The notes under the pieces: model-generated
Told to the model about the DNA's origin: nothing
Seen by the model: the letters and a program-made list of their open reading frames with translations, nothing else
Databases searched by the model: none
Part shown: one piece after another, positions 1 to 64,000 of the stretch
Layout: each line of letters starts with the position of its first letter
How positions within the stretch are numbered: the stretch's first letter is position 1
Made by a program: the position numbers and the translations under genes
Origin: Pleionea litopenaei
Lineage (GTDB): Bacteria; Pseudomonadota; Gammaproteobacteria; Enterobacterales; Kangiellaceae
Direction: 5' to 3'
Assembly: GCF_031198435.1 (NCBI RefSeq)
Contig: NZ_CP133548.1
Coordinates: 1,614,501-1,678,500 of the forward strand
Length of the DNA stretch: 64,000 bases

Positions 1-102
1 CGAATACCTGCGATGTCCCTACCAAGAGTGATCGAGGTTCAGTTATTAGTAACACATACGTTATGCGACTTCATCGACAATAGTTTATTCGGAGAAATTT
101 AA
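1..102 (+). CDS. diaA: C-terminal end of DiaA/GmhA-like SIS-domain protein (partial)
   Basis: Frame 1 is open from the window edge to a TAA at 100-102. The 33 residues resemble the end of DiaA (phosphoheptose isomerase-like SIS protein that binds DnaA): a PRVIEVQLL helix, then a CDFIDNSLF stretch matching the family's CDxIDNTLF tail. The stop overlaps the next ATG (TAATG), so the two genes are probably cotranscribed. diaA followed by a BON lipoprotein is the usual gammaproteobacterial order. The 5' part lies outside the window. Confidence 0.75.
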
Positions 103-656
103 TGATTAAACAATTCACGCCTTTACTTATAGCGACGCTGATCCTTTCAGGTTGTGCCGTGTCAAATAATCAAAGTGAGGGACCAAAAACGCGTCGAGAT
201 ATGGCGACGGTCATAGCGGATGAGCAATTAGAGCTGGATGCGATTAAAGCGGTATTCGACAGCGATGAATTATGGTCTAAAAGCGATATAGACATTGTGA
301 GCTTTAACAAAACTGTCCTATTAGTTGGTCAAACCCCAACGGCAAGCCTTAAGCAAAAAGCTGACAGCTTGGTTAAAAGCATACCGGGAGTTAAGCGTGT
401 ATTTAATGAAATTCGCGTCGCTGCGCCAACCAGTACACTGACTTATTTGGGCGATCTCAGCATTACATCGAAAGTAAAAACCGCTTTGTTCATCGATGAC
501 AATCTTGATTCAGCAAAAATAAAAGTAGTGACCGAAGACAGTGAAGTATTTTTAATGGGCCTTATTTCTAAGGAAGAAGCAGATAAGGCAATTTCGATTA
601 CGCGAAATGTCTCTGGTGTTAAACGCGTTATTCAAGCTTTTGAGATCGTTAAGTAA
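102..656 (+). CDS. dolP: BON-domain outer-membrane lipoprotein (DolP/YraP-like)
   Basis: The 184-residue protein has a lipoprotein signal peptide with a lipobox ending LSGC, so the mature N-terminus should be acylated Cys18. Two BON domains follow, at roughly residues 45-110 and 115-184, with the typical 'V.L.G.' strand and 'GVKRV' turn pattern in each (VLLVGQ...GVKRVFNE, VFLMGL...GVKRVIQA). DolP-type proteins bind anionic phospholipid at the inner face of the outer membrane and support envelope integrity. The start overlaps the diaA stop by one base. The last codons lie in a palindrome shared with the convergent sspB gene. Confidence 0.88.
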   Translation: MIKQFTPLLIATLILSGCAVSNNQSEGPKTRRDMATVIADEQLELDAIKAVFDSDELWSKSDIDIVSFNKTVLLVGQTPTASLKQKADSLVKSIPGVKRVFNEIRVAAPTSTLTYLGDLSITSKVKTALFIDDNLDSAKIKVVTEDSEVFLMGLISKEEADKAISITRNVSGVKRVIQAFEIVK

Positions 657-675
657 GCGGTGCCGCTTACTTAAC
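648..675. terminator. Perfect 13-bp inverted repeat spanning both stop codons of convergent genes
   Basis: Bases 648-660 and 663-675 are exact reverse complements around a 2-nt centre. The dolP stop (654-656) and the sspB stop (667-669) both lie inside it, so both genes end with the same codons, GTT AAG TAA. It would form a stable hairpin in either transcript and probably ends or protects both mRNAs. There is no long T-tract, so Rho-independent termination is uncertain. Confidence 0.5.
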
Positions 676-1173
676 GACTTTCAAGTGAGAGCGTTTTCTC
701 GTCGAAGACTTAGCGCTTTTTTCGTTACCTTGCTCACCCGTTGTTTCATTAAGGTGATTGGTGTCTTCTTGAATGGCGCTTTCTGAAGTGACGCTTTCTG
801 AGGTGACATTTTGAATGTTTGAATCACCAAATTCGGCAGGCTCATCTTCTTGATATTCTTCGACGGGAAACGCCATTCCTTGAGCATTTTCTCGGGCAAT
901 AATAGCCAAGATTGCCGCTACAGGAACTCTGATAACCCGCGCTACGCCTGAAAAACGCGCATTAAAATGCACTTCTTCATTTTCTAATACTAAACCCTGT
1001 ACGGCATGTGGCGAGACATTGAGTACGATTTCACCGTTGTTAACATGCTCACGAGGAACTTGAACGCCAGGATAGTCCGCATTAACAATTAAATGCGGAG
1101 TTCCTTGATTGTCTAAAATCCACTCATACAAGGCGCGTATGAGATAAGGCTTGTTACTGCTAAAATCAGCCAT
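667..1173 (-). CDS. sspB: ClpXP specificity-enhancing factor SspB
   Basis: At 168 residues this is SspB, the adaptor that tethers ssrA-tagged and other substrates to ClpXP. The N-terminal ~110 residues hold the substrate-binding fold, with the family stretches 'KPYLIRALYEWILDN' and 'HAVQGL'. An acidic, Ser/Thr-rich linker of about 45 residues follows. The extreme C-terminus HLKVVK is the XB motif (LRVVK in E. coli) that binds the ClpX zinc-binding domain. It follows sspA with a TAATG stop/start overlap, as in most gammaproteobacteria, so the pair is translationally coupled. Confidence 0.95.
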   Translation of the reverse strand: MADFSSNKPYLIRALYEWILDNQGTPHLIVNADYPGVQVPREHVNNGEIVLNVSPHAVQGLVLENEEVHFNARFSGVARVIRVPVAAILAIIARENAQGMAFPVEEYQEDEPAEFGDSNIQNVTSESVTSESAIQEDTNHLNETTGEQGNEKSAKSSTRKRSHLKVVK

Positions 1174-1814
1174 TAGATATCGTTTAACTCTCGCTCTGTC
1201 GAAGTCAGACTCGCTTGAAATGAGTCTCTCTCAAACAACCGCTCCATATATCCTTGAACTTCTTTGGCGCCACGACCAGTCAACTCAATGTCCATCGACT
1301 TAAGTCGCCACAATAAAGGAGCTAAGCAACAGTCAACTAAAGAAAACTCTTCGCTTAAAAAGTATGGCGTTTCATGAAACACGGGCGCTAAAGTAATTAA
1401 GCTTTCTTTTAACTCTTTGCGAGCACGCTCAACTTCTTTCTCTTTACCCCGATTAATAACATTAACCAAGCTGTACCAATCTTTTTCGACTCGATGCATC
1501 ATTAAACGTGAACGAGCGCGGGCAACTGGATAAACAGGCATTAGAGGAGGATGTGGAAAACGCTCATCCAAATACTCCATGATAATTCGCGCTTCGAACA
1601 AGACTAATTCTCGGTCAACTAACGTGGGTACTGTGTTATACGGATTTAGATCCATTAAGTCTTCCGGCTTGTTTTCGTCGGTCACTTCAATGGTCTCAAA
1701 ATTGACGCCCTTCTCAGCCAACACAATACGGACTTGATGACTGTAGATGTCATCAGCGCCAGAGTACATAGTCATTAAGGAACGTTTGGCTACAACTGCC
1801 ATGGTATTCTCCAA
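1173..1814 (-). CDS. sspA: Stringent starvation protein A (GST-fold RNAP-associated)
   Basis: The 213-residue protein has a thioredoxin-like N-terminal half (SLMTMYSGADDIYSHQVRIVLAEKG) and an all-helical GST C-terminal half. 'NPYNTVPTLVDRELVLFEARIIMEYLDERFPHPPLMP' is the SspA signature containing the PHP loop. SspA lacks GST activity and binds the sigma70-RNA polymerase holoenzyme during starvation and stress. It lies downstream of petABC, the classical petABC-sspAB order, with its own leader of about 50 bp after a hairpin at 1840-1861. Confidence 0.95.
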   Translation of the reverse strand: MENTMAVVAKRSLMTMYSGADDIYSHQVRIVLAEKGVNFETIEVTDENKPEDLMDLNPYNTVPTLVDRELVLFEARIIMEYLDERFPHPPLMPVYPVARARSRLMMHRVEKDWYSLVNVINRGKEKEVERARKELKESLITLAPVFHETPYFLSEEFSLVDCCLAPLLWRLKSMDIELTGRGAKEVQGYMERLFERDSFQASLTSTERELNDI

Positions 1815-1839
1815 ACAAAAATTACAGAGCTAATTAGTA

Positions 1840-1861
1840 AAGCCGCCCAAGTCGGCGGCTT
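1840..1861 (-). terminator. Hairpin between petC and sspA
   Basis: An 8-bp GC-rich stem (1840-1847 with 1854-1861) and 6-nt loop lie directly after the petC stop on the minus strand, followed by a broken T-tract. It looks like a weak or partial terminator that would let some bc1 transcripts run into sspA-sspB. Confidence 0.5.
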
Positions 1862-1867
1862 CAATAA

Positions 1868-2572
1868 CTAGTGGATATCTTTCCAGTATTCCTTTTTCAA
1901 GAAATAAGCAAGTACAAAGAACACTAAGATAAAGAGAAGAACATAGACGCCTAAAGATTGGCGCTTAAGTTTCGCTGGCTCGCCAACATACTCTAAAAAG
2001 TTAACTAAGTCGCGAATCGCTATGTCGTACTCTTCTGGTGAAAGAGAGCCCTCAGAAATTAGCGCCAAGTCACCCTCTTCACTCAAATACTGCATTCCTT
2101 GAAGCGGCTCTAAAACATGCGGCATACCTACATCAGGAAATACCGTGTTGTTAACGCCGTAAGGACGAGTTTCATCTTTGTAAAATGCTCGTAAATAGTT
2201 GTAAAGCCAATCTACACCACGGTAACGAGCAATCAAACTTAAGTCAGGAGGAGCTGCACCGAACCAAATCTCTGCATTCTTTTTTGGCATCGCAGACGTC
2301 ATTAAGTCGCCTGGTTTAGAGCCATCAAAAATCAGGTTTTGAGTAAGGACTTCTTCTGGAATATTAAGATCTTCGGCCATACGCTTGTAACGAGAAAACT
2401 CAACGCCATGGCACCCCATACAATAGTTCATATATAAGGCTGCGCCACGTTGCAATGAAGCGTTATCGGTTAAACGATTATTTGCCGGATCGTTTGGTTT
2501 GTAGTCACCACCACCAGCTGCCACAGCAGCTAATGATAGCGAAGCCAAGAATGTCGCAATTATTTTTTTCAT
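1868..2572 (-). CDS. petC: Ubiquinol-cytochrome c reductase, cytochrome c1
   Basis: The 234-residue membrane-anchored c-type cytochrome of complex III has an N-terminal signal peptide. A CMGCH haem-binding motif (C51-H55) attaches haem c. A downstream MPHVLEP segment carries the probable Met axial ligand. One C-terminal membrane anchor (GVYVLLFILVFFVLAYFL) ends in a short basic tail. It passes electrons from the Rieske centre to soluble cytochrome c in the periplasm. The start overlaps the petB stop by one base (TAATG). Confidence 0.96.
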   Translation of the reverse strand: MKKIIATFLASLSLAAVAAGGGDYKPNDPANNRLTDNASLQRGAALYMNYCMGCHGVEFSRYKRMAEDLNIPEEVLTQNLIFDGSKPGDLMTSAMPKKNAEIWFGAAPPDLSLIARYRGVDWLYNYLRAFYKDETRPYGVNNTVFPDVGMPHVLEPLQGMQYLSEEGDLALISEGSLSPEEYDIAIRDLVNFLEYVGEPAKLKRQSLGVYVLLFILVFFVLAYFLKKEYWKDIH

Positions 2573-3792
2573 TAGTGCGTTACCCTCTCTGGAACTGGTT
2601 TAGTTTTATCGAACTTGTGATAAACCATCAAGAAACCGAAGAACAAGAAGTAGTACACAGTACAAATTCGAGCAAGCAGAGTAAATGTATCACTTGGTGG
2701 CTTCATTCCAAGGTACCCAAGAACGACAAAGGCGACAACGAAAAGTGCCAACGCTATTTTGAACAGTGGCCCTTTGTAACGTATTGACTTTACTGGGCTT
2801 CGATCTAACCATGGCATGAAGAACAAGACCACGATAGAAAGGCCCATCAATATAACGCCGCCTTCCATATTAGGGACCGCTCTCAAGACTGAATAAAACG
2901 GAGTAAAGTACCAAACGGGAGCAATATGCTCAGGTGTTTTCAAGTTGTTAGCCGGGGTAAAGTTTGGCGGCTCTAAGAAATAACCACCACCTTCTGGGAA
3001 GTAGAAGATAACCATACAGAACAAGAACAAGAAGCCAGCAACACCAACAATATCTTTCACTGTGTAGTACGGGTGGAATGGAATACCATCAAGAGGGATG
3101 CCATTGGCATCTTTGTTCTTCTTAATTTCTATGCCATCAGGGTTATTCGATCCTACTGCATGAAGTGCAACAATGTGTAAGAACACCATTAGCAATAGCG
3201 CGATTGGCAATGCAACCACGTGCAATGCGAAGAAACGGTTTAGCGTAGCACCAGAAATTAAGTAATCACCACGAATCCAAGTGACTAATTCTTCGCCATA
3301 AACTGGAACAGCATTGAACAGGTTAATGATAACTTGTGCACCCCAGTAAGACATATTACCCCAAGGTAACAAGTAACCCATAAAGGCTTCTGCCATCAAC
3401 AGCACAAAAATAACCATACCAAATAGCCAGACAAGCTCTCGAGGCTTTCGGTAGGAGCCGTACAACATGCCACGGAACATATGCATATAGACGACTAGAA
3501 AGAACGCTGACGCTCCCGTTGAATGCATGTAACGCAATAACCAACCATAAGGTACGTCACGCATAATGTATTCTACCGATGCATAAGCAAGTTCTGCTGA
3601 GGGATTGTAGTGCATGGTTAACCAGATACCGGTTAACAATTGGTTAACGAGTACTAGCAAGGCTAATGAGCCAAAGAAATACCAAAAGTTAAAGTTTTTC
3701 GGTGCGTAGTATTCCGCTAAGTGTTCATTCCAAACTTTCGTTGCTGGAAAGCGGTCATCTATCCACTGCATAAATTGTTGTGCGCGAGTCAT
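2572..3792 (-). CDS. petB: Ubiquinol-cytochrome c reductase, cytochrome b
   Basis: The 406-residue integral membrane subunit of complex III has about eight hydrophobic segments. The two haem-ligating helices carry paired histidines (RYMHSTGASAFFLVVYMHMF and LHVVALPIALLLMVFLHIV). The Qo-site loop has PVWY where mitochondrial proteins have PEWY, which is the usual gammaproteobacterial form. It holds haems bL and bH and both quinone sites. One-base TAATG overlaps on both sides couple petA, petB and petC. Confidence 0.97.
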   Translation of the reverse strand: MTRAQQFMQWIDDRFPATKVWNEHLAEYYAPKNFNFWYFFGSLALLVLVNQLLTGIWLTMHYNPSAELAYASVEYIMRDVPYGWLLRYMHSTGASAFFLVVYMHMFRGMLYGSYRKPRELVWLFGMVIFVLLMAEAFMGYLLPWGNMSYWGAQVIINLFNAVPVYGEELVTWIRGDYLISGATLNRFFALHVVALPIALLLMVFLHIVALHAVGSNNPDGIEIKKNKDANGIPLDGIPFHPYYTVKDIVGVAGFLFLFCMVIFYFPEGGGYFLEPPNFTPANNLKTPEHIAPVWYFTPFYSVLRAVPNMEGGVILMGLSIVVLFFMPWLDRSPVKSIRYKGPLFKIALALFVVAFVVLGYLGMKPPSDTFTLLARICTVYYFLFFGFLMVYHKFDKTKPVPERVTH

Positions 3793-4376
3793 TAGGCAGC
3801 TCCTTGATCAACACCGATAACTATCGTGTTTTCGTCTTTATAACTGTAAGGAGGGACTTCTAAATTATCATTTGCAGGTACGTTACTGAACACGCGACCA
3901 GCCATATCAAACTTAGAGCCGTGACAAGGACAAAAGAAACCTGCCCCTTCTTCTGGCGATAGCTCTTTCTTTTGCTGCGGTACACATCCTAAATGCGTAC
4001 AAATTCCGATTACAACTAATATATCGTCGCGAATTGAGCGATAAATTCCAGTGATATAATCAGGTTGTTTTACGGTCTCTTTGGTCGACTCAGGATCTTT
4101 GAGAAGATCGCCAATTTGCTTTAATTTTTCTAAGCTTTCTTGCGAGCGTTTTAAAATGAAAATAGGCTTGCCGCGCCATTCTGCACGTATTGCTTGCCCA
4201 GGCTTCATTTTGCCCACATTAACTTCTACTGGTGCACCAGCCGCTTCTGCGCGGGCACTTGGTGACCAAGATTTTACGAAAGGCACGGCTACCCCTACTG
4301 CCCCTACTGCTCCAACGGCAGAAGTAGACCATAGAAGGAAGCGGCGGCGGCCACTATCGACTCCGTCTTTACTCAT
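3792..4376 (-). CDS. petA: Ubiquinol-cytochrome c reductase, Rieske iron-sulfur subunit
   Basis: The Rieske protein carries the [2Fe-2S] ligands in CTHLGC and CPCHGS. The N-terminus has a twin-arginine signal (SGRRRF) followed by a membrane anchor. The frame is open upstream to a TTG at 4406, but the ATG at 4376 is preferred: GGGGAG sits 9 nt upstream and the protein then begins MSKDGVDSGRRRF, the usual family start (194 residues). This is the first gene of petABC. A TTGTAA-17-TATGAT promoter-like element lies upstream. Confidence 0.95.
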   Translation of the reverse strand: MSKDGVDSGRRRFLLWSTSAVGAVGAVGVAVPFVKSWSPSARAEAAGAPVEVNVGKMKPGQAIRAEWRGKPIFILKRSQESLEKLKQIGDLLKDPESTKETVKQPDYITGIYRSIRDDILVVIGICTHLGCVPQQKKELSPEEGAGFFCPCHGSKFDMAGRVFSNVPANDNLEVPPYSYKDENTIVIGVDQGAA

Positions 4377-4484
4377 GCGGATTGTCTCCCCATCGGACAT
4401 CTTCAATTATGATGAATGTGATTATTGTTTTCGAAAACTTTTTAATCGACCCCAACCGCTTGCCGGAGCCTGCCAAACGGCGAA

Positions 4485-4513
4485 ATCATATAGAAAAAGC
4501 CCAGTTTTTACAA
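4485..4513 (-). promoter_or_regulatory. Candidate sigma70 promoter for petABC
   Basis: On the minus strand, TTGTAA (4508-4513) and TATGAT (4485-4490) are separated by 17 bp, about 100 bp upstream of the preferred petA start. Both hexamers are imperfect matches to consensus. No operator repeat was recognised. Confidence 0.45.
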
Positions 4514-4616
4514 GGAATATACTTTTTTTGCATGATAACTGATTGTTTTTAAAACAGATTTATTCGAAAAAAATTTTAACTTGCGATGTAGCAGGGTATT
4601 TTGAGCAGGCATAAAA

Positions 4617-4642
4617 AAGCGCCCGAAATACTTCGGGCGCTT
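4617..4642 (-). terminator. Rho-independent terminator of rplM-rpsI
   Basis: An 11-bp perfect stem (4617-4627 with 4632-4642) with a 4-nt loop is followed on the minus strand by TTTTTTAT. It lies 28 bp after the rpsI stop. Confidence 0.85.
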
Positions 4643-4669
4643 TCCTGCAAAGCCAAGAGATAAAACGAA

Positions 4670-5059
4670 TTAACGTTTAGAGAACTGAGGACGTTTACGA
4701 GCTTTATGAAGACCAACTTTCTTACGTTCAACTTCACGAGCGTCACGTGTTACAAAGCCAGCGCGACGTAGATCACCACGTAACTCTTCGTTGTAATTCA
4801 TCAATGCACGAGTGATACCGTGACGAATTGCACCTGCTTGTCCAGTATTCCCGCCACCAGCAACAGTCACGTGAATATCAAATTGTTCTAGAGTTTCAGT
4901 CAACTCAAGTGGCTGACGAACAACCATTCGAGACGTTTCACGACCAAAATATTCGTCAATAGGACGACCATTAATAGTAATGGCGCCAGAGCCTTGACGT
5001 AAGAATACTCGTGCGGTCGAGCTTTTACGACGACCGGTACCGTAATATTGTTCTGCCAT
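4670..5059 (-). CDS. rpsI: 30S ribosomal protein S9
   Basis: At 129 residues this is full length for S9. It begins with the [15 protein letters not shown] signature and ends KRPQFSKR, the basic tail that reaches the P-site tRNA on the 30S head. It lies 14 bp downstream of rplM in the conserved rplM-rpsI operon and is followed by a strong terminator. Confidence 0.98.
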
Positions 5060-5073
5060 CTTCTGATACCTTC

Positions 5074-5502
5074 TTATACGTTCAATTCTTTAGGTTGCTG
5101 AGCTGCATGTGTATGCTCAGGACCTACAAATACGCGCAGTTTCTTAAACATTGCACGACCCAAAGGGCTGCGTGGCAACATGCCTTTAACTGCATTTTGG
5201 ATGATTCGCTCAGGAGCGCGCTCACGTAGCTTGTCCAAAGTCATTGAACGCAAACCGCCTGGGTATTCGCTGTGACGGTGGTAAGTTTTTGCAGTTTCTT
5301 TGTTACCAGTCACTGCTACTTTCTCAGCGTTTACAACGATGATGTAATCACCGGTATCAATATGAGGCGTGTATTCAGCTTTGTGCTTTCCGCGCAAACG
5401 GCGCGCAATTTCAGTTGCAAGACGACCTAGGGTCTTGCCTTCAGCGTCGACTACGTACCAGTCGCGCTTTACAGATTCAGGTTTTGCAGTAAATGTTCTC
5501 AT
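5074..5502 (-). CDS. rplM: 50S ribosomal protein L13
   Basis: This 142-residue protein is full length for L13, with the characteristic '[23 protein letters not shown]' and '[19 protein letters not shown]' segments. It is an early-binding 23S rRNA protein and the first gene of rplM-rpsI. A well-placed promoter lies about 100 bp upstream, leaving a leader long enough for the autoregulation known for L13 in E. coli. No specific leader structure was verified here. Confidence 0.98.
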
Positions 5503-5592
5503 TGTCTCTTAGCTCCCAAAAGGGCTTTGCTGTTTTCCTAGTCCAACCTCAAAACTCAAGGAAGGATTATGGGCTTCTAAAAAGGAGCGCGA

Positions 5593-5621
5593 ATTTTACA
5601 GAAAGCGCCGACCAGATACAA
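5593..5621 (-). promoter_or_regulatory. Probable sigma70 promoter of rplM-rpsI
   Basis: On the minus strand, TTGTAT (5616-5621) and TAAAAT (5593-5598) are separated by exactly 17 bp, about 90 bp upstream of the rplM start. Confidence 0.6.
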
Positions 5622-5975
5622 GCCTTTTAATTAATAAATATCAATAGCCTCCCACGCCAATAATGACGGGGGTTTGCTCTACTATCACAGGGTGTCTGCC
5701 ATTACTTTTTAAGGTTATCGAAGAAACAACCTCTTTCTAACAGCGTAACTCTAAATTTACTGCGTCACATCACCTCGTTTCGAGGCTAGACACAAGCACA
5801 TGAATGAGAATCACTCTCAATATGAAGAATTCCTGCAGATTGTCGATACTCGCCGCGCATTATACCGAGAGATCTCACGCCTTAATAGGTAAATTTAACA
5901 AGCCAAGTCATATTTATCTAAATAAGAAGTGTTCAACCGAGCGACTGGCCAACACGAAGTAGCCTATCTAGGCTC

Positions 5976-6035
5976 AATGAATACTCACTCAGAGAATGCT
6001 CTAACAGAGAATACTCACTAAGAGAGTACTGACTT
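5976..6035. repeat. Imperfect 15-bp tandem repeat, 4 units
   Basis: Consecutive 15-bp units at 5976, 5991, 6006 and 6021 share a degenerate AGAGAATACTCACTA-like pattern. The units are diverged but stay in phase. Confidence 0.6.
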
Positions 6036-6252
6036 GGGGTATAGTCGCTTATTAAATGTCGTGGGCTTAAAAAATAACAAGGCAACCTTCAGCTAACTTC
6101 TCTTTCCTAATCTTCAATTCAACATCTCATCGATCTGACATAGGCACTTCCACAAGGTCATAAACTCACCGCTAACCTGTTCGAGACAGAAGTAATCCCT
6201 TTGCAATCTCTGAACAGCCAGAATTGGTTTGAAGGTATTGGTTTAACTGACT

Positions 6253-6322
6253 CATTAAGAAGGTATCCTTTAGAAGATATCATTTAGAAGATATCATTTA
6301 GAAAGTGTCCGTTTGAACGTAT
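6253..6322. repeat. Imperfect 14-bp tandem repeat, 5 units
   Basis: Units of exactly 14 bp start at 6253, 6267, 6281, 6295 and 6309 with consensus near CATTTAGAAGATAT. The second and third units differ by a single base, and the outer units are more diverged. Confidence 0.75.
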
Positions 6323-6710
6323 CGGCTTAAAAAAATACCTTCGATGACACCAACTGCCTTACTCCACATTCGGGCTAATGACATCAGTGTCCGCCAAGTG
6401 CGATTGCTCGCGTTAAAATTACGACTAAGGTATTACCGCTATCCTGATAAACGAATCACTAGGCACCCTTGATTGGACTCGTATTTTTTAGGTTTGCTTA
6501 AGCGTAAAACTGACATTCGAAGCGTTCGCTTGAACCTTAGTTCCTATTGAACCGTAATTTTCTGCATCATTTCGCCTAAAAACTTTGCTCATCATAAAAT
6601 CACCTATGGCTCAAAGTTATCGACAGAATCATAAGAAAACCTCCGCAAACGCAAAAAAACTGCAAAAAAAGCGCTTTTTTAGTTAAATCCCCTTTATTTA
6701 ATGCTCATTT

Positions 6711-6719
6711 TGGTATAAA
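6711..6719 (+). promoter_or_regulatory. Candidate extended -10 promoter for the HU-like gene
   Basis: TGGTATAAA is an extended -10 (TGn plus TATAAA) 75 bp upstream of the ATG. No good -35 is visible, as expected for extended -10 promoters. Confidence 0.4.
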
Positions 6720-6793
6720 AGTTTTGTTGACTAAACGTGGACTAAACCCCACAAAAATAACTTAAATCAACCATAGACAAGGGGCTTTGAATT

Positions 6794-7303
6794 ATGGCTG
6801 TTAAAAAGAAGAAGGCGCCAGCGAAAAAGAAAGCGGCTGCTAAAAAATCTCCAGCAAAAAAAGTAGCGGCAAAAAAAGCACCCGCTAAAAAGGCAGCGGC
6901 TAAGAAGTCACCTGCTAAAAAAGCGGCAGCGAAAAAATCTCCAGCGAAGAAAGCAGCACCGGCTAAGGCTCCAGCGGCTAAAAAAACCACCGCTGTAAAA
7001 GAGCGTTACAACAAATCTCAAATGCTTAATGAGATCGCTGAAAATACTGAACTAAGCAGAAAGCAAGTGTCTTCAGTTATCGACGAGTTATCGGATATCA
7101 TCGAGCGCCATATCAAGAAACGTGCTTGTGGTGAGTTTGTCATGCCAGGCTTGTTCAAAGTTCAAACGGTTCGCAAACCGGCCACTAAAGCCCGTAAAGG
7201 TATCAACCCATTTACTGGTGAAGAGACTGTATTTAAGGCAAAGCCAGCACGCACAGTCGTCAAGGTTCGTCCTCTTAAAAAGCTTAAAGAAATGGCTGAA
7301 TAA
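6794..7303 (+). CDS. HU/IHF-family DNA-binding protein with histone H1-like lysine-rich N-terminal tail
   Basis: The 169-residue protein is in two parts. Residues 1-72 are almost only Lys, Ala, Pro and Ser in repeats of the type AAKKSPAKK, like eukaryotic histone H1 tails and bacterial AlgP/HctB-type proteins. Residues ~73-169 form an HU-like domain (NKSQMLNEIAENTELSRKQV, helical dimerisation region, then GEFVMPGLFKVQTVRKPATKARKGINPFTGE with the HU-type arm). It probably binds and compacts DNA in the nucleoid, with the tail adding non-specific affinity. It is monocistronic, with an extended -10 element upstream and a strong terminator downstream. Confidence 0.88.
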   Translation: MAVKKKKAPAKKKAAAKKSPAKKVAAKKAPAKKAAAKKSPAKKAAAKKSPAKKAAPAKAPAAKKTTAVKERYNKSQMLNEIAENTELSRKQVSSVIDELSDIIERHIKKRACGEFVMPGLFKVQTVRKPATKARKGINPFTGEETVFKAKPARTVVKVRPLKKLKEMAE

Positions 7304-7339
7304 TCGATTTAGTCACCAAGCGCTTAAGTATCAAATAAG

Positions 7340-7367
7340 AAAAAAGGAGGCCTCAGCCTCCTTTTTT
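7340..7367. terminator. Bidirectional Rho-independent terminator
   Basis: A 12-bp stem (7340-7351 with 7356-7367) with a CTCA loop has A-runs on the left and T-runs on the right. It therefore serves both the HU-like gene (+) and the convergent TonB-like gene (-). Confidence 0.85.
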
Positions 7368-7389
7368 CTTTGTCAGTGAACTTTATTAA

Positions 7390-8010
7390 TTAACTCTCTA
7401 AGTCAAAGTTCAAGGTAACACTTTGAGTCCCAGCTTGAGCTGATAGCTCCTGTTCATCCCCTTTAAAGCGCCATTTATAAACAGCACGAAGTGCTGCACT
7501 GTCAAAAACGCCTTTAGGTTTAGAGTCAACCACGCTCGCCTCGATCACCTGACCTTGATGATTCACGGTAAATTCAACAATAACATAACCTTCAAGACCT
7601 TTAATTCGAGCATCCGTCGGATAAATAGGGGTGACTCTTGAGGCAAAAGACAGGCCGTTGTGCGTACCCGTCGACGGTATGCCGTCTAAGTCTAACGATA
7701 CGTCTGTACTGTTTGGAACCGTGCTCGCGATCGTATTCGGTAATCGAACCAGCTCTAAGGGTTCAGTCACCGAGTTATCCGTTGTTCTGTTCGGTATTTC
7801 AATCTCTTCGGGCTTTTCGGGTTTTGGCTTTTCTTCTTTAATAACAGGACGAGACTTCGTCGCTGCTTCACGTTCACTTATCAGTGGACCATAATCGATT
7901 GGTGGATACACCTTACCTTCTACGAACTTTGCAGACACCAATTGACTCATTAATAGCAGTAAGCCTAAAACAACACTTCCACCAAATAACATAGACCCCA
8001 ATCTTCGCAT
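7390..8010 (-). CDS. TonB-family energy transducer
   Basis: The 206-residue protein has an N-terminal membrane segment (GSVVLGLLLLMSQLV), a short Pro/Glu/Lys-rich periplasmic linker (about residues 52-72), and a C-terminal TonB domain at ~115-206 (VTPIYPTDARIKGLEGYVIVEFTVNHQGQVIEASVVDS...ALRAVYKWRF). TonB proteins use the ExbBD proton-driven motor to open outer-membrane receptors. The linker is short and ExbB/ExbD are not adjacent, so it may be a TonB2-like or dedicated transducer. A TonB-dependent receptor lies elsewhere in the window (24772-27312), but nothing ties the two together. Confidence 0.85.
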   Translation of the reverse strand: MRRLGSMLFGGSVVLGLLLLMSQLVSAKFVEGKVYPPIDYGPLISEREAATKSRPVIKEEKPKPEKPEEIEIPNRTTDNSVTEPLELVRLPNTIASTVPNSTDVSLDLDGIPSTGTHNGLSFASRVTPIYPTDARIKGLEGYVIVEFTVNHQGQVIEASVVDSKPKGVFDSAALRAVYKWRFKGDEQELSAQAGTQSVTLNFDLES

Positions 8011-8088
8011 AATGAACGTCCTCTCTTTTTGTTAGTATTCACACTAACTATCAACGAACTCACAATGCAAAGTGGTCTAACTCGACGC

Positions 8089-9162
8089 TTACCACTTTAA
8101 TTGGCTTAAATAATCTCTCTTGATAACTTGATTGAACGCATTGATCAGCGATTGCGAATATTCGATCTCCGCAAGCTGATTGATCGACTTTACGGCGAAA
8201 AACAAGCTTTTTTTGTACCCTTGCTCCTGACTCTCTAGCGCTAAAGTTATAAACTGATCGACGAGACTTAATATCTTTGCACCATCGAGTACTTGCTCTC
8301 CTCGTAGACGCCTAGGAAAACCATTACCGTCGACTTTTTCATTCGATTGAAATACCAACTCCGACGCCCTACCCCAGCCTGGCATTCGTGCGAGTAAGCT
8401 TCCCGCGGAAAAAACTCGACGACGAGTTTGGTCGCTATCACCACCTTTTACAACGGCAAAAAACTCATAGGTATAGATCGCAGCCAACAACTGATCATCA
8501 TCTTCTGGCTCAGCCAGTAATTGATTTATTGCCTTTGATAAATGAGTAATCACCTTCATGCGAGTCTCATGTAACTCATCGACGGCGTGCTGACACTCAG
8601 ATAAATAATGGAAGAACTCCATATCGGTTGCATCAAAAATAGAAAAGGCTTCGCCTTCAAACTGACTAACCGCCACCAAATTCAAGGAAAAGTGCCGATC
8701 ATTAATTGCCTGCTCAGCGCGTAAAGCTTCTTCTAATTGACGGGGGTATTCATGCTGGCGTACGTGTGCAAACAAAGCTTCAATTTGCTGCAGTTTTTCA
8801 CTTTCTAAAATGCCATCATCCATCAACACGGCCAAACTATCATCAACGGCATTAATTCCAGCGATAAGCAAACGCCCAAATGCGACCGCGTATTCTACGT
8901 TTTGACTTCGAATATCTTGAACGAGCTCTTCAATTAAATGCGTAGTTGAGACAAAGGGCTCTAAAAACACCATATTGCAATTGCCTTTAATGGTATGAAT
9001 CGAGCGAAACATGCGGTTAATTAACACTTGCGGGTCTTCAGATGACAATAGAGGTAAGCAGTCATTAATATCTTTGACGCAATCTTTCACATCGGAGTAA
9101 AACTCTTGTTTTACCTCACCATCGAGTTCTGCAAAAGCCTGACAGATAGATTCTATATTCAC
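8089..9162 (-). CDS. HPt-domain protein with degenerate HD-GYP-like C-terminal domain
   Basis: The 357-residue cytoplasmic protein begins with an HPt phosphotransfer domain (about 10-110). The phospho-accepting His is probably H56 in SIHTIKGNCNMVF, the CheA-type motif. Residues ~180-357 resemble the second half of an HD-GYP phosphodiesterase: NEKVDGNGFPRRLRGEQ (274-290) aligns with HHExxDGxGYPxGLxG, followed by the usual 'ARILSLVDQF' helix. The metal-binding HD pair and the HHE are missing (QSNE instead), so c-di-GMP hydrolysis is unlikely. It probably receives phosphate from an unlinked kinase and signals through the inactive domain. No partner kinase or regulator is adjacent. Confidence 0.75.
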   Translation of the reverse strand: MNIESICQAFAELDGEVKQEFYSDVKDCVKDINDCLPLLSSEDPQVLINRMFRSIHTIKGNCNMVFLEPFVSTTHLIEELVQDIRSQNVEYAVAFGRLLIAGINAVDDSLAVLMDDGILESEKLQQIEALFAHVRQHEYPRQLEEALRAEQAINDRHFSLNLVAVSQFEGEAFSIFDATDMEFFHYLSECQHAVDELHETRMKVITHLSKAINQLLAEPEDDDQLLAAIYTYEFFAVVKGGDSDQTRRRVFSAGSLLARMPGWGRASELVFQSNEKVDGNGFPRRLRGEQVLDGAKILSLVDQFITLALESQEQGYKKSLFFAVKSINQLAEIEYSQSLINAFNQVIKRDYLSQLKW

Positions 9163-9271
9163 TGGCGTTGTTTAAACTTATAAAATTGAAATACTTAGCT
9201 ATCAAGCATAGCAGTTTTCCCCAGCCACAGTATAAGTGCTGGGGAAATCATTGAGTCAACCAAGTGATGAG

Positions 9272-11299
9272 TTATGCGATCAACGGAGCAATAACTAGAC
9301 TCACAATGGCCATCACATTGATTAAAATATTCATGGCTGGCCCTGAGGTATCTTTGAAGGGATCGCCAACCGTATCGCCGACGACGGCGGCTTTATGAAC
9401 GTCACTTCCTTTTCCGCCTAAGTTACCTTTTTCGACGTATTTTTTTGCATTATCCCAAGCACCACCAGCGTTTGCCATTGTCAGAGCGAGCAATACACAG
9501 CTGACAAGAGCTCCGCCTAGCATTCCTCCGAGTGCCTCTGGGCTAATTAAAAAGCCCACAAGCACCGGTGAGAATACGGCGATTGCACCGGGTAACACCA
9601 TTCGCTTTAATGCAGCAGTGGTCGCAATATCGACGCAACGAGCGTTATCAGGCTCGGCTTTTCCTTCGAGTAATCCTGGTATTTCTTTAAATTGCCGACG
9701 AATTTCTTTAATCATGTCAAAGGCCGCATCACCTACCGCTCGCATGGTGATGGCACTGACTAAAAACGGAAATATGCCACCCAAAAACATGCCGGTTAGA
9801 ACGTGCGGATCACTAATACTTAAAGAAAAACCGGGTTTCGCTTTTTCAATGGTTTCAATAAAAGCGGCAATGATTGCCAACGCGGCTAAGCCAGCAGCTC
9901 CGATAGCAAATCCTTTACCAATGGCCGCCGTTGTGTTTCCAACTTCATCTAGCCCATCGGTAATTTTACGTGTGTCTTCGCCTAACTCTGCCATTTCTGC
10001 GATACCACCGGCGTTATCAGCAATCGGACCATAAGCATCGATCGCCATGGTAATTCCAACGGTTGCCAACATCCCCACAGCACCAATACCAACACCATAA
10101 ACGCCGGCGCCTTCGGGAAGAATAGAGCTGGTCACAAAGATAATACCAGCGATAGTAAGCACCGGAATAACTACCGACTCCATTCCGACAGCCAAACCAG
10201 CAATCATAACGGTTGCAGGACCTGTTTCTCCGCCCTGTGCGATGTCTCGGACTGGCTTACCCCCCGTATAATACTCAGTGACTAAGCCAATGATCATTCC
10301 TCCGACAGCGCCACAAATAATGCAAAACCAAACAGAGATGGCAACGCCAAGATAGAGAACCAACCCGTAGGATGCAGCAATTAATAACAGCGTCGCTCCT
10401 ATCGTTCCTATACGCAGTGCTTTAGCAGCATCGGAAGAAGCAACCAATTTCACGGTGAGAATGCCCAAAATAGAACATATCAGTCCTGTCGCAGCAAGAC
10501 CCAGAGGGAGAAACATTAGGGTCTGAATACCTTGAGACGATAGCTGATCCACTGCAACTAGCGCCATGGTTGATGCAATGGCGATGGTGGCTATCATAGA
10601 GCCACAATAAGACTCGAAAATATCCGATCCCATACCAGCAACATCGCCCACGTTGTCACCGACGTTATCGGCAATGACCCCTGGGTTACGAGGATCATCT
10701 TCAGGAATGCCAGCTTCAACCTTTCCGACCAGATCAGCTCCAACGTCAGCACTTTTAGTAAAAATACCACCACCGACACGAGAAAATAATGCAACGGTTG
10801 AAGCGCCCATTCCAAACCCATGAATCGCTTCAGCGTGCTCCGGATTGGCGCCAAAAAGAAGATACAGGCCACCTAAACCGAGCAATCCCATGGCGGCGAC
10901 CACCAAGCCCATAATGGAACCGCCAAAAAACGCTAACGACAGCGCCTGAGCTGGACCTTGTTGGTGAGCGGCGACAGTGGTGCGAACATTGGCATGAGTC
11001 GCTGTGTACATACCTATATAACCAGCAATGGCAGAGCAAAGTGCACCGATCATAAAGGCAACCGGGGTGTGCCAAGATCCAAAGCCAACGTAGAGAAGAG
11101 CGAACAACAGTAGCGCAAAAATCGCTAAGATCTTGTATTCACGATTAAGAAAGACCATAGCACCGAGGTGAATCGCGTTTGCAATTTCGCTCACTTTCCC
11201 CTCACCTGCAGGCTGTTTCTTTATCCAGAGAAAAATAACGATGGCAATAACTATGCCCAAGACACCTAAAATTGGCGGAATAAGTAGCAAGTCGTTCAT
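9272..11299 (-). CDS. hppA: Membrane-bound K+-dependent-type pyrophosphatase (H+ or Na+ pumping)
   Basis: The 675-residue multi-spanning enzyme couples PPi hydrolysis to ion export. Substrate motifs are intact: [11 protein letters not shown] (185-195), [19 protein letters not shown] (201-219) and the C-terminal [18 protein letters not shown]. The subfamily-determining site reads [10 protein letters not shown] (454-463). Ala at 459 and Gly two residues on are typical of K+-dependent enzymes, where K+-independent ones have Lys and Thr. The K+-dependent group includes both H+ and Na+ pumps, which I cannot separate by eye. It is divergent from soluble inorganic pyrophosphatase. Confidence 0.95.
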
Positions 11300-11624
11300 A
11301 AGAACCCCCTAGATTGACCCAGCTTGAGCACGGCTTCAAGCTGATAGCGTTTATTGGGCGTCGACTGGCAAGTGATACGGCATGACCGAACGGTCACCAC
11401 TTCTGACTGTTTCTTTTATTTGAGTCTAGTTCAATAATACAGATTTATATACCGCATCCTTTTTAGAAGGTTTTGTCCCTAGTAGAAATGCCCCAGTTCA
11501 CTCAAACCCGTTAACCCTTTGATAATGAATTCTTTTTCTGTTTAGTTTTTACTCATTTATTTTGCGTTGCAATAACTGTATAATACGCGACCTTTAATTC
11601 GAACCAACCATTGAGCAGGAAAGC
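11300..11624. other. Divergent intergenic region between hppA and ppa
   Basis: This 325-bp region holds the promoters of both pyrophosphatase genes. An 8-bp inverted repeat (11320-11327 with 11336-11343) lies in the hppA leader. The ppa side has a TATAAT at 11579-11584. No coding frame was seen. Confidence 0.5.
11579..11584 (+). promoter_or_regulatory. Candidate -10 element of ppa
   Basis: A perfect TATAAT lies 40 bp upstream of the ppa ATG. The -35 region at the correct distance (TTTATT) is poor. Confidence 0.45.
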
Positions 11625-12173
11625 ATGAGTTTAAGTAAAGTACCTTCTGGTAAAAATCTACCTGATGAAATCAACGTAATTATTGAAATCCCAGCCCACG
11701 CAGACCCAGTTAAATACGAAGTCGATAAAGACTCAGGGGCCATTTTCGTCGATCGCTTTATGGCTACCTGTATGCACTATCCTTGTAACTATGGGTATGT
11801 TCCTCACACGTTGTCAGAAGACGGCGATCCAGTCGATGTTCTCGTTCCAACCCCGTTCCCATTAATGGGTGGATCAGTTATCCGTTGTCGTCCAGTCGGT
11901 GTTTTAAAAATGACTGATGAATCTGGTACCGATGCGAAACTTATCGCAGTACCGGTCAGCAAGTTAACGCCAATTTACAAAGATGTTAAAGAAGCGAAAG
12001 ATTTGTCTGAGTTGCTTCTAAACCAGATTGAACATTTCTTTGAACACTATAAAGACCTTGAGCCTGGAAAATGGGTTAAGATCGAAGGATGGGACAACGC
12101 TGAAGCGGCGAAAAAAGAAATTCAAGACAGTGTTGCTCGATACGAAGAGTCTGACGACAAACCAGCCTTCTAA
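11625..12173 (+). CDS. ppa: Soluble family I inorganic pyrophosphatase
   Basis: At 182 residues this is the Mg2+-dependent cytoplasmic pyrophosphatase that pulls biosynthetic reactions forward. It has the family signature [10 protein letters not shown] with the metal-binding aspartates, plus 'CNYGYVPHT' and 'KPAF' near the end. Length is normal (E. coli 176). An AGGA-type Shine-Dalgarno precedes the ATG. It is transcribed away from hppA, so the cell has both an energy-conserving and a dissipating PPase at one locus. Confidence 0.97.
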
Positions 12174-12233
12174 GCAAAGAAAATAAACGTTTCGCCAGTT
12201 AGCGTTCCGTCGACTGAGCAGCTGAAACGACCC

Positions 12234-12263
12234 GCGTACATACGGGCTCTACCGTGTGTACGC
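12234..12263. other. Long hairpin between convergent genes
   Basis: A 12-bp stem (12234-12245 with 12252-12263, one T/G wobble) with a 6-nt loop lies between the ppa end and the end of the peptidase gene on the other strand. It has no T-tract on either side. It may stop or stabilise transcripts. Confidence 0.4.
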
Positions 12264-12304
12264 AGCTCCCTCTCTACGAGCACCCTTCCTTCTTCAACTA
12301 TGAG

Positions 12305-14044
12305 TCAATCACTCATTTCAAACTTTATATAAGGCAAAATTTCCGGGACAGCTTCTTGGCAGCTAATCTCTGCAAGGCTAACTTTTTCTCGGTTTTGCAG
12401 TTGCACCAAACCGCCTTTCTCACACGCTCGTCTAAACGAATCATAAGCGGCTAGACCTTGATTCAAAATATGATGACCATTTATGAACTGTACGTCCATA
12501 CTTTGGGCGAATGCCTCGCAGCCAGTAATGGGATAGGTTTTTATATAATCGTGATAAGTACTAAAACTGATGCCTTTACAGTGTGAACTCATTAAGTTGT
12601 AAACGACTTGCTTTCCCCAGTACTGAATGACTGAGCTAGGATAATCGTTGGTTAAAGAGGCCCGAATGCCTGCAATCGAGAACCATGACATTACCTCTTG
12701 TTGATTATTCACATCAGATTGAGAACTAAACCGAGCGAGTAACTTGGGAAGTTTGTCCGATCCGGTCAGCTGCTTTAAAGCATCGAAGTAATTCTCTTCG
12801 GTATAGGCTTTTTTCTCAGAACTTTCTTTAAAAATCAGCTTCCAAAGGTCAAATAATGACTTGTCAGGGTTGCTTGTTTTCACAGCATAGTGACTAGCCA
12901 AAGCCATGGCTGCGCCACAAGCGTAATAATTTTGAAACCGGGAAAGCTTCAAAGATTGCTCTAAAGACTCCTTTCCTTTATTCAGCAAACAACGATTAAC
13001 CGCGCTTTCAAATTTACCCAAGAACTGTTCGGAGTTAATTAAACCAAACTCGAGCATCGCGAAATTAGCAAATGCATCGGCGCCACCTTCGTGCATCCAG
13101 GAGTGCATCGGTTCTTTTGGAGAAAACATCTGTCCATTCCAAAAATGCGCAGCCTCATGAGCTAAAAAGTGAAAGAGTAAATTAAATTGCTCTGTATTTT
13201 CAGTCTCCCAGCGTCGTCCATTAATGGTGAGCTGAACAACTCCATCGAGCGTTCCACCGCTGTAGTTTGAGTAATCGGCATCCCGTTCTCCATAATTAAA
13301 GAAAACAATGGGCTTAAAATTCAATGGTTGTTCGGTTTTCTCTTTATAATACTCAAAAAGCTCGGGAAAATATTTTTGTGTTCGACGCCACGTCCATTTC
13401 GGCAGTTTTGAATCGATGACGGCTATCATCGTCTCAGTCTCAATCGGCTTAATGTCTCCAAAATAAACATAGGTTCCGTTGCCGCTCAATACATACTGGG
13501 CCTTACTATCGTAACGGTTTCCTAGAAAAACGATTTTCTTTTTCGGACTGTAAAAGTGAAATAGTGTTGTATCAGTTAACGAGTTGTTCGAGGGATCGCG
13601 TTCTGGACTTTCTGAAGAAGTAAATTCCGACTTGTCTTCTATATCTTTAATATCAATGGTCAGGTGATTGGTGTAGAGCAATACACCGCCGTCTGCGTAC
13701 TTGATATTTTGAGCGTAGTCTTTTTGCAAAACATCGTAATACGATATGAAGTTTAAGCTTAAGCTATTAAATGAGCTTCCATCCTTTCTCTTAATCGCCA
13801 ATGCGTCGCCATCTTGAACCCACTCAAACAACTGCTCATCGATGCGGTACAGCTTACGTCGATCAAAGTGACTGTTGCGACTAAAAACTATCGATTTTGT
13901 AGCCTTCGGTAAATCGTAACGTACCTTCCAAGAATCAGAATCACTCTGATAGTAGACATGAATCTGAATGTCACTTTTGTTATTTGATGCAAAAGTAAAT
14001 GTTGATATAGACAATATACTCGCAACGATAATCCATTTAATCAT
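12305..14044 (-). CDS. Secreted M1-like (gluzincin) metallopeptidase in an ECF sigma operon
   Basis: The ATG at 14044 is preferred over the in-frame TTG at 14128, because it places a clear signal peptide (IKWIIVASILSISTFTFA) at the N-terminus (579 residues). The zinc motif is HEAAH near residue 296. Exactly 18 residues later comes the Glu in HEGGADAF, so HExxH-x18-E, the M1/clan MA(E) spacing. The rest of the protein was not matched to a named M1 family, and the substrate is unknown. It is the last gene after sigma factor, anti-sigma and DUF4097 genes, which suggests a role in an envelope stress or surface response. Confidence 0.75.
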   Translation of the reverse strand: MIKWIIVASILSISTFTFASNNKSDIQIHVYYQSDSDSWKVRYDLPKATKSIVFSRNSHFDRRKLYRIDEQLFEWVQDGDALAIKRKDGSSFNSLSLNFISYYDVLQKDYAQNIKYADGGVLLYTNHLTIDIKDIEDKSEFTSSESPERDPSNNSLTDTTLFHFYSPKKKIVFLGNRYDSKAQYVLSGNGTYVYFGDIKPIETETMIAVIDSKLPKWTWRRTQKYFPELFEYYKEKTEQPLNFKPIVFFNYGERDADYSNYSGGTLDGVVQLTINGRRWETENTEQFNLLFHFLAHEAAHFWNGQMFSPKEPMHSWMHEGGADAFANFAMLEFGLINSEQFLGKFESAVNRCLLNKGKESLEQSLKLSRFQNYYACGAAMALASHYAVKTSNPDKSLFDLWKLIFKESSEKKAYTEENYFDALKQLTGSDKLPKLLARFSSQSDVNNQQEVMSWFSIAGIRASLTNDYPSSVIQYWGKQVVYNLMSSHCKGISFSTYHDYIKTYPITGCEAFAQSMDVQFINGHHILNQGLAAYDSFRRACEKGGLVQLQNREKVSLAEISCQEAVPEILPYIKFEMSD

Positions 14045-14111
14045 CTGAAATCCCAAAGTCACACCCGACCAAATCAAAAGAAGCTGCATTAATGAGCAAA
14101 ATATCTGATGC

Positions 14112-15014
14112 TTAAGGCTTCTCAACAATTAATGTTCCAGACACCGTCGTTAAATCAATTTCATTTTTTCCAGAACGGCCAATCGTTGCTTTTAAATACT
14201 CTTCTCCAATGAATGACGATTCGGGTTCATGTTTTGACAAGCGATTAACAATGTCACCACCAGGCCCCGTTTGCATGCGTAAACGACCTTCAAACTTTCC
14301 ACCGATTGTTAACTTCACTTCTCCATTAACCGATGACATTCTAATATCTGATGAACCGCTGCTCTGAACTTCTCCAACGATATGAATATCACCTGACACC
14401 GCTGAAACATTCACTTTTTCGATCGCCCCAAGCGTTAACTCTAATTCTCCCGAAATGATATTCACCGCGACATCACGACTCTCCGCACGTCCCTGAATAT
14501 CGCCACTGACATTTGATAATACCAAGGGACCTTTCACCTTAGAAAGGGAGATGTCTCCACTCACACTGCTAAAATTAAGTCCTCTCATCGAATCAGTGCT
14601 TGTGAGATCAACCAGAGTAAGATCGCCACTGACGGTGTCAGCTCTCACTTCATTTTGAATGCCACTGACCAAAACATCGGTCGCGACACCGTTGAACCAA
14701 ACGGCCAATTGGCTCTGAGGAACCATTACTTTTAACTGAGTGCTTTGTCGACCATGCCACTCACGATTATCGGGCATTTCTACACGTAACTCTGCTCGCT
14801 CGCCTGACACTTTAAAAATAAAGTTCGTTTTTGCTTCATCCAGATAACCTGAAATGGCGATTTTCGTGTCTGAGTGACCTAAAATTTCCACTTCACCACG
14901 AGGTACGTCAATAACCAACCGCTTTACCCCAGTTGCATCGATCGCATCTTCAACCGGCTGTGCTAAACAAGCTCCGGACATACTTAGAAGGATCAGAACC
15001 CAAGCAATTCTCAT
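14112..15014 (-). CDS. DUF4097-type secreted beta-helix protein
   Basis: The 300-residue protein has a lipoprotein-like or Sec signal (VLILLSMSGACLA) and then repeated short strands of the form 'SGDI.L..V.G.L...NVSGDI' from about residue 115 to 230. This is typical of DUF4097/DUF2807-like adhesin beta-helix folds often linked to ECF or anti-sigma systems. The start overlaps the anti-sigma stop (ATGA). Its function is not established; it is likely a periplasmic or surface partner of the regulatory pair. Confidence 0.75.
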   Translation of the reverse strand: MRIAWVLILLSMSGACLAQPVEDAIDATGVKRLVIDVPRGEVEILGHSDTKIAISGYLDEAKTNFIFKVSGERAELRVEMPDNREWHGRQSTQLKVMVPQSQLAVWFNGVATDVLVSGIQNEVRADTVSGDLTLVDLTSTDSMRGLNFSSVSGDISLSKVKGPLVLSNVSGDIQGRAESRDVAVNIISGELELTLGAIEKVNVSAVSGDIHIVGEVQSSGSSDIRMSSVNGEVKLTIGGKFEGRLRMQTGPGGDIVNRLSKHEPESSFIGEEYLKATIGRSGKNEIDLTTVSGTLIVEKP

Positions 15015-15550
15015 GCTTCACCTCTCAACTGTGGGTAACTCTTTTCAACGCTTTCGATCAATTGTTGTTCACGAGTGTAAGTCTGCTGTAGCAAATCGTT
15101 TAACCGTTGATTCCCAGGTTGCTTTGCTAAAGCAGCTTTAATGTCGAGCATCGCTTGCTCTATGATCGCTAAATTATTTTGAATATCAGCAATGGTCGCA
15201 GGATCAAGTTGTTCAGAAGCCATGTTTAAATTCTCAACAAAGCTGGCTTTTACCAAGCGACGTTGATGCTCTCTATACTGAATTTGTTCTTGCGCCGCTT
15301 GGTAAGCAAACTGTTGTTGCTTAAGCGATTTAAGTTCCAGCGACGTTTGCACTGAAAACCAAGTCGAGGCAATAGCGACCAAAACACTTGCCGCAACAGC
15401 GTAAGGCATCCACCCAGATCGATTAGTTTGAGGAGCTATTTCTTGCGCTATCTCGTTCCAACGCGATCGTTCAGGACTCATTTCCCTAGGCAAAGATTGA
15501 AGAGCTTGCTCAATCGCTTGCCACTGCTTATCTTTCTCTTCACCGCTCAT
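15011..15550 (-). CDS. Putative single-pass anti-sigma factor
   Basis: The 179-residue protein has a cytoplasmic N-terminus of about 45 residues, one membrane segment (WMPYAVAASVLVAIASTWFSV, about 43-64), and a periplasmic, helical, Gln-rich C-terminal part. It overlaps the sigma gene by 4 bp (ATGA) and the DUF4097 gene by 4 bp. This topology and position fit a membrane anti-sigma factor. No zinc-binding HxxxCxxC motif is seen, so it is not a canonical ZAS type. The call rests mainly on context. Confidence 0.65.
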   Translation of the reverse strand: MSGEEKDKQWQAIEQALQSLPREMSPERSRWNEIAQEIAPQTNRSGWMPYAVAASVLVAIASTWFSVQTSLELKSLKQQQFAYQAAQEQIQYREHQRRLVKASFVENLNMASEQLDPATIADIQNNLAIIEQAMLDIKAALAKQPGNQRLNDLLQQTYTREQQLIESVEKSYPQLRGEA

Positions 15551-16143
15551 GCAAACCTCGCTTTTAATAATTGACGAGCACGATGTAATTGCGCTTTGCT
15601 CGTCCCTTCAGAAATGGCCATTTTCTCAGCAATCTCTTGATGTTTATACCCTTCGATATCGTGTAGCACTAAAATCATTCGCGCTTTTTCAGGTAATTCG
15701 GCTATCGCTCTTTCTAAGTCTCGGTTCAAATCGAGCTTATCTGAACTATGGTTATCGCCGACCATCTCAGAGTCTTCTCCTTCAAAGCTCTGATTCTTAC
15801 GCACCCGAAAATAGCTAATAACCACATTCGACGTCAATCTATACAGCCAAGTTCCAAATTGGCTGTCACCCTGAAACGAGTCTATTTTGCGCCACGCCAT
15901 CACAAATGCCTCTTGCATCAGTTCTTCAGCCAAGGCAGCATTCGATGCCATGCGAAAACACAGAGCATAAACGCGCTTTTCAAAGGTGCGATACAATTGC
16001 TCAAAAGCCTTGATATCGCCCATTTTCGCTCGAGACACCCAGATATCGACGGCATCGCGAGTTTCTCGGACTGACGCTAAATTAACCAGCTTCTTACTCA
16101 AGCTTCTTCTCTTCCCTTCTTCTTTAACTGGTTTGACGTTCAA
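15547..16143 (-). CDS. ECF-type RNA polymerase sigma factor
   Basis: This protein of up to 198 residues has sigma region 2 (FEQLYRTFEKRVYALCFRMASNAALAEELMQEAFVMAWRKI...GTWLYRLTSNVVI) and region 4 (ELPEKARMILVLHDIEGYKHQEIAEKMAISEGTSKAQLHRARQ), with no regions 1 or 3. The start is uncertain: the longest frame begins at TTG 16143, and a second TTG at 16101 has purine-rich sequence upstream. It leads an operon with its probable anti-sigma factor, a DUF4097 protein and a secreted peptidase. The upstream region consists largely of 19-bp tandem repeats. Confidence 0.9.
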   Translation of the reverse strand: MNVKPVKEEGKRRSLSKKLVNLASVRETRDAVDIWVSRAKMGDIKAFEQLYRTFEKRVYALCFRMASNAALAEELMQEAFVMAWRKIDSFQGDSQFGTWLYRLTSNVVISYFRVRKNQSFEGEDSEMVGDNHSSDKLDLNRDLERAIAELPEKARMILVLHDIEGYKHQEIAEKMAISEGTSKAQLHRARQLLKARFA

Positions 16144-16186
16144 GATTGATAAAAGGTTTAAACCAAATTAAAACAATATCTTCTAG

Positions 16187-16262
16187 GCAGTACCCTCTAG
16201 ACTGTGCAGTACCTTCTAGACTGGGCAGTACCTTCTAGACAGTACACGCTAGACAATACCTT
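16187..16262. repeat. 19-bp tandem repeat upstream of the ECF sigma gene
   Basis: Units GCAGTACC(C/T)TCTAGACTG(T/G) start at 16187, 16206 and 16225, followed by two shorter degenerate copies. The tract lies between the terminator of the upstream gene and the sigma-factor start, so it is in or next to the promoter region. Confidence 0.75.
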
Positions 16263-16314
16263 TTAAACAGAACCGTCAAAAGGATATCCTCTAAACCATT
16301 CTGACCAACCACAA

Positions 16315-16340
16315 AAAAGGCTGCCATAAGGCAGCCTTTT
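16315..16340 (-). terminator. Terminator of the DUF2333 gene
   Basis: An 11-bp stem (16315-16325 with 16330-16340) with an ATAA loop is followed on the minus strand by a T-run. It lies just after the stop at 16368. Confidence 0.8.
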
Positions 16341-16367
16341 CATATTAGGCGAAACTGGCAAGAATCA

Positions 16368-17378
16368 CTAACCTTGTTCGAGTAACTCCCGCAAGTCGAT
16401 GATTGCGGCGTTCGCACGAGAAACATAAGAAGCCATAACCAGCGAATGATTAGCCATTAACCCGAAACCATCACCGTTTAAAATCATCGGACTCCAAATG
16501 CCATCTTGCGTACTCTCAAGCTCTCGAATAATTTGACGCAGGCTAACAGTAGCATTCTTTTTCTCTAATACTCCCGCAAAGTCGACCTCAATCGCTTTGA
16601 GTAAGTGTATCAGTGCCCAACAGGTACCGCGTGCCTCATAAAAATTATCGTCAATTTGAAGCCAAGGTGTTTTCACGGTCAATTGCCGTTGAGCATCCGT
16701 GGACTGGGTTGCAGCTGCATCTCCCGCTAAATCTGTGTTAACACGTTCTTGACCAACACTCGCGGTTAAACGTTGTGACAAACTGCCGAGTCGCTTTTCC
16801 ACAACTTCAAGCCAAATTCTCAGATTATCCGCTCGAGCATAAAACTGTGCATCCATATTTTGCTGATCAGCCAAACTGTCTCGATAGGCCTCTAACTGTT
16901 TCATTCCTAATTGATAAGAGTCTTCAGCTTCAGGCAATATCCAAGACAGTCGATCGATATTAAAAAGCGGTTCTGCTTCTTTTAAATTAACGTTTTCTAT
17001 CGATTGTGACTGACTGCGGCTCATGTGATTTCTTAGGGTTGCCGCCATATCTCTAATTTGTACCAGAACACCGTATTCCCAAGCCGGCATGTTATCCATA
17101 AATAAACTGGGTGGTAGAATATCATTGCTTAGAAACCCACCTTGCTTATTTAACAAAGTATCACCAATTTTTATCGTTGTATCGACGGTGGTATAGCCAA
17201 CGATTAATTCATTGTTCGAGCTTTTAAACGCCTTATCTGTACGCACATCAAAGGTTTCTGGTTCAATACTCCAATAAACAGCGAGAAAATAAAAACCTAT
17301 TAACGTTAGTATCAGTGCATAAACTATGAGTTGAATCGGGTTTAAAAATCGATTTTTCTTTAGCGCATCTTCGCTCAT
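16368..17378 (-). CDS. DUF2333 family membrane-anchored protein
   Basis: The 336-residue protein has one N-terminal membrane segment (LIVYALILTLIGFYFLAVYW) and a large, mainly helical periplasmic domain. Matching family features include GGFLSNDILPPSLFMDNMPAWEYGVLVQIRD near the N-terminus and the closing segment on which 'LRELLEQG' ends. The family is widespread in gammaproteobacteria and has no defined function. It stands alone with its own terminator. Confidence 0.75.
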   Translation of the reverse strand: MSEDALKKNRFLNPIQLIVYALILTLIGFYFLAVYWSIEPETFDVRTDKAFKSSNNELIVGYTTVDTTIKIGDTLLNKQGGFLSNDILPPSLFMDNMPAWEYGVLVQIRDMAATLRNHMSRSQSQSIENVNLKEAEPLFNIDRLSWILPEAEDSYQLGMKQLEAYRDSLADQQNMDAQFYARADNLRIWLEVVEKRLGSLSQRLTASVGQERVNTDLAGDAAATQSTDAQRQLTVKTPWLQIDDNFYEARGTCWALIHLLKAIEVDFAGVLEKKNATVSLRQIIRELESTQDGIWSPMILNGDGFGLMANHSLVMASYVSRANAAIIDLRELLEQG

Positions 17379-17447
17379 ATCTTCTCCAACTTTCCCAAAG
17401 CTCTATAAAATCGTCTCTAAACGATTGATTAGTCTCTACTGTACGAT

Positions 17448-17927
17448 CTAAGGCTGTCTTCGATCAGCAAAAAAACTTTGCTGACTCCCATCTGACAATT
17501 TAAGTATAACCTTAATTTTCTCAAGTTGCCTTAGCTCATCACTGACACCCACGACCATGACATGCAATCCTCCAGGACGAAAAGAGGTCGTCTGGCGAGG
17601 TTCAATGGTGACTTGATCAACATGACGCATCTTACTGATACCAGCATCATCATAAGACTCATGCATCATAACATGATGAGCTCCTTCAATTTCCACACTG
17701 TCAATACTCACTGAGTTTTTCATCACATTGGTGGCTTTAAAATAAACAGCGGTCGATTTTTGTCCTGGCAAGACTGCCCGGTACCAAGCATTTTCAATGA
17801 GTATGGGTTGAGTTGAGCTTTCATGACTCGCGTGCGTTGATGTTTCTGCAAAGCATGAAGGTGCTGACACTAAAAATATCGGCAGAGCAAATGCGACGAG
17901 AAGGATTGTTTTCTTAAGGTTATTCAT
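17448..17927 (-). CDS. Periplasmic copper chaperone PCu(A)C
   Basis: The 159-residue protein has a Sec signal peptide (LVAFALPIFLVSAPSCFA) and the DUF461/PCuAC fold. The copper-binding pattern is present: His/Met in HHVMMHESYDD, Met in ISKMRH, then HVM in GGLHVMVVG, that is H(M)-x10-M-x21-H-x-M. Such proteins deliver Cu(I) to cytochrome c oxidase or sequester copper. No Sco gene is adjacent. Confidence 0.88.
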   Translation of the reverse strand: MNNLKKTILLVAFALPIFLVSAPSCFAETSTHASHESSTQPILIENAWYRAVLPGQKSTAVYFKATNVMKNSVSIDSVEIEGAHHVMMHESYDDAGISKMRHVDQVTIEPRQTTSFRPGGLHVMVVGVSDELRQLEKIKVILKLSDGSQQSFFADRRQP

Positions 17928-18030
17928 AAGTATGCAATTTTTTATTTATTTCAAAATTGGAATACTTAGAATATAACGACAACGCTCAAAAATCACTTAA
18001 ATTCACAATCTCTTTTCGCGCAAAAATACC

Positions 18031-18258
18031 TTAAAGCCGCTCCGTTAGAATCGTCGTTAACACGTAGGCAACTATCGTCGGCAGCGTAAAGACTATTCCT
18101 AACACGATCGTCACCAGCCTTACATGTGTCACGTTCAGTTTAAATCGGTCAGCTACGCCGGCACAAACACCGGCTAGCTTCGCGTTATGGCTTGAACGAT
18201 AAAACCTTGCTTTTTTAGTAAAACGCTCTCGATTATAATACTTGTAATAATCAGTCAT
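18031..18258 (-). CDS. pspC: Phage shock protein C (PspC domain)
   Basis: The 75-residue protein consists of a PspC domain: a basic start, LAGVCAGVADRFKLNVTHVRLVTIVLGIVF, and a second hydrophobic stretch. It is shorter than E. coli PspC (119) and lacks the leucine-zipper C-terminal part. It follows pspA by 34 bp. No pspB or pspF is present in the window, so this is a reduced Psp locus. Confidence 0.85.
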   Translation of the reverse strand: MTDYYKYYNRERFTKKARFYRSSHNAKLAGVCAGVADRFKLNVTHVRLVTIVLGIVFTLPTIVAYVLTTILTERL

Positions 18259-18292
18259 GCTGCGTCTCCTAGAGTTTGTTTTTACAGCCGTT

Positions 18293-18952
18293 TCAAGCAG
18301 ACTGTTTTTTCTTAATTTCAGCCAATTCTTGATTTACTTTTTCACTGACCACGAGATCTTCAATTTGTGATTTGAGTGACGGGTTTTGCCCCAGAGACAT
18401 AGCTTCAACTTCGGCTTCCATTTGATCGATTCTGCGCTCAAATGAGGCAAACTTTTCAAAAGCATTGTTAATATCTGGACGATGAATTTGCTTACGCACT
18501 TGCTTTTGTTTTTGCAACGTCGTTTGTCGTAAAACCATCGCATCTCGACGTGCTACCGCTTCATTTAATTTACCTTGTAACCGGGTAATATCGGCTTCGA
18601 GCTTTGCAAGTGCTTGCTCTACTTGCACCAACTCAGCCGCTAAACTTTGGTGGCTTTGCTCTGCCCGCGCCTTTTCACCCAGGGCTGCGGAAGCTAAATC
18701 ATCACGCCCCTTTGCAACGGCTAGCTCAGCTTTCTCTTGCCACATGTCAACGTCGTTCAACAGTCCAGCAAGCTGACGCGTTAACTCTTTTTTATCCGCA
18801 AGTGTTCGAATCGATGCGCTTCTGACTTCCGCTAAGGTTTGCTCCATCTCAGAGATAATCATTTTAATCATTTTCTCTGGATCTTCTGCTTTATCGAGTA
18901 AAGCATTTAGGTTGCTATTGATGATATCTGATAGGCGACTGAAAATACCCAT
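18293..18952 (-). CDS. pspA: Phage shock protein A (PspA/IM30 family)
   Basis: The 219-residue peripheral inner-membrane protein is almost wholly coiled coil. It starts MGIFSRLSDIINSNLNALLDKAEDPEKMI, the amphipathic membrane-binding helix of PspA. ESCRT-III-like PspA polymers protect the membrane under proton-leak stress and inhibit PspF. A sigma-54-type promoter sequence lies about 60-80 bp upstream, which matches known psp control. It is transcribed with pspC. Confidence 0.93.
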   Translation of the reverse strand: MGIFSRLSDIINSNLNALLDKAEDPEKMIKMIISEMEQTLAEVRSASIRTLADKKELTRQLAGLLNDVDMWQEKAELAVAKGRDDLASAALGEKARAEQSHQSLAAELVQVEQALAKLEADITRLQGKLNEAVARRDAMVLRQTTLQKQKQVRKQIHRPDINNAFEKFASFERRIDQMEAEVEAMSLGQNPSLKSQIEDLVVSEKVNQELAEIKKKQSA

Positions 18953-19012
18953 ACTGCGACTCTCCTATTTCTGGTTTCTAACAATGACCGAAACGTCAAC
19001 TGCAGAAGTTCT

Positions 19013-19030
19013 ATCCAGAAATCGTGCCAA
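19013..19030 (-). promoter_or_regulatory. Candidate sigma-54 promoter of pspA
   Basis: The minus strand reads TTGGCACG-ATTT-CTGGAT. The -24 box is perfect (TTGGCACG) and the spacing GG-N10-GG is that of sigma-54 promoters, with one change at the -12 GC. It sits 61-78 bp upstream of pspA, a gene known to be sigma-54/PspF dependent. Confidence 0.6.
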
Positions 19031-19127
19031 AGAGAGTTAACCTTTTAAATACAGTAGGTTAGCCATTAAGCAAACAAAAATTTACGACTCGGTAGTTTAG
19101 CAAGTGGTGAGATTGACCAATTATTAG

Positions 19128-20129
19128 CTAGTCTGCTTTGTTTTCCATGATGGACAATGCATCAAGCAATACTTGAATGGTCGCATCAGCACCCGGGGCA
19201 TTTTCGCTTAAGTGTCTACGCCAAAGTCGACCACGTGGCTGAGCATGGAATAGTCCTAGCATGTGACGGGTAATTTGATGCAGTTTTCCGCCGTTGGCTA
19301 AATGAGCCTCAACATACGGCAGCATCTTTTTAACCACATCGATACGACTGAGTGGAGAATGAGACACGCCCAAATACCGAGCGTCCATCTCCGCTAGAAA
19401 ATAAGGGTTTTGATAGGCTTCTCGACCGATCATCACACCATCCGTATACTTTAGATGCTCATCAATCTGCGATAGCTCAGTAATACCGCCATTAATGATG
19501 ATTTCTAATTCAGGGTATTCTTCTTTGATTCGATACACACGATCATAATGCAAAGGCGGCACTTCTCGGTTTTGCTTGGGGCTTAAGCCACTAAGCCAAG
19601 CTTTGCGAGCATGAATAATGAAGGTCTTACAGCCAGCATTGGCAACTTGCTCAACAAACTGCTGCAGATGCTCGTATTGATCGAGTTCATCAATGCCGGT
19701 TCGACACTTAACCGTCACTGGACGATCGGTCACGGCTTGCATAGCAGATACGCAGGCAGCTACGGTTTCAGGCTCAGCCATCAAACAGGCACCTATCTTG
19801 CCTCGCTGAACACGATCGCTAGGGCAGCCGACATTGAGGTTGATTTCATCATAGCCGTATTCCGTACACACGTCGGTCGATTGAGCGAGTTCTTTTGGAT
19901 CGCTCCCACCAAGTTGCACAGCAATCGGATGCTCAGCTTGGTCGAAAGCGAGTAATTTGTCTCGATCGCCATGAATCACCGCACCTGTGGTCACCATTTC
20001 TGTGTATAGCAGACACTGGTTCGATATTTGACGCAAAAAATATCGGTCGTGGCGATCGGTCCAGTCCATCATCGGGGCGATGGAGATTTTGCGATTGACG
20101 TTGGTTGATTCTGGCACAGGGTTTCTCAC
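19128..20129 (-). CDS. dusA: tRNA-dihydrouridine synthase A
   Basis: The 333-residue FMN-dependent TIM-barrel enzyme reduces uridine 20/20a in tRNA. It has the family start ISIAPMMDWTDRHDRYFLR, the catalytic Cys in GKIGACLMAEP after NVGCPSDRVQ, and GGI and GVMIGREAYQNP in the phosphate-binding region. Length matches E. coli DusA (about 330-345). It lies upstream of pspA but is probably a separate transcript. Confidence 0.95.
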   Translation of the reverse strand: MRNPVPESTNVNRKISIAPMMDWTDRHDRYFLRQISNQCLLYTEMVTTGAVIHGDRDKLLAFDQAEHPIAVQLGGSDPKELAQSTDVCTEYGYDEINLNVGCPSDRVQRGKIGACLMAEPETVAACVSAMQAVTDRPVTVKCRTGIDELDQYEHLQQFVEQVANAGCKTFIIHARKAWLSGLSPKQNREVPPLHYDRVYRIKEEYPELEIIINGGITELSQIDEHLKYTDGVMIGREAYQNPYFLAEMDARYLGVSHSPLSRIDVVKKMLPYVEAHLANGGKLHQITRHMLGLFHAQPRGRLWRRHLSENAPGADATIQVLLDALSIMENKAD

Positions 20130-20213
20130 TACGCGGCAATTGAATTGGGCTGCTATTGAATTAGGCCGCGATTGTACTAGATTTAGAAAAGACTTTCATA
20201 ATTCGTAGCCTCT

Positions 20214-20642
20214 ATGCAATCAACCGTTTACCGAATAATCGCTTTACAAAACGATGAAACGGACTGCCGCGTCATTAACACGCTATTCAATCGAGCTGAG
20301 TTTGAACTAACCGCTTTTGATAATGGCCGCGAGTTTATCAAATATATGCGCATGCAGCCTTGTCCAGACTGCTTGATTACCGACCTAGAGCTTGATGAAA
20401 CGGCAGGCATTGAGGTTATCGAGAGAATCCGACGAGATGCTCGATGGCAAAGTGTACCCATTATCGTACTCGCCCCTTCGGTCGATAAAAGTACCTTGGT
20501 GAAGTTGAGCCAACTGAAAATCAAAGGCTATATCGTCAGGCCGTATCAACCGCAACGGCTGTTTAATGAAGTTTTATCCGCCATGGGGCTTGAGGTGGTA
20601 ACCCAAAAAACGGCGGTCAAACGGGTAAAAACAAAACCCTAA
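20214..20642 (+). CDS. Stand-alone response-regulator receiver protein
   Basis: This 142-residue protein is a CheY-like receiver domain with no output domain. The probable phosphorylation site is D57 (CLITDLELD), with an acidic pair near D14/E15. Two conserved residues differ from the canon: the switch Thr/Ser is in 'LAPS', and the invariant Lys is Arg (YIVRPYQP). It may still be phosphorylated, but switching could be altered. No histidine kinase lies nearby. The protein ends with a basic tail. Confidence 0.8.
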   Translation: MQSTVYRIIALQNDETDCRVINTLFNRAEFELTAFDNGREFIKYMRMQPCPDCLITDLELDETAGIEVIERIRRDARWQSVPIIVLAPSVDKSTLVKLSQLKIKGYIVRPYQPQRLFNEVLSAMGLEVVTQKTAVKRVKTKP

Positions 20643-20836
20643 AGAAATCTCAATTGTTGCCGATAGGATAAAATATTGTTGAAATTTAAGAGCTTAGCGA
20701 TTTTGTTTGTTTTGGACTAAACTTAGTTTTAGCCCATACCGCAAGGCTAGTCTCTATCAGCAAACTCTGCTGAGAATGAACTTTAAATTAGTCAATTTAG
20801 TGTATGTAAACGTTGAAGTACCACAGGAGCTAACCT

Positions 20837-21241
20837 ATGAGAAAATTTGTTTTAGCGGCGGCGAGTAGCGCCCTTTTACTGAGTGTATCCACTCAGCCGG
20901 TAAAAGCTGACGATGACCTATTACGCCTTGCTATTAGTCTGTGTGACTTTGCTAAGACCGATGACCGCTCATCCATGCGTCGTAAACTTAAGGCAGCTGG
21001 TATGCGATTACGCGCCATCTACCCTGCCATAAAATGCGGTGCTGATGGCAGCTTGCTGCGTGTTGCAACCGTCAACAATGCTTTTGAAGCCGCCAAGTTT
21101 CTGGCTTCAAAAGCGGGCGATGAAGCCATCAATGCTCCTGAGGAAGATGGTAAAACGTTAATTCAATGGACAGAGGGTTTAGTAGCCGCTGGTGACGCTT
21201 CAAAGCAACAGTTTGTTGAGCTTTACAAATCTAAAATGTAA
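20837..21241 (+). CDS. DUF3718 family secreted protein
   Basis: The 134-residue protein has a signal peptide (VLAAASSALLLSVSTQPVKA). It carries the DUF3718 pattern 'LCDFAKTDDRSSMRRKLKAAGMRLRAIYPAIKCGADGSLLRVA', with two conserved cysteines likely to form a disulfide. The family is found in marine gammaproteobacteria and has no assigned function. It is monocistronic and has a strong terminator. Confidence 0.75.
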   Translation: MRKFVLAAASSALLLSVSTQPVKADDDLLRLAISLCDFAKTDDRSSMRRKLKAAGMRLRAIYPAIKCGADGSLLRVATVNNAFEAAKFLASKAGDEAINAPEEDGKTLIQWTEGLVAAGDASKQQFVELYKSKM

Positions 21242-21266
21242 GTCACGTTTAGTTGAGCAAAAAAAG

Positions 21267-21291
21267 AAAAAGGGGCCTAGGCCCCTTTTTT
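21267..21291 (+). terminator. Terminator of the DUF3718 gene
   Basis: An 11-bp self-complementary stem with GGGGCC-TA-GGCCCC at its centre is followed by a T-run, 26 bp after the stop codon. Confidence 0.85.
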
Positions 21292-21420
21292 GATACGGTG
21301 GTTATATTCATAGTCTTTATGATTTTAATCTAATCATCGACTGATTTAGTCTTCTAATCTTCTAATCTTTATTCTCTCGATCACTCTTTTGAGTTGACCT
21401 TTTTACTCGCCATTATTTGA

Positions 21421-21476
21421 TAATACTCGGTTCGCAATTGTAAGTTCGTAGTATTAGGTTCATATTATTAGGTTCA
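21421..21476. repeat. Imperfect 14-bp tandem repeat, 4 units
   Basis: Units of 14 bp start at 21421, 21435, 21449 and 21463, each ending in (G)GTTC(A/G) or AGTTCG. The last two units differ by one base. The tract lies between the DUF3718 terminator and the end of the chemoreceptor gene. Confidence 0.65.
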
Positions 21477-21516
21477 TAACAAGTCAGTATCACAGCACAG
21501 GCAATCACCGTTCAGC

Positions 21517-23516
21517 CTACAGCCTGAACTGCGACACCATGTTCTGCAACTGCTCCGCCAATCGAGCCAACTGCTGGCTCGCGCTCAGGCTCTCGTTTGC
21601 ACCTTGCGCATTCTGCTCAGCCAAAGATGAAATCGTCGTGATATTTTCATGCATCTCGTTGGTCACAGCACTTTGCTCTTCGGCTGAACTAGCAATATGA
21701 GTACTCATGTCATTAATCACACCGACCGCACGAGTGATTGACTCTAGTGCTTCACCCGCTTTTGCCGTCTGATCGACACTGATGCGCGCTTCTTCTTGGC
21801 TTTTTTCCATCACCGACACTGCGTCTTTGGTACCATTTTGAAGGCGTTCAATCATGCCTTGAATTTCCGACGTTGACTCTTGGGTTTTGCTCGCTAGGGT
21901 ACGAACTTCATCGGCAACCACCGCAAAGCCTCGGCCTTGCTCACCCGCTCGAGCCGCTTCAATGGCAGCATTCAAGGCCAGTAGGTTGGTCTGGTCAGCG
22001 ATACCACGAATCACGTCTAGCACAGACCCGATGTTATCGCTGTATTCATTCAATTTGTTGATCACATGTGATGCGCTTTCAATTTCGCTGGCTAGGCTGT
22101 TAATGGTCGCAATGTTGCGTTTGACGATGCTTTGCCCAGTTTGCGTTTCAGAGTTGGCGCCTTGAACTTCTTGCAAGGTGCTGTTCGCTGAATTAGCAAC
22201 CTCATTCACGGTCGCCGTCATTTCAGCCATCGCTGTTGCAACCAGCTCTGTTTGTTCGCGCTGTCGATTGATCGAGTCATGTCCTTGCTTCGCAATCGCT
22301 TCGGTCTGTTCTGCACTTGCCGCTAGCTGCTGAGAACCACTGGCTATGCCGCCTAAAATGTCTCGCAGCTTGTTGACCAAGTCATTAACACTGTTCGAAA
22401 GCTCACCAAACTCATCGCTACGTTCAACATCAATTTTTTGCGTTAAATCACCATCAGCAATGTTTCCAATCACTTCCACGACTTGGCTCAATGGCTTTCT
22501 TATACTTCTGATAACGAGCAGTGAAATAAAGACGCCAGCTGCCACCGCAATTAAAGCGATAATGATAATAATGGTTCGGCTTTTGTTGACCTCAGAAACC
22601 GCTTGCTCTTTCGAACTGTCCGCAAATTTCTTAACTTCAACGACGGCACCACGTAAGCTAGAAATCGCATCGGTTAAATTTTGCTCCGCTTGAATCAAAG
22701 TATCAACTGACCGCTGACCGGCTTGTAATTGGGCAACGTAGCGATTGAGCAATCCATCACTGCCCGTTGCTAAATCTTGAAACTTGTTTAATGCGCTGCC
22801 TGTTTCTGCGTAATACTCGGAATTCTGAGCGCTGGTACCCGCCAATTTGGCGTATTTATCTTTCGCAGAATCAACAATGGCTCTTAGATCTTTTTGAACG
22901 ATTTCTATGGTCGTGATTTCAGTTAAATTCAGGGCGTCAGTCGTGCTGATGGTTCCCTCTCGAATTAAGTTTCCAATCGAGCGAACTTCATTAGCATCTT
23001 CGGTTTCAGTCGTATCTTCGCTTAAATCGTAAATAAGGCTATCAAGTTCATCTGCGATGTCTTCAAACCCAGAACGCTGTCCACTTATTTGTTTCGCTAA
23101 CTCTAATTCTTGACGATGACTTTCAAAAACCACGGGGATTTTTTCTAAGTATTGATCAACGGACTCTTGGCTTTGTTTGAAAGGCTTGGCAATCTCTGGG
23201 TGCTCAGTGATAAGACTGAGCATTTGCTTTTGCGTGACTGGTAATTCGCAATAAATTCGTTGTAGGACCCTTCGTAGGTGCTCAACTCTTCGATAACCTC
23301 GATTTTTCGATGACGATTCACTCTATCGTTCGCTTCTAACAAGGTAGAGATGAGCTCTCCATTGGCTTGCAGCATTGGTGTCGCTTTATCGACTACATTA
23401 CTCAAGTTTTGGTTGATGTTGCCGACGCCAGATAAACTGACAATGCTAATCACCAACAATAACAAGACGACTACACCAAAGCCGCCAGCTATACGAGTTG
23501 ATACCGTTAAATTCAT
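21517..23516 (-). pseudogene. Methyl-accepting chemotaxis protein split by a frameshift
   Basis: Two overlapping frames together make one chemoreceptor. 23145-23516 gives the N-terminal membrane helix (GGFGVVVLLLLVISIVSLSGV) and the start of a four-helix ligand domain. 21517-23223 gives the rest: ligand-domain helices, the second membrane segment (TIIIIIALIAVAAGVFISLLVI), HAMP, and an intact signalling domain with the hairpin tip EIQGMIERL/IRGIADQTNLLALNAAIEAARAGEQGRGFAVVADEVR. The frames switch around 23225-23260, consistent with loss of one base. No slippery heptamer is seen there, so this is a mutation or a sequence error. Repaired, it would be about 690 residues. Confidence 0.8.
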
Positions 23517-23736
23517 AAGAAACCCTGCTTTTCACTTATTTTTTTGCTGCCATTGAACCAAGATTGGATGGAAATATTCGAAACCCCTTCCACCTTACCT
23601 TAATAGCTTAGATCAAGAACTTACATCTTGCTTGAAATCTCGGTAAAGGTTATATCGGCCGGAAAAACAGTGAATTAAGCCCTATAGCCAAGAAATTTAT
23701 TAACTTCTTGGCTTAGTTGGCTGTTTTTTATACCAA

Positions 23737-24618
23737 TTATGAGGATTGAAGCGCTCGAATGCGCTCATCTAATGGAGGGTGAGAGGCCAGTAGCGATGCC
23801 AAAGAGGCCTTGCCACCCGTGATTCCAAAAGCAGACATGGTGCTGGGCATTTGGTTCTCGAGCCCACTTTCAGCTTTTAATCGAGCCAAAGCGGAAATCA
23901 TGGAGTGTCGATCGGCTAAAGATGCGCCCGCCTGATCAGCTCGATACTCTCGTCGTCGACTAAACCATGCAACAATCATTGCCGCAAAGAAACCAAGAAT
24001 AATTTCAGCGACAAAAGTCACTATGTAATAACCGATACCCAAACCTCGTTCAGTTTTGAAAACGACACGATCGACGGTGTGACCAATGATGCGAGCAAAG
24101 AACATCACGAAGGTATTCACCACCCCCTGAATCAGCGCCAAGGTCACCATATCACCATTGGCGACGTGACCTATTTCATGCCCTAAAACGGCCCTAACTT
24201 CATCACGACTAAAGCGATGAAGTAATCCAGCACTCACCGCAACCAAGGCATCGTTCTTATTCCACCCAGTGGCAAAGGCATTGGATTGTTCCGCCGGAAA
24301 AACGCCGACTTCTGGCATTTTGATGCCCGCTTTTGCAGATAAATCAGCAACCGTATCAAGTAACCAACGTTCCTGTTCATTTCGTGGTTGCGTAATAATC
24401 TGCGTACCAGTGAAACGCTTTGCCATCCATTTAGAGATAAAAAGCGACACTAGCGCACCAGCCATTCCGAACACAAAACAAAATACCAACAAAGCCGATA
24501 AATTTAAATCAGCCCCGTTACTTTGCAAAATTGAATTCACCCCTAATAAATTCAGGGTAATTCCGGCCAAAGCGACAATGGCCAAATTAGTTAATAAGAA
24601 CAAACCTATTCTTAACAT
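23737..24618 (-). CDS. htpX: Membrane zinc metalloprotease HtpX
   Basis: The 293-residue M48 protease takes part in quality control of inner-membrane proteins. Two N-terminal membrane segments precede the [12 protein letters not shown] zinc motif, with two more hydrophobic segments after it and the third-ligand region [13 protein letters not shown]. Length and order match E. coli HtpX (293). It is monocistronic. Confidence 0.96.
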
Positions 24619-24719
24619 CGCGGTACCCTTAATAAGTCAACCAATGAATGATTACACAACTGAGTTAAATGGGGGCAGATCATTGGCAATCCAATGGCTT
24701 TGTACGCTCAAAAATGAAA

Positions 24720-24742
24720 AAAGGCCTGCAAAGCAGGCCTTT
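24720..24742 (-). terminator. Terminator of the TonB-dependent receptor gene
   Basis: A 10-bp stem (24720-24729 with 24733-24742) with a 3-nt loop is followed on the minus strand by a T-run. It lies 30 bp after the receptor stop. Confidence 0.8.
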
Positions 24743-24771
24743 AAATGTTTCAAATAATTACCGAATTAAAG

Positions 24772-27312
24772 TTAGAAGTCATAACCCAAACGGAAGTAGT
24801 AGTACCCTCCGTTAAATCCAAACGGAGAAGTCACCGCATATTTAGCGCCGGCAATTCCCGCCCAAGGATTGTCTCCAGGCGTTTCATCAGTAATATTTTG
24901 TGCACCCAATACCAAGTTAAAGTTGTCGTTAATGTCGTAACCTAACTCAACATCCAGTGTGAACGAGCGATCTTCTTCGATTGGGAAGGCTTCAGAATCT
25001 AAGTGATCTTCATAGTAACCTGAGTAATGGTTATAACGAACGGTTGCTCGCCATTGGTCCCACTTTTGATTCATTGACAGCGTCGCACGAATATCAGGAA
25101 GGTTTTCTTCTAATAGGCGCGCTCTCGTTGCACTGATGGTATTAGAACTAGAAATATCAACCTGAGTATCAGTCCAGTTATAAACTAAGCCTAAGGTTGT
25201 GTCACCATCGAACCAGTTGGTTGTGTAGTTGGCAACAAGATCGATACCTTGAGTGCGTGAGTCAAAGTCGTTAGTAAAGAAACGGACTGAGCTGTAGCTT
25301 GTCGCATCAGTAACACCTTGATTGACAAGATCGGTAATATCTTGTGCGGTAAGCGCTTGAGGCGAAGTTAAGCTGATACGATCTTCAACTTTGATTCGAT
25401 AGTAATCCACTGTAATGAAGAGATTTTCAAACTCCATTACCGAACCAATCGAGAAGTTTTTAGACTGCTCTGGGTTCAATGGCTGACCACCTTTTTGAAT
25501 CGAAATCGGATTCGTAGGAGGCAGCGTCGCTTGATCTTCAAGTCCATTGTTACCAAAAGCGGTCGTTACGTTTCGAACATTTGACTGCCCGACCGTTGGC
25601 GCTCTAAAACCAGTACTGACGGCTGCACGAATGGCAACTTCATCAGTCCACTGGAAGCGGCCTGCAACTTTTGAGTTTTCAGTAAACCCAAAGTCAGAGT
25701 AGTCTTCAAAACGCGTCGCAAGACTCATAAAGAAACTATCACTTACGTCAATTTCTGCGTCAACATAAGCCGCCCAGTTGCTGCGACTCCATTCACCCGC
25801 ATCACGAGGTTGGAAACCAGGGAAGCCGTTAGAACCGATGCCAAAGCCGTCAGCAGCATAAGGACCAACGGTGTAAGAGGCTTCATCACCGGCTTTAATG
25901 CCAAAGGCTTCGTCGCGATACTCAAAACCAGATGCGATATTTACTCGACCTACTGGGTATGACATATCGAAGTTGAAACCCTTTTCTTCTTGGCTGTATG
26001 AACCAGGGCTAAATTCCATTGGCGTATCAGGACCAAGCGACGGGTTGATGGTGTTTTTAATATTAAAATCGACTTGGTTTTTACCGTAAGTCACGCTTAC
26101 ATCGTAGTTAAAACCGCTATCAAACTCCTTCGAGTAACCAGTCACCAAAGACTGATCCGTCACGGTACCACCGAAACTTGGCGTGAAACCTCCTGGGAGC
26201 ATTTCATTAAATGCAAAACAATTCGGATCGGCAAAAACATTACGCAGACCCGCTAAGTCTCCCGCAGGGAACACTGGGCATGACAAACCATCGTTGGGTG
26301 TTAAATCGATAACTAAGTGATTGCCATTGCCATCTGCGTTAACACCAGAACGAGTAAATGGATTACGATAATAAAAACCGCCCTCTACTTCTCGCTCAGC
26401 GAAGTTACCAAACATGTACCATTGAGAGTTATTTGATAGATCCACGCCCAAGTTGGCGAATAGTTTGTAATCCCCTTTAATTTCAGGAGAGCCCCAAACT
26501 TGCGCAGGATCAGCAATCTCACCGATGACGTCGTCGTTGCCCGCGGCACGCAATGCCGCAAGTGCTGCTGCATCGTCACGCTGGACACTACGGCTAGTTG
26601 GATCCGCCGTTTTATATTCAAGACTAAAATTCGCGAAACCACGTTCAGACAACTCAGTCCCTACATTCACCGACAATTCAGTCGATGCGCCGTCACCTTC
26701 GAAAAACTGACCGCTGTTCAACTGCACTTGGCCACCCGAAGAACTGTCTTTTAAAACAAAGTTCATTACACCAGCAATGGCATCAGAACCATACTGTGCC
26801 GCCGCGCCATCACGTAACACTTCAATTTGCTTTAACGCAATGCTTGGAATAACGGATATGTCAGGGCCTTGCGAGCCATCTGATAAGCCACCACCGAGAA
26901 AGGTAATAACGGCAGAGCGATGACGACGTTTGCCATTTAACAAGATTAATGTGCTATCTGGTGGTAATCCACGTAGGTTTGCCGGACGAACTAAGGTCGC
27001 AGCGTCACTGATTGGTTGTGCATTAACGTTAAAAGATGGAACCGATACCGCTAACATAGAGTTCATATCGGTGATCCCTTGGCTCTCGAACTCTTCACCA
27101 GAGATAATATCGACTGGAACTGCCGACTCACCTACTGAGCGAGGTGCTGCTCGCGAACCAACGATAACAACTTTAACGTCTTCATTTTTTTCTTTAGCTT
27201 TTTTCTCGTCATCTTGCTCAGCGGCAAAACTCGATAGAGAGAGGGTTGCGGCAACTGCCACGACCGATGGTTTTATCCAAAAGGATGAACCACGCTTACG
27301 GTGATTGTTCAT
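24772..27312 (-). CDS. TonB-dependent outer-membrane receptor
   Basis: The 846-residue protein has a signal peptide, a TonB-box-like stretch (DVKVVIVGSRAAPRSVGESAVPVDIIS) and a plug domain (LRGLPPDSTLILLNGKRRHRSAV..., EVLRDGAAAQYGSDAIAGVMNFVLK). A 22-strand-type barrel ends in the aromatic terminus RLGYDF. It imports an unknown large substrate using TonB energy. The plug resembles receptors often assigned to iron or carbohydrate/peptide uptake, but no dedicated substrate gene is adjacent. It has its own terminator. Confidence 0.93.
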   Translation of the reverse strand: MNNHRKRGSSFWIKPSVVAVAATLSLSSFAAEQDDEKKAKEKNEDVKVVIVGSRAAPRSVGESAVPVDIISGEEFESQGITDMNSMLAVSVPSFNVNAQPISDAATLVRPANLRGLPPDSTLILLNGKRRHRSAVITFLGGGLSDGSQGPDISVIPSIALKQIEVLRDGAAAQYGSDAIAGVMNFVLKDSSSGGQVQLNSGQFFEGDGASTELSVNVGTELSERGFANFSLEYKTADPTSRSVQRDDAAALAALRAAGNDDVIGEIADPAQVWGSPEIKGDYKLFANLGVDLSNNSQWYMFGNFAEREVEGGFYYRNPFTRSGVNADGNGNHLVIDLTPNDGLSCPVFPAGDLAGLRNVFADPNCFAFNEMLPGGFTPSFGGTVTDQSLVTGYSKEFDSGFNYDVSVTYGKNQVDFNIKNTINPSLGPDTPMEFSPGSYSQEEKGFNFDMSYPVGRVNIASGFEYRDEAFGIKAGDEASYTVGPYAADGFGIGSNGFPGFQPRDAGEWSRSNWAAYVDAEIDVSDSFFMSLATRFEDYSDFGFTENSKVAGRFQWTDEVAIRAAVSTGFRAPTVGQSNVRNVTTAFGNNGLEDQATLPPTNPISIQKGGQPLNPEQSKNFSIGSVMEFENLFITVDYYRIKVEDRISLTSPQALTAQDITDLVNQGVTDATSYSSVRFFTNDFDSRTQGIDLVANYTTNWFDGDTTLGLVYNWTDTQVDISSSNTISATRARLLEENLPDIRATLSMNQKWDQWRATVRYNHYSGYYEDHLDSEAFPIEEDRSFTLDVELGYDINDNFNLVLGAQNITDETPGDNPWAGIAGAKYAVTSPFGFNGGYYYFRLGYDF

Positions 27313-27574
27313 TAGTCGTACTCCCGGTTATTCATTTTTATAGTCGGTTGCCATACAACTTAGCTTGGCCAGTGAGAGGAAAAACTCTCTACGCGAAAGA
27401 ATTTACCTAACGTTGATCTCTAAAAACAAGCTTTTAACCAAAAAAACCAGCACAGTTTTCATATTGAGATATAAAAACTGTATAGGTTTTCGCGATTTTG
27501 AGCAAGTTTTAAGCTGATGGTGAAGCATTATTTAGACGAAAGTCGAAAAGATGAAGCGCAAAGAAGGCGGCGAT

Positions 27575-27985
27575 TTACTCAGAAATAATCGAGACGGCAG
27601 CCCGTCGACGATGACTTGCGTGACGGTGTTCCCATAGAAAAACGCCCTGCCAGGTCCCAAGAACCAATCGTCCTTGGTGGATCGGAATCGACAGTGTCGT
27701 GGCGGTCAATGCGGCTTTGATATGCGCGGGCATATCATCCGGTCCCTCACAGGTATGAGTGTACAAGGCATCGTTTTCAGGAACCAATCGATTTAACCAT
27801 CGTTCAAGGTCTGCCTGAGCCGACGGATCAGCATTTTCTTGAATGGTTAGACTGCAAGAGGTGTGGCACACAAACAAGGTACACAACCCCTCTTGAACAC
27901 TATTTTCATTGATTAGGTTAGTCAGGGTACGAGTAATCTCATAGAGCCCTTGTCCATGAGTGGTGACGTCTATCCACTGAGTCAC
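27575..27985 (-). CDS. YjbQ/UPF0047 family protein
   Basis: The 136-residue protein has the conserved pattern of UPF0047: CTLFVCHTSCSLTIQENADP, HTCEGPDDMPAHIKAAL, then LGTWQGVFLWEHR. Family members have weak thiamine-phosphate synthase activity, and the true role is unclear. The start overlaps the end of alr by 4 bp, so it is cotranscribed with alr and probably dnaB. Confidence 0.92.
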   Translation of the reverse strand: MTQWIDVTTHGQGLYEITRTLTNLINENSVQEGLCTLFVCHTSCSLTIQENADPSAQADLERWLNRLVPENDALYTHTCEGPDDMPAHIKAALTATTLSIPIHQGRLVLGTWQGVFLWEHRHASHRRRAAVSIISE

Positions 27986-29058
27986 TGCTCACTCCAATGG
28001 AACTTAACTCGAGAAGTCACTCCACAGAGCAGAGTGTAGGGAATGGTATCGGCATGAGTCGCCACTTGCTCGACAGGAAGTTCCGGCCCCCACAGTACGA
28101 CCCGATCACCTACCCTGTCAGTATTGTTGCTGCCAATGTCCACGGCGATCATATCCATCGAAACTCGTCCAGCAATGGGCACTATCCGTCCATTCAACCA
28201 AACGGGTGTCCCATTCTTCGCATGCCGGGGATAACCATCGCCATAGCCTATGGCGATAATGGCGACTTGCGTATCTTGCTCAGCTCGCCAATTTGCACCA
28301 TAGCCAACCGACTCTCCGGCTTTGACGGGTTTAATCGTAATGACCTTAGACTCAAGCGTCATCGCAGGTCGCAACTGATGGTCAGAACCTGTCGCGTCTA
28401 ACAACGGAGAGCACCCATACAACATGAGTCCAGGCCTCACCCAATCAAAGTGCGACTCGGGCCAGGCTAAAACGGCGGCAGAGTTCGCTGCGGTTTTCTC
28501 TCCCGATAAGCTCTCTGTCAATCTCTTAAACTCAACCAGCTGCTCTTGTGTCATTGGGTTATGAATATCGTCTGCACAGGCAAAATGCGTCATTAAGCGC
28601 AGATGTCGAATAAAGGGTTTGCTCGATAACCGCTCAAAATTTTCACGAAACTGTTCAGCTGAAAAGCCCAAACGATTCATTTTGGAATCAAGCTTCAGCC
28701 AAATATCCAGCGCCTTTTGCGGAGGATGCTCAAGCAACATCGCCACCTGCTGCTGATTATGAATCACCATTTGCAAATCAAGCTGTTCAATCAGGTCAAG
28801 CTCCGATGCCTCAAATATTCCTTCAAGCAAAATAATGGGCTTATCAATACCTCCATTTCGCAGCTCGATTGCCTCTTCAATGCAGGCAACGGCCAACGCA
28901 TCGGCATGCTCCAAGCATTGCGCAACCTTCACGATTCCGTGACCATAGGCATCAGCTTTGACCACCGCCATGATTTTACTTTGCGGTGCCATGGTACGAA
29001 TAAGTGCTAGATTGTGCTCAATCGCAGACAGATGAATTACAGCTCGAGTCGGTCGCAT
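27982..29058 (-). CDS. alr: Alanine racemase
   Basis: The 358-residue PLP enzyme makes D-alanine for peptidoglycan. The PLP lysine lies in VVKADAYGHG, the catalytic tyrosine region is SVGYGANWRA, and the RVSMDMIAVD segment is also family-typical. The C-terminal beta domain is complete. It is coupled to dnaB by a TAATG overlap; dnaB-alr adjacency is common in gammaproteobacteria. Confidence 0.97.
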   Translation of the reverse strand: MRPTRAVIHLSAIEHNLALIRTMAPQSKIMAVVKADAYGHGIVKVAQCLEHADALAVACIEEAIELRNGGIDKPIILLEGIFEASELDLIEQLDLQMVIHNQQQVAMLLEHPPQKALDIWLKLDSKMNRLGFSAEQFRENFERLSSKPFIRHLRLMTHFACADDIHNPMTQEQLVEFKRLTESLSGEKTAANSAAVLAWPESHFDWVRPGLMLYGCSPLLDATGSDHQLRPAMTLESKVITIKPVKAGESVGYGANWRAEQDTQVAIIAIGYGDGYPRHAKNGTPVWLNGRIVPIAGRVSMDMIAVDIGSNNTDRVGDRVVLWGPELPVEQVATHADTIPYTLLCGVTSRVKFHWSEQ

Positions 29059-30434
29059 TAGAAGCCTTCATCATACTCATAGGCTAAATTAGCAAAGCGG
29101 TTGTAATGTCCTTGGAAGGCTAAATGGACCGTACCAATCGGGCCGTTCCGTTGCTTGCCAATAATGACTTCGGCTTTACCTTTATTGTCTTCGGAGTCTT
29201 TGTTGTAAACCTCATCGCGGTAAACGAACATAATAATGTCGGCGTCTTGCTCAATCGCCCCTGATTCACGTAAGTCTGACATAACAGGCCGCCGATCAGC
29301 ACGTTGTTCCAACGAGCGGTTTAACTGTGACAATGCCATGACCGGTACTTTAAGTTCTTTTGCCAAGGCTTTTAAACTACGAGAGATTTCCGAAATTTCG
29401 AGCGTTCGGTTATCAGACAATCCTGGCACCTGCATCAGCTGTAAATAGTCAATTACGATCAAGCCGATGTCGCCGTGCTCACGCACAACCCGTCTCGCTC
29501 GAGAGCGAACTTCTGAAGGCGAAAGACCAGGCGAGTCATCGATAAACATTTTACAATTATTTTTGAGAATATTGGTGGCCACCATCAGGTTGTCCCAATC
29601 TTTGTCGTCTAAGTGCCCGGTTCGCAACCGAGTCGCATCGACGCCACCAATGGAAGCAAAAGAACGCATCAGCAATTGATTGGCCGGCATCTCCATGCTG
29701 TAAACCAAAACGGGTTTACCGCTGTGAATGGAAGCATGCTCTGCAATATTCATCGCAAAGGTGGTTTTACCCATAGCAGGACGACCAGCAACGATTAATA
29801 AATCGGTTTTTTGTAACCCATTTGTTTTCTTATCTAAATCTTTGAACCCTGTTGAGAGTCCAGTGATGCCGCCCTTAGAGTCAACCGCACTTTGAATGCG
29901 ATCCAGCGTTTCTTGAAGAAAGGTCGATGCGATTTTTAATCCTGCATCTTTGTTTTCTCGCTTTTCAGCGATCTTAAACACCTTCGATTCGGCGCTATCT
30001 AACAATTCATCAGACTTACGGCCCTTCGGAAAAAATGCCGAATCAGCAATGCTATTAGAAACTGAGATCAACTCTCTCAATATTGCTCGCTCGCGAACAA
30101 TGGCCGCATAAGCCTCAATGTTTGCAGCGCTGGGTGTGTTTTTTGCTAACTCACCAAGATAGGCTAAGCCACCGACGTTATCGGCCTCTCCTTCTCGTTC
30201 TAGGAATTCGTGCAGCGTGATCACATCCATCGGCTGATTGTTTTGAGCTAAATAAGAGGTTGCTCGAAAAATAGCCCGATGTTCTTTGGTATAAAAGTCA
30301 TCAGCAACCAGTTTATCGCCAACTTTCTCCCATGCATCGTTATCTAGCATTAACCCGCCTAACACGGACTGCTCAGCTTCGATGGAATGCGGAGGTATCT
30401 TTAACTGGGCGGTTGTTGGGTCTTTTTCAGCCAT
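29058..30434 (-). CDS. dnaB: Replicative DNA helicase DnaB
   Basis: The 458-residue hexameric fork helicase has an N-terminal DnaG-interacting domain (PPHSIEAEQSVLGGLMLDNDAWEKV). The RecA-like motor follows, with Walker A GRPAMGKTTFAMN, Walker B-type LIVIDYLQLM and arginine-finger region segments KALAKELKVPVMALSQLNR and SDLRESGAIEQDADI. No intein is present. It lies downstream of the ribosomal cluster but after a terminator, so it starts its own dnaB-alr-yjbQ unit. Confidence 0.98.
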   Translation of the reverse strand: MAEKDPTTAQLKIPPHSIEAEQSVLGGLMLDNDAWEKVGDKLVADDFYTKEHRAIFRATSYLAQNNQPMDVITLHEFLEREGEADNVGGLAYLGELAKNTPSAANIEAYAAIVRERAILRELISVSNSIADSAFFPKGRKSDELLDSAESKVFKIAEKRENKDAGLKIASTFLQETLDRIQSAVDSKGGITGLSTGFKDLDKKTNGLQKTDLLIVAGRPAMGKTTFAMNIAEHASIHSGKPVLVYSMEMPANQLLMRSFASIGGVDATRLRTGHLDDKDWDNLMVATNILKNNCKMFIDDSPGLSPSEVRSRARRVVREHGDIGLIVIDYLQLMQVPGLSDNRTLEISEISRSLKALAKELKVPVMALSQLNRSLEQRADRRPVMSDLRESGAIEQDADIIMFVYRDEVYNKDSEDNKGKAEVIIGKQRNGPIGTVHLAFQGHYNRFANLAYEYDEGF

Positions 30435-30585
30435 ACGTCTAAATCTGCTTTAATCTGGATTTTAATGAGTTACGGAATGCTCTAACTAATCAGCTATTGT
30501 ATCGAAAAATTGTCTAACAGCTAGGGTCTTTTGCGAAAATTTGGTCACAAATGTACCAAACCTAAGTATTTTTTGTCTGGCATAA

Positions 30586-30611
30586 AAAAAGGGGCTAAAT
30601 AGCCCCTTTTT
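30586..30611 (-). terminator. Terminator of rpsF-rpsR-rplI
   Basis: An 11-bp stem (30586-30596 with 30601-30611) with an AAAT loop, followed by a T-run on the minus strand, lies 18 bp after the rplI stop. Confidence 0.85.
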
Positions 30612-30628
30612 CGGTATCAAGCTATCGC

Positions 30629-31081
30629 TTAAGCAGCTTCTGGTACTACGTTTACCTTGATGGTAACAGTAACATCAGTGTGCAACGCTAGGTCGATTTC
30701 GAACTCACCAGTATTACGGATAACGCCATGTGGCATTTTTACTTCAGCTTTTTCAACTTCAGTACCCGCTGCAGTGATTGCGTCAGCAATGTCACGAGTT
30801 CCGATAGAACCGAACAATTTGCCTTCATCACCAGCATTGGCTGGAATCGTTACGACTAACTCTTTAAGCTTTTCTGCACGAGCTTCAGCGGCAGATAATA
30901 ATTCAGCAGCTTGCTTCTCTAACTCTGCACGACGAGCTTCAAAAGCTTCTAAGTTATCTTTAGTCGCCGGTACAGCTTTACCGTGCGGAACCAAGTAGTT
31001 ACGGCCGTAACCGTTAGCTACTGATACTTTGTCACCTAAGTCACCTAGGTTACGGATTTTTTCCAACAGAATGACTTCCAT
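30629..31081 (-). CDS. rplI: 50S ribosomal protein L9
   Basis: This 150-residue protein is full length. It starts [36 protein letters not shown], the L9 signature, with a long helix linking the N- and C-terminal RNA-binding domains. It is the third gene of the rpsF-rpsR-rplI operon. Confidence 0.98.
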
Positions 31082-31145
31082 CAGTCTTTCCTCTTTAATT
31101 AATCTGACAACTAAGACTCAACATTCATTGAGTCGCTCGTTCGAC

Positions 31146-31373
31146 TTACTTGTGTGAGTCGCTGTACGGCAACAAGGCCAAGAAACGGGCTCGTTTTACC
31201 GCACGCGCTAATTGGCGTTGGTATTTAGAGCTAGTACCAGTAATACGGCTAGGTACGATTTTACCAGTTTCAGTGATGTAGGCTTTTAAAGTGGCCAGAT
31301 CTTTGTAATCAATTTCAGTAACGTTTTCTGCTGTGAAGCGACAGAATTTACGACGACGGAAAAAACGAGACAT
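31146..31373 (-). CDS. rpsR: 30S ribosomal protein S18
   Basis: The 75-residue protein has the start [13 protein letters not shown] and ends LPYSDSHK, typical for S18. The frame extends two codons to a TTG at 31379, but the ATG at 31373 is correct because AGGAGG lies 8 nt upstream. It binds with S6 to the 30S platform. It lies between rpsF and rplI. Confidence 0.97.
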
Positions 31374-31389
31374 GTTCAATTCCTCCTAG

Positions 31390-31785
31390 TTATTCAGCCG
31401 CAGCTTCTTCTGCAGTTGATTCGGTTTCAGATGAGTCCTTAGCAGGTGCAGATGAACGCTCAGAGCTGTCGTCTTTTGCTAGAGGAGATGCTTCAGTGAT
31501 AGGACCTTTACGACGAATGGTCATATGACGAAGAACGGCATCGTTGAATCGGAAAATGTTCTCAATTTCTTCAACAGCAGCAAAGTCACACTCGATGTTC
31601 ATTAACACGTAATGCGCTTTGTGTACGTTTTCGATGGCGTAAGCCAGTTGGCGACGACCCCAGTCTTCTAGACGGTGGATTTTGCCTTCTGCTTCAGTCA
31701 CGATGTTGGTGTACTTCTCGATCATTGCAGGTACTTGATCGCTTTGATCAGGGTGCACCATGAATACGATTTCGTAGTGATTCAT
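31390..31785 (-). CDS. rpsF: 30S ribosomal protein S6
   Basis: The ATG at 31785 ([18 protein letters not shown]) is chosen over an in-frame ATG at 31812, since AAGGAG sits 7 nt upstream and the S6 family starts here. It has 131 residues with an acidic Ser/Glu/Ala-rich tail of about 35 residues. In E. coli S6 the tail receives glutamates from RimK; this tail ends in AEEAAAE, which fits. It is first in its operon. Confidence 0.97.
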
Positions 31786-31861
31786 TAATTTCTCCTTTTG
31801 GATTCCAGCCATTACTTCATTTTTTTGAGTAATAACAAGGAGTTAACCAAATTGTAATAAA

Positions 31862-31882
31862 TTTTCTGCTGAGTGCAGAAAA
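31862..31882 (-). other. Hairpin in the rpsF operon leader
   Basis: An 8-bp stem (31862-31869 with 31875-31882) with a 5-nt loop lies between the promoter and rpsF. The S6:S18 complex is known to bind leader RNA of this operon in several bacteria; I could not confirm the CCG-containing motif here. Confidence 0.35.
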
Positions 31883-31892
31883 CGAGCGGCGG

Positions 31893-31921
31893 ATTATACG
31901 CGGAGCCGGGTAAAGGATCAA
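31893..31921 (-). promoter_or_regulatory. Promoter of the rpsF operon
   Basis: The minus strand has TTGATC (31916-31921), a 17-bp spacer and a perfect TATAAT (31893-31898), about 110 bp upstream of rpsF. Confidence 0.65.
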
Positions 31922-32038
31922 CCGGTTTATCGTCTGACAAACCGCATGAGTACAGGGGATGCGTCGAAGTTTTTGAATATCAAACACCCATTAACTTCGG
32001 TTTGCCAAGTGTGCCTGCACCGGGCGGCATCCAAGATT

Positions 32039-32117
32039 GGTAATAAGCCGCAACTGGTAATAAGCCGCAACTGGTAATAAGCCGCAACTGGTAATAAGCC
32101 GCAACTGGTAATAAGCC
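32039..32117. repeat. Perfect 17-bp tandem repeat, 4 copies plus a partial
   Basis: The unit GGTAATAAGCCGCAACT is repeated exactly at 32039, 32056, 32073 and 32090, with an 11-bp partial copy at 32107. Copies are identical, so this tract is young or actively maintained. It lies in the 500-bp gap between the rpsF promoter and the pilin cluster. No other feature was recognised in that gap. Confidence 0.9.
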
Positions 32118-32312
32118 CAAAGTGTAATAAATCATTGCGACCGCTGACTACTGCTTCCGATGCGATACCTTATGCTCAGAGTGCAACCAAAGAAAACTTC
32201 GGTAAGAATGAACGTTTCTAGTTTGGGCTCATGTTCGAGCTTTTAGGATTAATTAAAACAAGGACGTTAAGGGCCGCATCAACGCAGGCATTGACTACTA
32301 GGTATTTTATTT

Positions 32313-32933
32313 ATGCCATGCAGATTAGGCTTCTACAAAAAAATTAGCCAGCTCTTTTTAGAGTGCTTTTTTAGAAAGGTCTCTTTTCTAGAGAGCTCTT
32401 ATGAAGAAAGCCGATTAAAGAAAAAAGTCTTTAATACCGAAATATGGGACACGAAAATAGTGAATACAGCAATCGCTCGCCGAGTGGCCAAGCAGGTTTA
32501 TCACGCGAAATCTCTGACGTTAATGGAATGGATGTTTCGCTTGTCGGTCGATATTTTACTGGCGGTCGTGACTATTATATTAGTCACCGGATTACTCTCC
32601 CATTTCATACCTCAACTTCTCAACTCAGCCAAACGGGCAGAGTCAGATTTTATGTTGACGTCAGCGCGAGTCGATTGGATAACCTTGAGTGCCCATGATG
32701 GTTCAATCATCATGGATGACAAAGAGAACGACGTATGTTGGACCGTCGCGCAACAAAACTATTCACACCCTGAGCGAGACGACAAAGCGTGTCGAGTCGA
32801 AACCAATCAGTTAACGATTTTAGTTAAAAATAAACAACAACAAGAACTGGGATATACCTATGTTTTTAAACAAAGTATGCCGCTGTCTCCAATTAAGACA
32901 GTTCGACTTCCTTATGTAAAAGCCGATCAATAA
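32313..32933 (+). CDS. Single-pass membrane protein upstream of an orphan pilin cluster
   Basis: This frame of up to 206 residues has one membrane segment (LSVDILLAVVTIILVTGLLSHFI) and a C-terminal extracytoplasmic domain with two cysteines (DVCWTV, KACRVE) that could pair. The start is uncertain: ATG 32313 gives a Phe/Lys-rich N-terminus coded by locally repetitive DNA, while GTG 32461 gives a compact 157-residue protein. I recognise no family. It precedes the GspF-like and pilin genes by 14 bp, so it is probably an assembly or anchoring partner of the pilin. Confidence 0.6.
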   Translation: MPCRLGFYKKISQLFLECFFRKVSFLESSYEESRLKKKVFNTEIWDTKIVNTAIARRVAKQVYHAKSLTLMEWMFRLSVDILLAVVTIILVTGLLSHFIPQLLNSAKRAESDFMLTSARVDWITLSAHDGSIIMDDKENDVCWTVAQQNYSHPERDDKACRVETNQLTILVKNKQQQELGYTYVFKQSMPLSPIKTVRLPYVKADQ

Positions 32934-32947
32934 CAACAAGGATTCCT

Positions 32948-33840
32948 ATGAGCCGACCATTGTCTGCAAATGTAGATTTTGTCGCGAGATTGCTGACACA
33001 AATCTACTCAGAAAAAAAGACTTTGCTCTCGCTTTAGACGAGTTAAAGCAAGAAGATGACTTAGATGTACAATCGCACTTACGTCGATTAGAAGAACTTT
33101 ATGCCGTGCACAAGTCATGGTCGAAAGCTTGCGAAGCTTGGGCACCTAATCATCCATTAAACTTACTTTTGCAAGATAAAAGCTTAAAGTCATCTCGACT
33201 CGCCGCCGTTAGTAATGCTTTGCTTAGTAAAGACCAAGTTTTTACAACCATCACCACCCAACTCATTCTTAATTTAAGCTACTTATTAGTGTTGTTGGTT
33301 TTAGTGACCATTATCCATGCAACTATGAATCTATTTGTTCTGCCCCAGTTTAATGAGATTTTCGAGTCCTTTGGATCAGAGTTACCGTCGTTCTCATTGT
33401 TTACACTAGAGTTCAGCAGCGTGCTGACGGTGTTGTTAATTCTTCTAACTATTTTACTTTTTATTGTCAGCTTTAGTCTAAAAAAGGCCCAACGACTCAA
33501 CCATAAACCGAGTTGGATAGTCAGGTTAATACCTCCGGTCGCTGCCATTTACAGCAACAGCCAGAAACTCGAGAGAACCATTGCTGACTTTGCCTATCCG
33601 AAACACTCAGAGTCAACCGACTCCGATCAAGAAAAACGCATTGCGCTGGCCGAGAAGTTTGCTATTGGCGATCAAGAAGTTGCGCTGATCACTTCAGATT
33701 TGTTGAGCGAATTTGAACGCAAGGCTTTATTTAAGAGCCGACTATTAACCGTCACAGTGCAGTTATTAGTCGTGTATACCATCGCCTCATTACTGATTGC
33801 ATTTTACTTACCCATATTTCAACTAGGAGTTATCCAATGA
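32948..33840 (+). CDS. GspF/PilC-like membrane protein, expressed through a -1 frameshift or broken
   Basis: An ATG at 32948 with AAGGA upstream opens a frame that ends at TAG 33035. The second frame, open to 33840, has no good start of its own (GTG 33106) but reads sensibly upstream from 33019 ([30 protein letters not shown]). The two join at A-AAA-AAG (33013-33019), in phase as X-XXY-YYZ, the classic dnaX-type slippery heptamer. A perfect 6-bp hairpin (33031-33049) follows 11 nt later. The joined product would be about 297 residues with three membrane segments and the GspF-like end [11 protein letters not shown]. The alternative is a one-base loss in an A8 run. Confidence 0.6.
33013..33049 (+). 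promoter_or_regulatory. Candidate -1 frameshift signal: slippery heptamer plus hairpin
   Basis: A-AAA-AAG at 33013-33019 is in the zero frame as GAA-AAA-AAG. A stem GCTTTA/TAAAGC (33031-33036 with 33044-33049, 7-nt loop) follows. The zero-frame stop lies inside the hairpin at 33035-33037. No clear upstream Shine-Dalgarno-like stimulator was seen. Confidence 0.5.
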
Positions 33841-34322
33841 ATCAAGTCAAAGGATTCACTTTAATCGAATTAATGATTGTCGTTTCGATCATTGGTATTT
33901 TGGCTGCCATAGCACTGCCAGCTTATCAAGCTTACGTTATTCGTGCTCAAATTGTGGAAGGGTTTACCCTTAGCGAAGAACTTAAACCGGCCATCAAAGA
34001 GTTTTACAAAGATCGTGGACGCTTTCCAAAAGACAATCGAGAAGCAGGACTACCTGAAGCCAATAAACTGATCGGCAATTATGTCAGCGGCGTTGAAATT
34101 AGTGACGGCGCTATTCATATTACTTTTGGTCAAAAAATTAACTTGCACATCAAAGATAAAGTGATGAGTATTCGGCCTCTCGTTGTCACTGGCAGTCCAA
34201 TGAGCCCAATGAGTTGGCTTTGCGGTAATGGAGAAACGCCCAATGGTATGGAGCCGATTGGCGAAAATAAGACATCACTAGAGCATGTCTACATGCCTTC
34301 AGCCTGTCGTGGTTATCCTTAA
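33837..34322 (+). CDS. Type IV pilin-like protein
   Basis: The 161-residue protein has a short leader MNQVKG, with cleavage expected before Phe7, then the type IVa N-terminal helix [25 protein letters not shown] with the conserved Glu5. Near the C-terminus two cysteines (WLCGNG and SACRGY) can form the pilin D-loop. It overlaps the GspF-like gene by ATGA and is followed by a strong terminator. No pilus ATPase, prepilin peptidase or secretin gene is nearby, so it must use other machinery if assembled. Confidence 0.9.
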
Positions 34323-34366
34323 GCGCATCTTGATTCTTACGTTGAAAACCTTTTGTTTTCTAACAT

Positions 34367-34396
34367 AAAAAAAAGGCGCATGAAGCGCCTTTTTTT
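34367..34396. terminator. Bidirectional terminator after the pilin gene
   Basis: A GGCGC/GCGCC stem is extended by an A-run and a T-run. It serves the pilin cluster (+) and the 1417-residue envelope protein gene (-), which converge here. Confidence 0.8.
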
Positions 34397-34415
34397 ATTG
34401 CACAATGACTCTCAG

Positions 34416-37400
34416 TTACTCAGGCTTCGCAGAGTCTCTATCAGCCAAGCCTCCTTCAGCAGAATCCCCCTCACCAGAATCTCTTTCAGCATGTTCACTC
34501 TTTGAAGAATTATCCGCTGCAGAATTATCCGTTGAAGAATTATCCGTTGAAGAATCAAGTTCTCCATCTTGATGGTTAGACGACTGAGTAGACGACATGG
34601 CTTTGTTTGCAGCTGGCTGCTTTTTAGGGGTTTTCGGTCGACTGCGTAAAAACTCCGACTCATTAAGCACGCTCCATCCCCATTTTATCCATTTAACGAT
34701 TGAGAAAGCTAACCAAAGAGCCCAGGCCAACATCAGTGTTTTAAAGACCCACAGAGGCAAAGAATAAATCGCCACGTCTGGAATCGCTCCACTGCTCTTA
34801 TCGAGGTACCATTGCAACAAGTACCCGTTCGAACCATTCCCCATAATTCCCATATCAGGACGGCTTAATAGCCCCATTGGTATTGCGACTAACAAACTAA
34901 TAATGGTGAGCACACTAAATATTGCCAGTAAAATCTGGGCAACATTGAAACCATCGACGCCTAGCTTATCGCGGAATCGACCATGGGCAGCAAGCGCCAA
35001 CATCCACACGGTGACCAACACCAACAATCCCCAACTCTGCATGCTCAAACCCAACCCTAGCAGCAACCACTGATAGGCTTTAATCGGAAGGATTTTGGTT
35101 CGCCATAAAATTAACGCCAAGGCTAAAAAGGCAAGCAGTTCTCCCCAATAAATAATGGCCGGACCAATAACTGGGCCGCTGGTCCAAATAATCCAACGGT
35201 CGCTCGGTACCTTCCAACTAATGGATAAATTGCTGACCGGAGCTTTTAAATCTATCTCAGGTAAACTCGAATAGAAGCTCATGTTTTGGTTACGTGTCCA
35301 ATGCAACATCAACTGATGTTGCCCTGGTGCGGTCGTGTAGTCGACATCTCCTTCTTGCAGTTGCAAATACACTTCACTGCCATCGAGCCATGACTTAAGA
35401 TGATCTCCTTCACCTAATCTTAAACTACTTTGTCCACCGCGAGAACTGCGATATTGTGTCGAGAGTTTTAGCGATTCTTGCAGTTGCCCTGGCGTGACCA
35501 TCAACTCAAGTTTATCGAATGCCAAACTTTCTCCTTCTATCGGCTTCGGAGCTTCCAGATTAAGCGTTAAGGATTCACCTTTACGCGGCAAATAACGGAA
35601 TTCCCAAAGATCATTGCGATCAATCGACTCTGGCCAAACAGGATTAACGCCATTCACTTCAAAGCGCCACTGGTGAGCGACTAACACTAACCACTCTTCA
35701 ACGAAGGCGGCATCCGTAGCAACCGATAGCTCAAGTTGCGACTGTCGTTCAATGGATGATCGCCAATCGACGGAGTCTTCATCAGAAAGAAGTTGCAATT
35801 GAATAGCGCCATCTTTGATTTGCGACTGCTGAGTGATGACTCGCTCAAAGGGTAACAAAGGCACAGAGACATTAATTTCGCCACTCGTTGGAGCAATTCG
35901 TTCTACCGTGGTATGAACCTCCCAGCGCGTATCGAACCAAAACCGACGCTTGATCGTTACCATCGGCTGAATGCTAACTGCTTGAGAATTGTTGTTCGCA
36001 ACACTCGGCGATTCATTCGACACGGCACTGTCTTTGGCAATCGCACTGGGATGTTTTACTAAGGTCAATGCATTCCCAGAGAGACTGCCATTGTGAACAC
36101 CTTCGGTCGACCAGATCGAGGATAGGTTTTGAATGTTATACGGCTTCATTGGGAAGTTAATTGCGAATGAACTGCGCTTAGAAATAATACCGCTTAAGGC
36201 AATTTTTTGACGTCCTTTTTCAACAAATAACCAGTCTTGATTATCTTTTCGTACCACCCAGTTGCTCGGGCGATCATTGATTCTCACATCGGTTAAATGC
36301 CACTCACTCGAGTGCGGTAGCGGAATCGCTACGTCAGCCAACGCATCCGCTCGCAGTTCAAGTATCAAAAGATCATTTTTGTCACGCACATCATTTAATA
36401 CTCGAACACCCGATAACGTAACGCAATGCGGTGCACACTCTTCTGGTTGATGGAGCCATTGTTGTAACTCTTTCAACACGGCATTAGACGGCACTTCGCT
36501 GAAACCCGACTGAGAAAATGGAGTAATCGCAATCAACAACAACAAAGGTGTAAGTGACTTAAACTGATTGATACTCAATTTTTGCGGCCACTGACGCATG
36601 GCGAGAAAATACACACTCGCAAACAAACCTAGAATCATTACTAAACGCCACAGTGTCATCATCCAGGGAGAAGCAATGACAAGTCCGACGGTTTGCTCAC
36701 GGCTCACTGGCGAATTCCATTCGACACGATATTCATTCCACTGCCAATTAGGTTTTCCGGCACCGGTTTGTACGACGGTATTTTCTTCGTAGCGTTGCAT
36801 CACATCTGATCGTTTGATGCGACTTCCGGTCACTGTGATTTTTGATACAGACTTTTCTTCCAGCGCTGGGCCCTGTGTTCTTGGTTTACTTGGTGGAGCA
36901 CTCAACAACTCGGGTGCAGCGTCTGAAAAATTATTGCCATAACTACTGGTCGGTGAATAATGTTCTAATTGCGGATGAATAAGTACGCGTATTTGTTGCA
37001 CCGTAAACAGACCTAGCAAAACAATAAAACTCAAAACAGATAGCCCCAAATAAATACGTTTAATCCACACCCACACATTATTTTTTAAGGCTGTTTGCTG
37101 GTAGAGTATAAACGCCAACAATAAATTAGTCAGGGAGACGAGAGGCGCTCCTTGTTCATGAAACATTAATGTCATCGATACGCCCGCGGTAACCGCTAAG
37201 ATTTTCGAGCCATAATGGACGCACAAGGCAACGACAATCATCAACCAAAATAAATCCCATAAACTCCACTTGTTCAGCCAGCCATTATTAAACTCAGCAC
37301 CCGTAGCCATTAACAAGCGGTTTGCAGGTGGTAAACTCAGTTGCCAAGTGACCTTTTCAAACGAACTAGACCAACCGCTAACCGGAACCGTCGACGTTGC

Positions 37401-38669
37401 AGATAATGAACCACTGGCGGTTACTTCGACATTTGGATAACGCAATTCAACACCCGTTTGTTCACCGTTGAGCGCGGTGATTAACAAAGGTTCTGCCGCT
37501 TCATCGGCACGCAGTAATTGATAAGGAGCACCCATGTCTAACCGCCACTCGCTGCGCATTTCGCCGGCTATACGATCATCAAATGACCATTGCTCGCGGT
37601 CGAAGTCTAACCACAAGCGACGGTTTAAGGTTAATCGGTTACTGACGTTTTGTGGTATACCGCGTAACTTTTCATTAACGGTTGCAACACCATTGCTAGA
37701 GTAAAGAAAGCTTGGATATCTTTCCCATTGTGACGGCACATTCACCGACTCAGGATCAACCACCGAAAGCCCTTCTAGAGTCGCAATTCTCACTTTGGGT
37801 GCATCATCGAAGCTCCAAATCTCTTGTGTTGGCCAGATATCAGATGGTTTAGACAGCGTGAACCTTGTTAACTCTGCGCCCGCATAACTCTCAACACCGA
37901 GCGACCAGTTTCCTGAGCGCAATGTGACAATAAGTTCGCCATTCGCATTAAGGAACGCCGGTAAATCAGAGACAATTTTCGATGGCTTGAAGCCATCCAA
38001 TAACACGGGACCCAAATTCACTTGTCTCGATGCGCCACTCACACTCAATTCAACTTGCACATTAGAAGTGATAGGTTGTCCATCGCGAATTAAGCGAAAA
38101 GCCAAGATGTCGAGAGAGTCAGCTTCAAGCTTTTGCTCTGATTCAGCTAGAAACAAATGACTGCCCTGAATTTCTGGAAAATCTATCGGAGAACCATTAA
38201 GCTTTGCGGCTAGGTAACGACTAACTTCAGGGATATGCAGTGACTCTGGTTGAGAGTCCCACTTCCAGTAGCCCATAACCTTCGATGTGCCTTTGGGTAG
38301 CTCAACATAAGGATATCCGCCACGGTCAATAATAATCGTCGGTTGCGCGTTCACTGTCACCATGACTGGCCAAGCTTTGGAGTTGCCAGGAAGCGGAACA
38401 AAACTTTTTTTATACACTTTCCAGTTCTGTTCAAACTCACCACGCGTTCGGCTTAGCGACAAATTAAGTTTTCCGGGCCATGCACACAACCGGTGCTGCT
38501 CAGATAAAGGCTCGGCGCCTAACGTCATGGGGCAATCTAAAAAATCAATGTGTTTGTTAACCCAAGGAATCCATGGCTTTAACTCATCAGGGACGACTTT
38601 GTCTTGCGCTGCCCAAGCCGATAACCAAAAACTAAAAATAAATAGCGTTGCTTTCACCACCTTGGACAT
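34416..38669 (-). CDS. Very large multi-domain envelope protein of unknown function
   Basis: The 1417-residue protein has a signal peptide (TLFIFSFWLSAWA), about 440 residues of beta-rich extracytoplasmic sequence, then a group of membrane segments (WSLWDLFWLMIVVALCVHYG... and VLSFIVLLGLFTV). A short loop contains TVTGSRIKRSD, very like the N-terminal plug motif of TonB-dependent receptors. More membrane segments, a second large extracytoplasmic region (~750-1170) and a final membrane bundle follow. The C-terminal tail is built from NSSTD-type and acidic repeats. I recognise no named family. It is monocistronic and convergent with the pilin cluster. Confidence 0.7.
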   Translation of the reverse strand: MSKVVKATLFIFSFWLSAWAAQDKVVPDELKPWIPWVNKHIDFLDCPMTLGAEPLSEQHRLCAWPGKLNLSLSRTRGEFEQNWKVYKKSFVPLPGNSKAWPVMVTVNAQPTIIIDRGGYPYVELPKGTSKVMGYWKWDSQPESLHIPEVSRYLAAKLNGSPIDFPEIQGSHLFLAESEQKLEADSLDILAFRLIRDGQPITSNVQVELSVSGASRQVNLGPVLLDGFKPSKIVSDLPAFLNANGELIVTLRSGNWSLGVESYAGAELTRFTLSKPSDIWPTQEIWSFDDAPKVRIATLEGLSVVDPESVNVPSQWERYPSFLYSSNGVATVNEKLRGIPQNVSNRLTLNRRLWLDFDREQWSFDDRIAGEMRSEWRLDMGAPYQLLRADEAAEPLLITALNGEQTGVELRYPNVEVTASGSLSATSTVPVSGWSSSFEKVTWQLSLPPANRLLMATGAEFNNGWLNKWSLWDLFWLMIVVALCVHYGSKILAVTAGVSMTLMFHEQGAPLVSLTNLLLAFILYQQTALKNNVWVWIKRIYLGLSVLSFIVLLGLFTVQQIRVLIHPQLEHYSPTSSYGNNFSDAAPELLSAPPSKPRTQGPALEEKSVSKITVTGSRIKRSDVMQRYEENTVVQTGAGKPNWQWNEYRVEWNSPVSREQTVGLVIASPWMMTLWRLVMILGLFASVYFLAMRQWPQKLSINQFKSLTPLLLLIAITPFSQSGFSEVPSNAVLKELQQWLHQPEECAPHCVTLSGVRVLNDVRDKNDLLILELRADALADVAIPLPHSSEWHLTDVRINDRPSNWVVRKDNQDWLFVEKGRQKIALSGIISKRSSFAINFPMKPYNIQNLSSIWSTEGVHNGSLSGNALTLVKHPSAIAKDSAVSNESPSVANNNSQAVSIQPMVTIKRRFWFDTRWEVHTTVERIAPTSGEINVSVPLLPFERVITQQSQIKDGAIQLQLLSDEDSVDWRSSIERQSQLELSVATDAAFVEEWLVLVAHQWRFEVNGVNPVWPESIDRNDLWEFRYLPRKGESLTLNLEAPKPIEGESLAFDKLELMVTPGQLQESLKLSTQYRSSRGGQSSLRLGEGDHLKSWLDGSEVYLQLQEGDVDYTTAPGQHQLMLHWTRNQNMSFYSSLPEIDLKAPVSNLSISWKVPSDRWIIWTSGPVIGPAIIYWGELLAFLALALILWRTKILPIKAYQWLLLGLGLSMQSWGLLVLVTVWMLALAAHGRFRDKLGVDGFNVAQILLAIFSVLTIISLLVAIPMGLLSRPDMGIMGNGSNGYLLQWYLDKSSGAIPDVAIYSLPLWVFKTLMLAWALWLAFSIVKWIKWGWSVLNESEFLRSRPKTPKKQPAANKAMSSTQSSNHQDGELDSSTDNSSTDNSAADNSSKSEHAERDSGEGDSAEGGLADRDSAKPE
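34506..34550 (-). repeat. In-frame 15-bp coding repeat in the tail of the envelope protein
   Basis: Three 15-bp units at 34506, 34521 and 34536, the last two identical, encode the pentapeptide repeats (S)TDNSS. The neighbouring acidic tail (AERDSGEGDSAEGG) looks like a diverged continuation. Confidence 0.75.
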
Positions 38670-38734
38670 CGCTCTCTCCTAAAGTATTTGTTATTGTTTT
38701 TTACACCTACAACTTCGCTATGTTTATTCTCGAG

Positions 38735-38824
38735 CTTAAATATATACTGGCGTTTAAATATATTTTTTAACTTAAATATATTTTGTACCTTAAAAATATA
38801 CTGGAAATTAAATAGTCGTGTTCG
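38735..38824. repeat. Imperfect 18-bp A/T-rich tandem repeat, 5 units
   Basis: Units of 18 bp start at 38735, 38753, 38771, 38789 and 38807 around the pattern CTTAAATATATACTGGCG. The tract fills the gap between the rlmB stop and the envelope-protein gene, so it lies in the promoter region of the latter. Confidence 0.7.
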
Positions 38825-38826
38825 AA

Positions 38827-39570
38827 CTAGAGGCTGCGCTGCCGCACCACTTCAAAAAGGCAAACTCCAGCCGCCACCGATACATTTAAACTTGAAACAC
38901 TACCCTGCATTGGAATATGAAAAAGTTCATCACAATTCTCGCGCGTTAGTCTGCGCATGCCTTTTTCTTCAGCACCCATCACTAAAGCAATCTTTCCTGA
39001 CAACTTAGTCTGGTAAATACTTTGTTCAGCTTCACCAGCCGTGCCGATAATCCAAACGCCAAGATCTTGTAACGTTTTAAGTGCTCGAACGAGGTTAGTC
39101 ACTGCAAAAAAAGGAACTGTTTCAGCCGCACCGCAAGCAACTTTTCGTACCGTGCCATTTAGTCCAACGGATTTATCTTTCGGCACAACGATGGCCGCAA
39201 CGCCCGCTGCATCAGCGGTTCGGAAACACGCCCCTAAATTATGAGGATCGGTGACACCGTCTAATATTAATATTGTAAGGTCTTGCTCAGAGTTTTCGAC
39301 CAAGTGATAGAGGTCGTTTTCGGTTTGAACCAGCGAGCCCGTTTGTTTTAACTCAGCAATGACACCTTGATGGTTTTCATCGGTCATTGCATCAAGCTTG
39401 GTTTTGTCCCACCGAACGACCGGTATTTTATTTTTTGCAGCCAAACTTAAAAGCTTTTGAGCTTTTCCGTCTTGCCGGTTGGCTTGCAAATAGATTTTAT
39501 CTATTTGATCAACGCTCTTTTTTAATAATAAATCGACGGCATGTATGCCATAGACAATCTTATCACTCAT
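38827..39570 (-). CDS. rlmB: 23S rRNA (guanosine-2'-O-)-methyltransferase RlmB
   Basis: The 247-residue SPOUT methyltransferase modifies Gm2251 in the peptidyl-transferase P loop. It has an N-terminal substrate-binding domain (VYGIHAVDLLLKK) and knot motifs ILDGVTDPHNLGACFRTADAAGVAAIVVPKDKSVGLN, VMGAEEKGMRRLTRENCDELFHIPMQGSVSSLNVSVAAGVCLFE. It lies downstream of rnr, the usual rnr-rlmB pair. Confidence 0.97.
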   Translation of the reverse strand: MSDKIVYGIHAVDLLLKKSVDQIDKIYLQANRQDGKAQKLLSLAAKNKIPVVRWDKTKLDAMTDENHQGVIAELKQTGSLVQTENDLYHLVENSEQDLTILILDGVTDPHNLGACFRTADAAGVAAIVVPKDKSVGLNGTVRKVACGAAETVPFFAVTNLVRALKTLQDLGVWIIGTAGEAEQSIYQTKLSGKIALVMGAEEKGMRRLTRENCDELFHIPMQGSVSSLNVSVAAGVCLFEVVRQRSL

Positions 39571-39624
39571 GTTATTACCTTTAACCTAAACTACTTTTCA
39601 AACTAGGTATGCTATTAAAATTCT

Positions 39625-42132
39625 TTAGCGTTTTGTTTTCTTGCGAGTATTCTTATTCGAGGATATCTTTTTACCGCTCTTTTTCTTCGACTTATTAGCT
39701 CGCTCGCTTTTTTTACCTTTCGGGGTTGTCTTCTTTTTGGGCGAACGTTTTTTTCCATCACCCGATTTCGAATTTGAACGACCACGCCCCTCTCGCTGTT
39801 CACCCGACGCTTTTGATTGAGCCCTTCGATAAAGTTTCTCGCGCTCAGATAACGGAGCCGCTTTGCGCTGCTCATCATCAGGCACTAAGTCAAAATCTAT
39901 TTTTCGGTCTTCTAAATCGACACTGGCGACAATGATTTTAACTTCGTCACCCAGCTGGTAAACCACCCGAGTTTTTTCTCCGACCAACCGTTGTTTGCCG
40001 GCATCAAAATTAAAGTAGTCTCGTCCTAAAGCAGTGATATGCACTAACCCATCGATATGAAATTCCTGAATACGAACGAACAAGCCGAAATTAGTTACCG
40101 CAACGACTTCGCCCATATACTCATGCCCGATATGACTCGACATGAACTCACACTTGAGCCAGTCCATCACGTCACGAGTCGCCATATCAGCATTGCGTTC
40201 AGTACCCGAGCAAATTTCGCCAAATTGAGTTAACTGCTCATGGCTATAACTAACCGCACCACTGTAATTATGTTCTGGATCTTGTTTCGTTAAATACGAC
40301 TTAATCACTCGGTGCACTAATAAGTCTGGGTAACGCCTAATAGGTGACGTAAAGTGAGTATAGGCTTTGAAAGCTAGTCCAAAGTGACCGATGTTGTCAG
40401 GAGAGTAAACAGCCTGACTCATTGAGCGCAACAACATCGTTTGAATTTGTTCTACATCGGGGCGTTCTTGAACGTTGCGTAATAGTTCAGCATAGTCACC
40501 TGGCTCAGGCGTACCACCACCAAACAAAAACAAGCCCATTTCACCAAGAAAACTGCGTAAATCTTCGAGTTTTTTCTCCGATGGACCTTCGTGAATTCGA
40601 AACATTCCAGGGATTTTATGCTTTAAGAAAAATCGCGCCGCTGCCACATTTGCGCAAATCATGCACTCTTCAATAATTCGATGCGCATCGTTTCGAATAA
40701 CGGGAACCACTCGATCAATTTTACGATTTTCATTAAACACAATTTGCGTTTCGACGGTTTCAAACTCAATCGCCCCTCGCTTATGTCTCTCTTTCGCCCG
40801 TACTTGATAGAGGTCGTAAAGGTTTTCTAGATGAGGAACTAACTCCGCGTATTCTTTGCGTAACTCGTCATCGCCATTCAAAATAGCCCAAACTTTGTTA
40901 TAGGTTAAGCGAGCCTTCGAATGCATCACCGCTGAATAAAACTGATAGCCGCTGATTTTTCCTTTCGAACTGATCGTTACTTCGCACACCATGCATAAGC
41001 GATCGACTTTTGGGTTCAATGAGCAAAGGCCATTAGAAATTTGCTCAGGCAACATAGGCACCACATATTCGGGGAAATAGACAGAGTTCCCCCGCTGGCT
41101 GGCTTCATCGTCTAACGCACTGCCAGGCTGAACATAGTGCGATACATCAGCAATGGCAACCCACAAACGCCAACCGCCACTTTCTTTCCATTCGCAATAA
41201 ACCGCGTCATCAAAGTCGCGAGCATCTTCACCGTCAATCGTCACCAATGGAAGATGACGCAGGTCAACGCGATTCAGTTTATATTTTTCAGCGACCTCTG
41301 GTGACAGTGCTTGCACTTCGTCTTGCACGGCATCTGGCCAATCTCGGCGAATTCCATAATTATGAATCGCTATGTCAATTTCCATACCAGGCGCTAAATA
41401 TTCGCCTAAGACTTGAACAATTGCTCCGACAGGCTGTGTTTTATCGCTGGGTCGAGTGGTAATTCTAGCTACCACCACTTGCCCCTCGGTCGCTCCTGAC
41501 GTTTGCCCAGGCGGAATGAGTATATCTTGCGAAAAGCGGCTGTCGTCGGGTTTAACAAAGTGAATGCCGCTTTCTTGGAAGTAACGACCAACCAACTGAA
41601 TCGGTTGCTCAGACTCAAGAATCTCGACAATTTTCGCTTCGACGCGTCCGCGATGATCAACGCCCCGAGCACGGCAAACGACCTTTTCACCGTGAAATAC
41701 TTTGCGCATTTCACGGGCATTAATGAACCAATCGTCACCACCTTCATCGGGAGTAAAAAAGCCAAAGCCGTCTTTATGCGCAATCACCTTGCCGGTAACG
41801 AGAGAGAGCTTATTAACCGGCCCATAGGCTCCTCGGCGATTGCGAATCACTTGGCCATCTCGCTCCATCGCTTTGAGACGTCGGCTTAAAGCAATGAGGT
41901 CCTGTTCTTCCGACAGTCCTAATCCAGCCATAATTTCAGGAAAGTGAGCTGGGCCTGCGTGCTGCTTTAGGAAGTCGATGATGAATTCTCGACTGGGAAT
42001 CGGATTATCGTACTTTTGTGCCTCACGATCAAAATGAGGGTCGTCATGAGTACCGGAGGTTTCTGGAGATGATTGAGCGGCTTTCGCTTTCGACGCGCGC
42101 CCGCTGTTGTTCGTGGAATTCTTCTTAGGCAT
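39625..42132 (-). CDS. rnr: Ribonuclease R
   Basis: The 835-residue 3'-5' exoribonuclease degrades structured RNA. In order it has an N-terminal helix-turn-helix, two cold-shock domains, the RNB catalytic domain with ITIDGEDARDFDDAV-type metal-binding aspartates (here VTIDGEDARDFDDAVY), an S1 domain (EVVAVTNFGLFVRIQEFHIDGLVHI) and a Lys/Ser/Arg-rich C-terminal tail of about 75 residues. That tail is typical for RNase R and mediates ribosome or tmRNA-SmpB contacts in E. coli. It is first in an rnr-rlmB operon. Confidence 0.97.
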   Translation of the reverse strand: MPKKNSTNNSGRASKAKAAQSSPETSGTHDDPHFDREAQKYDNPIPSREFIIDFLKQHAGPAHFPEIMAGLGLSEEQDLIALSRRLKAMERDGQVIRNRRGAYGPVNKLSLVTGKVIAHKDGFGFFTPDEGGDDWFINAREMRKVFHGEKVVCRARGVDHRGRVEAKIVEILESEQPIQLVGRYFQESGIHFVKPDDSRFSQDILIPPGQTSGATEGQVVVARITTRPSDKTQPVGAIVQVLGEYLAPGMEIDIAIHNYGIRRDWPDAVQDEVQALSPEVAEKYKLNRVDLRHLPLVTIDGEDARDFDDAVYCEWKESGGWRLWVAIADVSHYVQPGSALDDEASQRGNSVYFPEYVVPMLPEQISNGLCSLNPKVDRLCMVCEVTISSKGKISGYQFYSAVMHSKARLTYNKVWAILNGDDELRKEYAELVPHLENLYDLYQVRAKERHKRGAIEFETVETQIVFNENRKIDRVVPVIRNDAHRIIEECMICANVAAARFFLKHKIPGMFRIHEGPSEKKLEDLRSFLGEMGLFLFGGGTPEPGDYAELLRNVQERPDVEQIQTMLLRSMSQAVYSPDNIGHFGLAFKAYTHFTSPIRRYPDLLVHRVIKSYLTKQDPEHNYSGAVSYSHEQLTQFGEICSGTERNADMATRDVMDWLKCEFMSSHIGHEYMGEVVAVTNFGLFVRIQEFHIDGLVHITALGRDYFNFDAGKQRLVGEKTRVVYQLGDEVKIIVASVDLEDRKIDFDLVPDDEQRKAAPLSEREKLYRRAQSKASGEQREGRGRSNSKSGDGKKRSPKKKTTPKGKKSERANKSKKKSGKKISSNKNTRKKTKR

Positions 42133-42421
42133 AAGTATCCTGATTAACGGTTATACATAGAGTTTAACGGACTTTGCGGTAAAACAGAATTAGCAATTGA
42201 TATTATCAATACCTTTCGTCGCCGTCATGTCACCCGCCGAACTTACGACCCGTCAGCCAATCTTTTCACCTGAACACCCTTCACGATCATTTGCGCCAGC
42301 TTTCGCCCGTTCGCTATCGAACACTCTGGGAAAAATTCATAGAGGTCTCTCTCGATGCTATCGTTCAGTGACTTCTATTCCCTGGCTCTCATTCTCAGGT
42401 TCTAGTTCTCAATCTCTCACT

Positions 42422-42489
42422 CTGGTGCTTACACCATTCTTGCACTCACATCATTCTGGTACTCACACCATTTGATACTCACAAAAGAG
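42422..42489. repeat. Imperfect 17-bp tandem repeat, 3-4 units
   Basis: Units of 17 bp start at 42422, 42439 and 42456 (pattern CTGGTACTCACACCATT), with a diverged fourth at 42473. Confidence 0.7.
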
Positions 42490-42711
42490 TAGTAAAGCCT
42501 CAAATATCTCGCAATGATATTATTTAAACATTCTTAAATTTTAATAACAGTGGCTTGCATTATTCTTCGAATAAGTAATACCGTAAGAACTGCGCCAGTT
42601 CCTGCAAAAAAGGCAATGAATCATGAGTTTTTAGCGCTTTTAATCGGCATCAAATAATGAGTGTATTTTTTATGCCAGTCGGGCGCTGTTCTCATCAATA
42701 CAATATTTTAT

Positions 42712-42739
42712 TTGACATTAATTGAAATCCTATTATTTT
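42712..42739 (+). promoter_or_regulatory. Candidate promoter of the DUF3015 gene
   Basis: A perfect TTGACA (42712-42717) is followed after 16 bp by TATTTT (42734-42739), about 30 bp upstream of the ATG. Confidence 0.45.
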
Positions 42740-42770
42740 GAATGTGGGACTAATAAATGGAGATTAAACA

Positions 42771-43238
42771 ATGAAGAAAGTTCTTTTAGGCGCAATCGTA
42801 CTTGTAGGTTCAACTTCTGTTATGGCTGAAGCAGGCCCAGGATGTGGACTTGGTGCGCAAGTTTTTAAAGGCAAAAGCGGTACTGTATCTCATGTTTTAG
42901 CTGCAACAACCAATGGTACTTCTGGTAACCAAACCTTCGGTATGACTTCTGGTACCTTAGGATGCAACACCAGCCAAACCATTCAAGTTGCTACTCTATA
43001 TATGGATTCAAATATCGACAAAGTAGCGGCCGATATGTCAAAAGGTGACGGTGAAGCACTCAATGCTCTCGCGGAGCTATTAGGTGTAGAGTCTCAAGAC
43101 AAAGCTCGCTTCAATGCTTTGTTAAAAAGTAACTTCGATAAAGTTTTCACTTCAACAGAAACCACTTCTGACGAAGCGATCCAAAACATCGTTGCACTTT
43201 TGAAGAAAGATGACGTATTAAAGTCTTACGCGGCTTAA
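42771..43238 (+). CDS. DUF3015 family secreted protein
   Basis: The 155-residue protein has a signal peptide (VLLGAIVLVGSTSVMA). The mature start GPGCGLGAQVFKGKSG and the conserved TSGTLGCN segment give two cysteines for a probable disulfide, followed by helices. The family is common in gammaproteobacteria and its function is unknown. It usually sits beside a DUF4105 gene, as here (79 bp downstream), so the two probably work together at the envelope. Confidence 0.85.
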   Translation: MKKVLLGAIVLVGSTSVMAEAGPGCGLGAQVFKGKSGTVSHVLAATTNGTSGNQTFGMTSGTLGCNTSQTIQVATLYMDSNIDKVAADMSKGDGEALNALAELLGVESQDKARFNALLKSNFDKVFTSTETTSDEAIQNIVALLKKDDVLKSYAA

Positions 43239-43317
43239 TACGATTCAAGGAGGCGGCAACGTCTCCTTCTCTCATACCTGCCTAGTTGTAAACTCATTCA
43301 GCCAAAGACATTTTTTC

Positions 43318-45147
43318 ATGAAACGGACGTTGCTTGCCTGTATTTTCACAGTCTCTTCTTTCTGCTTAGCCAATACTTCGCCATCGACTGAACAACCCAC
43401 TAAACCACTTTCCACTCTCGCCAAAGAAGCGCAATGGTTGCGTTTACTGCACATAATTGATTTCGATGGTTCGAGTGAAGTCGACGATGCTAAATTTTTT
43501 CTTAGCGACGAAAGAACGGCCGTCTCTGAACTTAATGCCGCAGTTCGAGAGTTCCGTCAAAACCCAACATTACGCTGTCGTTTTCCCGCTAGATATGAAT
43601 GGTTAGCCAGTCAACTGAACTGGTCATCCAATGAAATTAGCGCCGAGCAATGCCCCAAGCTGTTCGAGTGGATGCAACAACTGAATCCACAAAATGTATC
43701 GCTCATTTTTCCAGCATCTTATATGAACAGCCCATCTTCGATGTTTGGGCATTTGTTTTTGCGGCTAGATACCAGCAACTCACATAATGACTTACTGGCG
43801 TACAGTGTCAATTATGGTGCCGATGTGGAGTCTGATGACAGCTCCATTACCTACATGGTTAAAGGGTTAAGCGGTGGTTATCCCGGAACCTACACCATTG
43901 TTCCTTACTATGAGAAAGTTAAAGAATACAACGACATTGAACACAGAGATATCTGGGAATATCCGTTGCATTTAAACGTCACGCAAGTACGTCGATTGAT
44001 GTTGCATTTGTGGGAGCTAAAAGACGTCAAAATTGACTACTACTTTATTGACGAAAACTGTGCTTATCGTATTCTCGCTTTACTGGCAGTTATTTTTCCT
44101 GAACTCGACTTGTTATCAGAGTTCCAAGGTCGAGCAGTTCCTATCGATGTTTTAAAAAGTACGTTAAGAAACCAACTGGTTTCAAAAGCAAAATATCGCG
44201 CATCGCTAAGCACTGAGCTATTAAATCAATACGAATCATTAAGTTCGATTGAACAACAGTGGGTCATGCAAATAATTGAGGATCAAGGTCAGTTAAACTC
44301 TGCAGCCTTCCAAGCGCTGACCGACGTAGAAAAAGCCAATGTGTACGACACACTTAATTTATGGCTCCGCTATGAGTTATCCGATGCAGGAGAGTCTGTC
44401 GACCGTGCGGAGCTAGGCTTTGCGTTGCTCAGAGCTCGAAGTAAAATTAACACTCCCCTGCCAACGCAAGAACTATCAAAGCCAGAAGCACCAGAAAATG
44501 GTCATGACGCTTATCGACTTGGTACCTGGGTACAATACAAAAATAACGATTCTGCGTTACTTCTTTCTGGACGCGTGGCCTATCACGATTTATTAGATAA
44601 CTCCGCAGGCTATCTTGCCGGCGCACAGATTGAGTTTTTAAATTTATCACTCAGTGTCAACGACACCAGCAAAATCGAAAACCTAACGCTCTTATCTCTA
44701 AAGTCGTTATCGCCGCACAACGATCTCATGCGTCCTCTGTCTTGGAGTTTTCAAGTTGGTGGAAAAAGAATGCATCGTTCGTCAGATGAGAGCGACTTTA
44801 TGCAATACTTAGACGGTAAAGTTGGCAGTACCTTCGGAAGTAATCAATCGATGTACTATATGCTCTACGGAGTTAAGCTCACACAAACCAATCATGACTC
44901 CGACCAACCTAGCACGTTAGCCGCAATAAACCTTGGTTGGCGTAGCGAAAGCCAATATGGACAGTGGTTAATCGATTATGAATACGGTAGAGATGTTGAT
45001 GCATCAAATTTAGAGCTAAGCTCTATTGCCTTGAGCTTTAACGCTAACTTGTCAAAGAATTCGGCATTTCGAGTGGATATCTCTCGACAATCGTTCAATG
45101 ACTTCTACTTCAATGATGTAAAACTTGGATACCTCTATTACCTGTAA
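43318..45147 (+). CDS. DUF4105 (Lnb-type periplasmic domain) envelope protein
   Basis: The 609-residue protein has a signal peptide (LLACIFTVSSFCLA). The DUF4105 core (~110-290) contains PASYMNSPSSMFGHLFLRLDT with the conserved His and HRDIWEYPLHLN...YYFIDENCAYRIL with the conserved Cys. This is the pattern of the NlpC/P60-like Lnb N-terminal domain, so a Cys/His hydrolase or transferase is plausible. The C-terminal ~250 residues look like a beta-barrel or beta-rich outer-membrane part ending in aromatic LGYLYYL. It follows the DUF3015 gene. Confidence 0.82.
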   Translation: MKRTLLACIFTVSSFCLANTSPSTEQPTKPLSTLAKEAQWLRLLHIIDFDGSSEVDDAKFFLSDERTAVSELNAAVREFRQNPTLRCRFPARYEWLASQLNWSSNEISAEQCPKLFEWMQQLNPQNVSLIFPASYMNSPSSMFGHLFLRLDTSNSHNDLLAYSVNYGADVESDDSSITYMVKGLSGGYPGTYTIVPYYEKVKEYNDIEHRDIWEYPLHLNVTQVRRLMLHLWELKDVKIDYYFIDENCAYRILALLAVIFPELDLLSEFQGRAVPIDVLKSTLRNQLVSKAKYRASLSTELLNQYESLSSIEQQWVMQIIEDQGQLNSAAFQALTDVEKANVYDTLNLWLRYELSDAGESVDRAELGFALLRARSKINTPLPTQELSKPEAPENGHDAYRLGTWVQYKNNDSALLLSGRVAYHDLLDNSAGYLAGAQIEFLNLSLSVNDTSKIENLTLLSLKSLSPHNDLMRPLSWSFQVGGKRMHRSSDESDFMQYLDGKVGSTFGSNQSMYYMLYGVKLTQTNHDSDQPSTLAAINLGWRSESQYGQWLIDYEYGRDVDASNLELSSIALSFNANLSKNSAFRVDISRQSFNDFYFNDVKLGYLYYL

Positions 45148-45171
45148 CCTCTAGAGTAAGATAGCACGGCT

Positions 45172-46011
45172 ATGATACGACTATACCAAGCGTTGATTTA
45201 CGCAACCGTGGTTATGAGTTTAAGCGGATGTACTCATTTGTTTTTTCAACCACAAAAACACGTCTATTACACACCCGATCAGTTTAATATTGAGTACCAA
45301 GACATTTTAATTCATCAGCCAGATCAAAACCGATTGCACGGCTGGCTAATGAAGCCGCAAAAGCAATGCATTGGCACTGTTATTTTTTTCCACGGTAACG
45401 CAGAAAACATTTCGACGCATTTCCAAAACGTTGTATGGCTTTTAAACGAGGGTTATCAAGTGGCTTTATTCGATTATCGTGGATACGGCCAATCGGATGG
45501 AGTACCAGAAGTAGCTGGGGCGATGAATGACATCTTAGTCACTAGCCGTTATAGCATTGACAACTACTCGAAAGGATTACCGGTTTTTGTGTTTGGTCAA
45601 AGCCTCGGCGGTGCCTTATCCATCACCGCATTCGCTCATGCCCCAGAACTTGCCAATCGGGTCGATGGTTTTATTTTTGAGGCCAGTTTTTCGAGCTACC
45701 AAACCATTGCTCAACAAAGTCTCGGGGAATTTTGGCTCACTTGGCTTTTTCAATACCCTTTATCATGGACCGCAATCACGGAGTTTGATCCTGAACTTCA
45801 TATCAAAAAAATTACCAAACCCATTTTAATCATTCATAGTAAAGACGATCAGATAATTCCCTTCGAGCATGCTGAAAAATTACATCGAGAAAGTCCCAAC
45901 AGCCAGCTTTTTGTAACCGTCGGACCGCATATTAACAGCTCAAAAAACAGACAATATCGTAGAGAGTTGCTGGCTTTTCTAAAACGACAAACAGGTGAAG
46001 ACAGTAATTAA
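45172..46011 (+). CDS. Alpha/beta-hydrolase lipoprotein
   Basis: The 279-residue protein has a lipobox (LSGC), so it is probably membrane-anchored. It carries the hydrolase fold, with oxyanion region FFHGNAE, nucleophile elbow GQSLGG, acid region HSKDDQIIP and catalytic His in GPHINSS. It resembles the BEM46/ABHD13-like group. The substrate is unknown. It begins 24 bp after the DUF4105 gene and is probably cotranscribed. Confidence 0.85.
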   Translation: MIRLYQALIYATVVMSLSGCTHLFFQPQKHVYYTPDQFNIEYQDILIHQPDQNRLHGWLMKPQKQCIGTVIFFHGNAENISTHFQNVVWLLNEGYQVALFDYRGYGQSDGVPEVAGAMNDILVTSRYSIDNYSKGLPVFVFGQSLGGALSITAFAHAPELANRVDGFIFEASFSSYQTIAQQSLGEFWLTWLFQYPLSWTAITEFDPELHIKKITKPILIIHSKDDQIIPFEHAEKLHRESPNSQLFVTVGPHINSSKNRQYRRELLAFLKRQTGEDSN

Positions 46012-46112
46012 GCGAGAGCATCGAGGTTTTGCCTGATGCTCTCAAGGAAGTGACTGCCTTTTAGGAAGGCTATGCTCTTTCGGGAAGCAATGCTCTTCGA
46101 CGAATAATGAGA

Positions 46113-46736
46113 CTAGCCGCGATTTCTCAGTAACCGGTCGACTTGACGATCTAAGTAATTTTTTTGCGACTCTAAGCGGTGAAACTCATCATCTTTTTCG
46201 AGAATCAACTCTTCTAACTTCTTATTCTGTTCGAGCAGTTCACGCCGTAGCTTTGGTGATGTGCTATTCGCAACAATCATTTTCTCATTTTTCTCAATCT
46301 CTAGGATAAGATCGCTTCTTTCTTTGTCGACGGCATTCATATCACGGTCAATATTGCGGATTTCTTGTTCAATCGCATGTACTTCTTGTCCTTGACGGTA
46401 GCTCGCTAAAAAGTCAGGCTCTAAATCTGCAGGGCAAATATTATTGTATTGTGAACCACTACGACCCAATGAAAATCCTCGGCTCGGAACACAGTAATTT
46501 CGAACGCCTTGACGATGTCCCGTTATGTAAAGCTCTAAATTTGGGGTCACGCCGTACTCAGCACAAGCCTCTCTATGGCTAGCAATACGTTGCGAGCTAT
46601 AGCCTCTTGAGCCATCTTCAAACCCTATGGTTCTCCAATCTGCGGTATGACACTCGTCTTTTGATAGGGTTGCACAGCTCTGTAATCCAATAACAGCGGA
46701 AACCATCAGTCCAACTTTAATAAAAGGCTTTACCAT
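46113..46736 (-). CDS. DUF2799 family lipoprotein
   Basis: The 207-residue protein has a lipobox (GLQSC). The DUF2799 region contains MxxEECHTADWRTIGFEDGSRG-like sequence (here DECHTADWRTIGFEDGSRG), IASHREACAEYGV and YITGHRQGVRNYC with conserved cysteines. A long charged coiled coil follows (about 125-207). Its function is unknown. It is divergent from the patatin gene. Confidence 0.82.
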   Translation of the reverse strand: MVKPFIKVGLMVSAVIGLQSCATLSKDECHTADWRTIGFEDGSRGYSSQRIASHREACAEYGVTPNLELYITGHRQGVRNYCVPSRGFSLGRSGSQYNNICPADLEPDFLASYRQGQEVHAIEQEIRNIDRDMNAVDKERSDLILEIEKNEKMIVANSTSPKLRRELLEQNKKLEELILEKDDEFHRLESQKNYLDRQVDRLLRNRG

Positions 46737-46838
46737 TTCTATTTCTCTTATCTAGGAAAAACTTATTTAAATACATTAGCATCTTTTGACTGAGTTTGAC
46801 TAATGGTAAAGTATGTAAAAAGTTAAATTTGACGACCC

Positions 46839-47744
46839 ATGAATAAAAAAATCGGTTTAGCCTTAGGCAGCGGAGCAGCCAGAGGAATCAGCCACTTCGG
46901 CATTATTCGAGCATTGCATCAACAGGGTGTAAAGCCTGATATTATTTGCGGCACATCGATGGGCGCACTGATCGGTGCCGCTTATGTGACGGGTCATTTA
47001 AGTGCTTTAGAACAATGGTTCAAAGAGCAAACCACTCGAAAAATGCTCAGCCATCTAGATATCAATCTCTTCGCCAGTGGTGGAATTGCCGATGGCGAAC
47101 AGTTTATCCACTTCTTGAAAACCGAGTTTGGTGATTATCGAATTGAAGATCTTCCCATTCCTTTTGCCGCCGTCGCTTGTGATATGAACTCGGGAAAAGA
47201 AGTGTGGCTCACAGAAGGTTCGATTTGGGATGCAGTTCGAGCATCAGGCGCTTACCCAGGTTTATTAACCCCAGTAAAGCGTGAGCATCAATGGCTTATG
47301 GATGGCGGCGTCGTCAACCCTGTTCCGGTAACCGTTTGTCGAGCGCTTGGCGCAACCCATGTTATAGGCGTTAACCTAAATCATGATTTACTGGCCCCGA
47401 AAGAACCTCCTACTCCGAAAGAACGAGGTTCCTTATTCAAACTTGAAAATACGGCCATCGGCAAGGTCAGCTCTAAAATCAAACAATCCATTAATGAGCG
47501 GTTTTCATTTGGCTCAAAAGAAAAGGAAAACGCGCCTGGTATCATGGACGTTATTGCTTGCACCGTTAATATCATGCAAGATCGGATTACTCGAAGCCGC
47601 TTGGCTGGAGATCCTGCCGATATCATTTTTAACCCTAGGTTATCTCACATAGGCTTTCTCGAAACGGATAAATCCGAAGAAATTATTAACGAAGGAGAAC
47701 AGTGCGTGTTAAGAAATTTAGAGCAACTGAGTCATTTAAATTAG
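46839..47744 (+). CDS. Patatin-like phospholipase (RssA-type)
   Basis: The 301-residue protein has the glycine-rich oxyanion loop GSGAARG, nucleophile motif GTSMG and the catalytic Asp in DGGVVNPVPV, all complete, so Ser-Asp lipid acyl hydrolase activity is likely. The C-terminal third is charged. It matches the RssA/YchK group of small cytoplasmic patatins. It is 186 bp upstream of tamA. Confidence 0.9.
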   Translation: MNKKIGLALGSGAARGISHFGIIRALHQQGVKPDIICGTSMGALIGAAYVTGHLSALEQWFKEQTTRKMLSHLDINLFASGGIADGEQFIHFLKTEFGDYRIEDLPIPFAAVACDMNSGKEVWLTEGSIWDAVRASGAYPGLLTPVKREHQWLMDGGVVNPVPVTVCRALGATHVIGVNLNHDLLAPKEPPTPKERGSLFKLENTAIGKVSSKIKQSINERFSFGSKEKENAPGIMDVIACTVNIMQDRITRSRLAGDPADIIFNPRLSHIGFLETDKSEEIINEGEQCVLRNLEQLSHLN

Positions 47745-47793
47745 AGGTGCGTTCTTTAACGCTTTTTCTGGTGATTTTTTGCTAGGCTTTTTC

Positions 47794-47802
47794 TGCTACA
47801 AT
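47794..47802 (+). promoter_or_regulatory. Candidate extended -10 promoter of tamA-tamB
   Basis: TGCTACAAT is an extended -10 element about 130 bp upstream of tamA. No good -35 is visible at the proper distance. Confidence 0.4.
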
Positions 47803-47930
47803 AGAGCGCCAAATTAATTGAAAATTTAACGAGAGACTTATCCGTTTATTATGCTGTTAAACCCAGTGCTCAGACAGCATTACTTGCTTGTCACCTCTTC
47901 AGGTAACGCAGAGGGTGTTCATCGTCGAGT

Positions 47931-49715
47931 ATGTTGAACTTATCCGTTAAATCCCCAAATCATCGTATTTGCGGCCGAGTAATATCACGTCTATTGCTGC
48001 TTTCATTTGGTATCTTTTCAATATTGAGTGTTCATAGTGAAGAACAACCTTTGCAAGGTACGCCTATTGATATCACGGGTATCGAGGATCAACTTCTCGA
48101 AAACGTAAAAGCCCACCTCGATGTACAAGACGAAACCTTAACCTTTTCAACGCTTGGCCTACCACGCTCTAATGAATATATTCTAAGAAAGAGTAACGCA
48201 GCACTGCAGGCATTCGGTTATTATCGACCGACGTTAGATCTAACCGGTGATCACCGTCATTGGTATTTAACGATTCAACCAGGTCCAGAAACCAAGTGGC
48301 AATCGATTGATCTGAAAATAAAAGACAACATTGTATTGCCGGAAGCATTAAGCAATCTGGTCAATAATCTTGGTCTGGTCACTGGGCAAACCGTCAATCA
48401 TGAGCGGTACCAAACGACTAAAAACAAACTTCTCTCAACCGCTCGTCATAAAGGTTTCTTAAGCGCTCACTTTAGTACGAGTCAACTTATCGTTGCGAAA
48501 GACTTCACCACTGCAGACATCCATTGGGTACTAGAGTTAGGCCCGCGATATACCATTAAATCTGTTCAGTTTAGCGAAAATAAGTTTTCAGGCGACCTAC
48601 TGCAAAGTTATGTCGATATCCAACAAGGCGACTTTTACGATGCCGACTTACTGGTGAAAATTCAGCAACAATTAAACCGTTCTGGATTTTTCGAAAGTGT
48701 CGGTATCGATCAAGACATTGATGATCAACATCATACCGTTGCGGTGACCTTCGATGTATTAAGTCGAGCAAAATACGAATTAAAAACCAGCCTCGGTTAT
48801 GGAACGGACTCTCGCGGAAGAATTGGAGTTGAGTGGAAAGATCAACAAGTCAATCTTGAGGGTCATCGTTATAGCATTGCCGCAGAGGCAAACTCATTGA
48901 GCCAAAGTGTCGCCTTTATCTACCGAATTCCTCTACAAACACCAGGAAGCGAATGGTTAGGCAGAGCGTCCTATCAAATAAAAGATGACTCCATCGCTTC
49001 CAGTAAAATCAGTTCATTCGAAAGTCGTTGGATCATTAAACAATCGGATTTCTGGACTCAACAGTTTGCCGCGACCATTGCAACGGAAGAAAACTCTCAG
49101 AATGCGACAATAGAAAGCTACTTAGAATATCTGGTGCCAAGCTGGCAAGTTGACTACTACAGTACTCGCGATCCGTTTCGAGCGGAAAAAGGGTTTCACT
49201 GGCGCTCTATTGTTAGAATGAGTGATGACGTCATTAGTGATCCAACGCTGGATTTTTGGCAATGGGAACAAAATTTAAAATGGATTCAACCAATAAGTGA
49301 GCATTGGCGATTTTTAAGTCGTACTTCGGTTGGGCTCACCATTATGAAAGATCAAGATTTTATCAATAATATGCCGACGAGCTATCGATTCTTTGCTGGC
49401 GGAGATACTTCGGTTCGTGGTTATGCTTATCAAACCTTGGGCCCGACGAACAATCTCGATGAAGTGATCGGTGGAAAGTATTTATTCACTCAATCACTCG
49501 AAGTCGACTGGCAGTTTAAAGACAACTGGCGTTGGGCTTGGTTTGTCGATGCTGGTAATGCGTTTAGTTCAGACACCAATCAATCGCTTTATAAGTCAGT
49601 AGGTACCGGTATTCGATGGGTTACCCCCGTTGGATCAGTACGCCTCGATGTAGCTAAAGCACTTGACCTAACCGAAGAGTGGCGATGGCATATTACGATA
49701 GGTCCGGATTTATGA
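47931..49715 (+). CDS. tamA: Translocation and assembly module subunit TamA (Omp85 family)
   Basis: The 594-residue protein has a signal sequence (LLLLSFGIFSILSVHS), three POTRA-type domains (~35-285) and a C-terminal 16-strand barrel with the Omp85 motif VRGY (TSVRGYAYQTLGP). It partners TamB in outer-membrane protein insertion and lipid transport. tamA and tamB overlap by ATGA. The length matches E. coli TamA (577). Confidence 0.96.
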   Translation: MLNLSVKSPNHRICGRVISRLLLLSFGIFSILSVHSEEQPLQGTPIDITGIEDQLLENVKAHLDVQDETLTFSTLGLPRSNEYILRKSNAALQAFGYYRPTLDLTGDHRHWYLTIQPGPETKWQSIDLKIKDNIVLPEALSNLVNNLGLVTGQTVNHERYQTTKNKLLSTARHKGFLSAHFSTSQLIVAKDFTTADIHWVLELGPRYTIKSVQFSENKFSGDLLQSYVDIQQGDFYDADLLVKIQQQLNRSGFFESVGIDQDIDDQHHTVAVTFDVLSRAKYELKTSLGYGTDSRGRIGVEWKDQQVNLEGHRYSIAAEANSLSQSVAFIYRIPLQTPGSEWLGRASYQIKDDSIASSKISSFESRWIIKQSDFWTQQFAATIATEENSQNATIESYLEYLVPSWQVDYYSTRDPFRAEKGFHWRSIVRMSDDVISDPTLDFWQWEQNLKWIQPISEHWRFLSRTSVGLTIMKDQDFINNMPTSYRFFAGGDTSVRGYAYQTLGPTNNLDEVIGGKYLFTQSLEVDWQFKDNWRWAWFVDAGNAFSSDTNQSLYKSVGTGIRWVTPVGSVRLDVAKALDLTEEWRWHITIGPDL

Positions 49716-52700
49716 AGTCTATTCTCCGAACCTTCTTACTGCTAATTTTGGGGCTATTCATTGTTAGCGCCATTGCATTTGGTTGGGTTTATAACACCAC
49801 TGAAGGGCTACAGTTTGCACTTAATCGCGCGCAACCCTACCTTCCCAAAGAACTTCAACTCGGCACAGTGCAGGGAACACTCGCTCATGGAACACAAATA
49901 GACTCCGTTGAGTGGCGTTCTGAGTCGATGAATATTAGCGGAAAAAACATTTCGATAAAGTGTCACTGGTTAGAGCTATTATTTGATCAAGTTTGGTGTT
50001 CAAACATTCACTCTGAAAACATAAACATCGTTACTTATGGCAATGAACAGGAAAGTTTTTCGAGCGATTTACATGAATTGCCTATTCCTCCTGATGTTCG
50101 TTTACCCTGGATTATAAGGCTCGATGAAGTTGAAGCGAACAGCATCACACTGCTTTCTCAATCCATTTCAAGCCAACAAACTTTGAGTGAGACTCAAATC
50201 GATGATGTTCTACTAGAAAAGTTCCTTTGGCAAGGTAATGCGTTATCCGTTGAAAATATCGAAGCCCAAATTAACCAGGTTAATTTGAAAATGTCTGCGG
50301 AGCTCTCTCCTCAGGATGGCTGGCCAGCCACTATTAATGCTCAGGTAAAGGCTTTAGGACATGCGCTGACTTTAGATGTAAGTGGCGAGTTACTAAAACA
50401 ATCGAAAGGAAAACTGGTCTTTCAAACCTCTGAGTTAAGTGAAGAAACCGTTCGAGCTCAAGGTGATTTTGAACTGGATTACAATGCTGGAAAACCAAAA
50501 CTTAAACTACTAACCACCCTCGCCGATGCACGCCTCGATCGAATAGCCAGCGAACTGGTTGTCGTTCAAGCGACCAATCAGTTATCTTTAGACTGGCCAA
50601 GGTTAGAATCAAAACTATCCAGTCAGTTTACCTTCAATAAAGACGAGCTCGAATTGAACCAATCGCTTCAGGTTCAGTCATTGCTCGATTGGCGACATCT
50701 AGCGTCAGGTAATTTAGTGTTAGCGGGAAACCTTGAACAAACCGTCGACCAATACATGTCACTCGACCAAATAATACGTCCAAATGTTCCGGTCAGTTTG
50801 CCGACCCAAATCGACCTCGATTGGAGACTCTCTAATGGAGCGCTTGAGTTAACAAAAGGCAACTTTCAACTGTCAGAAATATCGGCCACTGTTTTAGCCA
50901 GCGCCAATGTCAATAAGCTACCCTATGAGGATCTTTCTGTCAGTATTAAAACGAATATGGATAAGCAGCCTGATTGGTTAATCACTAATATTGAGCATTT
51001 AAACTCAGTTAACAAGTTATCACATAAAAATACCCATAGCCCATTAGAGATCAGCTCAAATGGCTCGCTAGCGAACATTACTATGCCACAAATACGAGCA
51101 GAGAAATTGAGCTGGAATTATAAAAGCAACGAAAAGCTCAATGTTGCTATTTTATTAGATGAAGCCTATGTCGAGTTAAACGATCTACCAACATTGAAGC
51201 TACATGATCTTCAATTAAACGCGAATGGCTTGCTGAAAAAACATCAATTTCAGTTGTCTACTAAAATCAATCAAGCGGACTTCGAAGCAACCGGAGAAGG
51301 CGTGCTTGACACTGGGTGGACGCTTAAGGATTTTCGCTCAACGCTAAAGCACAACGACCAGTCAGCATCAATCACATCCACCCAAATGGAACTGCTAGAT
51401 AGTGGCCTCACAATCGACAACTTATGTTTACAACAACGCGGCTACTGGTGTAACACAGGTAGCTTAGTACAAAGCGATTGGCATTTATCAAGCTCACTCA
51501 AGCTATTTGATGTCGCAACCATTCAGAGTTGGAGTGACGTATTAGGATTTTCTCTACCCTTTGAATTGGCAGGCGTACTCAATGGCTCAGCAACCGTCAG
51601 CGGCAAAAGCGATCAGATCAATCAGTTCGATATTGATTTAAAAAGCCCAGTACTTAGCTTTCAAGATACGAGTAGCGCGTTAGTGTTTACTGAAATGGTC
51701 TTTAAGTCTAGTCATCAAAACAAGACTTACCAACTGGCCGCAACATGGGAGCATTTTGCAGAACAGAGTCAGTGGTCTCATTTTGAACTTAGTTCAGCGG
51801 CTGGTTCTGGTCAATTAATTGCGCAAGTAAATACACTAAATGATTGGTCAATAGCCCTTGAGCAACCGCAGATTGCAACGAATCTTTCAAGTACAACCAG
51901 TGAAGACTCGATGTCATTTTTATTCGAAATACCAATTTCAAATTTTCAACTCAACCTATCATTACAGCAAGATAAACTGCTCGGTGATACGTACGTTCAA
52001 TTGTTTGATAATGACTGGGCTAAGCTAGATTGGCAAAGCAATTGGCCAATGAATACTGATAGTCGTATTAAAGGAAATGGTGAGTTTTCGCTGACGCAAT
52101 TTGATTGGCTAAAACGATGGCAAAGTCGAATTGACGAACTCGATATCAATTGGCAACACAAAACAACCTTTAGCGGAACCTTAGCGCACCCTAACTTTAC
52201 TGGTAATGGTCAATTAAAAGTACAAGAATTTGTAATGGAGGAGTTAGGCCTCAATATCAAAGACTCCTATCTCGATATTCAGTCCGTGATGGATACATTT
52301 ACTTTACAAGGCACATTACTTAATCAACAAGGAAAATTGGATTTAAATGGCGAAGTTAAAATTTCACCTGAACTATCAGGCTTTGCAAATTTAAAAGGCG
52401 ATAAGCTAACCATCATCGATTCTAAAGAGCAGAAGATTGTTGTCTCACCCAAATTGTTCGCTGAATATAAAGACAATCACCTCAATGTAAACGGCGATCT
52501 ATTGATTGATGAAGCTAAAATCAGTGTAAATAAAATACCCCAGAATAAAGTCTCCGTTTCTGAAGACCAAATTTTACTCGTTAATCCAAAACTCAACCCA
52601 AGTCCTTTTACCTATCGTGTTGCGCTCAATTTAGCCTTGGGTGAAACGGCATCGTTCACTGGATTAGGTTTGAGCAGTGATATTACGGGCAAGCTAAAAC

Positions 52701-53356
52701 TACTGGCTGAAACTGGTCAGGCAATTAAGCTTGAGGGTCAGCTTCGACTCATTAATGGTAAATTTGAGGCGTATAAGCAAGCCTTAGAAATAGAACAAGG
52801 GCAGTTAATATTTTTGGGTGCTGCCGATAACCCAGGCATTCAAATTGCTGCGTCGAGAAAGATTGATGATATAAAAGTTGGGGTATACGCCGATGGTTCA
52901 TTATTAGACCCAAAGCTTACACTCTTTTCTGAACCTGCCATGCCAGAAGAAAATATTGTAGCCCTTCTCCTAACAGGTCGTTCAATAGAGTCACTTTCGA
53001 GTAATGAAGGCAACGCTCTTGCCAATGCGGTGATAGGACTGGGTGTTGAAGGTGCAAACCGTATTGCGGGAAAGATTGGTCAAGCCTTAGGAATTGAAAG
53101 CATTAAGATAACCAGCAGTAGCACGGCCGAAACTTCTCGCGTAAATATCGAAACGCAAGTCAATGAGCGCTTGAGCGTTGGTTATGGAACCACAATAGAC
53201 TCACAAAACCAAACTCAAACAGGCTGGATCATTGAGTACAAGCTCACGCCAAAACTCAGTTTTGAAGCCATCAGTGGCGAAGAAATCAGTACCAGTTTGA
53301 CGTATCGGACCAAATTTGGTCGTGATAAGAAAAATGAGAAAGAATCTGAAAATTAG
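49712..53356 (+). CDS. tamB: Translocation and assembly module subunit TamB (AsmA/DUF490 family)
   Basis: The start is ATG 49712 (MKSILRTFLLLILGLFIVSAI), overlapping the tamA stop; an upstream in-frame ATG at 49679 would only add tamA-coding sequence. The 1214 residues comprise one N-terminal membrane anchor, a long repetitive beta-groove spanning the periplasm, and the conserved DUF490 C-terminus (~880-1214) with LRLINGKFEAYKQALEIEQGQLIFLG and EENIVALLLTGRSIESLSSNEGNAL. It bridges the membranes and moves phospholipid or assists barrel proteins. Confidence 0.96.
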   Translation: MKSILRTFLLLILGLFIVSAIAFGWVYNTTEGLQFALNRAQPYLPKELQLGTVQGTLAHGTQIDSVEWRSESMNISGKNISIKCHWLELLFDQVWCSNIHSENINIVTYGNEQESFSSDLHELPIPPDVRLPWIIRLDEVEANSITLLSQSISSQQTLSETQIDDVLLEKFLWQGNALSVENIEAQINQVNLKMSAELSPQDGWPATINAQVKALGHALTLDVSGELLKQSKGKLVFQTSELSEETVRAQGDFELDYNAGKPKLKLLTTLADARLDRIASELVVVQATNQLSLDWPRLESKLSSQFTFNKDELELNQSLQVQSLLDWRHLASGNLVLAGNLEQTVDQYMSLDQIIRPNVPVSLPTQIDLDWRLSNGALELTKGNFQLSEISATVLASANVNKLPYEDLSVSIKTNMDKQPDWLITNIEHLNSVNKLSHKNTHSPLEISSNGSLANITMPQIRAEKLSWNYKSNEKLNVAILLDEAYVELNDLPTLKLHDLQLNANGLLKKHQFQLSTKINQADFEATGEGVLDTGWTLKDFRSTLKHNDQSASITSTQMELLDSGLTIDNLCLQQRGYWCNTGSLVQSDWHLSSSLKLFDVATIQSWSDVLGFSLPFELAGVLNGSATVSGKSDQINQFDIDLKSPVLSFQDTSSALVFTEMVFKSSHQNKTYQLAATWEHFAEQSQWSHFELSSAAGSGQLIAQVNTLNDWSIALEQPQIATNLSSTTSEDSMSFLFEIPISNFQLNLSLQQDKLLGDTYVQLFDNDWAKLDWQSNWPMNTDSRIKGNGEFSLTQFDWLKRWQSRIDELDINWQHKTTFSGTLAHPNFTGNGQLKVQEFVMEELGLNIKDSYLDIQSVMDTFTLQGTLLNQQGKLDLNGEVKISPELSGFANLKGDKLTIIDSKEQKIVVSPKLFAEYKDNHLNVNGDLLIDEAKISVNKIPQNKVSVSEDQILLVNPKLNPSPFTYRVALNLALGETASFTGLGLSSDITGKLKLLAETGQAIKLEGQLRLINGKFEAYKQALEIEQGQLIFLGAADNPGIQIAASRKIDDIKVGVYADGSLLDPKLTLFSEPAMPEENIVALLLTGRSIESLSSNEGNALANAVIGLGVEGANRIAGKIGQALGIESIKITSSSTAETSRVNIETQVNERLSVGYGTTIDSQNQTQTGWIIEYKLTPKLSFEAISGEEISTSLTYRTKFGRDKKNEKESEN

Positions 53357-53574
53357 CTTGAACTTCTAGTAGAGTAATTTTAACGTATGGTTTAAGTTCT
53401 ATGGAAAAGAACAACTCAGAGTAAAGAAGATAATCCTATTCGACCGATTAATTTATAACACTTACTTTATTCTGCGACTATAGTTGAATGGTATTCGTTT
53501 AAGTAAGGTAGTATCTAGAAGGCTTTGGGCATAGACAAGCCTGTATGGCTATTAGATTAGTTGGAGAGGTATTC

Positions 53575-53955
53575 ATGAAAACGGTTTCTAATGACGCTAG
53601 TGTGACATTGGTTTTTATCAGTTGCTTTATTGCCCTCATCGTTTCACAACCGACATTGGCTGAAGAATCCTTTGGTTTTGAAGGCCAATGGTGTGGCCAT
53701 TGGGACGGTATTTATAAAACCTGCTTAACCGTGTCTAAACAAGCCGATGGTTACGAAGCCTTCTATGAATGGGAAGAACAACGAGGGGCCGCCTTACAGA
53801 AGAAAATGCTAAAGGGTACTGTCATCAATGCCAATACGATAGACTTTGAAAGAAAAGTATTGGTTATCAATTTGCACGATCATAATAAGGCAACCGCCGT
53901 TGGATTATTCAAAGAGTTTTCTCGCATAGCTCCGATGATACGAGTCACCGAATAG
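53575..53955 (+). CDS. Small secreted protein of unknown function
   Basis: The ATG at 53575 is chosen because GGAGAGG lies 5 nt upstream; an in-frame ATG at 53545 lacks this. The 126-residue product has a signal peptide (SVTLVFISCFIALIVSQPTLA) and a mature part beginning FEGQWCGHWDGIYKTCLTVSKQ, with two cysteines likely to pair. It looks like a small lipocalin-like or beta-barrel domain, but I cannot place it. It lies between tamB and the left end of the integron array, on the opposite strand to the cassettes. Confidence 0.65.
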   Translation: MKTVSNDASVTLVFISCFIALIVSQPTLAEESFGFEGQWCGHWDGIYKTCLTVSKQADGYEAFYEWEEQRGAALQKKMLKGTVINANTIDFERKVLVINLHDHNKATAVGLFKEFSRIAPMIRVTE

Positions 53956-54142
53956 ATTTGGCTGAATCAGGTAAATGCCTCACTAACATCAAGATACTTG
54001 ATCTCAATGTTTGTCTTTACTTAATTGTAGTAGCTCATACTCGAGACAAGAGATTAGAATTAACAGGTTGATCTAATCGAACAATTCCACTTTTTACGCA
54101 TGGTGCGCATAAGTAGCGTGTCTAAAATTTTAATTAGCGACT

Positions 54143-54592
54143 TTAAATCTGTTGATTTTTCTTATTACATTTATTCCCAAGCATAAATCCCATAAATACT
54201 ACTAATAAAGTCATAAATGTACTTATATACCACATGTTTGGAACGTTTAGTGAATGCAGGCCACCACCAAAAATAAGCACAGTAATTGATAGCATCAAGA
54301 AGTTTTTAACTCGATATTTCTCATATGATTTAGTGAACAAAAAGCCAAACGAGAACGTAAGGAGAAAAACAAACGTCCAATAAAACCCTATAAATATGAG
54401 TACATATGGAAATAGATAAGGAGCATAGTGCGAACAATATTCAACGTCATGTTCTCTCAAACAAGAGTCAAAAAAACTTTCTGCATATATATAATTATGA
54501 TAGAGATCTAATCGAAAAAATTCGATCACAATAACCACTGTAAATCCAACGAATATTCCTTGCGCGGTTACTTTTAATGCTGATGGTTCCAT
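54143..54592 (-). CDS. Cassette gene: small multi-pass membrane protein
   Basis: The 149-residue protein has about four hydrophobic segments (GIFVGFTVVIVIEFF, YLFPYVLIFIGFYWTFVFLLTF, NFLMLSITVLIFGGG, YISTFMTLLVVFMGFML). No family is recognised. It is the last cassette of the array (distal to intI). An attC lies between it and the preceding cassette, but no clear attC follows it; a weak GTTAATT-type end near 54050 may be a remnant. Confidence 0.65.
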   Translation of the reverse strand: MEPSALKVTAQGIFVGFTVVIVIEFFRLDLYHNYIYAESFFDSCLREHDVEYCSHYAPYLFPYVLIFIGFYWTFVFLLTFSFGFLFTKSYEKYRVKNFLMLSITVLIFGGGLHSLNVPNMWYISTFMTLLVVFMGFMLGNKCNKKNQQI

Positions 54593-54593
54593 T

Positions 54594-54681
54594 ATTTAAC
54601 GCTTCAAATCACTGGGAAATTTAAGTTTTGGAACGAAATAGAGCTGCTTAAATTTATCCATGTGAATTTGCCTTTTTATGC
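54594..54681 (-). other. attC site (cassette 54685-54966)
   Basis: This 88-bp site has left core ATTTAAC (54594-54600). The right core is degenerate TTTATGC (54675-54681), with the expected first G changed. The arms pair well: GGGAAATTTAAG with CTTAAATTTATCC, and CAAATCAC with GTGAATTTG. Confidence 0.65.
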
Positions 54682-54684
54682 ATT

Positions 54685-54966
54685 TCATTTTGATTGCCAG
54701 TTAATTGTGCCATTTGTTGTGTTAACACAATGAGCCTCGGCTTCTAAAAGCGAACCAAAGGGCCCCGTTTCAGAGACTATTCTGTCTTTTTCGGCGGGAG
54801 AATAAAAAATGATATAGAAAAATTCTCCCAACCTATCCTCACTAACTTCTACCGAATCTTCGTAATCTCCACTGCCATAGGCAATATCACGATACTCTAT
54901 CGCAATTTTAGATAGAGCTTTATTATCGTATAACCAGGTTCCTTCTTTAATGATTGAACGATTCAT
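54685..54966 (-). CDS. Cassette gene: small soluble protein of unknown function
   Basis: The 93-residue product starts at ATG 54966 (MNRSIIKEGTWLYDN), with GGA-type purines upstream. A longer in-frame start at 55011 would be translated from attC sequence and is rejected. The protein is acidic, with SPAEKDRIVSETGPFGSLLEAEAHC and a Trp near the end. I recognise no family. It is one of many lone cassette genes in this array. Confidence 0.65.
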   Translation of the reverse strand: MNRSIIKEGTWLYDNKALSKIAIEYRDIAYGSGDYEDSVEVSEDRLGEFFYIIFYSPAEKDRIVSETGPFGSLLEAEAHCVNTTNGTINWQSK

Positions 54967-54981
54967 GATTTCCTTTTTTAT

Positions 54982-55074
54982 GCATAACTCCGCAATAACC
55001 GAGCGAAGCATTACGTAGAAGAGTTAACGAAGCGAACTACGCAATGTGGAGTTCGGTTGATTGCTTTGTTAACC
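54982..55074 (-). other. attC site (ankyrin cassette)
   Basis: This 93-bp site has left core GCATAAC (54982-54988) and right core GTTAACC (55068-55074). The arms pair: CGCAATAACCGA with TCGGTTGATTGC, and GCATTACGTAG with CTACGCAATG. The cassette stop codon (55069-55071) lies in the right core. Confidence 0.8.
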
Positions 55075-55647
55075 ACCTTGGTTCAGTGCCTGTTTAGCGA
55101 GACTAAGATCCATTCCAAATTCTTCTTCCATGCTATGCGCATACTCCATAGGGGTCATAGAGCTTTGGACCATATAACTCAACGCTTCGGACTTTAATGA
55201 TACGTTTGCTCCATGACTAATTAAGTATCAAATTAACCCAGGGTTATTTATCGTCGTAGCTGTATGTAATGGACGCAAGCCATTCGTATATACCTTATTA
55301 ATGTCCTCTCCATACTTCAATCCAAGCTCTATACCTCGTTTAACTCTTTCATTATCAAGGTTATACCCACTTGTACCATATCCACATTTACTGACACCCA
55401 GCGCGACGTAAACCAATGAGCCTCCATCTGAAACATATTGCTCTCCCGCTCCTGTGAACCTCAAGTGATAGTACGCCAAGTTAGACATGTAACGCTCTAA
55501 TATAGTTGGCCCCTCCTTACATGCGTCCCAGCTTCCAATTGTGAATGCACGCTGCGCTATTTTAAATTCACGTTCGGTAGATACATAGTAACCGTAGTGG
55601 ACTAGTAAAATTAACGGAATTATCAGAGCAAGTAGTATTTTTTTCAT
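55069..55647 (-). pseudogene. Cassette gene: exported ankyrin-repeat protein with in-frame stop
   Basis: The frame starts at ATG 55647 with a signal or anchor (ILLALIIPLILLVHYGYYV) and runs to a TGA at 55228-55230. The same frame continues for 52 codons to a TAA at 55069 in the attC core. Across the stop the sequence is ankyrin-like (NGLRPLHTATTINNPGLI-stop-YLISHGANV). A CGA-to-TGA change would explain it, as Arg is common at that repeat position. Intact, it would be 192 residues; truncated, 139. The stop could also be a sequence error. Confidence 0.7.
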
Positions 55648-55653
55648 AATGGT

Positions 55654-55760
55654 GGTTAACGCCTTGCTAACGGGCCCAGCAGAGTGAAACCAGTTTGTGG
55701 TAAAGTGAGCGACAAACTGTGTGGAGCGTAGCTGGGCCCCTGTTTAGCAATTTGTTAGCT
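55654..55760 (-). other. attC site (cassette 55755-56423)
   Basis: This 107-bp site has left core GGTTAAC (55654-55660) and right core GTTAGCT (55754-55760). It has strong arms: GGGCCCAGC with GCTGGGCCC, and TTGCTAA with TTTAGCAA. An inner inverted repeat CAGTTTGT/ACAAACTG forms the variable terminal structure. The cassette stop (55755-55757) lies in the core. Confidence 0.85.
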
Positions 55761-56423
55761 GCTTTTTGGCCAATTACCCGATTGAATTGCATTATTAATA
55801 CACTCAATTTCATTCGTTCTAAAACTTTCAGTAGAAATATGTTCAAGATATAAATTTATATATTCAATTGCTTTATCAGTGCACCCAGCAATATCTTGGA
55901 CAATAGCTAAGGGCTTATACAAACGCTTGACCCAATTATGACATATTTTATTACCAGGTCCGCCACCTAGCATTTCGATCTGCTGTCCGGCATGGGACAA
56001 TGCAGCCTGCTCACTTTTAAATTGTGGAGGCTCCAACCACCTAATTCCATTATCTATGAGCCACCGAATATGATTTGAAACAACATCAAGATTCATATTC
56101 TCTTCAATCCAAGGGACTGCTATTTCTTCAGCCACTGATATCAGTTCATTTAGCTGGTCCAAACGCCACTCATCTGTGCGTTCACCGCCATAGCAAAACT
56201 CACCGAGATAGACTGAATTTTCAAAGGGCCAATAACTAGGTTCAAAAGGTGAATTTATATTTACACCAAACTTAAAATATAGACTCTCATTATCATCAAT
56301 ATCCCGAAAGGAGAAAATTCTAAGAAAGTAGTGTATGTCGCCATTTTTCTTAAAAGCTTCTCCTTTCGAGCTATTGATTCTGTAGCCCTGGTCTTTAAAG
56401 TGACGTACGAATTCTTTTTTCAT
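55755..56423 (-). CDS. Cassette gene: DUF4304-like soluble protein (tentative)
   Basis: The 222-residue protein starts MKKEFVRHFKDQGYRINSSKGEAFKKNGDIHYFLRIFSFRD, a short N-terminal pattern like DUF4304-type proteins that are frequent as stand-alone or cassette genes. It contains W-rich segments (EPSYWPFENSVYLGEFCYGGERTDEWRL) and a helical second half. It has no signal peptide. The stop TAA lies in the attC. The family assignment is tentative and the function unknown. Confidence 0.6.
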   Translation of the reverse strand: MKKEFVRHFKDQGYRINSSKGEAFKKNGDIHYFLRIFSFRDIDDNESLYFKFGVNINSPFEPSYWPFENSVYLGEFCYGGERTDEWRLDQLNELISVAEEIAVPWIEENMNLDVVSNHIRWLIDNGIRWLEPPQFKSEQAALSHAGQQIEMLGGGPGNKICHNWVKRLYKPLAIVQDIAGCTDKAIEYINLYLEHISTESFRTNEIECINNAIQSGNWPKSS

Positions 56424-56427
56424 ATTC

Positions 56428-56479
56428 AGCTAACGTCCAGCGCAGGCGTTGGCTGTCACTCTGCCGCTGTTTGTTATGT
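56428..56479 (-). other. attC site, short (cassette 56474-56896)
   Basis: This 52-bp site has left core AGCTAAC (56428-56434) and right core GTTATGT (56473-56479). The short imperfect arms CAGCGCAGGC and GCCGCTG could pair. It is shorter than usual attC sites. The cassette stop (56474-56476) lies in the core. Confidence 0.65.
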
Positions 56480-56896
56480 TTTGTACCCATACACTCTCAG
56501 CCCACCCGGAGTTCTCTCAACTTCAAATTTACCGATTTTATTAATTATACTCTCTGCATCATCTATATTCTGATACACATACTGAGACGGAATATTGCTC
56601 GGTTTGTATACGTTTATCAGCTCAAGCCATTCAATTTCTTTGTAGAAGTAGCTACAGTCGTTATAGCCTTCAGATACCCAGATTTTCTCTAAATCTTCCT
56701 TTTTTGGCATATAGGTTACATGCGGGTCTATACGGCCTACCCGCTTGAGTAGCATGGCCCTTATATTGATCATATCTACATCGAGCGCAGTGAAAAATCG
56801 CTCCCACTTTGAATTCGACATGAAAGAAGCACTAAACCGATTAGCAATCAGTTTATCTATCCTTCTTTCATGCTCTTTCAGATCAAATCGTTTCAT
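56474..56896 (-). CDS. Cassette gene: DUF6678-like protein (tentative)
   Basis: The 140-residue soluble protein contains SASFMSNSKWERFFTALD and YNDCSYFYKEIEWLELIN, which recall DUF6678-type proteins seen in integron cassettes and near toxin-immunity loci. It contains several Trp/Tyr but no catalytic motif. The stop lies inside the attC core. The identification is from memory of the pattern and is uncertain. Confidence 0.6.
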   Translation of the reverse strand: MKRFDLKEHERRIDKLIANRFSASFMSNSKWERFFTALDVDMINIRAMLLKRVGRIDPHVTYMPKKEDLEKIWVSEGYNDCSYFYKEIEWLELINVYKPSNIPSQYVYQNIDDAESIINKIGKFEVERTPGGLRVYGYKT

Positions 56897-56906
56897 AGGC
56901 TAAGAA

Positions 56907-56978
56907 ACATAACGTTGAAGCTGTGGGGCGCAAACGAAGCGCAGCGTAGTTTGCGTCCGAACGAGTGACTTGTTATGT
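56907..56978 (-). other. attC site (cassette with genes at 56973-57443 and 57478-57738)
   Basis: This 72-bp site has left core ACATAAC (56907-56913) and right core GTTATGT (56972-56978). The arms GGGCGCAAACG and GTTTGCGTCC are nearly perfectly complementary, with a short central loop. It is a textbook attC. The cassette stop (56973-56975) lies in the core. Confidence 0.9.
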
Positions 56979-57443
56979 GTTATTCTCATTCTTTCGCACA
57001 ACTGTTTGGTTAACAATACGACGATTAATTTTTTGTTTCCACGATAACTGCGCGGGGGATAGCTTCCGCTTGTTTTTTGTTTGCATTAAGAAATTGAATT
57101 CTTTTTCGCTGTATATGTAACCCATGTTGTAAGCATGGATGATAAGATCTTCATTTGCATTAGCTTTATCATCTAGTGCGATGCGTTTGAGTCCCGCAAA
57201 GAGGTTGCCGGTGTCAATACCGATAAAGCGATTCACACAAACATTACCAACATATGTTTTATTACCATTTTTCTGATTTTCGAGATAGCATAACTCTTTT
57301 ATCTGCTGCCCACATGGACAATGATCGAAATCTTCGTGCATTTCGACGCCGACTAGCTTCCATTCAGTCTTTGCTAGGTTGAATGTGTGAGCTTCAGAGA
57401 GCGGCAATATATGCGCTTTTAATCGCTCAAAATTATGTTCCAT
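56973..57443 (-). CDS. Cassette gene: cysteine-rich probable zinc-binding protein
   Basis: The 156-residue protein has a Cys cluster CPCGQQIKELCYLEN followed about 20 residues later by NVCVNRFIG, a pattern (CxCxn-C...GxxC) seen in widespread phage and mobile-element proteins of unknown role. It probably binds zinc. The C-terminus is basic (KQKINRRIVNQTVVRKN). It lies 34 bp downstream of 57478-57738 with no attC between, so both seem to share one cassette. Confidence 0.65.
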   Translation of the reverse strand: MEHNFERLKAHILPLSEAHTFNLAKTEWKLVGVEMHEDFDHCPCGQQIKELCYLENQKNGNKTYVGNVCVNRFIGIDTGNLFAGLKRIALDDKANANEDLIIHAYNMGYIYSEKEFNFLMQTKNKRKLSPAQLSWKQKINRRIVNQTVVRKNENNT

Positions 57444-57477
57444 TATCTCCCTCCATGTATTTCACCTGCCAATTAGG

Positions 57478-57738
57478 CTAGTTGTTTGTCGTTTCTTCGA
57501 TACCTATTGGCTCACCCAGAGTTCTAGTTACCCATTCAATTGCTTTTTCGTAGACTTCATCATGTGTCTTTTCTAAAAAATGCTTAGTGTGCCAATCAGT
57601 CTTGAGGGTGTTTTCAGTCCATTGCCCCGATTTCTCATACCATATAACAGTGCCAACATAGTAACCTTGAGGTTGTTCGCTTATTGCTAGGACAAAAAGA
57701 CCATTCTTTTCTTTTATTAGATATTTTCTAGCACTCAT
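57478..57738 (-). CDS. Cassette gene: small soluble protein of unknown function
   Basis: The 86-residue product starts at ATG 57738 (MSARKYLIKEKNGLFVLAI) with AAGGA upstream. A longer frame to 57825 would begin inside the attC and is rejected. It contains paired Trp/Tyr segments (GTVIWYEKSGQW, WHTKHFLEKTHDEVYEKAIEWV). No family is recognised. It is the first gene of an apparent two-gene cassette. Confidence 0.65.
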   Translation of the reverse strand: MSARKYLIKEKNGLFVLAISEQPQGYYVGTVIWYEKSGQWTENTLKTDWHTKHFLEKTHDEVYEKAIEWVTRTLGEPIGIEETTNN

Positions 57739-57756
57739 CTCATATTCCTTTTTTAC

Positions 57757-57870
57757 ACATAACGCTCGCGTCAGGGGCAAAACGTAGTGGAAGTAAATTG
57801 TGGTAAAGTTTGCGGAGCCAACCACAATTTGCCGGAGCGTAGTTTTGTCCCTTGCACGCGCTTGTTATAA
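57757..57870 (-). other. attC site, long (cassette 57865-58422)
   Basis: This 114-bp site has left core ACATAAC (57757-57763) and right core GTTATAA (57864-57870). The arms GGGGCAAAAC and GTTTTGTCCC pair, CGCTCGCG pairs with GCACGCGC, and an inner inverted repeat AAATTGTGGT/ACCACAATTT forms the variable terminal structure. The cassette stop (57865-57867) lies in the core. Confidence 0.85.
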
Positions 57871-58422
57871 CTTTTTCCATAATGTTAGGTCACTACCTGT
57901 GGCGGAAACCAAATATTTACCGCACCAAGAAAACCCGTAAGCTCGAAGGTGCTCAGAATCCAGCTTTTTGCAATAACTACTATGACCGTCAACTAGTGCA
58001 GACTTGTAGTCTTTGCAGAAATACAAATCATATACAGGCCAATTTGGAGCAACAACTTCAATGCTTTCACCAAATTGATTGGAAAGAGGGAGGCCGCCAC
58101 CTTGAAGTCCGGAAGTACATATTTGCTCAGAATCAATTGGGCCTATACCTTCACAAACAAGCTCTCGCTCCTTAAGCCAATCGCCATAAGAACCGTAATC
58201 TCGTGCAACCTTATTTCCCGTATCACAGTCAAAAACACCACGACCCTGACTTGAAACTGCTAGCAAATACGGTCCTTTTTTAGAAAAGCCCAAATCACTC
58301 AGCCCACCTACGGCGGCGCTAGTTACTTTTACCCAACCTTCGGGAGATTCCGCTGCCTTTATTTGATCAAGAATCCTTAAAAGTCGCTCTTGATTTGAAT
58401 CTTTCTTTTTGAATAGCGGCAT
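57865..58422 (-). CDS. Cassette gene: soluble WD/beta-propeller-like protein of unknown function
   Basis: The 185-residue protein has a helical N-terminus (QERLLRILDQIKAAES), then beta-rich sequence with strands such as GPYLLAVSSQGRGVFDCDTG and KYLVSATGSDLTLWKKL that look like one or two propeller blades. It has six cysteines. I recognise no named family. It is the second cassette from the integrase side; its attC is intact, but the one before it is truncated. Confidence 0.6.
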   Translation of the reverse strand: MPLFKKKDSNQERLLRILDQIKAAESPEGWVKVTSAAVGGLSDLGFSKKGPYLLAVSSQGRGVFDCDTGNKVARDYGSYGDWLKERELVCEGIGPIDSEQICTSGLQGGGLPLSNQFGESIEVVAPNWPVYDLYFCKDYKSALVDGHSSYCKKLDSEHLRAYGFSWCGKYLVSATGSDLTLWKKL

Positions 58423-58434
58423 GACCTACCTTGA

Positions 58435-58454
58435 GTTTTAACGCCTTGTTATGT
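58435..58454 (-). other. Collapsed attC remnant
   Basis: Only the two outer cores remain, TTTTAAC and GTTATGT, joined by 5 bp (reading AAC-GCCTT-GTT). Elsewhere in the array the cores are 38-100 bp apart. This fits an internal deletion that removed both hairpin arms, leaving a site that could no longer recombine. Confidence 0.6.
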
Positions 58455-58456
58455 GA

Positions 58457-58864
58457 TTATTCAATTTCATTTAATACTTCTTCAATACTGATAAAGTCTA
58501 AGACCCTTGCTAATTCCATCTGATTATGCAATGAAGCATGTATGACATAGTAAGCTTTTAATGATTCGAGATCTTTAGGAACATTTTCAATAACTGATTT
58601 TAATGCAGAGAAATACTTTTCTTGTAGTTCGTATGGTATGTCCGGATTTCCCTCTCGGTTCCTCGCCACCTCTATTGCAGAAACGAGATCAAGGCATCCA
58701 TTCTCAACCAGTAAAGGAACGCTTGCGTATGAAGCAGTATCTACATCACCTTGATGGTATAAATTTTCCCACAATTCATCAAGAGCTGAACCTTTATCTT
58801 TCTTTAACCTTTCAATAGCACTCCATGGCTCGTATGGAACACGGTACCCTGATTTCAATTCCAT
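58457..58864 (-). CDS. Cassette gene: immunity-like helical protein (tentative)
   Basis: The 135-residue acidic, all-helical protein contains LWENLYHQGDVDTASYASVPLLV, a pattern found in helical-repeat proteins that often stand next to SMI1/KNR4-type immunity genes. It starts with a good GGAGG ribosome site and is the first cassette next to the probable attI. A TATAAT is 36 bp upstream on the same strand. Its function is unknown. Confidence 0.65.
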   Translation of the reverse strand: MELKSGYRVPYEPWSAIERLKKDKGSALDELWENLYHQGDVDTASYASVPLLVENGCLDLVSAIEVARNREGNPDIPYELQEKYFSALKSVIENVPKDLESLKAYYVIHASLHNQMELARVLDFISIEEVLNEIE

Positions 58865-58887
58865 GAGTCCTCCTTATTTTGACTTTC

Positions 58888-58905
58888 GCATAACAGTATA
58901 TTATA
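58888..58905 (-). other. Probable attI core and cassette promoter -10
   Basis: A minus-strand GTTATGC core (58888-58894) lies just upstream of the first cassette gene, where the attI junction is expected. A perfect TATAAT (58900-58905) precedes it and could be the -10 of a cassette promoter; no good -35 is seen. Confidence 0.45.
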
Positions 58906-59023
58906 TTCATTAGAGCGTAAATAAACCGCTCACTTTACACTCCGAGTAGCCTACAGCCCTTTTGCTGTAATAACTAGAGCGAAAATCATATTTTTTGATA
59001 ATGCTGTATAGATCGCTCAATAG

Positions 59024-59281
59024 CATAAGATCCCAGTATATGTTCCAATACTTCTTCAAACAATTAAATTAGTTAGTGATTTATCCACAGATATATATCC
59101 GAAAGCCCTCGCATTAAAGGCTTGTTTAAGTAGTGAATCGATAAATGAAATTGAAGATATTTTTTTCAAAATGAACGTCTGCCCTTTGTTAATGGCTCAA
59201 CTTATGTACGGAGCAGATTTTCGAAAAATGGAAGTTCATAGACTGAGAATCAATGGCATTGATTTTCATCGGCATCAATTT
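59024..59281 (+). pseudogene. intI: Integron-integrase-like tyrosine recombinase remnant
   Basis: The frame after TAG 59021 reads through 86 codons resembling the middle of IntI: SSESINEIEDIFFKM, then LLMAQLMYGADFRKMEVHRLRINGIDFHRHQF. The latter aligns with the family's [26 protein letters not shown], including the box I catalytic Arg (codon 59222-59224). The N-terminal SAM-like domain, the IntI-specific patch, box II (HxxR) and the catalytic Tyr are missing. After residue HQF the sequence is unrelated and runs into the end of the methyltransferase gene on the other strand. It has no start codon of its own. Confidence 0.7.
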
Positions 59282-59384
59282 CCACCGACATCTAATTACC
59301 GTAAGGCAAGGCCGAAGTCTGACTGTCTAACTATATTAAACTCTCTCAATTTCAAAAGTAACGAGGAATCCAGACTAATTCAAC

Positions 59385-60095
59385 TTAATATACCCAAGGT
59401 ATTAATCGATAATGAACTCGCTGAGTATACTCTTCATAACCAGTTAATTCCTTGCGCAATGCTTGATCTTCAAGGTGAGTTCGCACAAGGGTAATGATCA
59501 AAGCGACGGCTACTGGAATAAATGTCCACAAAGAGCTTAACGCTAAAACAATACCAAATAAGGCAATAACATTTCCGGCATAACCCGGGTGACGCACATA
59601 TTGGTAAGGACCAGTGTCACAAACTTTGTGCCCGCGCTCGGTTTGAATTCTAACAACGCTTAGAAAGAAGCGATTTTCAATCAGTGCCCACACAGCAAAA
59701 GCATAACCCAGCGCAGTTAAGATCAATCCAAGAATCGTCACTTCTACTGAAAACTCGATTGACCATTGAAAACGATGATCAAGCCCGGCAACGATTTGTA
59801 ATGGAAACCCTATACTCAACGCCATTAGAGGTGCCAGAAGTTTATCCCAAGTCTTGGCCTGTCTAAACTGTTCGATATCTTGTCGATCGTCCATGAGACC
59901 AGGGTGTCGCTGCTCAGCTAAAGCCCTGCCATAAACGCCTGCAATAAAGAGTATTATTGAATAGCACCATCCCTGCCACCAGAAAAGATCACCACTGCAG
60001 CTAAGCAATACAATAGGGAACAGAAGATATAATACAACCAAGCGAATCCATGCTCGATAATGAGATGTCTGCGTTGTGGTTTTATGAACATTCAT
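59385..60095 (-). CDS. Isoprenylcysteine/phospholipid methyltransferase-like membrane protein
   Basis: The 236-residue protein has five or so membrane segments and the C-terminal ICMT/PEMT signature GPYQYVRHPGYAGN...EDQALRKELTGYEEYTQRVHYRLIPWVY, which binds S-adenosylmethionine. Bacterial members methylate unknown small or lipid substrates. Its 3' end coincides with the point where the integrase remnant loses similarity, so the junction of the integron scar may be near this gene's end. Confidence 0.85.
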   Translation of the reverse strand: MNVHKTTTQTSHYRAWIRLVVLYLLFPIVLLSCSGDLFWWQGWCYSIILFIAGVYGRALAEQRHPGLMDDRQDIEQFRQAKTWDKLLAPLMALSIGFPLQIVAGLDHRFQWSIEFSVEVTILGLILTALGYAFAVWALIENRFFLSVVRIQTERGHKVCDTGPYQYVRHPGYAGNVIALFGIVLALSSLWTFIPVAVALIITLVRTHLEDQALRKELTGYEEYTQRVHYRLIPWVY

Positions 60096-60201
60096 AGTGA
60101 TGCTTCTATTCTAACTGTTTAATACGCAAACGGCTGATTATGTCTGAGTGATGACTTTATAATAATTAGTTAATTTGCAGTTACGTTAATCTATGCGACC
60201 A

Positions 60202-60292
60202 TTCTCTACAAGCGTTCTCTACTAGAATTCTCCAAACATTTGAACTAGGTATTGAAACTAGAGACTGAACCTAGGATTTTAAACTAAGTATA
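60202..60292. repeat. Imperfect 13-bp tandem repeat, 7 units, abutting a start codon
   Basis: Seven consecutive 13-bp units start at 60202, 60215, 60228, 60241, 60254, 60267 and 60280. The first three share TTCTC(T/C)A and the last four share GAAACTAG(G/A). They end 4 bp before the ATG at 60297, so the leader and ribosome-binding region of that gene consist of repeat. Confidence 0.7.
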
Positions 60293-60296
60293 GATT

Positions 60297-60740
60297 ATGA
60301 ATATTTTGACTCAAATCAATGGTTTCGCACTGCTAGCGGGTCTTTTAGTCTCAGCGTTCATTATAGTTTCTCTTCGTTCAAAGCATCTTAAAGTGACCTT
60401 TCGAAACTACGTCATTCTTTTGGCAACTTTCCCAGTCTACTATTGGTGGTTCTCAATTTATGATGGTAATGTTTCAGCTCTCTTACGCGAGGTCGCTATC
60501 GGCTTATTATTTATAGTCATAGCATGGCTTGCTTATCGACTTAAGTTACCGGTAAGTGCTTTGGTTTTATCCTTTGGTTTTGTTGCTCATGGTGTTTATG
60601 ACTTTTTGCACTTTGCTCTATTTGAAATGACCGTCGCTCCTACGTGGTGGCCTGAGTTTTGTGGCATCATTGATATTTTACTCGGCCTGTATATTCTAAA
60701 AATACTGTTGACATCAAAAGCCCAAAAACTAGAAACTTAG
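60297..60740 (+). CDS. Small multi-pass membrane protein
   Basis: The 147-residue protein has four or five membrane segments and the conserved-looking stretch VLSFGFVAHGVYDFLHFALFEM...WWPEFCGIIDILLGLYIL. This recalls DUF6010-type proteins (HxxYDxxH and PxWWPxFC); the match is tentative. No function is known. The 3' end overlaps the stop of the convergent dnaE2 gene by 4 bp. The 5' leader is a 13-bp tandem repeat. Confidence 0.65.
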   Translation: MNILTQINGFALLAGLLVSAFIIVSLRSKHLKVTFRNYVILLATFPVYYWWFSIYDGNVSALLREVAIGLLFIVIAWLAYRLKLPVSALVLSFGFVAHGVYDFLHFALFEMTVAPTWWPEFCGIIDILLGLYILKILLTSKAQKLET

Positions 60741-63700
60741 TGGAAGTCTCTGGATACTCGACGAAACTGTGGAACCTGTTCACTAATGTCTTCAATATAT
60801 CCGGCCACTACATGAACCACTTTACGCTCTCTCTCAATGGTTCCTTTAATTTTTAATAATCGGCTTCCCATTATCGCCTTCCTAAACTTTTCCACCGTAT
60901 GCCGCCAAACAATAATATTCATATTACCCGTCTCGTCTTCTAATGTAAGAAACAAAACTCCAGCAGCAGTGCCCGGCCGTTGTCGACAGGTGACCACGCC
61001 AGCAACTTGAATGAATTGACCTTGATGCATATGTCTTAACTCATTCGCCCGTTTGCACGGTTTAACCGCAGGGGTTGTTCGCAGGAGTGCCAATGGGTGT
61101 TCATTCAAAGTAAGTCCGGTTGTTTGGTAATCCATTAACATCGTTTCCATGTCAGAGGGCGGTGCCAATTGGGTTCCATCATCAAGGGGTTCAAGAGACT
61201 GACTTTCATAGTCATGAAATAATGGCCGAGATTCCTCTACCGCCAGCACTTGCCATTGCGCTTGATAACGGTGACGAGCTAAACGAGGAATAGCGTTCGC
61301 TTTCGTTAACGCTTCTCGCTCTTGTTTATTTAATTCGGCTCGTTGTACTAAATCTTGCAAGTTATTAAATGACTGTTTTTTTCGCGCTTCAACTAGTCGA
61401 TATGCTGCATCTGAGTTAAAACCTTTTACTAAATGTAATCCAAGTCGAATGGTTAAGGTTGCTTTATTAAATAACAGTTGCTTATCAGCTTCGCTTAAAA
61501 GCTCAAGGCTTCCAATGCGTTGTTTTGTGTCGGGTGCTTTAATGGGTTCTTTAATGGATTGATTATTATCTTGTTGCTTTTCTCCTAGAGGCTTCTCATC
61601 GAATCGAGTAACTTCTAGGTGCGTTTCCCAAAAACTGTAATCAACATCGATGGGGGCAACGTTAATACCATGTCGCTGTGCATCTTGAATTAATTGCGAA
61701 GGTGAGTAAAAGCCCATCGGTTGACTATTAAGTAACGCAACATAAAAGGCTGCACTGTGATGTCGTTTCAGCCAGGCAGAATAATAAGCCAATATCGCAA
61801 AACTCGCCGAGTGTGACTCAGGAAAGCCATAACTACCAAAGCCTTTCATTTGTTCAAACACTCGTTCCGCGTAGGGTTGCTCATACCCATTGGCTAACAT
61901 ACCCGCAATTAATTTATCACGGAATTTGTAAAGGTCGCCATTGCGCCCCCAAGTTGCCATAGCACGACGTAGTTGATCGGCTTCACCACCAGAAAAGTTG
62001 GCCGCCACCATCGCCAACTGAATAACTTGCTCCTGAAAAATAGGCACCCCTAAAGTTCGGTCGAGTACTTGCTTAATCGCTTCGCTCGGATAATCAATCG
62101 TTTCTTGCCCTTCTCGTCGGCGCAAATAAGGATGAACCATATCACCTTGAATAGGACCCGGTCTTACAATCGCAATTTCGATGACTAAATCATAAAAACT
62201 TTGCGGTTTTAAACGCGGCAGCATGCTCATTTGAGCTCGCGACTCTACTTGAAATACACCAACCGAGTCACCACGGGTAAGCATTTGATAGGTCAGTGGA
62301 TCTTCTTTAGGAATATCGGGTAGTGACGATATTTCAGAATACTGCGCCGTTAACTGTAAGCACTTACGAATCATGGTTAACATGCCCAAAGCTAACACAT
62401 CAACTTTCAATAAACCCAACGCTTCGATATCGTACTTATCCCATTGAATAACCGTTCGATCGGGCATCGAGGCATTTTCAACTGGCACCAATTGAGCAAT
62501 CGGTTGATTGGTGATCACAAAGCCTCCAACATGCTGCGATAAGTGCCTGGGAAACCCTAAAATGCTCATCACTAATTGATAATAATGCTGAGCGACCAGC
62601 CCTTGAGCATCGAGATGAGTCGACTTAAAATATTCTTGCAATCGATCCGGTTTGTCCCACCAAGCTAACGAACGACTTAAATGATCCACTACCGCTAAAT
62701 CAATCCCTAAAGCTTTGCCCACATCGCGAATCGCACTTTTCATCTTATAAGTGATCACCGTTGCAGCTAATGCGGCTCGTTCTCGAGTGTATTTTTTATA
62801 AATATATTGAATGACTTCTTCGCGACGTTGATGCTCAAAATCAACGTCAATGTCAGGGGGTTCATTACGCTCTTTCGAAATAAAACGTTCGAACAACAAT
62901 TCACTTTGCTCGGGATCGACCTCAGTGATCATTAAGCAGTAACACACGACAGAGTTTGCCGCCGAACCTCGACCTTGACACAAAATACCTTGCTCTCTAG
63001 CAAAGGCAACTATGTCATAAACGGTTAAGAAGTAATGTTCATAACGCATTTCTGCGATCATATTGAGTTCTTTTTCTAATGTTTTTTTGGTTTTTTCTGA
63101 GACGCCTTGCGGCCATCGTTGTTGTGCTCCACGCTCGCATAAGCTGCGTAAGTAAGCGATAGGAGAAGTATTACCCGGTACAACTTCGTCGGGATAATCA
63201 TAGCGCAGTTCATCGAGCGAAAAGTCACAACGCTTGGCTATTTTCATGGTTTCTTGTAACAGTGCTTCGGGGTAAAGCTGTTGCAGCCGCTCTAAAGAAC
63301 GCAGATGCTGCTCACCGTTAGCGAGTAAGTCACAGCCCAAGCTCTGCACCGATTTATTATGTTTAATTGCCGTTAAGCAGTGTTGCAAAGGTAACCGCTC
63401 AACTTGATGCATAACCACTTTATTCTGTGCCACCATTGGCAACTCAAACTGTTTTGCTAATGCAAGGCAGTGCTCATAATGAGCATAATCGTCGTGTTGC
63501 AATAAACGGTGAAAACCAATCCATAACCGCTGTTTAAATAGCTTCGACAAGAAGGTTAATTGTTTGTTATTGACTTGTGTTTTTCGAGTAGGCAACCATA
63601 TCACTAAAGGGCGCTCTAATAAGCCATCGAGATCTTTAGCCAATACTTTATACTGCCCTTTTTCAGAGCGCCGACGTGCCAATGTGATCAATGATGAAAC

Positions 63701-63973
63701 TTGTGCATAGGCTTCTCGACAAGGGCATAGTAAAATAAGGTTCATATCACGCTCAAAGGCGAAATCGACACGAAAAAAAGACCCCACGATAAGTTTAAGT
63801 GACTGTTCTTTAGCGGCAACATGAGCACGAACAGCGCCCGAAAAACTGCACTCATCAGCAATGGTTATAGCGCGATACCCCAACACCGCCGCCTCATTTA
63901 CCAACTCTTCTGGATGAGAAGCTCCGGTTAAAAAAGAAAAATTACTGCGGACAAAAAGCTCAGCGTAGTCCAA
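60737..63973 (-). CDS. dnaE2: Error-prone DNA polymerase DnaE2 (ImuC)
   Basis: The 1078-residue C-family polymerase works in SOS mutagenesis with ImuA and ImuB. In order it has an N-terminal PHP domain ([23 protein letters not shown]), palm with catalytic acids in [19 protein letters not shown], thumb and fingers ([49 protein letters not shown]), a helix-hairpin-helix region and a C-terminal OB fold ([36 protein letters not shown]). The start is TTG 63973 or lies beyond the window edge, since the frame stays open. imuA/imuB would be expected just outside. Confidence 0.95.
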   Translation of the reverse strand: [1078 protein letters not shown]

Positions 63974-64000
63974 AAAATCGGCAGTAAAGCGAGTATCATT

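Follow-up and report, generated by a model that had tools for sequence, protein, structure and literature searches.

We found that region 54143-59278 of the window (the whole stretch of DNA analysed, 64,000 nucleotides of the Pleionea litopenaei chromosome) is almost certainly a sedentary, chromosomal integron, with a dead integrase and with its cassettes captured at the attI beside it. The locus is a pseudo-integron, a kind already known: the integrase is reduced to a fragment, and the captured genes of eight cassettes and most of the recombination sites are still legible (Table 1). All cassette genes lie on the minus strand, each followed by its attC and with its start complementary to the R'' box, the exceptions being cassette 8, for which no attC was found, and cassette 3, which has two genes.

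An earlier note, made from the sequence alone, had proposed a previously hidden, decayed chromosomal integron. Its observation is real and its interpretation is correct in substance, as the attC matches, the cassette-boundary rule, the attI-like region with a divergent intI remnant and the absence of the array from the orthologous locus in both testable genus mates indicate. "Previously hidden" was overstated, because pseudogenes of intI, genomes with several integrase genes and attC clusters lacking an integrase are described as common in the published passages considered here (PMC2426708, PMC9024848).

Table 1. Features of the integron, listed from the integrase end (window positions).
Feature	Position	Strand	Basis or remark
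Integron-integrase (IntI) remnant	59137..59278	+	TIGR02249 positions about 104-149 of 315; profile match and genus-mate identity
attI-like region	58887..59104	.	similarity to G003 region upstream of intI
Cassette 1 gene, 135 aa, no known family	58457..58864	-	no significant Pfam, NCBIfam, PADLOC or PHROGs match
attC, cassette 1, stem lost, R'' and R' ends only	58435..58455	-	R1 14.6 bits, E 0.21; R2 16.6 bits; no hairpin (fold z -0.97); boundary words 7/8
Cassette 2 gene, 185 aa, no known family	57865..58422	-	paralogue and plasmid relatives
attC, cassette 2	57756..57871	-	R1 49.0 bits, E 1.5e-10; fold z -3.0
Cassette 3 first gene (Y), 86 aa, no known family	57478..57738	-	no family match, no plasmid match
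Cassette 3 second gene (X), 156 aa	56973..57443	-	zinc-type CxCG...C...C protein
attC, cassette 3	56906..56979	-	R1 19.0 bits, E 0.014; fold z -2.3; boundary words 8/8
Cassette 4 gene, DUF6678 family	56474..56896	-	PF20383 31.2 bits, cut-off 24.5
attC, cassette 4 (short)	56427..56480	-	R1 30.3 bits; R2 31.5 bits; fold z only -0.63; boundary words 8/8
Cassette 5 gene, 222 aa, no known family	55755..56423	-	no family match (Pfam, NCBIfam, PADLOC, PHROGs searches); no plasmid match
attC, cassette 5	55653..55761	-	R1 48.0 bits, E 2.8e-10; fold z -4.05; boundary words 8/8
Cassette 6 gene, broken	55072..55647	-	in-frame stop 55228-55230, frame then open to about 55072
attC, cassette 6, base before R' altered	54981..55075	-	R1 39.7 bits, E 4.5e-8; fold z -2.0; boundary words 8/8
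Cassette 7 gene, 93 aa, no known family	54685..54966	-	ORF and family searches
attC, cassette 7, R'' mutated (AAC lost)	54593..54682	-	R1 26.0 bits, E 1.9e-4; R2 9.2 bits; fold z -1.61; boundary words 7/8
Cassette 8 gene, 149 aa, hydrophobic	54143..54592	-	sub-threshold Pfam match only (YwiC, 15.3 of 25 bits)

attC sites and cassette boundaries

The attC sites were searched for with models built for this analysis, not those of IntegronFinder: R1, trained on 24 attC sites taken from 8 other genomes (8 loci), of which one belongs to the same genus while the own genome was left out, and R2, trained on 12 short attC sites. The seven best R1 matches in the 64-kb window were all on the minus strand and all inside 54593-58455 (3.9 kb), comprising six sites plus one of which only the two ends are left, and the best among the 9 other matches at E<=10 reached 12.0 bits. 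R2 gave the same seven, more weakly, among its 12 matches, with 54593 at rank 10 and a likely false match at 31166 at rank 4 (18.3 bits). A motif-plus-stem script returned 5 sites on the minus strand, all in the region (54981-55075 in a shorter, inner version), but no plus-strand site; an Rfam search at gathering thresholds gave no match. Six attC-like sites of 52-114 bp had been described before, and six were recovered here (54-116 bp as called, four flanking bases per side included), together with the stemless seventh.

Folding of the single-stranded bottom strand, which had been proposed as a check, gave a mixed picture: four of the six sites folded better than shuffles (z -2.0 to -4.05), whereas 56427, 54593 and the stemless site did not.

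The first bases of each cassette were complementary to the R'' box of its own attC at 53 of 56 positions, compared with 36 when pairing was made within the same site, and 2 of 5040 permutations were as good, which is the signature of capture cassette by cassette. In control arrays, adjacent pairs were perfect on the four variable bases in 13/14 (L033), 3/4 (L048) and 3/7 (L038) cases. In the IntI-B array of the own genome 5/14 pairs were perfect and 9/14 agreed at seven or more of 8 positions, and in its other attC groups at least 3 of 4 variable bases agreed in 2/2 (L139), 1/1 (L143), 1/3 (L141) and 0/3 (L142) pairs, this unevenness suggesting that some of those matches may be false or that neighbours were missed.

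Integrase remnant and origin of the locus

The divergent integrase remnant that had been placed to the right of the array is real, since TIGR02249 matched the 46 codons of 59141-59278 with 29 bits (E 1.1e-6; 26 bits as protein), although only about a seventh of the integrase is recognisable: the N-terminal part is deleted, and past 59278 nothing can be recognised. The open IntI of the genus mate G003 was 74% identical to the remnant protein over 47 aa (75% over 142 nt for the DNA), and the other two IntI of the P. litopenaei genome were 51% and 44% identical to it. The segment 58871-59104 was 78% identical at the DNA level, over 236 columns, to the G003 region upstream of intI. The junction between attI and cassette 1 reads G|TTATGCG (minus strand) at 58887-58894, a word chosen by eye, and the homology to G003 fades at this word in both genomes. 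The G003 integron (L109), with four attC matches, has the integrase lineage and the attI-like region in common with ours and its attC on the minus strand, but it differs in having an open integrase, another locus and other ORFs as first cassette genes. The locus was compared with that of the genus mates G003 and G004, the two that were testable, and neither an attC match nor an integron was found at the orthologous position.

Most likely, an IntI of the lineage still open in the genus mate captured at least eight cassettes successively at the adjacent attI, as is supported by the boundary rule together with the attI-like region and the orientation. Afterwards intI lost its start and N-terminal part as well as all that followed model position about 149; with both ends gone, no integrase can be produced here, and the remaining attC cluster is visibly eroding. 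The signs of decay are a deletion of about 370 bp, the absent integrase C-terminus, one stemless attC, one mutated R'', an in-frame stop in one of the cassette genes and the lack of a detectable terminal attC. The open IntI-A, located elsewhere in the genome, might still excise cassettes 3-5 in trans, because they lie between well-preserved sites. Cassette genes without a promoter of their own are probably poorly expressed.

That the region is an ordinary run of small genes, its intergenic palindromes being due to chance or to a repeat family, has a negligible probability. Two of the sites do fold no better than shuffles, as such a run would have it, but the seven best model matches of 64 kb fall on one strand within 3.9 kb, the boundary words match by cassette and not by site, and an integrase remnant is present; the R1 matches, the boundary rule and the TIGR02249 match jointly refute this explanation. 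Neither a failure of attC matching and folding nor the same gene order in distant relatives devoid of attC sites, either of which would have refuted the decayed integron proposed in the earlier note, was encountered (attC matching was done with our own models; gene order in distant relatives was viewed around relatives of single cassette genes).

Besides this remnant, the genome carries two more integrase genes, one open and the other split, and additional attC clusters, several of them with no integrase match nearby, and one such cluster contains a paralogue of a cassette gene. These observations would agree with insertion of the cassettes in trans by one of the other two integrases into a cluster that never had its own. 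We consider this origin very improbable: precisely at the attI end of the array stand an attI-like region and an intI fragment that belongs to a third lineage, divergently oriented as expected. Arrival of a mobile integron on a transposon or island, with decay setting in once it had landed between TamB and the DnaE2/ImuC-like gene, is doubtful but distinctly more probable than the two preceding explanations. It would account for the absence of the array at this locus in G003 and G004, for the different neighbourhood of the G003 integron and for the acquired look of a flanking methyltransferase gene; however, no transposase or other mobility gene was seen among the ORF and family results of 53356-60737, and loss from the sisters or rearrangement would give the same picture.

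Returning to the sedentary pseudo-integron, the cluster contains more than the two attC sites by which pseudo-integrons and CALINs are recognised (R1 matches: five at E<=2e-4, one at 0.014 and one at 0.21), and, according to TIGR02249 and the protein and DNA comparisons, no functional integrase adjoins it. A complete integron would have an intact integrase gene, whereas here TIGR02249 positions 104-149 only are matched, at 29 bits against a cut-off of 265. As in published pseudo-integrons (PMC2426708), an attC array accompanies a broken intI in a genome with more than one integrase gene; the abstract of that work counts stop codons and frameshifts, whereas most of intI is missing here. CALINs, attC clusters without integrase with an average of almost 6 attC, are proposed to be degraded integrons in the relevant part of the IntegronFinder 2.0 report (PMC9024848). 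Our locus is like them in having at least two attC, no usable integrase and a size near the reported average, and unlike them in retaining the attI-like region and a piece of the integrase. It represents a clean case of an integron in mid-decay with an open relative in a genus mate. The attached remnants, this relative, the resident open and split integrases and the further attC clusters together make it suitable for testing how clusters without an integrase originate and whether a resident integrase can still mobilise them.

Cassette genes and protein X

Relatives of three cassette genes adjoin attC sites elsewhere (L156, 74%; L157, 39%; L159, 59%). A relative of the cassette 1 gene (59%) occurred in 1 of 368 other genomes of the class, adjoining an attC. 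The cassette 2 gene has a paralogue (69%) in the same genome, at 367 kb and with an attC site on either side, as well as plasmid relatives in 26 records, all under 60% identity. The two pieces of the broken cassette 6 gene, searched separately, did not match Pfam. No attC was found after cassette 8, R1 giving no match left of 54593 in the region. The earlier view that attC sites separate the small genes holds with the exception of Y and X, which belong to one attC-bounded unit, R1 having found no attC between them. Its ankyrin and immunity-like proteins among the cassettes were without Pfam support.

Protein X belongs to a family with 84 plasmid records and 28 viral-contig loci, in which the four cysteines are invariant in an alignment of 21 sequences; the AF2 model had a pLDDT of 92.2, and neither a Pfam or PADLOC model nor a PDB match was found for the family. 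In 8 of 10 inspected plasmids, X relatives directly follow a CapH-CapP-type gene pair. CapH and CapP are regulators of CBASS and related operons (PMC13373217 and the PADLOC models), and the portion of that description considered here mentions no third gene. Our X differs from these plasmid relatives in being a cassette gene without the pair, as neither capH nor capP was found among the cassettes or their neighbours in the window. The gene neighbourhood tentatively suggests that X might be an undescribed third part of the CapH-CapP DNA-damage switches controlling anti-phage operons (CBASS, ubiquitin-like), and that it would also spread by itself, as integron cassette and as phage gene, and regulate or counter-regulate defence in the recipient cell. 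X ties integron cargo to a neighbourhood of anti-phage regulation and offers a concrete target within its family. Two weak matches to the capP model are present in the own genome, elsewhere than in the integron.

attC sites and cassette boundaries

That this stretch holds a decayed sedentary integron, a structure of an already known kind, is well supported, and the claim of the earlier note was borne out by attC model matches, the cassette boundary rule, an attI-like region and an intI remnant. Integron arrays of relatives were located through integrase matches, attC sites there were chosen by motif and stem, and near-duplicates and two doubtful readings were left out. Model R1 was trained on 24 of 32 long sites (8 loci, 8 genomes, none from the window or its own genome) and model R2 on 12 of 13 short ones. 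When the 64-kb window was scanned with R1 on both strands, filters off, 16 matches were obtained at E<=10, the top seven of which lay on the minus strand within 54593-58455 (49.0, 48.0, 39.7, 30.3, 26.0, 19.0 and 14.6 bits), the eighth-best reaching 12.0 bits; the attC model check proposed earlier was thereby positive, with our own R1 in place of IntegronFinder's model. R2 gave 12 matches including the same seven, with site 54593 ranking only tenth and one likely false match at rank 4, and a motif script found five sites on the minus strand of the window and none on the plus strand. In bottom-strand folding, also proposed earlier, 57756, 56906, 55653 and 54981 clearly beat shuffles, and 56427, 54593 and the stemless site were not clearly better. 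The end word of the stemless site occurred in no other locus examined, only in overlapping copies of the same place.

A cassette inserts in such a way that its first bases, G↓TTRRRY, which make up the R' end of the preceding site, are complementary to the R'' box of the attC that it carries at the opposite end. The seven testable cassettes of the window pair at 7, 7, 8, 8, 8, 8 and 7 of 8 positions (53/56), as against 36 when each site is paired with itself and an off-diagonal mean of 5.1/8; 2 of the 5040 permutations of cassette order reach 53, the true order being one. The start of cassette 1 was picked by eye, and similarity to the attI region of the genus mate G003 drops off at the same point. 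Pairs perfect on the four variable bases numbered 13/14, 3/4 and 3/7 in control arrays L033, L048 and L038, respectively; in the genome's own IntI-B array 5/14 were perfect and 9/14 matched at >=7/8. By the same rule the two genes of cassette 3 belong to a single unit whose ends match. No attC was found between them, although an internal site may have been lost, because the R'' word concerned occurs twice in the array.

None of the nine cassette genes matched PADLOC at E<=0.1. Gene 57865-58422 has a 69% relative flanked by two attC sites at 367 kb in the same genome and 26 relatives in plasmid records, all under 60% identity; the one relative of gene 58457-58864 among 368 other class genomes (59%) has an attC adjoining.

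Features of the integron and its right-hand border
Feature	Position	Strand	Remark
Cassette gene	56474-56896		DUF6678; only cassette gene above Pfam cut-off
Cassette 3, protein X gene	56973-57443	-	zinc-type
Cassette 3, other gene	57478-57738
Stemless attC	58435-58455		R'' and R' ends only, stem gone
attI-side DNA	58871-59104		78% over 236 columns to G003 region upstream of intI
DNA block within intI	59137-59278		75% identity to inside of G003 intI
intI remnant	59141-59278		TIGR02249 positions 104-149 of 315, 29 bits, E 1.1e-6; 26 bits as protein
PEMT/ICMT-type membrane methyltransferase gene	59385-60095		beyond intI remnant

Integrase remnant and the locus in genus mates

Of the integrases compared, the nearest to the remnant is that of G003 (74%, 47 residues); the genome's own IntI-A and IntI-B follow at 51% and 44%. 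The two DNA blocks matched in G003 are about 400 bp apart there and 32 here; therefore some 370 bp have been lost, including the intI start and N-terminal part. Comparison with the G003 intI DNA gave no homology past 59278, and the catalytic residues, which in the IntI family lie in the C-terminal part, are absent from the remnant. The G003 intI is open, and among the ORFs on its attI side, which run on the minus strand, R1 gave four matches (73.5, 28.8, 25.0 and 19.4 bits), the one of 25.0 bits being truncated where the contig stops.

The flanking TamB and DnaE2/ImuC-like genes are on separate contigs in G001 and the TamB match was not obtained in G002, so the locus was comparable in two of four genus mates. 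Matches to the two genes stop about 60 bp apart in G003; in G004 they are separated by 1.8 kb holding the 53545-53955 orthologue and a lipoprotein-like gene. R1 at E<=10 had no match on this stretch in either genome. The methyltransferase gene, to judge from its relatives, was probably acquired: the best are mostly 57-65% identical and from scattered phyla, with a single match (34%) among the four genus mates.

Other integrases and attC groups of the genome

The genome (4.42 Mb, three contigs) has two other integrase genes. The one at 1.008 Mb is open and adjoins a single strong attC match; the one at 1.999 Mb is split, its C-terminal piece being displaced by about 1.2 kb, and its attI side carries 13 R1 matches at E<=0.01 (15 at E<=3). 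Transposase-like ORFs occur among the cassettes of this second integron near 1.98-2.00 Mb (L019, L020). In one survey, nearly a third of intI genes are pseudogenes and 20% of the bacteria have more than one integrase gene (PMC2426708).

Genome-wide, R1 gave at least 24 matches at E<=10 (150/938 first-look candidates scored). Further attC groups or single matches (L138-L144) lie near 0.10, 0.37, 1.26, 1.71, 3.39, 4.09 and 4.26 Mb with no integrase match adjoining, and cassettes therefore appear scattered over the chromosome; the weaker of these matches are not individually secure, because the boundary rule is uneven there.

Protein X of cassette 3

What is surprising in this integron is the amount of record left, together with protein X. 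X belongs to an uncharacterised family, and its relatives were found in 5/368 other class genomes, 84/72,556 plasmid records and 28 viral-contig loci; a search of 50,697 phage records gave no relative. At L156 a 74% relative forms a unit by itself, flanked by attC sites, with start and R'' words identical to those of cassette 3. Twelve positions, four cysteines included, are invariant in 21 family sequences; the AlphaFold2 model, predicted with high confidence at a mean pLDDT of 92.2, had no meaningful match in the PDB.

We inspected 10 of the 19 plasmid records carrying X at >=60% identity, and in eight X was the annotated gene immediately downstream of a helix-turn-helix and an ImmA/IrrE-type gene. 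The L153 pair matches the PADLOC models of capH (2e-24) and capP (7e-62), regulators of CBASS and related anti-phage operons, and adjoins a CBASS cyclase, an E2 and an HNH-SAVED effector. Six further plasmids match this pair by tblastn (CapH 84-100%, CapP 76-95%), and the eighth (L164) matches it in CapP only (23%); seven of the eight are close kin of one rhizobial operon, and independent cases are therefore few. In the ninth, X is last in a multiubiquitin-ThiF-DUF6527 run with a divergent CapH-CapP-type pair, and the tenth retains just the tail of CapP, next to an IS21. No CapH/CapP-type gene was near X in three inspected matches below 60% identity or in 27/28 viral loci; at the viral locus L180 X is followed by what, by eye, look like primase-helicase and DNA polymerase genes.

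X loci at CapH-CapP-type genes, in CBASS and other operons on plasmids, comprise L153, L154, L164, L165 and L169-L173. At L155, of the same class, an 80% relative lies near a run of genes (6841-9462) of E1-, E2-, JAB- and ubiquitin-like type. In the own genome, a capP-model match (C1:3145219-3145548, 58.7 bits) about 1.3 kb from a tyrosine-recombinase match (3143390-3143932) may belong to a prophage or island.
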